Below, in pieces: positions 1-35,690 of a stretch of 35,690 nt of DNA. Source of the stretch: Rubrivivax sp. (lineage in GTDB: Bacteria; Pseudomonadota; Gammaproteobacteria; Burkholderiales; Burkholderiaceae_C); NCBI GenBank assembly GCA_024641965.1, contig JAHECC010000020.1, positions 1-35,690 on the forward strand, written 5' to 3'. The position numbers were made by a program, and so were the translations under genes. Within the stretch, counting starts at the first letter, position 1. Every line of letters starts with the position of its first letter. The notes beneath the pieces are model-generated. The model made no database searches, was not told where the DNA came from, and worked only from the letters and a program-made list of their open reading frames with translations.

Positions 1-384
1 GTCGCGGCACCGGCACCGGCACCTGCACCCGTGGCCGCACCGCCCGCGCCACCAGCGCCCGCGCCGGCAGCACGCGTCGCGGCGCGCAAGCCGGGCGCGA
101 CCAACCTGCAGGAGTGCAGCCCGACCTCAGCCGACTATCCGCGCGCAGCGCGGCGCGCCCAGGCCACGGGCACGACGCGGGTGCGGCTGGACATCGATGC
201 CGCGGGCAAGCTGCTGAATGCCGAGGTTCTGGACGGCGCCGGCACGTCGCGCGAGCACCGGCTGCTCGACCGCCTCGCACTCAGCAAGCTCAGCACCTGC
301 AGCTTCAAGCCTGGAACCGACGAAACCGGCAAAGCCGTGGCCGGATCCTTCGAAGTCGAGTACGTCTGGAAGCTGAGCGATTGA
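1..384 (+). CDS. tonB: TonB-type energy transducer, C-terminal part (5' end outside window)
   Basis: The reading frame is open from base 1 and ends at TGA 382-384, so the true start lies upstream. The visible part begins with an Ala/Pro-rich stretch, as in the periplasm-spanning linker of TonB. It then has a TonB C-terminal domain: a YPRAARR segment, a GTTRVRLDID strand, the AGKLLNAEVLDGAG turn, an LLDRLAL helix and CSFKP near the end. TonB carries proton-motive force from ExbB/ExbD in the inner membrane to outer-membrane TonB-dependent receptors. Two cysteines (in QECSP and STCSF) could form a disulphide across the domain; this is inference. exbB follows 59 bases downstream, which supports the call. 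Which receptors it serves cannot be told from here. Confidence 0.85.
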   Translation, partial: VAAPAPAPAPVAAPPAPPAPAPAARVAARKPGATNLQECSPTSADYPRAARRAQATGTTRVRLDIDAAGKLLNAEVLDGAGTSREHRLLDRLALSKLSTCSFKPGTDETGKAVAGSFEVEYVWKLSD

Positions 385-443
385 CCCCCTCGTCCCATTG
401 CCCCGCGCCTCGCGGCGCATGCCGCATGTTCACTGGAGCCGCC

Positions 444-1262
444 ATGTCCCTGATCACATCCACTCCGACACCGCGACGCGCCACCAGGCTGGCCGCGGCG
501 CTGCTGGCTGGCATGACGCTGGCCTTGAGCCTGCCGAATTGGGCGCTGGCCCAGGTCGCGTCAGCGCCGCCGTTGCCGATGCCGGCGGTGGCGCTGGAGT
601 CGGTGGCCAACCCCTACGGCCTCGAGGCGCTGTGGGTGCAGGGCGACTGGGTCTCGCGTGGCACGCTCATCATCATGGCCATCATGAGCATGGGCAGCTG
701 GTACATCATCTTCACCAAGCTGTTCGAGCAACGCAAGCTGATGACATCGGCCAAGGCCGCGAGCAAGAGCTTCTGGACGGCCGGCTCGATCAAGGCCGGC
801 ATCGACACGCTCGAAGCCGGCAGCGCCTTCCGCTACATCGCCGAAAGCGGCGTCAAGGCCAGCGAGCACCACGAAGGCACGCTGGTCGAGCAGATCGACC
901 TGAACACCTGGGTGTCGATGAGCGTGCAGCGCGCCATGGACAACATCAGCAGCCGGCTGCAGGACGGCCTGGCCTTCCTGGCCACGGTCGGCTCCACCGC
1001 GCCCTTCGTCGGCCTGTTCGGCACGGTATGGGGCATCTATCACGCGCTCACCGCGATCGGCATCTCCGGCCAGGCGAGCATCGACAAGGTGGCCGGCCCG
1101 GTGGGCGAGGCGCTGATCATGACGGCCTTCGGCCTGGCCGTGGCGGTGCCGGCGGTGATGGGCTACAACTGGCTGATCCGCCGCAACCGAAGCGCGATGG
1201 AGCGCGTGCGCGCCTTCGGTGGCGACGTGCACAGCGTGCTGCTGGCCGGCAAGAGAACATGA
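444..1262 (+). CDS. exbB: ExbB proton-channel subunit of the Ton system (MotA/TolQ/ExbB family)
   Basis: This 272-residue protein has an N-terminal signal-like hydrophobic stretch (about residues 15-36, ending NWALAQ). A first membrane helix follows (TLIIMAIMSMGSWYIIF), then a cytoplasmic loop and two C-terminal helices. The family signature TVGSTAPFVGLFGTVWGI lies before the second helix and GEALIMTAFGLAVAVPAV in the third. ExbB forms a pentamer around an ExbD dimer and uses the proton gradient to drive TonB. I chose ATG 444 because GGAG (434-437) sits seven bases upstream; an in-frame ATG at 426 lacks such a site. exbD1 follows after 133 bases that contain a dispersed repeat (1264-1347), an odd interruption in an otherwise compact operon. 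Confidence 0.92.
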   Translation: MSLITSTPTPRRATRLAAALLAGMTLALSLPNWALAQVASAPPLPMPAVALESVANPYGLEALWVQGDWVSRGTLIIMAIMSMGSWYIIFTKLFEQRKLMTSAKAASKSFWTAGSIKAGIDTLEAGSAFRYIAESGVKASEHHEGTLVEQIDLNTWVSMSVQRAMDNISSRLQDGLAFLATVGSTAPFVGLFGTVWGIYHALTAIGISGQASIDKVAGPVGEALIMTAFGLAVAVPAVMGYNWLIRRNRSAMERVRAFGGDVHSVLLAGKRT

Positions 1263-1263
1263 G

Positions 1264-1347
1264 CACCCCCGAAGCGCCTTCGGCGCTCCCCCTGAAAGGG
1301 GCGCAGCCCGCGGCCCGGCCAAGCCGGTTCCGCGGCTGCCGCTCGAT
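1264..1347 (+). repeat. 84-base dispersed repeat, copy A, inside the exbB-exbD1 gap
   Basis: The segment begins one base after the exbB stop codon. It contains the perfect hairpin AGCGCC-TTC-GGCGCT, then a CCCCT-GAA-AGGGG type hairpin, then a CCGGCC-AA-GCCGG type hairpin. The reverse strand of 8732-8815 matches it without gaps at 72 of 84 positions by hand count. Both copies lie directly 3' of a stop codon and in the same orientation relative to transcription. The hairpins suggest a folded mRNA element (processing, stabilisation or attenuation) or a REP-like mobile repeat; neither is shown by the sequence alone. Confidence 0.8.
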
Positions 1348-1395
1348 GGCAACAGCGGCCTGCCGAGCACGGTGCGCGATGCCGGGAGATAACCC

Positions 1396-1833
1396 ATGGC
1401 CATGAAGCTCGCGTCGGCGGACGGCGACGAAGACGAGATGAACTCGACCATCAACACCACGCCGCTGGTGGACGTGATGCTGGTGCTGCTGATCATCTTC
1501 CTGATCACCATTCCGGTGGTCACGCAGAGCATCCAGCTCGAGCTGCCGAAGGAGCGCAACCTGCCCACGCAGACCCGGCCCGAGAACATCGTCATCGCCG
1601 TCAATCGCGACGGCGAGATGCACTGGGGCATGGAACACGTGGCCGACATCGACACGCTGGTGGCGCGGCTGAAGCTCGAAGCCGCGAAGGAGCCGCAGCC
1701 CGAGGTGCACATCCGCGGCGACGCCGAGGTGCGCTACGAGAGCGTCGGCCGCGTGGTCATGGCCTGCCAGCGCGCCGGCATCCACAAGGTCGGCTTCATC
1801 ACCGAGCCGCCGCCCGGCGCGGTGGCGCGCTGA
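1396..1833 (+). CDS. exbD: ExbD subunit 1 of the Ton system
   Basis: The protein has 145 residues: a short cytoplasmic N-terminus, one membrane helix (about 24-42) and a periplasmic ExbD/TolR domain. The helix begins with the hallmark NTTPLVDVMLVLLIIFLIT, in which Asp26 is the expected proton-carrying residue. ATG 1396 has GGGAG (1384-1388) at good spacing. It would act with ExbB and TonB in the inner membrane. The next gene encodes a second, different ExbD, so this is a dual-ExbD system like that of Xanthomonas campestris, where exbD2 has a specialised role (established for that species; any division of labour here is inference). Confidence 0.92.
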   Translation: MAMKLASADGDEDEMNSTINTTPLVDVMLVLLIIFLITIPVVTQSIQLELPKERNLPTQTRPENIVIAVNRDGEMHWGMEHVADIDTLVARLKLEAAKEPQPEVHIRGDAEVRYESVGRVVMACQRAGIHKVGFITEPPPGAVAR

Positions 1834-1852
1834 GTCCGCAGGAGCCATTCAC

Positions 1853-2275
1853 ATGTCGATGAATCTGAGCTCGAGCGGCCACGACGATGAACCGATGGTC
1901 GAGATGAACATGACGCCGCTGATCGACGTCATGCTGGTGCTGTTGATCATGTTCATCATCACCATACCGATCCAGACGCACGCGGTGAAGATGAACATGC
2001 CGGTCGCGACGACCGCGCCACCGCCGCAGCCGCCGCAGACCGTGCGCATCGATGTCGACTTCGACGGCACCATCGTCTGGAATGGAAGCATCGTCGCCGA
2101 CCGCAGCGAACTCGAAGCCAAGCTCGCCGCCGTCGCCACGATGACCGAGCAGCCCGAGTTGCACCTGCGCCCGAACAAGCTCGTGACCTACAAGGTGGTG
2201 GCGATGATCCTGGCCTCTGCGCAGCGGCTGGGCGTGACCAAGATAGGCATCGTCGGCAATGAGCAGCTGCTGTAG
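1853..2275 (+). CDS. exbD: ExbD subunit 2 of the Ton system
   Basis: This 140-residue ExbD/TolR-family protein has one membrane helix introduced by NMTPLIDVMLVLLIMFIIT, with the conserved Asp24, and a periplasmic domain. A Pro-rich linker (APPPQPPQ) follows the helix and is absent from ExbD1, so the two copies differ most in the periplasmic region that would contact TonB or the cell wall. GGAG (1841-1844) precedes ATG 1853. The gene starts 19 bases after exbD1 and ends nine bases before the TPR gene, so all are likely co-transcribed. Whether the two ExbD proteins form mixed dimers cannot be seen from sequence. Confidence 0.92.
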   Translation: MSMNLSSSGHDDEPMVEMNMTPLIDVMLVLLIMFIITIPIQTHAVKMNMPVATTAPPPQPPQTVRIDVDFDGTIVWNGSIVADRSELEAKLAAVATMTEQPELHLRPNKLVTYKVVAMILASAQRLGVTKIGIVGNEQLL

Positions 2276-2284
2276 AGGACCACG

Positions 2285-3490
2285 ATGACGAGCGCGCGCG
2301 CATGGGCCCTGGCCCTCGTGGCCGCCATGGCCTGCACGGTTGTCGCGGCGCAGACGCTGCGCCCCGAGGTCGGCAAGCCGTTGCAACAGGCCGGCGAACT
2401 GCTCAAGGCCGGCAAGGCCAAGGAGGCGCTGGCCAAGGTGCGCGAGGCCGACGCCGCGCGCAACAAGAACGCTGCCGAACAGCTGACCATCGAGCGCATG
2501 CGCGGGGCCGCGGCCCAGCGCGCCGGCGACCCTGCCACGACCATCCAGGCCTTCGAGGCGGTGATGGCCGGCGACAAGCTGTCCGATGCCGAGATGGCGC
2601 AGATCGCCGCATCGCTGGCCTATGCCTACACGCAAACGAAGGATTTCGCCAAAGCCCAGGTCTGGCTCGACAAGTCCCGGCACGCAGGCGGCGACAACGC
2701 GCAGTTGCAGCAACTGCAGGCCTACCTGCAAAGCCAGACGGGCGACTACGCGGCCATCGCGCGCGATGCCGCCGCCGCGGTGGCGGCGGCGGAAAAAGCC
2801 GGTCGGCGCCCGGCAGAGGACGACCTGCTGCGTCTGGCCGATGCCTACCAGCGTACCCACGACCCGGCCTACAACGCCACGCTGGAAAAGCTGCTGTTCA
2901 ACCATCCGAAGAAGGACTACTGGGCGGCCTACCTGACCCGGCTGCCGCGCAAGAGCGGCTTTGCCGACCGTTACGCGCTGGACGTGATGCGGTTGAAGCT
3001 GGCCAGCGGTGTGCTCAGCAGCACCGACGACTACATGGAAATGACGCAGCTCGCATTGCAGGCCGGCTACCCGGCCGAAGCGAAGAAGATCGTCGAGCGC
3101 GGCTTCGCCAGCGGCGCGCTCGGCAGCGGTGCCGAGGCCGCCCGGCACAAGCGCCTGCGCGACCTGACGTTGAAGCAGTACGCCGAAAGCAGCGCCTCCC
3201 TCGGTACATACGCTGCCGAGGCCGCCGACGCCAAGGACGGCAACGCGCTGGTCCATGTCGGCTTCGTGTACGTGACCAGGGACGATGCCGACCAGGGCAT
3301 CGTGCTGATCGAGCAGGGCCTGGCCAAGGGCGGGCTGAAGCGGCCCGATGAAGCGCGGCTGCGCCTGGGCATGGCGCAGCTGCAATCGGCGAAGGCCAGG
3401 GCCCAGGCCGTGCAGACGCTGCGCGGCGTGAAGGGCACGGACGGCAGCGGCGACATCGCGCGCCTGTGGGTGCTGTTGGGGAACAGTTGA
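2285..3490 (+). CDS. Secreted TPR-repeat protein linked to the Ton operon
   Basis: This 401-residue protein has a cleavable signal peptide (MTSARAWALALVAAMACTV, likely cut near VAA-QT). The mature part is helical with degenerate tetratricopeptide repeats, for example around LLKAGKAKEALAKVREAD, AYAYTQTKDFAKAQVWLDKS and FVYVTRDDADQGIVLIEQG. TPR proteins are protein-interaction scaffolds, and this one would be periplasmic. Its place directly after exbD2 suggests a partner of the Ton complex, possibly through the ExbD or TonB periplasmic domains; that is inference. Its TGA overlaps the ATG of the next gene (3488-3492), a translational-coupling arrangement. No catalytic motif is visible. Confidence 0.75.
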   Translation: MTSARAWALALVAAMACTVVAAQTLRPEVGKPLQQAGELLKAGKAKEALAKVREADAARNKNAAEQLTIERMRGAAAQRAGDPATTIQAFEAVMAGDKLSDAEMAQIAASLAYAYTQTKDFAKAQVWLDKSRHAGGDNAQLQQLQAYLQSQTGDYAAIARDAAAAVAAAEKAGRRPAEDDLLRLADAYQRTHDPAYNATLEKLLFNHPKKDYWAAYLTRLPRKSGFADRYALDVMRLKLASGVLSSTDDYMEMTQLALQAGYPAEAKKIVERGFASGALGSGAEAARHKRLRDLTLKQYAESSASLGTYAAEAADAKDGNALVHVGFVYVTRDDADQGIVLIEQGLAKGGLKRPDEARLRLGMAQLQSAKARAQAVQTLRGVKGTDGSGDIARLWVLLGNS

Positions 3491-4437
3491 TGGCAGAACT
3501 GAAGCACGCCCAGGCGCTGTCCGACGGCCTTTATGCCATCGACACCGGCTTCCACCGGCCGCGCTTCGACGCCGCCTACCTGGTGGTCGACCACGGCCGC
3601 GCCGCCTTCATCGACACCGGCACGCATTTCGCCGTGCCGCGGCTGCTGGGCACGCTCGACGAACTCGGCCTTGCGCGCGACGCGGTGGACTGGGTGCTGC
3701 CGACGCATGTGCACCTGGACCATGCCGGCGGTGTGGGCAGTTTGATGCGCGAACTGCCGAGTGCTCGCTTGCTGGTGCACCCGCGTGGGTTGCGCCACAT
3801 GCTCGACCCGAGCGCGCTTTATCAGGGCGCGCTGGCGGTATACGGCGAGGCGGAAATGGCGCGCGCCTATGGCCAGGTGATCGGTGTCGATGCGGCGCGT
3901 GCTTCGGCCACGCACGACGGCATGTTCGTCGACGTCGGCCGACGGCGCCTGCAGTTCGTCGACACGCCGGGGCATGCCTTGCACCACCATTGCCTGTGGG
4001 ACGCGGCCAGCGCCGGCTGGTTCACCGGCGATACCTTCGGCCTGAGCTACCGCGAGTTCGACAACACGCGCGGGCCCTGGATCCTGCCCAGCTCGACGCC
4101 GGTGCAGTTCGACCCGGCGACCCTGCGCGAATCAGTCGCGCGGCTGATGCACAAGCGCCCCGAGGCCATGTACCTGACGCACTTCGGCCGCGTCGGCGAT
4201 GTGGCGCGGCTTGCCGCGGACTTCCTGACGATGCTGCAGGGCATGGTCGACGTAGGACTGGAGCACCGGCATGCGAGCGAACGGCATGCCCGGCTGCGCG
4301 AGGGCCTGTTCGATCTGTACCTGCGTTCGCTGCGCAGGCACGGCAGCGACTACAGCGACGGCGAAGTCGCCGGGTTGCTGGAGATGGACGTGGAGCTGAA
4401 CGCCCAGGGCCTGGGCATCTGGCTCGACCGCCAATGA
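3490..4437 (+). CDS. Metallo-beta-lactamase fold hydrolase
   Basis: This 315-residue protein has the metal-binding motif THVHLDHAGG (His73, His75, Asp77, His78), a later TPGHALHH (third His), GDTFGLSYREFD (bridging Asp) and THFGRVGD (last His). The family covers glyoxalase II, lactonases, arylsulfatases and others; the substrate cannot be assigned. There is no signal peptide, so it is cytoplasmic. The start ATG overlaps the TPR stop. Length and the C-terminal helical extension fit the uncharacterised proteobacterial MBL hydrolases of about 310-320 residues. Glyoxalase I and a GFA-type protein lie downstream in the same run of genes, so a role in thioester or aldehyde detoxification is possible but unproven. 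Confidence 0.8.
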   Translation: MAELKHAQALSDGLYAIDTGFHRPRFDAAYLVVDHGRAAFIDTGTHFAVPRLLGTLDELGLARDAVDWVLPTHVHLDHAGGVGSLMRELPSARLLVHPRGLRHMLDPSALYQGALAVYGEAEMARAYGQVIGVDAARASATHDGMFVDVGRRRLQFVDTPGHALHHHCLWDAASAGWFTGDTFGLSYREFDNTRGPWILPSSTPVQFDPATLRESVARLMHKRPEAMYLTHFGRVGDVARLAADFLTMLQGMVDVGLEHRHASERHARLREGLFDLYLRSLRRHGSDYSDGEVAGLLEMDVELNAQGLGIWLDRQ

Positions 4438-4450
4438 AGGGGCGCCGCGC

Positions 4451-5239
4451 ATGTCGAAAGTGAATTTCCAATTGGAAGGCATGGCTGTCGTGGTCACCGG
4501 TGCGGCGCAGGGCATCGGCGAGGCCTGCGCGCGGCGCCTGGCGCGCGACGGCGCGACTGTGGCGCTGTGGGACGTGGACGATGCGCGCGGCGCCGCCGTG
4601 GCCGCCGAACTCGCTGACGCCGGACAACGCGCGCTGTACCAGCACTGCGATGTGTCGCGCAAGTCCGAGGTGGATGCGGCGATGGCCGCCACGTTGGCCG
4701 CCTTCGGGCGTGTGCAGGGCCTGGTCAACAACGCCGGCATCTTCAAGGCTTGCGACTTCCTGGACATCGACGAAGCCGATTGGGACGCGGTCATTGCCGT
4801 CAACCTGAAGGGCGCGTTCCTGGTGGCACAGGTGCTGGCGCGCCACATGGCCGCGCAAGGCGGTGGCTCGATCGTCAACATGAGCTCGGTGAACGGCACG
4901 CTGGCCATCCCCAGCATCGCCAGCTACAACGTCAGCAAGGGCGGCATCGACCAGCTCACGCGCGTCATGGCGCTGGCGCTGGCCGACCATGGCATCCGCG
5001 TCAACGCGGTGGCGCCCGGCACGATAGCCACCGAGCTCGCGCGCAAGGCCGTGCTCACCAGCGACGACGCGCGCGCGCGCATCATGAGCCGCACACCGCT
5101 GCGCCGTCTGGGCGAACCCGAGGAGGTGGCCGAGGCGGTCGCCTTCCTGCTCAGCGGCGCGGCCAGCTACATCACCGGCGAGATCGTGTTCGTCGACGGC
5201 GGGCGTTTGGCGCTGAACTACACCGTGGCGTCGGCCTGA
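4451..5239 (+). CDS. Short-chain dehydrogenase/reductase
   Basis: This is a classical SDR of 262 residues. It has the nucleotide-binding TGAAQGIG (residues 16-23), NNAG, a catalytic Ser in NMSSVNG, and Tyr159/Lys163 in ASYNVSKGG. An Asp after the second strand (ALWDVDD) suggests a preference for NAD(H). Residues near the C-terminus (YITGEIVFVDGG) are the usual family close. The substrate is unknown; the sequence resembles the sugar- and acyl-alcohol-dehydrogenase-like SDRs annotated as FabG or glucose-1-dehydrogenase homologues. It begins 13 bases after the MBL gene and its TGA overlaps the ATG of the next gene, so it belongs to the same operon. Confidence 0.85.
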   Translation: MSKVNFQLEGMAVVVTGAAQGIGEACARRLARDGATVALWDVDDARGAAVAAELADAGQRALYQHCDVSRKSEVDAAMAATLAAFGRVQGLVNNAGIFKACDFLDIDEADWDAVIAVNLKGAFLVAQVLARHMAAQGGGSIVNMSSVNGTLAIPSIASYNVSKGGIDQLTRVMALALADHGIRVNAVAPGTIATELARKAVLTSDDARARIMSRTPLRRLGEPEEVAEAVAFLLSGAASYITGEIVFVDGGRLALNYTVASA

Positions 5240-5808
5240 TGCTCGAGGCCTTTGCGGTCTCGACCGGCGTCGTCGCACTCGGCGAGATCGGCGACAAGAC
5301 GCAACTGCTGGCGCTGCTGCTGGCGGCGCGCTATCGGCGGCCGCTGCCGATCATCGGCGGCATCTTCGTCGCCACGCTGGCCAACCATGCCGGTGCCAGC
5401 GCGCTGGGCAGCTGGCTCACGCGCGTCGTCGATCCATCGTGGATGCGCTGGGTGCTGGGCCTGTCCTTCCTGGCCGTGGCGCTGTGGATGCTGGTGCCCG
5501 ACCAGGCCGACGACATCGAGGGCAGCGGCCCCGGTGGGCTGGGTGTGTTCGGCATCACGGTGGTGGCCTTCTTCCTGGCCGAGATGGGCGACAAGACGCA
5601 GATCGCCACGGTCATGCTGGCGGCGAAGTACCAGTCGGTGTGGCTCGTCACCGCCGGCACCACGCTAGGCATGCTGCTTGCCAACGTACCGGCCGTGCTG
5701 CTGGGCGAGCGCGTGCAGCGCTGGCTGCCGGTGGCCTGGGTGCACCGCATCGCCGCTGCGGTGTTCGCCGCGCTTGGCGCGCTGGTGCTGGCCGGCGTCG
5801 GCGGCTAA
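5239..5808 (+). CDS. TMEM165/GDT1-family cation transporter (UPF0016)
   Basis: This is a 189-residue, highly hydrophobic protein with about six membrane helices in two homologous halves. Each half carries the family motif E-x-G-D-K-T: ALGEIGDKTQLLALLLA (Glu16 onward) and LAEMGDKTQIATVMLA (Glu115 onward). Characterised members (yeast Gdt1, human TMEM165, cyanobacterial and Vibrio MneA-type proteins) move Mn2+ and/or Ca2+ across membranes; manganese export is the commonest bacterial role. The start ATG overlaps the SDR stop codon. I saw no yybP-type riboswitch in front of it; expression seems to depend on the operon. Confidence 0.88.
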   Translation: MLEAFAVSTGVVALGEIGDKTQLLALLLAARYRRPLPIIGGIFVATLANHAGASALGSWLTRVVDPSWMRWVLGLSFLAVALWMLVPDQADDIEGSGPGGLGVFGITVVAFFLAEMGDKTQIATVMLAAKYQSVWLVTAGTTLGMLLANVPAVLLGERVQRWLPVAWVHRIAAAVFAALGALVLAGVGG

Positions 5809-5818
5809 GCTCGCGGGC

Positions 5819-6340
5819 ATGACCGACACCCTTGACCCCTTGCACGGCGGTTGCCTGTGCGGCCAGGTGCGCTACGAAGCGCGGCCCTCGCACCGCGACG
5901 GCTACTACTGCCATTGCCGCATGTGCCAGCTGGCCTTCGGCAACACGCGCGCGGCCTACTTCAACCTGCGAAAGGACGAGGTGCGCTGGCTCACGTTGCC
6001 GCGCTTCTACGCCTCGTCGAAGATCGCACGGCGGGGTTTCTGCGACCGCTGCGGCACGCCGCTGAGCTTCGAATTCCTGGACGGCGAGCGCATGGACCTG
6101 TCGGTCGGCAGCCTCGACGAGCCTTCGCAGTTCCGCCCCGCCGAGCATTTCTCGATCGAGACGCGCATCGATGCCTGGCACGCCGACGACGGCCTGCCGG
6201 GCCAGCGCCTGGACAGCAATCAGCGCATCGGCGGCTTGTGGCGCGCGGCCTATGGCGACAAGGTGGTGCCGGGGCTGCAGGCGGCGCGCGAGGCCGCTAC
6301 CATCGACGCATCCCCCTCCCCCCACACGAAAGCACCCTGA
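5819..6340 (+). CDS. GFA (CENP-V/Gfa-like) zinc protein
   Basis: This 173-residue protein has the GFA-domain cysteine pattern: [11 protein letters not shown] (Cys12, Cys14), CHCRMCQ (Cys31, Cys33, Cys36) and FCDRCGTPL (Cys75, Cys78), which bind structural and glutathione-linked zinc in this fold. The founding member was described as glutathione-dependent formaldehyde-activating enzyme, but that activity has been questioned and most family members have no known substrate. It lies 10 bases after the GDT1 gene and overlaps the start of gloA by one base (TGATG). The glyoxalase neighbour makes a glutathione-linked aldehyde role plausible but not demonstrated. Confidence 0.85.
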
Positions 6341-6738
6341 TGAGACTGCTGCACACCATGCTGCGCGTCGGCAACCTGCAACGCGCGATCGATTTCTACA
6401 CCCAGGCGCTGGGCATGCAGTTGCTGCGCACCACGCAGCGGCCGGAGCAGAAATACGACCTGGCCTTCGTCGGCTATGGCCGCAACCCCGAACAGGCCGA
6501 GATCGAGCTGACCTACAACTACGGCGTCGACACCTACGAGCCCGGCACAGCCTTCGGCCACATCGCCATCGGCGTACCGGATGTCGCCGCCACCTGCGAG
6601 TCGGTGCGCGCCAAAGCCTCGGCGCTGGGCGGCGCGATCACACGCGAGGCCGGCCCGGTGAAGGGCGGCAATACGATCATTGCCTTCATCACCGACCCCG
6701 ACGGCTACAAGATCGAGCTGATCCAGCGGGATGCCTGA
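6340..6738 (+). CDS. gloA: Lactoylglutathione lyase (glyoxalase I)
   Basis: This 132-residue protein aligns with E. coli GloA over its whole length, starting [20 protein letters not shown]. Metal ligands are visible as His5, Glu56 (in [11 protein letters not shown]), His74 (FGHIAIGV) and Glu126 (DGYKIELI). The absence of a long N-terminal extension and extra loops fits the short Ni2+/Co2+-dependent bacterial class. It isomerises the methylglyoxal-glutathione hemithioacetal to S-lactoylglutathione, which glyoxalase II then hydrolyses; a glyoxalase-II-like gene lies at 20726-21382. It overlaps the gene on each side by one base, showing tight coupling with gfa and paiB-like genes. Confidence 0.95.
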
Positions 6739-7367
6739 TGTACCTGCCGAAGCACTTCGAGCAGACCGACGCGGCGGCAGTGGCGCGGCTGCTGGCCGCG
6801 CACCCGCTGGCCACGCTGGCCTGGCAATCGCCCGACGGCCTGACGGCCGAGCACCTGCCGCTGCTGCTCGACCAAGGGGCGGACGATGGCGAGCATGGCA
6901 CCTTGCGCGGCCACGTGGCGCGTGCCAACCCGGTGTGGCGCGAGGCGGCAGGCGTGCCGGTGCTGGCGGTCTTCGAAGGCGCGCAGGCCTACATCACGCC
7001 GTCGTGGTACCCGAGCAAGGCCGAAACCGGCAAAGTCGTGCCGACCTGGAACTACGCGGTGGTGCATGTGCAGGGCACGCTGCGCGTGATCGAGGACGCG
7101 GCCTGGCTGCGCACGCTGGTCGGCCGGCTGACCGACACGCATGAGGCAGCGAGAGCCCAGCGCTGGCGGGTGGAGGATGCGCCGGACGGCTACCTCCAGA
7201 GCATGCTCGCGGCGATCGTCGGCATCGAGATCCCGATTAGCCGCATACAGGGCAAATGGAAGGTCAGCCAGAACCGCAGCGCCGCGGACCGCGCCGGTGT
7301 GGCCGAAGGGCTGGACGCACAGACCGCCGACGACGCGCGCCATATGGCGGCCCTGGTGCGCGGCTGA
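6738..7367 (+). CDS. PaiB-family FMN-binding protein
   Basis: This 209-residue protein begins MYLPKHF and carries the family's FMN-binding split-barrel signatures: YITPSWYPSK, VPTWNYAVVHVQG and KVSQNRS near the C-terminus. The family is named after Bacillus PaiB, described as a negative regulator of sporulation and protease genes. In proteobacteria the role is unclear and an oxidoreductase function is equally possible. It is the last gene of the plus-strand run and overlaps gloA by one base. Its stop codon directly abuts the stop of the convergent glycerate kinase gene (7368), leaving no room for an intergenic terminator. Confidence 0.88.
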   Translation: MYLPKHFEQTDAAAVARLLAAHPLATLAWQSPDGLTAEHLPLLLDQGADDGEHGTLRGHVARANPVWREAAGVPVLAVFEGAQAYITPSWYPSKAETGKVVPTWNYAVVHVQGTLRVIEDAAWLRTLVGRLTDTHEAARAQRWRVEDAPDGYLQSMLAAIVGIEIPISRIQGKWKVSQNRSAADRAGVAEGLDAQTADDARHMAALVRG

Positions 7368-8672
7368 TCAGATCACCAGCAGCGCGCGAAAATCGTTGAC
7401 GTTGGTGAAGGTCGGCCCTGGCACCACCAGGTCGCCGAGCGGCTTGAAGAAGTTGTAGGCGTCGTTGCGGTCGAGGTATTCGGCCGCCTTCAGGCCGAGT
7501 GACGCAGCGCGCTGCAGCGTATCGGGCGTGACGATGGCGCCGGCGTTGTCCTCGATGCCATCGATACCGTCGGTATCGGCCGCGAGCACGTACACGCCCG
7601 GCTCGCCCTGCAGCGCGAGGGCGCAGCCGAGCAGGAACTCACTGGCACGCCCTCCCCGTCCGCCCTTGGACTTGACCGTGACCGTGGTCTCGCCGCCGCT
7701 CAGGATCACGCAGGGCTTCGCGAAGGGCGTGCTGCGCCGCGCCACCGCACGTGCCAGTGCGGCCTGCACCTTGCCGACCTCGCGCGATTCGCCCTCCATC
7801 TCGTCGCTGAGGATGTGCGCGTCGACGCCGGCCTCGCGCGCCAGCAGCGCCGCCGCCTCGAGGCTCTGCTGCGGCGTGGCGATCAGGTGCACCTGATGGC
7901 CGACGAAACGCGCGTCGCCGGGTTTCGGCGATTCGAAGGCACCGCTTTCCAGCCCGGCACGCGCCGCGTCCGGCAATTCGATGGCGTGGCGCCGCAGGAT
8001 GCCCAGCGCGTCTGCGCAGGTGGTCGTGTCGGGCACGGTCGGCCCGCTGCCGATGACCTCGGGCGCATCGCCAGGCACGTCGCTGATCAGCAGCGTCACC
8101 ACCTTCGCCGGTGCGCAGCGCGCGCCCAGGCGCCCGCCCTTGATTGCCGACAGGTGCTTGCGCACGCAGTTCATCTCGTCGATGGCCGCGCCGCTGCGCA
8201 GCAGCGCCTGGTTGATGGCCTGCTTGTCCTGCAGGCTGAGGCCGTCGGCCGGCATCGTCAACAGCGCCGACGCGCCGCCGCTGATCAGGCACAGCACCAG
8301 GTCGTCGGCGCTCAGCCCTTGGGTCAGCTCGACGATGCGCGCCGCCGCCAGCCGGCCGGCTTCGTCGGGCACCGGGTGCGCGGCCTCGACCACCTCGATG
8401 CGGCCCGGCTTCTTCTTGTACTCCGGCGGCACGTGCTCGTAGCGCGTCACCACCAGCCCCGACAAGGGCGCGTCCTTGGGCCACAGCGCATCGACCGCCG
8501 CGGCCATCGCGCCGCCGGCCTTGCCGGCGCCGAGCACCAGCGTGCGGCCCTTCGGCGGTGGCGGCAGGAAGGCCTGCGTGTTATGCGCGGGCAGCGCCCG
8601 CGCCACCGCCGCGTCGTACAACGCACACAGGAATTCGCGCGGCTGTCTGCGCGGGTCGGGTTCAGCACTCAT
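7368..8672 (-). CDS. Glycerate 2-kinase, MOFRL/DUF4147 family
   Basis: This 434-residue enzyme phosphorylates D-glycerate to 2-phosphoglycerate, the last step of the glyoxylate-carboligase route. The N-terminal domain shows the LVLGAGKAGGAMA glycine-rich loop and LISGGASALL. The C-terminal MOFRL domain has SGGETTVTVKSKGGRGGRASE and ADTDGIDG. Older annotations call this family hydroxypyruvate reductase (TtuD). The start is uncertain: ATG 8672 has no clear ribosome site, while an in-frame TTG at 8717 has GGAG nine bases ahead and would add 15 residues. It is the last gene of the minus-strand gcl-hyi-glxR group and is separated from glxR by a repeat copy (8732-8815). Confidence 0.9.
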   Translation of the reverse strand: MSAEPDPRRQPREFLCALYDAAVARALPAHNTQAFLPPPPKGRTLVLGAGKAGGAMAAAVDALWPKDAPLSGLVVTRYEHVPPEYKKKPGRIEVVEAAHPVPDEAGRLAAARIVELTQGLSADDLVLCLISGGASALLTMPADGLSLQDKQAINQALLRSGAAIDEMNCVRKHLSAIKGGRLGARCAPAKVVTLLISDVPGDAPEVIGSGPTVPDTTTCADALGILRRHAIELPDAARAGLESGAFESPKPGDARFVGHQVHLIATPQQSLEAAALLAREAGVDAHILSDEMEGESREVGKVQAALARAVARRSTPFAKPCVILSGGETTVTVKSKGGRGGRASEFLLGCALALQGEPGVYVLAADTDGIDGIEDNAGAIVTPDTLQRAASLGLKAAEYLDRNDAYNFFKPLGDLVVPGPTFTNVNDFRALLVI

Positions 8673-8731
8673 GGACAGGTTCGGTGCGTCTGGCGCGATC
8701 TCGTCAGTTCGCGACAACTGGCTGCGCTCCG

Positions 8732-8815
8732 ATCAAGCGGCCGCCGCGGATCCGGCTCCGCCGGTCCGCCAGCGGCGCCCCCTTGAGGGGGAGCGCCGAA
8801 GGCGCTACGGGGGTG
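8732..8815 (-). repeat. 84-base dispersed repeat, copy B, between glxR and the glycerate kinase gene
   Basis: Read on the minus strand, the segment starts two bases after the glxR stop codon and matches copy A (1264-1347) at 72 of 84 positions by hand count, ungapped. The first hairpin, AGCGCC-TTC-GGCGCT, is identical in the two copies. The second (CCCCCT-CA-AGGGGG) carries different bases but keeps and lengthens its stem, which suggests selection on structure. It fills most of the gap before the glycerate kinase gene, so it would be transcribed as an intercistronic RNA element. Confidence 0.8.
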
Positions 8816-8817
8816 GG

Positions 8818-9708
8818 TCACTTCGCGACTTCGTGGTTCGCCATCAATTCGAGTGCACGCACCAATGCCGAATGGTCCAGGTCCTGCATGCCATTGGCGG
8901 CACAGGCCTGCATCAGCTGCGCCGCGCCGGCGGTCTGCGGCAGCGCCACGCCCAGCGCGCGTGCGCCGGCCATCGCCAGGTTCAGGTCCTTCTGATGCAG
9001 CCCGATGCGAAACCCTGGCGCGAACGTGCGCTTGATCATGCGCTCGCCGTGCACTTCGAGGATGCGCGAGCTGGCGAAGCCGCCCATCAGCGCCTGGCGC
9101 ACCTTGGCCGGGTCGGCGCCGGCCTTGCTGGCGAAGAGCAGCGCCTCGCCGACCGCGGCGATATTCAGCGCGACGATGATCTGGTTCGCCACCTTGGTGG
9201 TCTGGCCGTCGCCGTTGCCGCCGACCAGCGTGATGTTCTTGCCCATCAGTTCGAACAATGGCTTGACGCGGTCGAAGGCCGCCTGCGGCCCGCCGACCAT
9301 GATCGTCAGCGATGCTGCCTTGGCGCCGACCTCGCCGCCGGATACCGGCGCGTCCAGGTAGTCACAACCGAGCTCGTTGATCTTCTTGGCGAAGACCTTG
9401 GTCTCGATCGGCGAGATCGAGCTCATGTCGACCACCGTCTTGCCCTTGGACAGGCCCGCGGCCACGCCTTCGGGCCCGAAAAGCGCCGCCTCCACGTCCG
9501 GCGTGTCCGGCACCATCGTGATGATGATGTCTGCCTGCGCGGCCACCTCCTTCGCGCTCTTGCACTGCGTGGCCGAACTCGCGGCCACCTCGGCGTTCAG
9601 CTTGCCCAATGTGAATACCGACAGCTGGTGGCCGGCCTTGATCAGGTGCAGCGCCATCGGCGCGCCCATGATGCCCAGGCCGATGAAGCCGATCTTCTGT
9701 GCGCTCAT
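8818..9708 (-). CDS. glxR: Tartronate semialdehyde reductase (2-hydroxy-3-oxopropionate reductase)
   Basis: This 296-residue member of the beta-hydroxyacid dehydrogenase family has the N-terminal NAD-binding loop FIGLGIMGAPMA, the substrate-binding DAPVSGGEVGA, and the catalytic Lys in GQTTKVANQI. It reduces tartronate semialdehyde, made by Gcl, to D-glycerate with NAD(P)H. An AAGGAGA ribosome site stands eight bases ahead of ATG 9708. Its position between hyi and the glycerate kinase gene gives pathway order and makes GlxR more likely than the related 3-hydroxyisobutyrate dehydrogenase. A dispersed repeat follows directly after its stop codon. Confidence 0.93.
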   Translation of the reverse strand: MSAQKIGFIGLGIMGAPMALHLIKAGHQLSVFTLGKLNAEVAASSATQCKSAKEVAAQADIIITMVPDTPDVEAALFGPEGVAAGLSKGKTVVDMSSISPIETKVFAKKINELGCDYLDAPVSGGEVGAKAASLTIMVGGPQAAFDRVKPLFELMGKNITLVGGNGDGQTTKVANQIIVALNIAAVGEALLFASKAGADPAKVRQALMGGFASSRILEVHGERMIKRTFAPGFRIGLHQKDLNLAMAGARALGVALPQTAGAAQLMQACAANGMQDLDHSALVRALELMANHEVAK

Positions 9709-9728
9709 TCGTGTTCTCCTTGTGGTGG

Positions 9729-10508
9729 TCAGTTGGCCAGCTGTTTCAGCCAGCCCAGGCCGGCTTCGGTGCCGGCGGCGGGTTTGTATTCGCAGCCGAT
9801 GAATCCCTTGTAGCCGATGCGGTCGAGGTGCCTGAACAGGAAGGCGTAGTTGATCTCGCCGCTGCCCGGTTCGTTGCGCCCCGGATTGTCGGCCAGCTGG
9901 ATGTGGCCGATGCGCGCCAGGTGCTGGCTCAGGCGATTGGCCAGTTCGCCTTCCATCCGCTGCGCATGGTAAATGTCGTATTGCACATAGGCGTTGTCGG
10001 AACCGACTTCATCGAGGATGGACAGCGCCTGGTCGGTGTAGTTCAGGTAGAAGCCGGGAATGTCGAAGTGGTTGATCGGCTCGATCAGCAGCTTCAATTT
10101 CGCCTTCTTCAACTCGCCGGCGGCATGGCGCAGGTTGGCGACGAAGGTGCTGCGCAGCACGGCCGCATCGACGCCCGCCGGCGCCTTGCCGGCCAGGCAG
10201 TTCAGTTGCGGTACGCCCAGCGACGTGCCGTATTCGATGCCCTGCGCCACGCCCTTGCGGAACTCGTCGACCCGGTCCGGATGGCAAGCGATGCCGCGCT
10301 CGCCGCCGTCCCAGTCGCCGGCCGGCAGGTTGTGCAGCACCAGGCGCAAACCGTTGGCGTCGAGCCGCGACTTGATCTCGTCCACCGCGAAGGCATAGGG
10401 GAAGAGGAACTCCACGGCGCCGAAGCCGGCCTTGGCGGCACGTTCGAAACGGTCGAGGAAGGGGACCTCGTTGAAGAGCATCGTCAGGTTGGCGGCAAAT
10501 TTAGGCAT
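9729..10508 (-). CDS. hyi: Hydroxypyruvate isomerase
   Basis: This 259-residue TIM-barrel protein of the xylose-isomerase-like family is nearly the same length as E. coli Hyi. Recognisable segments are MPKFAANLTMLFNEVPFLDRF at the start, the metal-binding EPINHFDIPGF region and GFIGCEYKPAAGTEAGLGW near the end. It interconverts hydroxypyruvate and tartronate semialdehyde. ATG 10508 is preceded by GGAGAG at six-base spacing; an upstream extension lacks support. The gene lies 20 bases before glxR and 69 bases after gcl in transcription order, so the three form one operon. Confidence 0.93.
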   Translation of the reverse strand: MPKFAANLTMLFNEVPFLDRFERAAKAGFGAVEFLFPYAFAVDEIKSRLDANGLRLVLHNLPAGDWDGGERGIACHPDRVDEFRKGVAQGIEYGTSLGVPQLNCLAGKAPAGVDAAVLRSTFVANLRHAAGELKKAKLKLLIEPINHFDIPGFYLNYTDQALSILDEVGSDNAYVQYDIYHAQRMEGELANRLSQHLARIGHIQLADNPGRNEPGSGEINYAFLFRHLDRIGYKGFIGCEYKPAAGTEAGLGWLKQLAN

Positions 10509-10577
10509 CGCATCTCTCCAGTCAGGGTCTTGCACAGGCCGTTGGCGACACCGCCAAGTGTTGCGTTCGGGCCCCTA

Positions 10578-12353
<1,776 letters not shown>

Positions 12354-12539
12354 GGGTCGTCTCCTTGTCGAATCGCATGCATGTTCGGGCGTTGTGCCTC
12401 GTTTGGGAATGCCTTTGCCCGGATAAGTGCTATGCCGTCATGGAATACCAGTTCGAGCGATGGCCTCCTTGGGGGTTGCCAAGCGCGGCGCAGGGGTCTA
12501 GAACCCGTGGTCCCAGCAATGATGCAGAGGAGACATGTC
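12354..12539. promoter_or_regulatory. Divergent promoter region between gcl and the lipoprotein gene
   Basis: These 186 bases separate the start codons of gcl (minus) and the lipoprotein gene (plus), so both promoters should lie here. The stretch is visibly less GC-rich than the genes. I could not identify convincing -35/-10 pairs or a known glyoxylate-responsive operator. TGGAATACCA at 12440-12449, a weak dyad, is the only symmetric element noticed. No open frame in it looks like a gene. Confidence 0.5.
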
Positions 12540-13256
12540 ATGCACAAGCGACTACCGTGGCGCGCCGGCCTTGCACTGGCCGCGTCAGCCTTGTTGGTGG
12601 CCTGCGGCGGCGGTGCCTTGCTGCTGCTCGGCTTCATCGGCTCTGCGGGCGGCAGCTGGTTGCAGGACGACAAGCCCGGCGAAGCGCCAGGTGAGATCGG
12701 CCTGCAGTTGCGAAGCAACTGCGGCGCCGGATCGAACGAGGATTGTTTCGTCAACATCCAGCCTGTCGGCGGGCAAGATCTCTTTTCCGCGAACTTCGAC
12801 CTGAGCTTCACCAGCAACCTGCCCGACTGCGTGGCCAGCGGCACCGGTCAGGCGCGCGGCGATCGCCTGGAGTTGACCGGCTGCTTCAGCGGCCGCTACG
12901 TGAACATCAATCAGGCGGTGTCCGACAGCGCTGCGGTGCGCATGTTCTTCAACTTCACGCCACCGTTGGCACAAGGCGTATGGGTCGAACTGCAGAGCGG
13001 CCAGCGCCGCTTCGCATTCAGCGACAACAGCACCGGCTGCGAACTCGGCCCGCCGAAGGTGCCCGTCGCCGTGACGCTGCTCTCGGCCGACATCCGCAAC
13101 CCCGCAGGCCCCTTCGAGACGACGATTTCATCATTCGTCATTCAAGGCGGCGGCGCGGCGTGGAGCGGCAAGTTCGTCGGCGTGTCGGGCATGCGGCTGA
13201 CACGCGGCAACGAGGTGCTCGAGCTCGAACGCCGCCAGGGCGGCGACACCTGCTAA
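12540..13256 (+). CDS. Unrecognised outer-membrane-type lipoprotein
   Basis: The product has 238 residues. The N-terminus is a lipoprotein signal: basic start (MHKRLPWR), hydrophobic core, lipobox LLVAC with Cys22. A Gly-rich, hydrophobic patch (GGGALLLLGFIGSAGG) follows the lipid-modified Cys, an unusual continuation that may stay in the membrane. The mature domain is rich in beta-type segments and has several cysteines (NCGAGSNEDC, LPDC, TGCFSG, STGCELG, final DTC), suggesting disulphides. I do not recognise the family. ATG 12540 was chosen because GAGGAG (12527-12532) is seven bases ahead; the ATG at 12535 is out of frame. Its 3' end overlaps the convergent protease gene by four bases. Confidence 0.7.
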   Translation: MHKRLPWRAGLALAASALLVACGGGALLLLGFIGSAGGSWLQDDKPGEAPGEIGLQLRSNCGAGSNEDCFVNIQPVGGQDLFSANFDLSFTSNLPDCVASGTGQARGDRLELTGCFSGRYVNINQAVSDSAAVRMFFNFTPPLAQGVWVELQSGQRRFAFSDNSTGCELGPPKVPVAVTLLSADIRNPAGPFETTISSFVIQGGGAAWSGKFVGVSGMRLTRGNEVLELERRQGGDTC

Positions 13257-14446
13257 CGCAGCAGCGGAAAGAAGCGCTCGCGCCGCAGCGCGACGCGCTG
13301 CGACGCCCGTTCGCGATAGACCTGCAGCAGCGTCGTGTCGCGGTCGGCCAGCGCCTGCCAGGCCTGCACCACCGTCCATTGGCGCGCGTCCACGCCATCG
13401 ACGCCCTGTACCTGGTCGCCGGTCATCAGGCCGGCACGCGCCGCGGGTCCGCCCTCGATGAGCGCGCTGACGATCAACGAAGTCGTGAAGGCCAATCTGA
13501 AGCCGAAGCCGCCCGGCAACGGTGGCGTTTCAGGCAAGCCGGGCAGTTCGACGCGCAGGCTGTTGCCGGGGCCGTCCAGCGTGAACGCACCGGGCTCGAA
13601 GAGCGCCACGCCCAGGCTGCCAGCCAACCGGTCGAAGTGCGCACCGCGGCGGGCCGCGTCGCCCGATTCCAGCGCTGCCGGCACTTGCAGCGCCGCCCAG
13701 CCGGGCGCGCCGAGCCTTTCGATGCGCGCATAACGTACCTGCACCGTCCCGCCGATTTCGAGCACGCGCGTCTCGGGCAACGGCGCGGCCCCGTCGATCA
13801 GCGCCTGCGCGCGACGAGCGAACACCACCAGCGCTCCCGCGTTGCCGGTATCGAGCACGAACTCGTCGGCGCTGCGCGCACCGATGGCCAGGCGCAGCAC
13901 CGGCAACCCGCCGTCCCAACGCAGCGGCAAGACTGCCGCGCCGCGCGCCAGTGTCGGCTGGCGCGACTGCCAGCGCAGTTCGCCGCGCGCGAAGTCGAAG
14001 CGCGTGATGTTGTCGCGCAACCAGGGGGCGCCCAACGCTCCGTCGACCTCCGCACCTGCGGCGCCTAGCAATTGCTTCAGGTCCAGCGCAAATGCGGCCG
14101 GGTCGCTGGGCGCGGCCACGCCGGGCAACGGCGGCAGCGCGAAACGCTCGAGCGTCTGCGCGCCGCCGGCCATGGCCACGCGCGCCGATGACAAGCGCTC
14201 GAGCTTCAGCCGGCCCGCCAGCGCCGGCGACACCACTGCGGCAGTGCTGCCGCTGTCCACGAGCCAGCGAGTGCGCGCACCGCCCAGCTCCAGTTCGATC
14301 CACGGCAGCGCACCGATGTCGCCGGTGCGCAGCAGGCGCAGTGGTACCACGATGTCCGCGCCGTCCTGGCGTGCGGCGGCGAGCGGCATGCCGCCGGCGC
14401 ACAGCCCGATGGCCAATGGCAGCAAGTCGCGGCGGCGCGGCGCCAT
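13253..14446 (-). CDS. Bilobed retropepsin-like aspartyl protease with C-terminal PDZ domain
   Basis: This 397-residue protein has an export signal that contains Arg-Arg-Arg (APRRRDLLPLAIGL), possibly Tat-dependent. Two aspartyl-protease half-sites follow: WLVDSGSTAAVV (Asp64) and EFVLDTGNAGALVV (Asp199), so one chain could form the whole two-Asp active site, as in pepsin, whereas retropepsins need a dimer. A PDZ domain occupies about residues 310-375 (VSALIEGGPAARAGLMTGDQVQGVDG). It should act in the periplasm on unknown proteins. The ribosome site GGAG lies inside the 3' end of the TIR gene and only two bases separate the two genes, so translation is probably coupled. The 3' end overlaps the convergent lipoprotein gene. 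Confidence 0.82.
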   Translation of the reverse strand: MAPRRRDLLPLAIGLCAGGMPLAAARQDGADIVVPLRLLRTGDIGALPWIELELGGARTRWLVDSGSTAAVVSPALAGRLKLERLSSARVAMAGGAQTLERFALPPLPGVAAPSDPAAFALDLKQLLGAAGAEVDGALGAPWLRDNITRFDFARGELRWQSRQPTLARGAAVLPLRWDGGLPVLRLAIGARSADEFVLDTGNAGALVVFARRAQALIDGAAPLPETRVLEIGGTVQVRYARIERLGAPGWAALQVPAALESGDAARRGAHFDRLAGSLGVALFEPGAFTLDGPGNSLRVELPGLPETPPLPGGFGFRLAFTTSLIVSALIEGGPAARAGLMTGDQVQGVDGVDARQWTVVQAWQALADRDTTLLQVYRERASQRVALRRERFFPLLR

Positions 14447-14448
14447 CG

Positions 14449-15381
14449 TCAGGGCTCCAGCTCGCGCTCCAGGTCGCCGACCAGTTCGGCCACCTGCTTG
14501 CTCATGCGTTCCAGCGCGGCGCGCGCGGCGTCGTTCAACGCATCCTTCTCCGCATCGAGCCGCGCGATCTCCTCGGGCGGCGCGCCACCCGCCGCGTCGA
14601 GGCGATGGATCGACTCGATCACCTCGTTGAGCCTGAACATCGCGCCCCGATAGACGTCGTTTTCCACCGACGCCAGCACGTCACGCACGTCTTCGCACAG
14701 GCTGCGCCGGTCGCGCCAGGCGGCGGTGATGCGGTCGCGGTGCAGGCCCAGGCGCGCAATGAAACGTTCACATACCGCGTTGTAGGCCGCCACACTGTCG
14801 CGCACATGGTCGAAGGCGGCCTGGTTCGCCGACAGCACCGCCAGGCTGTTGCCCATCGACGCCTGCCACCGGAAGGCCGCCTGCTTGAATTCGGTGAGCT
14901 CGTCGACCAGTTCGTCCAGCATCAGCCGCCGGTCGGCGCTGCGCAGCGTCTCGACCAGCACGCTGCAGTGCTTGAACAGCTCGTCGGCCAGCGTGCGCGC
15001 CGCGGCGGCAATGCCCTCGTCGCTGTGGTCGGTGGCCTCAAGATAGAGCATTTCCTCGGGGTCGATGCCGATCTCGGTCATGCGCGGCCCCAGGTCCTGC
15101 AGCAGCACCGGCAGCACATAGGTGCGTTGCAGGGCCAGTTGCCGCTGAAGCGCAAGTGCGGTCTCGCGCTTCACCCAGTCAGAGACCAGCGCGTGTTCAT
15201 CGATGAAGACCAGCACGAAATCGCAGTCGCGCCGGATCGCCGCCTCGATGCGCGGACCGAAGCGGTGGCCCGGACCCATCATGTCGCGGTCCAGCCAGAT
15301 CGACACATGCGGCGGCAACGCTTCGGTCAGGCGTCGCACCAGCGCCTTGCTCTCGCTGGCATGGCTGAGGAAGATCTTCAT
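14449..15381 (-). CDS. TIR-domain protein with helical C-terminal region
   Basis: The first 140 or so residues form a TIR domain: KIFLSHASESKALVRRL (strand A and helix A), IWLDRDMMGPGHRF (BB-loop region) and a C-terminal VLPVLL strand. Glu73 in SDWVKRE sits where catalytic TIR NADases have their essential glutamate. The rest of the 310-residue protein is helical, with a charged coiled-coil-like end (about 275-310), and matches no domain I know. Bacterial TIR proteins can hydrolyse NAD+ or make NAD-derived signals in anti-phage defence, but housekeeping or virulence roles also exist. It is followed after two bases by the protease gene and lies 54 bases downstream of dctM on the same strand. 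Confidence 0.85.
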   Translation of the reverse strand: MKIFLSHASESKALVRRLTEALPPHVSIWLDRDMMGPGHRFGPRIEAAIRRDCDFVLVFIDEHALVSDWVKRETALALQRQLALQRTYVLPVLLQDLGPRMTEIGIDPEEMLYLEATDHSDEGIAAAARTLADELFKHCSVLVETLRSADRRLMLDELVDELTEFKQAAFRWQASMGNSLAVLSANQAAFDHVRDSVAAYNAVCERFIARLGLHRDRITAAWRDRRSLCEDVRDVLASVENDVYRGAMFRLNEVIESIHRLDAAGGAPPEEIARLDAEKDALNDAARAALERMSKQVAELVGDLERELEP

Positions 15382-15435
15382 TGCCGCAGAGTCTTTGCGC
15401 GCACGGGCACGCTGTCAACCCTGCACCGCCTGAAC

Positions 15436-16743
15436 TCAGCCCATCAGCACCTGCGGCAGCCAGGTGGCCAGGCCCGGAAACACACACAGGATGAGGATGC
15501 CGACGATCATGCACAGCATGAACGGGAAGGCGCCCTTCAGGATCGTCGGCAGGTTCACGTCGGGGGTGATGCCGTTGATGACGAACAGGTTCAGCCCGAC
15601 CGGCGGCGTGATCAGGCCGAGCTCCATGTTGATGGTCAGGATCACACCGAACCATATCGGGTCGAAGCCGGCCGCGGTGATCACCGGCATCAGGATCGGC
15701 GTGGTCATCAGGATGATCGCCGCGGGCGGCAGGAAGCAGCCGGCCACCAGCAGCATGAGGTTGATTGCCGCCAGGATGACCCAGCGGTTCACCTGCATCT
15801 CGCCGATGGCCGTGGCCACGCTTTGCGTGACCTGCAGCGACGACATCATGTAGCCGAACAGGATCGAGGTGCCGATGATCAGCAGCAGCATGCCCGACTC
15901 GCGCAACCCGTCGCGCAGGATGGCCCACAGGTCGGCCGGCTTCCACACGCGGTAGATCGCCACCACCATCAGCAGGCACAGCGCGGCGCCCACGCCCGCG
16001 GCTTCCGACGGCGTGGCGATGCCGCCGTACAGCGCATAGACCACGCCGACGATGACCGCGATGAAGGGCAGCAGCTTGGGCAGCAGCTCGATCTTTTCCT
16101 TGATCGAGTAGATGCGGTCCTCGTCGATCAGCTTCGTGCCGCGCTTCCAGCTGATGAACAGCGCCCAGGCCATGAACAGGCCGGTGAGCATCAGCCCCGG
16201 AATGATGCCGGCGATGAACAGCCGCCCGATCGAGGTTTCGGAGGCGATGCCGTACAGGATCATCGTGATGCTCGGCGGGATCAGGATGCCCAGCGTGCCG
16301 CCGGCGGCGATGGCGCCGGTGGCCAGGTCGGCGTCGTAGCCGCGACGGCGCATCTCGGGGATGCCCATCTTGCCGATCGCCGCGCAGGTCGCCGGCGACG
16401 AACCGGTCAACGCCGAGAACAGCGCGCACGCGCCGATGTTGCTGATGACCAGCGATCCCGGCACCTTGTGCAGCCAGCGCGCCAGCGCTTCGTAGAGGTC
16501 GCTGCCCGCGCGCGAACTTGCCACGGCCGCGCCCATGATGATGAACATCGGCAGCGACACCAGCGTGAAGTCGCTCAAGCCGGCGAAGATCGTCTCGGGC
16601 ACGTAGTGCACGCTGTTCCAGCCATCGAAGACGATCATGAACAGCAGCGCCACCGTGCCCAGGCCAAAGGCGATCGGCAGCCCGGTGGCCAACAGCGCCG
16701 TGGTGACGACAAAGATCAGCAGCCCGATCGCCAGCGGGCTCAC
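15436..16743 (-). CDS. dctM: TRAP transporter large permease (DctM family)
   Basis: This is a 435-residue membrane protein with about a dozen hydrophobic helices. Family segments include GSSPATCAAIGKMGIPEMRRRGYD, GGTLGILIPPSITMILYG and LGLITPPVGLNLFV, each typical of DctM. It is the sodium-coupled transport subunit of a tripartite ATP-independent periplasmic system, working with DctQ and the periplasmic binding protein. I place the start at GTG 16743, whose bases overlap the dctQ stop (GTGA arrangement); frames that extend further upstream would run through dctQ. The substrate class is probably an organic acid; the nearby RraA/HMG-aldolase-like gene hints at aromatic or tricarboxylic acid use. 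Confidence 0.92.
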   Translation of the reverse strand: MSPLAIGLLIFVVTTALLATGLPIAFGLGTVALLFMIVFDGWNSVHYVPETIFAGLSDFTLVSLPMFIIMGAAVASSRAGSDLYEALARWLHKVPGSLVISNIGACALFSALTGSSPATCAAIGKMGIPEMRRRGYDADLATGAIAAGGTLGILIPPSITMILYGIASETSIGRLFIAGIIPGLMLTGLFMAWALFISWKRGTKLIDEDRIYSIKEKIELLPKLLPFIAVIVGVVYALYGGIATPSEAAGVGAALCLLMVVAIYRVWKPADLWAILRDGLRESGMLLLIIGTSILFGYMMSSLQVTQSVATAIGEMQVNRWVILAAINLMLLVAGCFLPPAAIILMTTPILMPVITAAGFDPIWFGVILTINMELGLITPPVGLNLFVINGITPDVNLPTILKGAFPFMLCMIVGILILCVFPGLATWLPQVLMG

Positions 16744-17285
16744 AGCTTCGCCTCCGGCGACAGCCCGTAGGGGTCGGTGAGCTGCGCCGCGACCATGTAG
16801 ATCTCGGCCAGCAGCTGCAGGCACAGCAGCGCCAGCCCCACCGGCACCGACAGGTACGGGATCCACAGCCGCGCGCGCCAGATCGACGGCGTGGTCTGGT
16901 TCAGCGTAAAGGCCTCGTGCCACCAGGGCACCGCGGCATAGAGGAAGAAGCCGCAGAACACCAGCGCAATCACGTGCCCCACCAGGTACAGCCTGCGCCT
17001 TCCCGGCGTGGACAGCATCAGCGGCAGCACGTCCACCGCCACATGGCCGCGCGTGAGCAGGATGTACGGCGCACCGATGAAGGTGGCCGCCACCAGCGAG
17101 AAGGTGACGAACTCGGTCTGCCAGATCGACGACTGGCCAAGCACCGCGCGCACGAACACCATCTGGCAGATCACGCCCACCGACAGCAGGATCAGCCCCG
17201 CGGCGAAAACGCCAAAGGCGCGCGACAGCGCCTGTACCACCGCCACCCACAGGGGCGGCGGCAGCGCGCTCCGCTTACTTGACAC
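16740..17285 (-). CDS. dctQ: TRAP transporter small permease (DctQ family)
   Basis: This 181-residue protein has four hydrophobic helices (about 19-40, 60-78, 99-120 and 148-168). The second region contains WQTEFVTFSLVAATFIGAPYIL and the family's RGHVAVDVLP, typical of DctQ. DctQ forms the membrane complex with DctM. The only usable start in the right place is GTG 17285, which overlaps the last 11 bases of dctP. The stop overlaps the dctM start. These overlaps imply translation in the order P-Q-M. Confidence 0.9.
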   Translation of the reverse strand: MSSKRSALPPPLWVAVVQALSRAFGVFAAGLILLSVGVICQMVFVRAVLGQSSIWQTEFVTFSLVAATFIGAPYILLTRGHVAVDVLPLMLSTPGRRRLYLVGHVIALVFCGFFLYAAVPWWHEAFTLNQTTPSIWRARLWIPYLSVPVGLALLCLQLLAEIYMVAAQLTDPYGLSPEAKL

Positions 17286-18279
17286 TCAGCGCCTTGTCGA
17301 GCAGTTCCTTGCCGCCCGGCACCTTCTCGGCGAAGTTCTTGTACGAGGTCTTCTGGGCCACGCCGCGCCAGGCGTCGAACTCGGCCTCGTTGAGGAACAC
17401 CACCTCGGTCTTGTTGGCCTTGAAGGTCTCGACCAGCTTGTCGTCGAGCTTCTTCGATTCGGCCTCGAAGTAGTCCTCGGCCTTCTTCGACGCGGCCATC
17501 AACGCGTTCTTCTGCGCGTCGTTGAGCTTGTTCCAGCTCTTCATGCTGATCAGCACCGGCTCGTACATGAACCACAACGCGTTGTCGCCGGGCGCCGTCA
17601 GGCACTTCAGCTGCTCGTACAGGCGGAACGAGACGAAGCTGCCCGACGAGGTGTCGGTGGCCGTGGCCACGCCCTGCTGCAGTGCGTTGTAGACCTCGTT
17701 CGAGGGGATCGACACGATCGACGCGCCGGCGCCGGCCCACATCTGCGAGAAGGTGGCGCCGGCCGAGCGGAACTTCTCGCCGGCCGCGTCTTCGGGCTTC
17801 TTCACGCATTTGTTCTTGCCGCCGAAGCCGCCGGCCAGCCAGGCGTCCGCCAGCACCTTGACGCCGCCCTGCTCGATGATGCCCTTGATCTCCTTCAAGA
17901 AGGCCGAGTCGTTGATGCGCCGCGCGTGCGCGTGGCTCTTCACCAGCCCCGGCATCAGCGTCGCGCCGAACTGCGGGTGGAAGCCCGAGGCGTAGTCGAG
18001 CGGGAACGCGCTCATGTCGATCTGGCCGCTGAGCATGGCCTTCCATTGCTCCTGCGCCTTCACCAGGCTCGAGCCCGGGAAGACCTTGATCTCCAGTCCG
18101 ACGTTGGCCGCGCCGACATCGCGCGCGATCATCTGCACCATCTCGTCGCGCACGTCGCCCTTGCCGCCGGGGAACTGGTGCGAGGCTTTCAGCACCACGT
18201 TGTCGGCCCAGGCCGAGGCCAATGGCATGGCGGCAAGCGCCAGTGCGGCGCAGGTCTTCTTCAGGATGTGTTGGGTCAT
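17275..18279 (-). CDS. dctP: TRAP transporter substrate-binding protein (DctP family)
   Basis: This 334-residue protein starts with a Sec signal peptide (MTQHILKKTCAALALAAMPL, cut near ASAWA-DN), so it is periplasmic. The mature part begins VVLKASHQFPGGKGDVRDE and contains GQIDMSAFPLDYASG and the Arg-containing segment FRSAGATFSQMWAGAGAS, all placed as in DctP solute receptors. GGAG lies six bases before ATG 18279; a TTG twelve bases upstream is less likely. Two cysteines (NKCVKK and LKCLTAP) are unusual extras. It delivers its ligand to DctQM encoded next. The ligand cannot be deduced; an organic acid is expected. Confidence 0.92.
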   Translation of the reverse strand: MTQHILKKTCAALALAAMPLASAWADNVVLKASHQFPGGKGDVRDEMVQMIARDVGAANVGLEIKVFPGSSLVKAQEQWKAMLSGQIDMSAFPLDYASGFHPQFGATLMPGLVKSHAHARRINDSAFLKEIKGIIEQGGVKVLADAWLAGGFGGKNKCVKKPEDAAGEKFRSAGATFSQMWAGAGASIVSIPSNEVYNALQQGVATATDTSSGSFVSFRLYEQLKCLTAPGDNALWFMYEPVLISMKSWNKLNDAQKNALMAASKKAEDYFEAESKKLDDKLVETFKANKTEVVFLNEAEFDAWRGVAQKTSYKNFAEKVPGGKELLDKALSVK

Positions 18280-18362
18280 CGTTGTCTCCAATTGGGTGGG
18301 ATGGGCGCATGCCGCGTTCGGCAGGCCAGTGCATCGCCGACTTTAATGACAGACCCGCCGCA

Positions 18363-18392
18363 GGCCCGTCAGTGAATTCCATGACACGGGCC
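18363..18392. promoter_or_regulatory. 7-base inverted repeat upstream of dctP
   Basis: GGCCCGT (18363-18369) and ACGGGCC (18386-18392) are perfect inverted copies separated by 16 bases that include GAATTC near the centre. The element lies between the end of the flavin-reductase gene and dctP on the minus strand. It could be an operator for the TRAP operon or a hairpin ending the upstream transcript; no T-run follows. A TCATTAAAG stretch about 15 bases nearer dctP could serve as a -10 region. Confidence 0.35.
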
Positions 18393-18414
18393 CACCCGCT
18401 GGCGCGATGCCGCA

Positions 18415-19083
18415 CTAGCGGTACACGCCGTCCCAGGGGCCGGGCACCAGTTCGGCCGTGAGGCCATCGTCGCTGGCAATGGGACGGTTCAGGCTGAACA
18501 TCGACTCCGGCGTGACCATGCTGAAGTCCATGTAGCCAAGCCGGGCGATCGGGCGCATCTGGCCGGTCTGCACACGCCCGTCGCTGATGAACGCATCGTC
18601 GATGTAGATGCCCACCACCAGGCCGAAGACCACGGTATAGCCCGGGCTCGACGCGCCCTCCGGCGCGGGCAGCGGCACGGTCCTCCACAGCTTGCATTCG
18701 AAGGCTGCCGGCGATTCGGCGACGCGCGGCGGCTTGACGAAACGCGAATCGGCGGGTGTCAGCCCGGCGAGCGCGAATTCGTCCACGGCGGGCGCCACCG
18801 CGGCCGAGCTCATGTTCATCGCATCGCGAAGATCCCAGGTGGCCAGCGAGCAGGTGAATTCGCCTGACGACTCGACATTGCGCAGGCTGTCCTTGGTACC
18901 GGCCGACGAGAACATCAACATCGGCGGCCGGTCGCTCACCGCATTGAAGAAACTATAGGGTGCCAGATTGCGCACGCCGCGATCGTCGAGCGTGCTGACC
19001 CAGCCGATCGGACGCGGCCCGACCAGGGCCTTGAAAGGGTCATGGCGCAGACCATGGTTTTTGCCGGTGGCGTCGTAGTGCAT
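18415..19083 (-). CDS. Flavin-reductase-like FMN-binding protein
   Basis: This 222-residue protein has the FMN-binding split-barrel fold of the flavin reductase family: HDPFKALVGPRPIGWVST, VRNLAPYSFFNAVSDRPPM with the phosphate-contacting region, and KDSLRNVESSGEFTCS. Members reduce flavin with NAD(P)H for partner monooxygenases or simply bind FMN. No monooxygenase gene is visible in the window, so the partner is unknown. It is transcribed away from the LysR gene, with only 39 bases between the two start codons, so that regulator is a candidate for controlling it. It lies 135 bases before dctP on the same strand. Confidence 0.87.
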   Translation of the reverse strand: MHYDATGKNHGLRHDPFKALVGPRPIGWVSTLDDRGVRNLAPYSFFNAVSDRPPMLMFSSAGTKDSLRNVESSGEFTCSLATWDLRDAMNMSSAAVAPAVDEFALAGLTPADSRFVKPPRVAESPAAFECKLWRTVPLPAPEGASSPGYTVVFGLVVGIYIDDAFISDGRVQTGQMRPIARLGYMDFSMVTPESMFSLNRPIASDDGLTAELVPGPWDGVYR

Positions 19084-19090
19084 GGCCGAA

Positions 19091-19107
19091 GCTTAGTCGA
19101 GTGCAGC
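19091..19107. promoter_or_regulatory. Candidate LysR-type operator (T-N11-A)
   Basis: GCT-N11-AGC (19091-19107) is a dyad with the T-N11-A core typical of LysR-family binding sites, in the 39-base gap between the divergent flavin-reductase and lysR genes. The gap is so short that each promoter must overlap this site or the opposite gene. The arms are only three bases, so chance cannot be excluded. Confidence 0.35.
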
Positions 19108-19122
19108 CGCTACAGTCGCTGC

Positions 19123-20043
19123 ATGGACACCCTGGCGGGTTTGCAACTCTTCATCCGCGTGGTCGAGACCGGCAGCTTCAGCAAGGCCTCGGCCGATCTG
19201 GGCATCACACAGCCGACTGCGACCAAGCATGTGGCCGCGCTGGAAAAACGCCTGGGCGCGCGGCTGTTCCACCGCAGCACCCGCGGTGTCACGCCCACCG
19301 AAGTCGGTACGGCCTACTACCACAAGGCGAAGGCCATCGCACGCGAACTGGAGGACGCCGACAACCTGGCCGCGCTGATGCAGTCGCGCGTGCAGGGCAC
19401 CTTGCGCATCAGCACCTCGGTGGCCTTCGGCCGGCGCGTGATGACGCCGCTGGTGCTGCGCTTCATGCAGCAGCACCCCGGGCTGCAGATCGACCTGAGC
19501 TTCGACGACCGCTACGTCAATCTGGTCGAACAAGGCGTCGATCTGGCGGTGCGCATGGGCCGGCTGGCCGATTCATCGCTGGGCGCGCGCTACCTGGGCC
19601 TGAACCCGTGGGTGCTGGTGGCTTCGGCCGCCTACCTGGCGCGTCGCGGCAGGCCCGACACGCCCGCGGCGCTGGCCGATCACGATGCGCTGATCTACAG
19701 CAGCGTGCAGGGCGATGAGCGCTGGCATTTCAGCGGCGCCGACGGCCGCAGCCTGCAGGTGCCGGTGAAGGGCCCGCTGCGCAGCAACAACCTGTCGGCA
19801 TTGCTGGCCGCCGCGCGCGCGGGACTCGGTCTGGCCGCGCTGCCGAACTACGTGGCGCAGGCCTCGGTGCGCAACGGCGCGGTCGTGCCGCTGCTCGAGC
19901 AATGGTCACTGCCCTCGCAGGAGATCCACGCCGTGTTCAGCTCACCGCGGCTGGTGCCGACCAAGGTGAGCGGATTCGTCGACTTCCTGCAGCACCAGTT
20001 CGACGGCGATTGGTGGGCGGCCGACGCTACCATCGTCGAATGA
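19123..20043 (+). CDS. LysR-family transcriptional regulator
   Basis: This 306-residue protein has an N-terminal winged helix-turn-helix (residues 3-62: FIRVVETGSFSKASADLGI, TQPTATKHVAALEKRLGARLF, RGVTPTEVG) and a LysR substrate-binding domain from about residue 90 (GTLRISTSVAFGRRVM). It most resembles the CrgA/PA2206-type group common in Burkholderiales. No ribosome site is visible before ATG 19123. It is divergent from the flavin-reductase gene and overlaps the RraA-like gene downstream by four bases, so it may control both directions. The effector is unknown; the TRAP ligand or an RraA-type substrate would be a natural guess. Confidence 0.92.
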   Translation: MDTLAGLQLFIRVVETGSFSKASADLGITQPTATKHVAALEKRLGARLFHRSTRGVTPTEVGTAYYHKAKAIARELEDADNLAALMQSRVQGTLRISTSVAFGRRVMTPLVLRFMQQHPGLQIDLSFDDRYVNLVEQGVDLAVRMGRLADSSLGARYLGLNPWVLVASAAYLARRGRPDTPAALADHDALIYSSVQGDERWHFSGADGRSLQVPVKGPLRSNNLSALLAAARAGLGLAALPNYVAQASVRNGAVVPLLEQWSLPSQEIHAVFSSPRLVPTKVSGFVDFLQHQFDGDWWAADATIVE

Positions 20044-20708
20044 ACACACCCAGCACCCGCGCCCTGCCGCTGATCGAACGTCTGTCGGCCTGCTACACCG
20101 GCGCCGTGCACGACGTTCTGCGCGCCATGGGCCACGAACGCATCGTGCTGCCGCCCGAGATCAAGGCGCTGCAACCGGGACAGAAACTGGCCGGCCCGGT
20201 GTGGACCGTGGCCGGACACATCGACCGCAGCAAGAGCCGGCACGACTGCCTGCTCGGCTGGTGCACGCTGCTGGCCAAGGCGCCGGCGGGGCATGTGATC
20301 GTCTGCCAGCCGCACAACCACGAGGTCGCGCTGATGGGCGAGCTGTCGGCGCAGACGCTGGCTGCGCGTGGTGTGCTCGGCTACGTGGTGGATGGCGGCT
20401 CGCGCGACACCGAGCATGTGCTGGCGCAAGGCTTCCCGGTGTTCTGCTCGTTCCTGACGCCCTCGGACATCGTCGCACGCTGGATCCCGCAGGCCTACGG
20501 CGAGCCGGTGGACATCGGCGGTGTCACCATCCGCACCGGCGACTGGCTGCTCGGCGACCGCGATGGCGTGGTCATCATCCCGGCCGAGATTGCCGAAGAG
20601 GCGGTGACCAAGACCGAGGAAGTCGTCGCCACCGAAAGCGACATGCGCCGCGCGCTGGTGTCGGGCATGGACCCGGTCGAGGCGTACCTGAAATTCGGCA
20701 AATTCTGA
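20040..20708 (+). CDS. RraA-like / HMG-aldolase family protein
   Basis: This 222-residue protein belongs to the RraA/4-hydroxy-4-methyl-2-oxoglutarate aldolase fold. VVDGGSRDTEHV holds Arg122 and Asp123, the Arg-Asp pair that binds pyruvate and metal in the Pseudomonas HMG/CHA aldolase. GDRDGVVIIP near residue 175 is the second family signature. Intact Arg-Asp favours a class II pyruvate aldolase or related lyase over the RNase-E inhibitor RraA. Such aldolases act late in protocatechuate or gallate 4,5-cleavage. The start ATG overlaps the lysR stop (ATGA), so the regulator and enzyme are coupled. The other enzymes of an aromatic pathway are not in the window. Confidence 0.82.
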   Translation: MNTPSTRALPLIERLSACYTGAVHDVLRAMGHERIVLPPEIKALQPGQKLAGPVWTVAGHIDRSKSRHDCLLGWCTLLAKAPAGHVIVCQPHNHEVALMGELSAQTLAARGVLGYVVDGGSRDTEHVLAQGFPVFCSFLTPSDIVARWIPQAYGEPVDIGGVTIRTGDWLLGDRDGVVIIPAEIAEEAVTKTEEVVATESDMRRALVSGMDPVEAYLKFGKF

Positions 20709-20725
20709 GCAGGACCTGTCGACGT

Positions 20726-21382
20726 ATGAAGCTCGCGATCCTGCCGGTCACGCCGTTTCAGCAGAACTGCTCGCTCATCATCTGCCCCGAGACGAAGCGC
20801 GCGGCCTTCGTCGACCCCGGTGGCGAGGTCGACCGGCTGTTCGAGGCGCTGAAGGAATCCGGCGCGACGCTGGAGAAGATCCTGGTTACGCACGGTCACA
20901 TCGACCATTGTGGCGGTGTGGCCGAGATGGCTGAACGTGCCGGCGTGCCGATCGAAGGACCGCACCGCGACGACGCCTTCTGGATCGACCAGCTCGACGA
21001 GCAGGGGCACATGTTTGGCGTGAATGGCGCGCGCGGTTTCACGCCGGACCGCTGGCTGGCCGGCGGTGACAGCGCGACGGTCGGCAACATCGCCTTCGAG
21101 GTGCGCCACTGCCCCGGCCACACGCCCGGCCACGTAATCTTCGCCAACACCGAGCTCGGCATCGCCTTCGTTGGCGACGTGCTGTTCCAGGGCTCGATCG
21201 GCCGCACCGACTTTCCGCGCGGCGACCATGCCACGCTGATCCGATCGATCACGCAACAGCTGTGGCCGCTGGGCGACGACATCCAGTTCGTGCCCGGCCA
21301 TGGACCGATGTCCACATTTGGCGACGAGCGGCGCAGCAATGCCTTCGTCAGCGACGCGGCGCTGGGTCGCGCCGGCGAATAA
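20726..21382 (+). CDS. Glyoxalase-II-like metallo-beta-lactamase hydrolase (YcbL type)
   Basis: This 218-residue protein carries THGHIDHCGG (His56, His58, Asp60, His61), HCPGHTPGHV, GDVLFQGSIGRTD and VPGHGPMSTFGDE, matching the short glyoxalase-II-like hydrolases such as YcbL, which lack the long C-terminal helical domain of GloB. These proteins hydrolyse thioesters such as S-lactoylglutathione. It lies 17 bases after the RraA-like gene and is probably co-transcribed with it. Together with gloA (6340-6738) the window can encode both glyoxalase steps, though the genes are far apart. Confidence 0.88.
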   Translation: MKLAILPVTPFQQNCSLIICPETKRAAFVDPGGEVDRLFEALKESGATLEKILVTHGHIDHCGGVAEMAERAGVPIEGPHRDDAFWIDQLDEQGHMFGVNGARGFTPDRWLAGGDSATVGNIAFEVRHCPGHTPGHVIFANTELGIAFVGDVLFQGSIGRTDFPRGDHATLIRSITQQLWPLGDDIQFVPGHGPMSTFGDERRSNAFVSDAALGRAGE

Positions 21383-21575
21383 CTCGGGCCGGGCCATTGG
21401 CGACCGCCCGGATGGTGGCGGCACCCAAAATATGCAACATTTGCCACTGGCAAGCTCCTCAGCGCGCCTGCCGGTCGCCTGCTGCGGCTGATGCGGCGGG
21501 CACTTCAAACAACAACGTCGGGATAGCCGGACTTGCGACCATCGCGGTAGTGGTCCACGAGGCGAAAAACAGTCG
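21383..21575 (+). promoter_or_regulatory. Leader and promoter region of the cyclase-oxygenase cluster
   Basis: This is the longest gene-free stretch (193 bases) and is locally AT-richer around 21425-21445. It holds the dyad TTGCC-ACT-GGCAA (21441-21453), a possible operator. No clear -35/-10 pair or rho-independent terminator for the preceding gene was found. The ribosome site in front of the cyclase (GAGG at 21559-21562) is weak and far from ATG 21576, so initiation may be inefficient. Confidence 0.4.
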
Positions 21576-24500
21576 ATGCACTGCCGTCATTGCCAGCGGG
21601 TCAATCGCGAAGATGCGCGCTATTGCGCGGGCTGTGGTGGCGCGCTCGGTCTGCGCTGTGCTGTCTGCCAAAAGGACAATGCCGTTGACGCCGGCTTCTG
21701 CGACGGCTGCGGCGCGGCCCTGCCCGGCCCTGCGCAGTCCACCGATGCGCAGAGGGCGCCCCAGGGCTACACACCGGCGCACCTGGCACAGAAGATCCTG
21801 ACCCTGCGCTCTGCGCTGGAAGGCGAGCGCAAGCAGGTCACGGTGCTGTTCTGCGACATCGCCAATTCCACCGCGCTGGCGCAGCGCCTGGGCGCCGAGG
21901 CGATGCATCGCCTGCTGAACCAGTTCTTCGAGCTGGCGCTGCAGGAAGTGCACCGCGTCGAAGGCACCGTCAACCAGTTCCTCGGCGACGGCTTCATGGC
22001 ACTGTTCGGCGCACCGCTGGCGCACGAAGACCATGTCAGGCGCGCCTTGATGGCCGCGCTCGGCATCCGGACCCGGCTGGCCGAGGCCGCCGCCGGCGAC
22101 AACGCCGCATTCGCGCAGATCAGCCTGCGCATGGGCTTGAACAGCGGCGCCGTGGTGGTCGGCAAGATCGGCGACAACCTGCGCATGGACTACACGGCCG
22201 TGGGCAACACCACCAACCTGGCGGCGCGCCTGCAGAGCCTGGCGCAACCGGGGCGCATCTGCGTCAGCGACGCGGTGCAGGCCGTCGGGCAACGCCACTT
22301 CGACTTCGTATCGATCGGCCGGCACGCACTGAAGGGCATCGCCGAACCGGTATCGGTGTTCGAGCTGACACGCGCGCACTCGCGCGCCGACGACGACGCA
22401 CAGGGCGAGCGCCTGGGCATCGGCTCGGACCTGGTCGGACGCGACGAGGAGATCGCGACCCTGCACGCCTTCATTGCGCGGCTGCACGAAGGCCAGGGCG
22501 GCGTGCTGATCCTCAGCGGCGAGCCGGGCACTGGCAAGTCGCGACTGGTTGCCGAGACGCGGCGCCACAGCGGCGGCTCGGACCTGCAGTGGCTCGAAGG
22601 TCGCGCGGTGTCCTTCGGGCGCAGCCTGAGCTACTGGCCCTTCATCGAAGTGCTGCGCGAATGCTTCGGCATCGAGGACGACGACGGCGAGGACCTCATC
22701 TGGCGCAAGCTGCAACAGGGCCTGGAGCGCATCGTCGGCGAGCGCGCCGGCGAGATGCTGCCCTACATCGCCACGGTGCTGAAGCTGCGCCTGCCGCCCG
22801 AACACGAAGAGCGACTGAAATACCTGGACAGCCAGGGCGTCGGCCGGCAGGTGTTCCTTTGCATGCGCCAATTGTTCGAGCAACTGGCGAGCCGGCAGCC
22901 GGTGCTGCTGTTGCTGGAAGACTGGCACTGGGCCGACAAGTCGTCGATCCAGTTGGCCGAACACCTGCTGCCACTGACGGCCAGCACCTCGCTGCTGATG
23001 CTGTTTGCCTCGCGGCCCGAACCCCAGGCCAATACAGAGGCCATTCGCCTGGCGCTGGCCGCGGGGCCGGCGATGGGCAGGCTGCACGAGATCGCGCTGA
23101 CGCCGCTGTCCGAAGTGCACAGCCGCACGCTGATCGACAACCTGGTCGGCGCGTCGGGGCTGCCCGACGCGCTGGGCCAGCAGATCCTGCGTCGCACCGA
23201 AGGCAACCCCTTCTTCATCGAGGAGGTGGTCCGATCGCTGTTGACCGACGGTGTGCTCGCGCGCGATGAACGCAGCGGCTCGCTGCGGCTGGTCAAGCAG
23301 GTCGACCAGATCCATCTGCCGGAGACCATCCAGGGCCTGATCCTGGCGCGCATCGATCGGCTCGACGACGAAGTCAAGCAGGTGCTGAAGCTGGCCTCGG
23401 TCATCGGCCGCAGTTTCTTCAACCGCGTGCTGGAAGCCATCAGCGACGCGCAACGCGACCTGAAAGCCAGCCTGGACGAACTCGAGCACGCCGAGCTGGT
23501 GCGCCAGCGCCAGGTGACACCCGAGCTGGAGTACATCTTCAAGCACGCACTGGTGCAGGAGGCGGCCTACGGCAGCATCCTGGCCGAGAGCCGGCGCGGC
23601 GTCCATCGCCAGGTGGCGCGGGCCATCGAGAGCCTGTTCAGCGACCGGCTCGAGGAATTCACCACGCTGCTGGCCTACCACTACACGCTCGCCGAGGAAT
23701 GGGACAAGGCGCAGGAATATCTGTTCAAGGCCGGCGACCAGGCCGGCCGCATGGCCGCCGACACCGAAGCGCTGGAGCATTTCAGCCAGGCCGAAGCGGC
23801 CTATTCGAAGGCCTTCGGCGACCAGCTCGGCGGCGTGCAACGCGCCGCGCTGGCACGCAAGACCGGCACCGCACTGTTCGGCACCGGGCAGTACGAGCGC
23901 GGGCACGAACAGATGCGCCGCGCGCTGTCGCAACTCGGCATTCACTACCCGACGAGCGCCTGGGGCGTGCGCGGTGCCTTCGTCAAGCACCTGGCATCGC
24001 ATGCCTGGCGCCGCACGCGCAACCGTTTCGGCCGGCCGGTGCGGCGCGTCATGGATGTCGACGCGGCCGTCGAGATCTCGACCATCTGCCACTTCATGGC
24101 CTGGATGGACTACTTCCTCGACAAGGAGCGCATCCTGCTCGACAGTGTGCTCGAACTGCGCGTGGGCGAGACCAGCAGCCACGCGCTGGCCGAGGCGCGC
24201 GGCCTGAGCAGCCTGGGTTTCGGCTTCATGACCTTCGGCCTGCGCGGTCTGGCACGCCGCTACCACCTGCGCGCCAATGCGGTGGCGCAGCACTCGAACG
24301 ACCGGTCGGCCATCGCCTTTGCGATCTTCGCGCTGGGCTTCCTGGACTTCTTCGAAGGGCAATGGGACGAGGCCGAATCGCGGCTGGCCAAGGCCGCCGA
24401 GCTGTACCGCGAAACCGGCGACATCCACCGCTGGGGCGGCGCGGCGCTGATGCGGACCTTCGTGCTGCACTTTCGCGGCGACTTGAATTCGTGCCATGCG

Positions 24501-25340
24501 ATCGGCACCGAGCTGGTGCGCGCCGGCCAGGACGCAGCCGACCCGCAACTGGCCAGCTGGGGCTACCAGGCGCTGGGCTACCAGGGCCTGGCGCGCGGCC
24601 CGCTGGACGAGGTGGCGGCCAGCCTGGACCAGGGCCGGGAGCTGGCCGACAAGATCCACGCCTGGGACAACCTGCTGTACCTGAAATCGCTGCTGTGCAA
24701 GTGTCGGGTGCTGCAAGGCCGGCTCGACCTGGCGCTGGCCCAGGCCACCGAGGCGCTGGACATCATCCACGCGCAGAACTTCCGCATCGGCTTCGACCGT
24801 ATCGAGGTGTTCACCGCAGTCGCCACCGTCCGCGTCGCGCTGGCCGAAAGCCGGGCCGGCGAGGGCGATGCGACCGCGGCGCAGCGCGAAGCCCTGCGTG
24901 CCTGCCGCGCCGCGCTGCGCATTGCGCGGTCCCTGCCCTTGTGGCTGCCGCAGTCGCTGCGCCTGCAGGGCACGGCCTGCTGGCTGGGCGGCGACCGGGC
25001 CGGCGCGCACAAGGCCTGGCAGGAAAGCATCGATTGCGCCGAGCAGTCGTCTTTCCCGATCGAGCGTGCACTGACCTGGATGGAGATCGCCCGTCGCGGC
25101 AACGACAGCGCATCGCTCGACAAGGCCGTCCCGCTGTTTCGTCAGGCCGGTGCCAAGGTGCACCTGGCCAGCGCGCTGCACCTGCATGCGCAACTGCTGG
25201 CCGCCGCGGGCGCCGACGCCGTCGAATTGCGACAGGCCTTTGCCGTGGCCGTGGACGCGCTGGAAGAAGCGCATGTCGATCAGGAGCTGGCGTCGGCACG
25301 GCAGGCGCTGGCGCAATGGCAAGCCGCGGCACCGGCATGA
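21576..25340 (+). CDS. Soluble-adenylyl-cyclase-like protein: zinc ribbons, class III cyclase, AAA ATPase, TPR
   Basis: This 1254-residue protein starts with two zinc ribbons (Cys3, 6, 17, 20 and Cys28, 31, 42, 45). A class III cyclase domain follows (about 85-250) with metal ligands Asp94 (FCDIANST) and Asp138 (FLGDGFMALFGAP) and transition-state Asn214/Arg218 (NTTNLAARLQ). Thr207 replaces the base-binding Asp, as in class IIIb. Gln134 stands where the base-binding Lys is expected, so the product (cAMP or other) is uncertain. An ATPase has Walker A GEPGTGKS (Lys321) and Walker B LLLLEDWHWAD near 445. The C-terminal 600 residues are TPR-like helices. The arrangement resembles mammalian soluble adenylyl cyclase. 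Its stop overlaps the start of the catalase-like gene, so it is coupled to the oxygenase genes it may sense for or control. Confidence 0.9.
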   Translation: MHCRHCQRVNREDARYCAGCGGALGLRCAVCQKDNAVDAGFCDGCGAALPGPAQSTDAQRAPQGYTPAHLAQKILTLRSALEGERKQVTVLFCDIANSTALAQRLGAEAMHRLLNQFFELALQEVHRVEGTVNQFLGDGFMALFGAPLAHEDHVRRALMAALGIRTRLAEAAAGDNAAFAQISLRMGLNSGAVVVGKIGDNLRMDYTAVGNTTNLAARLQSLAQPGRICVSDAVQAVGQRHFDFVSIGRHALKGIAEPVSVFELTRAHSRADDDAQGERLGIGSDLVGRDEEIATLHAFIARLHEGQGGVLILSGEPGTGKSRLVAETRRHSGGSDLQWLEGRAVSFGRSLSYWPFIEVLRECFGIEDDDGEDLIWRKLQQGLERIVGERAGEMLPYIATVLKLRLPPEHEERLKYLDSQGVGRQVFLCMRQLFEQLASRQPVLLLLEDWHWADKSSIQLAEHLLPLTASTSLLMLFASRPEPQANTEAIRLALAAGPAMGRLHEIALTPLSEVHSRTLIDNLVGASGLPDALGQQILRRTEGNPFFIEEVVRSLLTDGVLARDERSGSLRLVKQVDQIHLPETIQGLILARIDRLDDEVKQVLKLASVIGRSFFNRVLEAISDAQRDLKASLDELEHAELVRQRQVTPELEYIFKHALVQEAAYGSILAESRRGVHRQVARAIESLFSDRLEEFTTLLAYHYTLAEEWDKAQEYLFKAGDQAGRMAADTEALEHFSQAEAAYSKAFGDQLGGVQRAALARKTGTALFGTGQYERGHEQMRRALSQLGIHYPTSAWGVRGAFVKHLASHAWRRTRNRFGRPVRRVMDVDAAVEISTICHFMAWMDYFLDKERILLDSVLELRVGETSSHALAEARGLSSLGFGFMTFGLRGLARRYHLRANAVAQHSNDRSAIAFAIFALGFLDFFEGQWDEAESRLAKAAELYRETGDIHRWGGAALMRTFVLHFRGDLNSCHAIGTELVRAGQDAADPQLASWGYQALGYQGLARGPLDEVAASLDQGRELADKIHAWDNLLYLKSLLCKCRVLQGRLDLALAQATEALDIIHAQNFRIGFDRIEVFTAVATVRVALAESRAGEGDATAAQREALRACRAALRIARSLPLWLPQSLRLQGTACWLGGDRAGAHKAWQESIDCAEQSSFPIERALTWMEIARRGNDSASLDKAVPLFRQAGAKVHLASALHLHAQLLAAAGADAVELRQAFAVAVDALEEAHVDQELASARQALAQWQAAAPA

Positions 25341-26347
25341 ACAAGCCCCGACTCGCCCAGGAGATCGTGCCCGAGGGCGAGGACCGGCATGTGCAGGCCC
25401 TGCTCGACTGCATGCACGGCCTGCTGCTGAGCAAGCCTCATGCGGGTGCGATGCCGCGCGACGTGCACATCAAGATGCACGGCCTGGTGAAGGCCGAGTT
25501 CGAGGTCGACACCGAGCTGCCCGACGAACTGCGCGTCGGCCTGTTCGGTCGGCCCGGCCGCTACCCGGCGTGGATCCGATTTTCCAACGCCGACAGCAGC
25601 AACAAGCCTGACAGCGCACGCGACATCCGCGGCATGGCGATCAAGGTCATGGGCGTGGACGGCGACAAGCTGCTGCCGGGCGAAAAGCACGCGCCGACGC
25701 AGGACTTCGTGCTCATCAGCACCGACGTCTTCGCGACGCGCGACGTGCGCGGCTTTCTCGGACTGGCGCGGGCCATCATCGGCAGCATCTGGCTCAAGCT
25801 GTGGTTCTTCCTCACGCATCCGCGCGTGGCCTGGTACCTGCTGTGCCATATGCGCCGCTTCGCCAACCCGCTGCAGATCCGCTACTTCAGCACCACGCCC
25901 TACCTGTTCGGCGCGCGCGCGGTGAAGTATTCGGCCACGCCACGCAGTGCCGCACGCGATGCGATGCCCGAGCCCGCCGGAGACAACCACCTTCGTCACA
26001 CGCTGGCGCACCAGTTGCAGCGCGGCGAGGTCTGGTTCGATTTCGCGGTGCAGTTCCAGACAGATGCCGAACGCATGCCGATCGAGGACCCGCGCAAGCG
26101 TTGGTCCGAAGCGCGCTCGCCCTTCGTCAAGGTCGCAAGCCTGCGCCTGCCGCAGCAGGACTGCGACACGCCGACGCGGCGCACGCTCGGCGAGAACCTG
26201 TCCTTCACACCCTGGCACGCGTTGCCGGAGCACCGGCCGCTGGGTGGCGTCAACCGCGCCCGGCGCGTGATCTACGAGGCCATCTCGAGCCTGCGCCATG
26301 GCCGCAATGAAGTCCGGAGGAGCGAGCCCCATGGCTGGGACGACTGA
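25337..26347 (+). CDS. Catalase-family haemoprotein, candidate fatty-acid hydroperoxide enzyme
   Basis: This 336-residue protein belongs to the short catalase-related family (y4iL-like). Visible features are VHIKMHG with candidate distal His44, WIRFSNADSSNKPD and RDIRGMAIKVMG (the strongly conserved catalase core, residues 95-106), and RYFSTTPYLFG (182-192), which holds candidate axial tyrosines. Ser128 (LISTDVF) stands where catalases have the distal Asn. A hydrophobic stretch at 147-170 could insert into one membrane leaflet. Relatives include coral allene oxide synthase and the catalase-like domain fused to lipoxygenase in Anabaena, which convert fatty-acid hydroperoxides. A lipoxygenase-like gene lies in this operon, favouring such a role over H2O2 removal (inference). 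The ATG overlaps the cyclase stop. Confidence 0.83.
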   Translation: MNKPRLAQEIVPEGEDRHVQALLDCMHGLLLSKPHAGAMPRDVHIKMHGLVKAEFEVDTELPDELRVGLFGRPGRYPAWIRFSNADSSNKPDSARDIRGMAIKVMGVDGDKLLPGEKHAPTQDFVLISTDVFATRDVRGFLGLARAIIGSIWLKLWFFLTHPRVAWYLLCHMRRFANPLQIRYFSTTPYLFGARAVKYSATPRSAARDAMPEPAGDNHLRHTLAHQLQRGEVWFDFAVQFQTDAERMPIEDPRKRWSEARSPFVKVASLRLPQQDCDTPTRRTLGENLSFTPWHALPEHRPLGGVNRARRVIYEAISSLRHGRNEVRRSEPHGWDD

Positions 26348-26434
26348 GAGCGCCGCATCATGCGTACACACGACAGGTGCAAGATGCCTCTTGTCCGACT
26401 ATCGTCGGGCGAAAAGCTCCAAGGGAGCGCCCCC

Positions 26435-28837
26435 ATGAACACTGCCACCCAAGCGATGGTTCCGGCCGCCGCGCTCGACGCGCTGCGCCGCCACGATTTC
26501 GACGCCGCACTCGGCCTGCTCGACGGCGCGGCCGACGCGACGCTGGACAGCGAGACCCACGCGCTGCTTGCCGCGGCGCACTTTCGCGCAGAGCAGTACG
26601 AAGCAGCGCAACAACACTACGCGGCCGCCGTGCAAGCTGCCCCCGACACGTCGCCGCGGCTCGCCGACTGGCGCCGCATGCTGGCGCTGGCGCAGGCCAA
26701 TGCCGCCGCGGAAATCCAGGTGCACGTGCCGCCGCTGCAGTACTTCGAGCGCGAGCCCTTGCTGGCACCACCACAGGACGACGCGCACGCGCTGCCCGCA
26801 CCTCCGCCACCGCGCGGCCCGGTGTCGTTCATCCGGCGCTGGCACATCGAGCTGGGCAACGTGCTGGGCCATTTGTGCCACTGGGTCGTCTACGCGACCA
26901 CGCACCTCGTCGGCCGGCTGGCCGGCTACCGTGACGCGGTGTGGACCAACTGGTACCGGCGACCGCAGCTGCTGGCCATCCTGACGCTGGCCTACATGCG
27001 CGAGAAGCTGAATGCACACAACCTGGGCTCGAGCTACCCGCAAGGCGCGCTGGCGGCCTACCAGCTCGACGGGCAGACGCCGCCGCAGGGCGTGAGCCAC
27101 TTTCGCACCGCCGACGGCAGCTGGAACAACCTGGCCAACCCGAAGGAAGGTGCGGCCGGCACGCGCTTCCTGCGCAACGTCGAGCACACGTCGATCAGGC
27201 CCGAAGTGGGCGCGCAGCTGTTGAGCCCGAACCCGCGCGAGATCAGCCGCGCGCTGTTCAGCCGGCCCAGTGATGACAACGACCAGCCGGTGATGCAGGA
27301 AGTGCCCTTCCTGAACCTGCTGGCAGGTTGCTGGATCCAGTTCATGAACGGCGACTGGATCAACCATGGCGAGATCCGCTACGCCGACGTGATCGAGGTG
27401 CCGCTGCCCGAGGACGACGCGGCGCGCACGCGCTACTGGCAGACCAAGATGTTCGTCGGCAAGACGCAGGCCGACCCCACACGCATGAGCGGCCGCGAAG
27501 TCGCCGCCGCCAGTTCCATCAACGAGGTCACGCACTGGTGGGACGGCTCACAGATCTACGGCAGCGACCAGGCCACGCAGGACCGCCTGCGCTCAGGCGT
27601 CGGCGGCAAGCTCAGGCTCAACGCCGACGGCACGCTGCCGCGCGCGGCCAACGGCGTCGAGGACACCGGCTTCACGCGCAACTGGTGGGTCGGGCTGGCG
27701 CTGATGCACACGCTGTTCGCGCGCGAGCACAACGCCATCTGCGACCACCTGGCCGAGGCCTACCCGCAGTGGGACGACAACCGGCTGTTCAACGTGGCAC
27801 GGCTGATCAACGCCGCGGTGATGGCCAAGATCCACACCATCGAATGGACGCCGGCGATCCTGCCCAACCCGGCACTGGACGCCGGCCTGAACATGAACTG
27901 GTACGGTGGCCTGACCAACCTGTTCCGCAAGGGCAAGGCGCGCAAGACCGTCACCGAGGTCAAGATCCGCAACCCTGAGATCGGCGGCGTGGTCGGCAAC
28001 CCGGTGGACAAACACGGCCAGTTCTTCGGTCTGACCGAGGAGTTCGTCGAGGTTTACCGACTGCATTCGCTGCTGCCCGAAAACTTGGCGCTGAGCCGCC
28101 TGGGCGGCGACGCGGTCGAGCATGTGCCCTTCAGCGCGTCACGCCAGCGCGGCTCGGGCCGCATCACCGACCGCTACGCGATGAGCGATCTGCTGCATGC
28201 CTTCGGGCAACAACACCCCGGTGCGCTGGTGCTGAACAACTACCCGCGCTTCATGCAGGAGCTGAGCATTCCGGGCAACCCGTTCTTCGACATGGGCACG
28301 GTGGACATCGTGCGCGCGCGCGAACGCGGCGTGCCGCGCTACAACGAGTTTCGCCGCCAGCTGGGGCTGAACCCGATCCGCATCTTTGAGGACCTGACGG
28401 ATTCAGCCGACGACGTGCGCAAGCTCAAGGCGGTGTACGGCAGCGACCCGGCCGACGTGGAAAAGCTCGACCTGCTCGTCGGCACGCTGGCCGAAGGGCA
28501 CCGGCCCACCGGCTTCGGCTTCGGCGAGACGCTGTTCCAGATCTTCATCCTGAATGCCACGCGCCGGTTGCAGGCCGACCGCTTCTACACCGACAGCTAC
28601 AACGACGAGGTCTACACACCCGAGGGCCTGCGCTGGATCGACATGAGCGACTTCAAGACCGTGCTGCTGCGCCACCATCCCGAACTGGCAGCCACCGGGC
28701 TGGCCAACATCCGCAACGCCTTCGAGCCCTGGGACACGCAGGCCGTGCTGTCCCCGCAGCGCCACCCGTTGCGCGGCTTCGACCCCGAACTCAAGGCCGA
28801 TCCGTGGCTGGGCGATGCCCATCGCCGCGCGAGCTGA
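26435..28837 (+). CDS. Alpha-dioxygenase/cyclooxygenase-like haem peroxidase with altered distal site
   Basis: The protein has 800 residues. Residues 1-110 are TPR-like helices. The rest aligns by eye with plant and bacterial fatty-acid alpha-dioxygenases of the animal haem peroxidase superfamily: WWDGSQIYGSDQ, ALMHTLFAREHNAIC, AVMAKIHTIEWT and LTEEFVEVYRLHSLLP. The last contains catalytic-type Tyr541 and proximal His544. In the distal segment WIQFMNGDWINH, Gly306 takes the place of the distal His found in plant enzymes (WIQFMIHDW), a striking loss. No signal peptide is present, so it is cytoplasmic or membrane-associated. AGGGAG precedes ATG 26435. It lies 87 bases after the catalase-like gene and 18 before the lipoxygenase-like gene. 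The likely substrate is a fatty acid or its hydroperoxide. Confidence 0.85.
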   Translation: MNTATQAMVPAAALDALRRHDFDAALGLLDGAADATLDSETHALLAAAHFRAEQYEAAQQHYAAAVQAAPDTSPRLADWRRMLALAQANAAAEIQVHVPPLQYFEREPLLAPPQDDAHALPAPPPPRGPVSFIRRWHIELGNVLGHLCHWVVYATTHLVGRLAGYRDAVWTNWYRRPQLLAILTLAYMREKLNAHNLGSSYPQGALAAYQLDGQTPPQGVSHFRTADGSWNNLANPKEGAAGTRFLRNVEHTSIRPEVGAQLLSPNPREISRALFSRPSDDNDQPVMQEVPFLNLLAGCWIQFMNGDWINHGEIRYADVIEVPLPEDDAARTRYWQTKMFVGKTQADPTRMSGREVAAASSINEVTHWWDGSQIYGSDQATQDRLRSGVGGKLRLNADGTLPRAANGVEDTGFTRNWWVGLALMHTLFAREHNAICDHLAEAYPQWDDNRLFNVARLINAAVMAKIHTIEWTPAILPNPALDAGLNMNWYGGLTNLFRKGKARKTVTEVKIRNPEIGGVVGNPVDKHGQFFGLTEEFVEVYRLHSLLPENLALSRLGGDAVEHVPFSASRQRGSGRITDRYAMSDLLHAFGQQHPGALVLNNYPRFMQELSIPGNPFFDMGTVDIVRARERGVPRYNEFRRQLGLNPIRIFEDLTDSADDVRKLKAVYGSDPADVEKLDLLVGTLAEGHRPTGFGFGETLFQIFILNATRRLQADRFYTDSYNDEVYTPEGLRWIDMSDFKTVLLRHHPELAATGLANIRNAFEPWDTQAVLSPQRHPLRGFDPELKADPWLGDAHRRAS

Positions 28838-28855
28838 CAGGACCTGGAGCCGAGC

Positions 28856-30373
28856 ATGATCATGTGGTTCCTGCGCCGGTGGTTCTGGAACTTCTTCGGC
28901 TGGCTGAAGATGTCGCTGAACAAGCCGTTGGTCATTCCGCTGCCGGCGGGCGACGGCACGCCCATCACGCCGGTGCCGCTGCGCGAGGCCGTGCCGCAGC
29001 TCCCGATCGACACCATCCTGGTGTGCGACCCGGCGCAGATCCCGCGCGACGAATTCAACAAGGCGCAGATGCTGGTCTACAAGCTGCAGATCTGGCTGTA
29101 CTCGGCCTTCTCGCCGATGCAGGCCGGCCTGCCGCCGATCGACGCCGACCCGGTGCGCGCCTTGAACAAGGCCTACACCTGGCTGCACCGCACGCGCTTC
29201 GCGCCGCCGGAACTGCCGGCCGAATACCTGGGCAGCCCCGACCTGGGCTCGCTGGCGGTGCGCGGGCCCTATGCCTGCTACCTGCAGCGGCTGGGCGACG
29301 ACCGGTATGAATGGGACTTCAGTTCGCTCGAAGGCTACGAATTGCACGACGGCCTGCGGCCACTGGGCGTGAAGGTGTCGTTCGAGCTCAACCGCCAGCG
29401 GCGCATGCTGCAAGCCGTGCGCATCGACTGCGCCTTGGGTGCGGTGGAGGTGGGTCAGCCCGGCTGGGAGCAGGCGAAGAAGCTGGCGCTGTGCGCGGCG
29501 AGCACGCACCTGTCGCTGGTGCGCCACTTCAACGGCGTGCATCTGATTGGCGGCGCCCACCTGGCCGTGGCCACGCGCAACCAGCTGCCGCCGGCCCACC
29601 CGCTGCGCCGGCTGCTGTGGCCCTACGTCTACGCCACGCAGCAAAGCAACGACATCGTCACGCGCGGGCAGATGCTTCCCGGCGGTGATTTCGAGACCAC
29701 CTTCAGCTTCACGTTCGACGGCATGTGCAAGCTGTTCGAGGACAGCTATGCCGACTACCGCCTGGTCGTCAACGACCCCGAGTGCGATGCCAAGATCCGG
29801 GGCACCTGGCAGGCCGGTTTCGTCACGCCCTCGCAGGACATCCAGGTGGCGCTGTTCGAGGTGATGCATGCGCATGCGCGCGACTATCTGCAGCTGTACT
29901 ACGCCGAGCCCCACGCCGTTCGCAACGACGCCTCGATCGGTGCCTGGCTCGATCAGCTGAATGCGCTGATCCCGAACGGCGTGGGCGTACTGTGTTCGGA
30001 CGTCGATTTCGACAGCCTGGCACGGTTGGTGGCGCGTTTCATGTACCTGGTGACGGTGCAGCACGAGCTGCTGGGCAGCTGCATGTGGCACTACCAGCTG
30101 TGGACCCACCGCCAGCCTGTGCGCGTGTACCTGAACGGCCAGCGCGAGCCGCGGGACGTGTACCAGCGGCTGGTGAATGCGAACTACAACCTGAACGTGT
30201 CACGCCGCGCGCTGATGCATGACTTCTCCTACCTGGCGCTCGACGCGCCCGGCGCGGCGGCGATGCAGGCATTCCAGCGCAGCCTGCAGGAGCTGCAGGT
30301 ATCGATGGAGCGCTCGCCACGCGCGGTGTGGACGCTGTACCCCGGGGCGCTGAAGGTCAACATCAATGCGTAG
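28856..30373 (+). CDS. Lipoxygenase-like protein (short, atypical)
   Basis: This 505-residue protein carries the lipoxygenase iron-binding helix: RHFNGVH gives the H-x4-H pair His224/His229, followed by RNQLPPAHPLRRLLWPY, a close match to the family's R-x-L-x3-HP-x2-KLLxPH. His403 (VQHELLG) fits the third His ligand; Gly407 stands where Asn is usual. The chain ends in NINA, so the terminal carboxylate ligand would come from Ala instead of the usual Ile. It is shorter than most bacterial lipoxygenases (600-700 residues) and lacks a PLAT domain. The Trp/Phe/Arg-rich N-terminus (FLRRWFWNFFGWLK) suggests membrane binding without a cleavable signal. GGAG is six bases ahead of ATG 28856. Activity is uncertain because of the ligand changes. 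Confidence 0.8.
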   Translation: MIMWFLRRWFWNFFGWLKMSLNKPLVIPLPAGDGTPITPVPLREAVPQLPIDTILVCDPAQIPRDEFNKAQMLVYKLQIWLYSAFSPMQAGLPPIDADPVRALNKAYTWLHRTRFAPPELPAEYLGSPDLGSLAVRGPYACYLQRLGDDRYEWDFSSLEGYELHDGLRPLGVKVSFELNRQRRMLQAVRIDCALGAVEVGQPGWEQAKKLALCAASTHLSLVRHFNGVHLIGGAHLAVATRNQLPPAHPLRRLLWPYVYATQQSNDIVTRGQMLPGGDFETTFSFTFDGMCKLFEDSYADYRLVVNDPECDAKIRGTWQAGFVTPSQDIQVALFEVMHAHARDYLQLYYAEPHAVRNDASIGAWLDQLNALIPNGVGVLCSDVDFDSLARLVARFMYLVTVQHELLGSCMWHYQLWTHRQPVRVYLNGQREPRDVYQRLVNANYNLNVSRRALMHDFSYLALDAPGAAAMQAFQRSLQELQVSMERSPRAVWTLYPGALKVNINA

Positions 30374-30400
30374 CAAGAACAACATCCGGAGGCTCCGCGC

Positions 30401-31948
30401 ATGAAAAGACGATTCCTCTGGTGGGTGGTCATCGCCGGCCTGTTGCTGAGCGCGCTGTGGGTCTGGAACCACCGCTTCGGCCAGCCCGACGATTTCGCCG
30501 ACATGGCGGCGCAGTACAAATACGGCTCGACCGGCTCGGACCACCCGCTGGCGCGTGCGCCGCTGCCGTACTGGTTGTGGAAGGTGCTGCCCGAGGTCTA
30601 CCCGCCCTATCAGGTGATGCCCCGGACCGTGGCGCCGAAGAACGAAATCAAGGGCTACGGCGCCTTCGGTCTGGTCAGCGAGGCCAGCATGGAACGGCCG
30701 GTCGGCATGGCCGAGGACCAGGCGCCGCTGGAGCGGCCGATCGGTTTTTCGAAGCGCCGTGTCTTCGGCATCGACCTGGTCGGCGTCAACTGCGCCTTCT
30801 GCCACCTGAGCACCGTGCGCAAGGACGCCACGCAGGCACCGCAGGTGGTGCTGGGCGGCACCGGCAATGCCGTCGACATCGAACAGTACTTCCTGTTCCT
30901 GTTTGCCGCACTCGACGGCAAGAACCTGGACGCCGACAAGGTGATGAGTGCGGTGATCAAGGAGGCGAACCGGCAGAACCGGCCGCTGGGTTGGGTCGAC
31001 CGCCTGCTGTACCGCTACATCCTGATCCCGCTGATTCCGCGCGTACTGGCGAAGATCGAGATCGACAACTTCGATTTCATCGCGGTGAACAGCGCCACCC
31101 GGCTGCCCGACTTCGGGCCCGGGCGCGTGGACACCTGGTCGCTGTACAAGCGGATCTTCGTCGAGCCTCCGCAGCGCGACCCGATACCCGGCATCGTCGA
31201 CTTCCCGTCGATCTGGAACCAGAAGGCCCGAGCGGGCATGCGCATGCACTGGGACGGCAACACCGACATCCTCGAAGAGCGCAACATCGTTTCCGCACTG
31301 GCGGTGATCGGCAAGAACATCGGCTACCTGGACTATGCGCGGCTGACGCGCACCACCGACTGGATCTTCGGCCTGCTGCCGCCGCGCTACGTCGACCGCA
31401 TCGGCCCGGTGCGGCAGGACCTGGTGGCGCGCGGCGCGCCGCTGTTCCGCGAGCATTGCGCCGAGTGCCATGCCAGCGACGGACTGCGCATCGGCCGCGT
31501 CGAACCGCTGCAGGACCTGGGCACCAACCCGACGCGGCTGCAGGACTTCACGCCGGAGCTGGCCGCGGGGCTGAACCGCCTGGGCACCGACGAATGGAAG
31601 CTGCGCAACTTCAAGCTCCAGGACGGCTACGTCAACACGCTGCTCGACGGCATCTGGCTGCGCGCGCCATACCTGCACAACGGCTCGGTGCCGACCTTGC
31701 GCGACCTGCTGAACGAGCCCGAGCTGCGGCCGCGCCGCTTTTGCCGCGGCAACGACCTGTTCGACTCACAAAACGTCGGCTACGTCTCGACCGGCCTGCC
31801 CGGCAAGGCGGAGCTGGACTGCGGCGTGTATTTCCTCTACGACACCCAGGAAGAACACGGCGGCAACGGCAACGGCGGGCACCTGTACGGCACCGGCCTG
31901 AGCGCCGAGGACAAGGACGCGCTGATCGAATTCCTGAAGACGCAATGA
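30401..31948 (+). CDS. Membrane-anchored di-haem cytochrome c (peroxidase/dioxygenase-like)
   Basis: This 515-residue protein has an N-terminal anchor (MKRRFLWWVVIAGLLLSALW) and should face the periplasm. Two haem-c sites are visible: CAFCH (Cys131, Cys134, His135) and CAECH (Cys353, Cys356, His357). Near residue 417 the segment RAPYLHNGSVPTLRDLL is typical of the di-haem peroxidase/rubber-oxygenase group. In Pseudomonas aeruginosa, two di-haem peroxidase-like proteins are the oleate 10S-dioxygenase and diol synthase, so an oxylipin role fits the neighbours; electron transfer is the alternative. The 220-residue spacing between haem sites and the anchor differ from classical CcpA. CCGGAGG precedes ATG 30401. 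It is the last gene of the cluster, 27 bases after the lipoxygenase-like gene. Confidence 0.85.
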   Translation: MKRRFLWWVVIAGLLLSALWVWNHRFGQPDDFADMAAQYKYGSTGSDHPLARAPLPYWLWKVLPEVYPPYQVMPRTVAPKNEIKGYGAFGLVSEASMERPVGMAEDQAPLERPIGFSKRRVFGIDLVGVNCAFCHLSTVRKDATQAPQVVLGGTGNAVDIEQYFLFLFAALDGKNLDADKVMSAVIKEANRQNRPLGWVDRLLYRYILIPLIPRVLAKIEIDNFDFIAVNSATRLPDFGPGRVDTWSLYKRIFVEPPQRDPIPGIVDFPSIWNQKARAGMRMHWDGNTDILEERNIVSALAVIGKNIGYLDYARLTRTTDWIFGLLPPRYVDRIGPVRQDLVARGAPLFREHCAECHASDGLRIGRVEPLQDLGTNPTRLQDFTPELAAGLNRLGTDEWKLRNFKLQDGYVNTLLDGIWLRAPYLHNGSVPTLRDLLNEPELRPRRFCRGNDLFDSQNVGYVSTGLPGKAELDCGVYFLYDTQEEHGGNGNGGHLYGTGLSAEDKDALIEFLKTQ

Positions 31949-31961
31949 CCCGCAGCGCGGG
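31949..31961. terminator. Possible bidirectional hairpin between the cytochrome gene and argG
   Basis: CCCGC-AGC-GCGGG forms a five-base GC stem directly after the cytochrome stop and nine bases before the argG stop on the other strand. No T-run follows on either side, so intrinsic termination would be weak. It is the only hairpin in this 22-base convergent gap. Confidence 0.3.
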
Positions 31962-31970
31962 CCCGCCGGC

Positions 31971-33389
<1,419 letters not shown>

Positions 33390-33406
33390 CGTTCAGAACA
33401 ACAGAA

Positions 33407-33428
33407 TACACTGCATCCGTGTACACTG
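33407..33428 (+). promoter_or_regulatory. Repeated TACACTG sites, likely toxin-antitoxin promoter/operator
   Basis: TACACTG occurs at 33407-33413 and again at 33422-33428, 15 bases apart. The second copy is part of the palindrome GTGTACAC (33419-33426). The segment is AT-richer than its surroundings and ends 28 bases before the antitoxin start, a place typical for autoregulation of toxin-antitoxin operons. TACACT also resembles a -10 box. Confidence 0.4.
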
Positions 33429-33456
33429 TCTTCGTGCGATATCGGAGACCCAACGC

Positions 33457-33678
33457 ATGAAGAACATCACCCTCAGCGCCGACGAGCGACTCATCGAGGC
33501 GGCGCGTGAACGCGCGCGCGCCGAGAAGTCGACGCTGAACGAGCAGTTCCGGCGCTGGCTTGCCTCCTATGCCGACACCTCCGAGCGCTTGCAGCGCTAT
33601 GACAAGTTGATGCCCTCGCTGCGAGGCCAGGTCAAGGTCGGCCGCAAGCTGAGCCGGGAACAGATGAATGAGCGCTGA
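33457..33678 (+). CDS. VapB-like antitoxin
   Basis: This 73-residue protein begins MKNITLSADERLIEAARERA and continues STLNEQFRRWLASY, the strand-helix-helix pattern of ribbon-helix-helix antitoxins that go with PIN toxins. The C-terminal part (KVGRKLSREQMNER) is basic and would wrap the toxin. GGAG (33444-33447) is nine bases ahead of ATG 33457; a longer frame upstream runs through the promoter repeats and is unlikely. It overlaps the toxin gene by 11 bases, the usual antitoxin-first coupling. It should bind its own promoter, where repeats are visible. Confidence 0.8.
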   Translation: MKNITLSADERLIEAARERARAEKSTLNEQFRRWLASYADTSERLQRYDKLMPSLRGQVKVGRKLSREQMNER

Positions 33679-34090
33679 AATCTTCATCGACACCAACGTC
33701 TTCGTCTATCACCTCGACAGCAGCGACAAGCGCAAGCACCGCATTGCCGAAGGCATCGTGCGCGACGCGGTCGCAAGTGCCAACGCCTGCATCAGCTTCC
33801 AGGTAGTGCAGGAATGGCTGAACATTGCGCTGCGAAAGGCGACTGTCCCACTGACGGGCGAGCAGGCTCGCGACTATCTCGATGTGGTGCTGCTGCCGTT
33901 GATGCAGGTGTCGGCCTCGGGCGCGCTGTACCACCGCGCGCTGGATGTGCAGCAACGATGGCGCTTCGGTTTCTACGACAGCCTGATCGTCGCGGCGGCG
34001 CTCGCCGCAGGGTGCACGCGCCTGATCAGCGAAGATCTGCAGCACGGCCAGCGCATCGAAACGATGGTGGTGCACAACCCGTTCATCTGA
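33668..34090 (+). CDS. PIN-domain toxin ribonuclease (VapC family)
   Basis: This 140-residue PIN-domain protein carries the acidic metal-binding residues expected for VapC: Asp8 (FIDTNVFVY), Glu49 (VVQEWLN), Asp104 (FYDSLIVAAA) and Asp123 (LISEDLQHG). VapC toxins cut RNA, often initiator tRNA or the sarcin-ricin loop, and are held inactive by VapB. All four residues are intact, so the toxin should be active. The ATG lies inside the antitoxin gene's end. The SDR gene starts 55 bases further on and may be read from the same transcript. Confidence 0.88.
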   Translation: MSAEIFIDTNVFVYHLDSSDKRKHRIAEGIVRDAVASANACISFQVVQEWLNIALRKATVPLTGEQARDYLDVVLLPLMQVSASGALYHRALDVQQRWRFGFYDSLIVAAALAAGCTRLISEDLQHGQRIETMVVHNPFI

Positions 34091-34145
34091 CCGATGCAGG
34101 CAGGCGCAGAATCCCCGTTGCACATCAGACACAGCAGGAGAGAGC

Positions 34146-34922
34146 ATGTACAACCCCTTCGACCTGAGCGGCCGCGGCGTCGTCATCACTGGCGGCAACG
34201 GCGGCATCGGCTACGGCATGGCGCGCGCGCTGCTGGCCTCGGGCGCCTCGGTCGCGATCTGGGGCTCGAAGCCCGACAAGACCGAACTCGCCAAGGCCGC
34301 GCTGATCCAGGAATGTGGCGACGCATCGCGCGTGCACGCCTTCGTCTGTGATGTCGGCAACGAGGCGCAGGTCGAGGCCAGCTTTGCCGAATCGGTGGCG
34401 GCGCTGGGCCGCGTGCACGCCTGTTTTGCGAATGCAGGCGTGTCGAGCAAGGGCACGACGTTGCTTGACATGAGCCTGGACGAATTCCGCCGCGTGCAGC
34501 GCATCAACGTCGAAGGTGTGTTCCTGACCTTCCGCGCCGCCACACGCCACATGGCCGAGCAGGGCCAGGGCGGGTCGCTGGTGGCCACCGCCAGCACCGC
34601 GGCCATCGAAGGCGCCGCGCGCAACAGCCACTACGGCGCCTCCAAAGGCGCGGTGACGGCCTTCGTGCGCGCACTGGCGGTGGAACTGGCGCGCCACAAG
34701 ATCCGCGTCAACTCGATCCTGCCGGGCTGGATCGTCACCGACATGACCGAGCGCGCGGTGCAGAACCCAAAATTCGCCGAGGCCGTGCTGCCCCGCATCC
34801 CCGCGCGCCGCTGGGGCGAGATCGACGATTTCGGCGGCATCGCGGTGTACTTGGCCAGCGATGCCGCGGCCTACACCACCGGCGAGCAGTTCGTCATCGA
34901 CGGCGGCTACACCAAGTTCTGA
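34146..34922 (+). CDS. Short-chain dehydrogenase/reductase
   Basis: This is a 258-residue classical SDR with ITGGNGGIG near residue 15, NAGVSSKG, a Ser in TASTAAIEG, and catalytic Tyr163/Lys167 in SHYGASKGA. The C-terminal TTGEQFVIDGGYTKF is typical. The cofactor region (AIWGSKPDKT) lacks the Asp of strict NAD enzymes, so NADP is possible. The substrate is unknown; similar proteins are annotated as gluconate 5-dehydrogenase or 3-oxoacyl reductase. GGAG precedes ATG 34146. It shares only family-level similarity with the SDR at 4451-5239. The META lipoprotein gene starts four bases after its stop. Confidence 0.87.
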   Translation: MYNPFDLSGRGVVITGGNGGIGYGMARALLASGASVAIWGSKPDKTELAKAALIQECGDASRVHAFVCDVGNEAQVEASFAESVAALGRVHACFANAGVSSKGTTLLDMSLDEFRRVQRINVEGVFLTFRAATRHMAEQGQGGSLVATASTAAIEGAARNSHYGASKGAVTAFVRALAVELARHKIRVNSILPGWIVTDMTERAVQNPKFAEAVLPRIPARRWGEIDDFGGIAVYLASDAAAYTTGEQFVIDGGYTKF

Positions 34923-34926
34923 ACAG

Positions 34927-35690
34927 ATGCGAAGCGGCTCGAACAAGACCGGTCCCCTTGCTGCCCTGTTGCTGATGGCCGCGTTGACGGGAGGCTGCAG
35001 CACGATGGACAAGCAAGCCGCCGCCTCGCCGTCCGGCCTGGACGGCAGCGCGTGGACGATGTCGGTGCCGGCGGGCATTGCCCCCAACGCGAAGACGGCA
35101 GCGACGCTGCGTTTCGAAGCCGGCCGCGTCAGCGGCAGCGATGGCTGCAACCGCTTCAGCGCGCCTTACACCACATCGCCCGGCAAGCTGCAGTTCGACG
35201 GCCCGCGCGCAGGCACGCTGATGGCCTGCCCCAGTGAAGACGGTGCGCAGATGGCACGTGTCATCGACGAGGCGCTGACGGCCACACGCGGCTACCGCAT
35301 CGAAGCCGGCAAGTTGCTGCTGCTGAACGCGTCCGGCACCACGCTGATGGGCTTCGACGCGCAGGCCACAGGCCTCGCCGGCAGCGCCTGGCGCGTCAGC
35401 GGCTACAACAACGGCAAGCAGGCGGTGGTCAGCGTGATCGCCGGCACGGCGCTGACGCTGGCCTTCAGCAACGACGACAAGCTCAGCGGCTCAGGCGGCT
35501 GCAACCACTTCGGCGGCAGCTACCGTGCCGACGGCGACACGCTGACCATTGGCCCGCTTGCGGCCACGCGAAAGGCCTGCGCCGAACCCGAGGGCGTGAT
35601 GGCCCAGGAAGCCGCCTTCCTGCGCGCACTCGAAACCGCGGCCACCGCGCGGCGCGAAGGCGACCGCCTGGAGCTGCGCACCGCCACCGG
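34927..35690 (+). CDS. Lipoprotein with two META domains (3' end outside window)
   Basis: The frame is open from ATG 34927 to the window end (254 codons) with no stop. The N-terminus is a lipoprotein signal with lipobox LTGGC (Cys24). Two META-type repeats follow. The first (about 38-110) has LDGSAWTM, GSDGCNRFSAPY and GTLMACP. The second (about 150-230) has LAGSAWRV, GSGGCNHFGGSY and LAATRKACAEPE. META domains occur in HslJ and other heat- or antibiotic-stress lipoproteins; their function is not settled. The second repeat keeps the GC-N-F and final Cys pattern, so each repeat may hold its own disulphide. No ribosome site is clear, and coupling to the SDR gene four bases upstream is likely. 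Confidence 0.82.
   Translation, partial: MRSGSNKTGPLAALLLMAALTGGCSTMDKQAAASPSGLDGSAWTMSVPAGIAPNAKTAATLRFEAGRVSGSDGCNRFSAPYTTSPGKLQFDGPRAGTLMACPSEDGAQMARVIDEALTATRGYRIEAGKLLLLNASGTTLMGFDAQATGLAGSAWRVSGYNNGKQAVVSVIAGTALTLAFSNDDKLSGSGGCNHFGGSYRADGDTLTIGPLAATRKACAEPEGVMAQEAAFLRALETAATARREGDRLELRTAT

Follow-up and report, generated by a model that had tools for sequence, protein, structure and literature searches.

Do enzymes of several fatty-acid oxygenase families, encoded side by side behind a nucleotide cyclase, form one bacterial pathway? The question is raised by five tightly packed plus-strand genes, in the order CYC-CAT-PXD-LOX-ROX, at positions 21576-31948 of the window, by which we mean the whole stretch of 35,690 nucleotides analysed. 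The five-gene cluster of the original prediction was confirmed and the gene families it named were borne out. No lipase gene lies in the cluster. Searches of the window for RNA elements and tRNA genes gave 0 Rfam and 0 tRNA matches; consensus promoters were discounted, with one seen against 0.7 expected across the PXD-LOX junction.

Table 1. Coordinates of the cluster genes and of the segment that contains them
Feature	Position	Strand	Length	Description
CYC	21576..25340	+	1254 aa	cyclase/ATPase; proposed sensor/controller
CAT	25337..26347	+	336 aa	small catalase-related haemoprotein
PXD	26435..28837	+	800 aa	alpha-dioxygenase; alternative start at 26360 possible
LOX	28856..30373	+	505 aa	lipoxygenase-fold protein
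ROX	30401..31948	+	515 aa	di-haem cytochrome c, RoxA / fatty-acid di-haem peroxidase superfamily
Segment without counterpart in congener G022	21367..31970			between MBL gene and argG

PXD carries a haem domain of the fatty-acid alpha-dioxygenase type, and its closest matches in both sequence and fold are solved alpha-dioxygenases; we read residues 1 to about 95 as a TPR-like N-terminus. Y541 and the proximal H544 of the YRxH motif are present and are kept in all 32 readable rows of 33. The motif itself is YRLH. YRWH, which we take to be the motif of the Nostoc punctiforme 10S-dioxygenase, is found in enzymes of Nitrosomonas marina (L071) and M. currus (L030), and we rejected the window as a 10S-dioxygenase/lyase tandem of that type on its YRLH motif, although the CAT pairing is present. 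By alignment and spacing, H467, T472, F537, F704 and R711 match fatty-acid-contacting positions, the roles of the His, Thr, Phe and Arg being those given in the accessible part of a study of the family (PMC8720084). The distal haem His is replaced by G306, and this His is missing in 7 of the 33 aligned rows. Because the same study, in the part available, calls the distal His only partially conserved among alpha-dioxygenases (PMC8720084), we did not take it as defining. The structure model is of low confidence at active-site residues 304-311 and 501-540. PXD would form a 2-hydroperoxide from a fatty acid.

LOX keeps the three iron-binding His residues (H224, H229 and H403) in all nine complete rows of the alignment, two incomplete rows being left out. 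At the fourth ligand position, four residues past the third His, where canonical enzymes have Asn or His, all nine rows have Gly (G407 in the window). The C-terminal Ile is also replaced, by Ala in seven rows, including the window (A505), and by Gly in two, with the terminal position itself kept; proteins of this subfamily end in NINA or MNG. Because of these two replacements we regard LOX as a relative with the lipoxygenase fold and not as a canonical lipoxygenase; by its sequence it is a distinct subfamily. The replacements persist in homologues as remote as 41% identity, a constancy that makes decay an unlikely cause. Without two canonical first-sphere side chains, the protein may bind iron weakly or carry out another reaction. 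The LOX homologue of genome G031 has Asn at the fourth position. A DyP-like protein of N. marina (Pfam) was excluded from the alignment; the ORF of locus L064 is a DyP-LOX.

The two remaining haemoproteins are assigned from profile scores and motifs. CAT scores 28.5 bits against Pfam Catalase (cut-off 25; the CAT of L068, at 16.1 bits, falls below it), and its nearest solved structure is 3e4w (36.7 bits). It contains the HG motif, with H48 taken from the alignment as distal His, and a TPY-like region, a candidate for the proximal Tyr ligand, is aligned in several, not all, of its homologues. We propose that CAT may act as a fatty-acid hydroperoxide lyase, isomerase or peroxidase. ROX has CxxCH motifs at 131 and 353 and HNGSV at 426, and reaches 157.5 bits against NF040606 (cut-off 150), a profile with one match, and none over the cut-off, in 14 control genomes. 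It also contains a RoxA-like cytochrome domain (56.4 bits); a RoxA rubber dioxygenase was rejected at 35 bits against the NCBIfam RoxA cut-off of 1000. Since its N-terminus reads as hydrophobic, ROX is probably periplasmic and anchored.

CYC begins with a double zinc ribbon (four CxxC in residues 3-45), followed by a class III nucleotide cyclase domain with D94, D138, N214, R218 and K253, presumably in the roles that these residues have in class III cyclases. An AAA_16/STAND-type ATPase follows, with its Walker A at 315, and the C-terminal half is helical and TPR-like. A Rhodoferax protein is a likely orthologue (66% over residues 1-512 and 48% over 952-1249). Assignment as a TOMM kinase/cyclase was rejected (TIGR03903, 293 bits against a cut-off of 705.75). 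Signal control of the cluster is proposed because it contains a cyclase gene and this gene overlaps CAT.

To see how far these genes travel together, we compared related loci, the best 80 of 558 confirmed relatives in a sample ranked by similarity, 32 of which have a long PXD and 48 a short one. The original prediction suggested a search for conserved co-occurrence of the five families in this order; the complete set, in any order, was found in none of the 80 loci. Functional linkage of the families, in contrast, was upheld. LOX adjoins PXD in 10 of the 32 long-PXD loci and in 0 of the 48 short-PXD loci, and the pair is adjacent in Rhodoferax, Mycobacteriaceae and other Actinomycetota, so that the linkage crosses phyla and persists despite swapped gene order. 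CAT, ROX, a P450, an aldehyde dehydrogenase or a patatin phospholipase lies beside or near PXD in further loci, a patatin lipase occupying the place of CAT in two betaproteobacterial relatives. Among the long-PXD loci, CAT (4/32) and ROX (3/32) are rare beside or near PXD, and a cyclase of the CYC type stands within two genes of it in 7/32; PXD is flanked by 2 kb or more on each side in only 19 of these 32 loci. Cyclase homologues are frequent, each of 12 genomes having 2-32 matches, and a single cyclase next to PXD is therefore weak evidence. CAT and PXD are fused on two rhizobial plasmids, and two ROX copies on two rhizobial plasmids have a GMC oxidoreductase and another di-haem protein near them. 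For L059, one of four rows in a second LOX clade, LOX was not found in 3.7 kb upstream. Nine stretches around order- and phylum-level LOX matches and the G031 match held no CAT, PXD or ROX homologue at E 1e-4, and the one LOX obtained from a plasmid search, a distant one in Nostoc, has no annotated member of the other families in its surroundings.

The distribution is patchy. The PXD-type core dioxygenase is scattered over nine named phyla, and LOX is sporadic (2/61, 6/399 and 4/397 genomes in overlapping samples that count the window's own genome each time). The first of these counts, with PXD and CAT likewise rare, speaks against the cluster as a genus trait, and a trait of one whole mycobacterial genus was dismissed when LOX was found in 1 of 118 genomes, namely the centre genome itself. 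Orthologues scattered singly in close relatives had been named as evidence against a joint system. Congeners do have isolated, distant homologues, at 28% identity for LOX, 31% for PXD and 34% for CAT. We take these to be paralogues, given that LOX and PXD from the nearest PXD clade, which belongs to other orders and phyla, share 54-70% identity among the matches listed. In congener G022, the counterparts of window positions 20304-21366 (85%) and 31971-33313 (90%) lie only 753 bp apart and the cluster genes are absent; the cluster thus represents one gain or loss of about 10.6 kb. A compositional island was ruled out, with GC of 0.66-0.70 along the cluster and 0.64-0.72 elsewhere.

On balance we think it probable that the cluster is a horizontally spread lipid-oxygenation operon in which fatty acids are oxygenated under cyclase control. 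The cyclase/ATPase would sense a cytoplasmic cue and produce a cyclic nucleotide, which in turn would activate the operon or the enzymes it encodes. A radical on Tyr541 of PXD would attach O2 at the C2 position of a fatty acid, and the resulting 2-hydroperoxide could lose CO2 to give an aldehyde one carbon shorter. LOX, with an iron site of three His and the terminal carboxylate, might oxygenate or rearrange the same lipid elsewhere, CAT would cleave or isomerise hydroperoxides, and ROX could carry out the final oxygenation or peroxidase reaction on the periplasmic side, close to the point of export. In the two betaproteobacterial relatives, the patatin lipase would free the fatty acid, like phospholipase A2 before animal COX/LOX. 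The distal His, which assists in forming the Tyr radical, is missing from PXD, and this counts against the pathway. So do the altered LOX ligands, the lack of a lipase gene and of a second complete set among the 80 loci, and the rarity of CAT and ROX near the long PXD. The kin of PXD and CYC suggest a betaproteobacterial host; such a host would probably hold few polyunsaturated fatty acids, leaving LOX with no obvious native substrate. Catalytic positions are altered in LOX and PXD, and the three predicted hydroperoxide-making enzymes are therefore putative in that role.

The same enzymes could instead remove lipid hydroperoxides, with CAT, PXD and ROX as peroxidases, the LOX-like protein binding oxidised lipid and the cyclase sensing oxidative damage. 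Both CAT and ROX are members of peroxidase superfamilies, DyP-like domains, with weak scores, occur in related loci L064 and L071, and a protective role would account for the cyclase sensor. We nevertheless consider detoxification unlikely: PXD lacks the distal His that a peroxidase cycle needs, keeps the oxygenase Tyr in all readable rows and has alpha-dioxygenases, not peroxidases, as nearest kin, and the presence of a LOX-fold partner and of phospholipases points to hydroperoxides being made or supplied. Still less probable is degradation of a hydrophobic polymer or terpenoid other than a fatty acid, with ROX as an oxygenase of polyisoprene or terpenoids, like RoxA, and the other enzymes processing its fragments. 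The RoxA-like domain of ROX and the company of its rhizobial plasmid copies agree with this, but the score far below the RoxA cut-off does not, the PXD and LOX families are fatty-acid oxygenases, and patatin neighbours indicate acyl lipids.

It is also rather improbable, though less so than polymer breakdown, that the genes are a loose collection which transfer or chance has brought together, LOX and PXD being partly degenerate and the five sharing no pathway. The lack of a second complete set among the 80 loci, the changed catalytic positions of LOX and PXD and the sporadic occurrence of LOX point that way; against it, PXD and LOX stay linked when their order is reversed and across phylum boundaries, the Tyr and His of PXD and three His of LOX are kept, and the conservation of the altered LOX residues is unlike decay. 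Returning to lipid oxygenation, a broader form is tentative: the cluster may belong to a mobile, undescribed class of bacterial 'eicosanoid-like' assembly lines. Here a cyclase/ATPase would be the switch and a phospholipase or a catalase-related protein the converter. An alpha-dioxygenase that has a TPR-like arm and a dispensable distal His would act on the same lipid together with a new LOX class, whose iron site is built of three His and the terminal carboxylate; the final step would be periplasmic and the product a dedicated lipid signal. A conserved operon uniting an alpha-dioxygenase, a LOX-fold partner, phospholipases and a cyclase would provide bacteria with a controlled lipid-signal pathway parallel to animal and plant ones, and the role of bacterial COX-like and LOX-like enzymes would be directly testable in a heterologous host.

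The predicted novelty holds in part. In the portions of the open-licence literature available, bacterial oxylipin enzymes are described mostly singly or in pairs and no five-part system appears, but Nostoc punctiforme is known to combine a linoleate 10S-dioxygenase with a catalase-related 10S-hydroperoxide lyase (Brash et al., 2014, via accessible text of PMC9579011, PMC13049297 and PMC11719350), which makes the dioxygenase and catalase-related step less new than claimed. As in that pair, a COX-superfamily haem dioxygenase accompanies a catalase-related haemoprotein, CAT lying directly before PXD; unlike it, PXD is of the alpha-dioxygenase type, with YRLH and a TPR-like N-terminus, and the available text of the citing papers does not mention LOX, a di-haem protein or a cyclase with the pair. 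Bacterial alpha-dioxygenases are reported from five phyla in the text available (PMC8720084). PXD shares with plant and cyanobacterial alpha-dioxygenases (4hhr, 4kvj) the fold, the catalytic Tyr, the proximal His and the H467/T472/F537/R711 positions, and differs in its distal Gly, its TPR-like N-terminal extension and its operon with LOX, CAT and ROX. A catalase-related protein together with LOX recalls coral allene oxide synthase-lipoxygenase (3dy5) and the cyanobacterial catalase-LOX fusions described in the accessible part of PMC11719350; in the window the genes are separate, the LOX iron ligands are altered, and an alpha-dioxygenase, a di-haem protein and a cyclase are added. The oleate diol synthase operon PA2077/PA2078 of Pseudomonas aeruginosa encodes RoxA-related di-haem proteins that act in the periplasm on fatty acids (available text of PMC4496055 and PMC5155153). 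ROX resembles them in its two CxxCH and HNGSV motifs, a likeness of features only, and at 515 aa is a single protein beside three other oxygenase families, unlike the two of 634 and 624 aa. The LOX subfamily is a natural version of the engineered iron-site mutant N694G of soybean LOX-1 (1y4k), a laboratory mutant of a plant enzyme, and should be useful for lipoxygenase chemistry. In animals, phospholipase A2 acts first, followed by COX/LOX. The recurring parts, at times with a fat-releasing enzyme, hint at a bacterial counterpart of such hormone-like oxidised-fat pathways: the plan of lipase (in relatives), haem dioxygenase, lipoxygenase and hydroperoxide-converting enzyme is alike, with no descent claimed, whereas the cyclase is here a member of the operon.

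Pfam and NCBIfam bear out the families assigned to all five genes by the original prediction.

Genes of the Rubrivivax cluster and their Pfam/NCBIfam matches
Feature	Coordinates	Strand	Length	Content or match
Five-gene cluster	21576-31948	+		CYC, CAT, PXD, LOX, ROX in this order
CYC	21576-25340	+	1254 aa	double zinc ribbon, class III cyclase, AAA_16
CAT	25337-26347	+	336 aa	Catalase
PXD	26435-28837	+	800 aa	animal haem peroxidase
LOX	28856-30373	+	505 aa	Lipoxygenase
ROX	30401-31948	+	515 aa	RoxA-like/CytoC_perox

There is a four-base overlap between CYC and CAT, and the gaps that follow are 87 bases between CAT and PXD (12 if an earlier ATG is used), 18 between PXD and LOX, and 27 between LOX and ROX. 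Third-position GC backs the reading frames of CYC, PXD, LOX, and ROX; the CAT frame lies inside a longer open frame, which the third-position GC filter left unlisted.

On the 5′ side of the cluster are genes for a LysR regulator, an RraA-like protein (as read from the sequence), and an MBL-fold protein; on the 3′ side comes convergent argG, followed by an ORF resembling an antitoxin and a PIN toxin gene. Congener G022 lacks the five genes at this site: its counterparts of the MBL side (window 20304-21366, 85% DNA identity) and of argG (31971-33313, 90%) are separated by 753 bp. The cluster was gained or lost as a unit. Eleven further congener stretches showed no second empty site, because these matched at argG only (one also at the antitoxin and PIN genes). 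Among 61 relatives' genomes, including the window's own, LOX was matched in 2, PXD in 4, and CAT in 3. Congener homologues (G031, G025, and G006) show 28-34% identity; single homologues of higher similarity occur in more distant members of the order (PXD, 42-43%, G051; CAT, 35-36%, G050). The antitoxin/PIN pair beside argG (33343-34087, + strand) is also found in locus L152 and in congeners G022 and G012, and one frame of the 753-bp empty site appears, by eye, PIN-like. Elsewhere in the window, a TIR-domain protein gene (14452-15381, − strand) adjoins a TRAP transporter and has a possible role in defence or signalling.

A PXD alignment was used to scan genome contigs, and the best 80 loci of 558 relatives were analyzed. 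Long PXD (match starting before query residue 80; 45-70% identity) was present in 32 of these 80, from nine named phyla. LOX adjoins PXD in 10 of the 32 versus none of the remaining 48 (Fisher p = 3.9e-5, with loci counted as independent despite relatedness), lying downstream in Rhodoferax and six Mycobacteriaceae and upstream in three other Actinomycetota. In the PXD tree, the window groups with Rhodoferax and another betaproteobacterium (99/96); their sister is the six mycobacteria (100/99), within a nine-row clade (100/100) where LOX is present in eight rows and the ninth, L083, has a contig end inside PXD. A second clade has LOX in three of four rows; in the fourth, L059, LOX was not found in 3.7 kb upstream. 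The LOX-adjacent label changes 4 times on the tree, versus 9.4 in shuffles, and LOX and PXD trees from the same nine loci are mutually compatible. That PXD and LOX are neighbours in either gene order, and in two clades, argues that they are functionally tied. At L083:4001-4153, an inverted PXD fragment at the contig end is probably an assembly artefact. Directly upstream of PXD, L064:6520-9843 combines a LOX domain and a DyP-type peroxidase-like domain in one ORF (DyP_N score 24.3 bits, below the 27.5 cut-off).

The Rhodoferax CYC homologue was recovered as two pieces, one at a contig end (residues 1-512, 66%) and one in L045 (residues 952-1249, 48%); we infer that the two pieces are one gene, a likely CYC orthologue. 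Mycobacterial PXD-LOX pairs have a divergently oriented zinc-ribbon cyclase gene, 77-89% identical between six genomes (one piece partial) and 30-35% to CYC. In congener G031, a LOX-like gene adjoins a divergent cyclase; in L009 and L044, genes for CYC-like ATPases occur in the neighbourhood of LOX. CYC-type cyclases are frequent (2-32 matches per genome among 12 genomes), and the cyclase association therefore has a real background. We propose that the cluster is likely under cyclase control.

PXD also has other neighbours. In Rhodoferax L045 and in L083, a 900-residue patatin-like protein is encoded directly 5′ of PXD, at the position of CAT in the window; a genome of the planctomycete Schlesneria has the order CAT, class 3 lipase, patatin, PXD. 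Nitrosomonas marina Nm71 has a large lipid-oxidation island (L071, 1-20774, within one 22-kb stretch). It contains a partial gene of the di-haem family and encodes a haem dioxygenase of the YRWH type, a LOX whose fourth ligand is the usual His, patatin, aldehyde dehydrogenase, long PXD, a protein resembling DyP, another resembling CAT (35% to the window's CAT, without a Pfam match), and a second patatin. A ROX homologue follows PXD in L047 and L056, and a ROX C terminus lies upstream of PXD in L048; a P450 gene adjoins PXD in L048 and ROX in L056. These neighbours, with those on the plasmids described below, fit fatty-acid supply, oxygenation, and later conversion. Long-PXD loci without such a link also exist, with neighbours such as histidine kinase, beta-lactamase-like, sulfatase, and FtsX genes. 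In Humibacillus, a 1054-residue ORF directly 3′ of PXD (L072:12350-15514) has no Pfam/NCBIfam match at the limits used.

CAT-PXD fusions occur on plasmids of Rhizobium phaseoli and Phyllobacterium (L027:6915-9743 and L033:6780-9629) and join a catalase-related to an alpha-dioxygenase-type domain; in R. phaseoli, ROX comes next. On the NGR234 plasmid, CAT is accompanied by two di-haem pieces and a patatin-like gene. Two copies of ROX occur together with a GMC oxidoreductase and a second di-haem protein on two further rhizobial plasmids. A second long di-haem family (L035:9324-12098, L036, L055, L060, and L071) accompanies GMC oxidoreductases and ROX or PXD; its 776-aa copy in L060 has two CxxCH and no Pfam match. 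On a Streptomyces plasmid (L032), an alpha-dioxygenase-like gene adjoins genes annotated as alpha/beta hydrolase, P450, FAD-linked oxidase, and benzoylformate decarboxylase.

The five-gene cluster is real, and a stronger observation than could be known from the window alone, since its parts recur across phyla. Co-occurrence of the five families elsewhere was not borne out: among the loci examined, the full set is unique to the window. The reading of the cluster as a controlled lipid-oxygenation system stays plausible; it must narrow, because the set is unique among these loci, two of the active sites depart from the usual pattern, there is a precedent for one of the pairings, and product and control are only proposed.

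In the open-licence papers searched, we found no description of a system combining an alpha-dioxygenase, LOX, a catalase-related protein, and a di-haem protein. Precedents exist for its parts. PMC6612559 deems two iron-ligand clusters (two His; then His with Asn) essential in true LOXs. A 10S-dioxygenase of Nostoc punctiforme has a catalase-related hydroperoxide lyase as its partner (Brash et al., 2014, as cited in PMC9579011, PMC13049297, and PMC11719350); PMC11719350 describes a cyanobacterial fusion protein, and PMC13049297 a separate gene. Pseudomonas aeruginosa oxylipins are described as products of two RoxA-related di-haem enzymes that alter motility and biofilm (PMC4496055, PMC5155153). 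Catalase-LOX fusions are known from cyanobacteria, according to PMC11719350, and coral also has one (3dy5).
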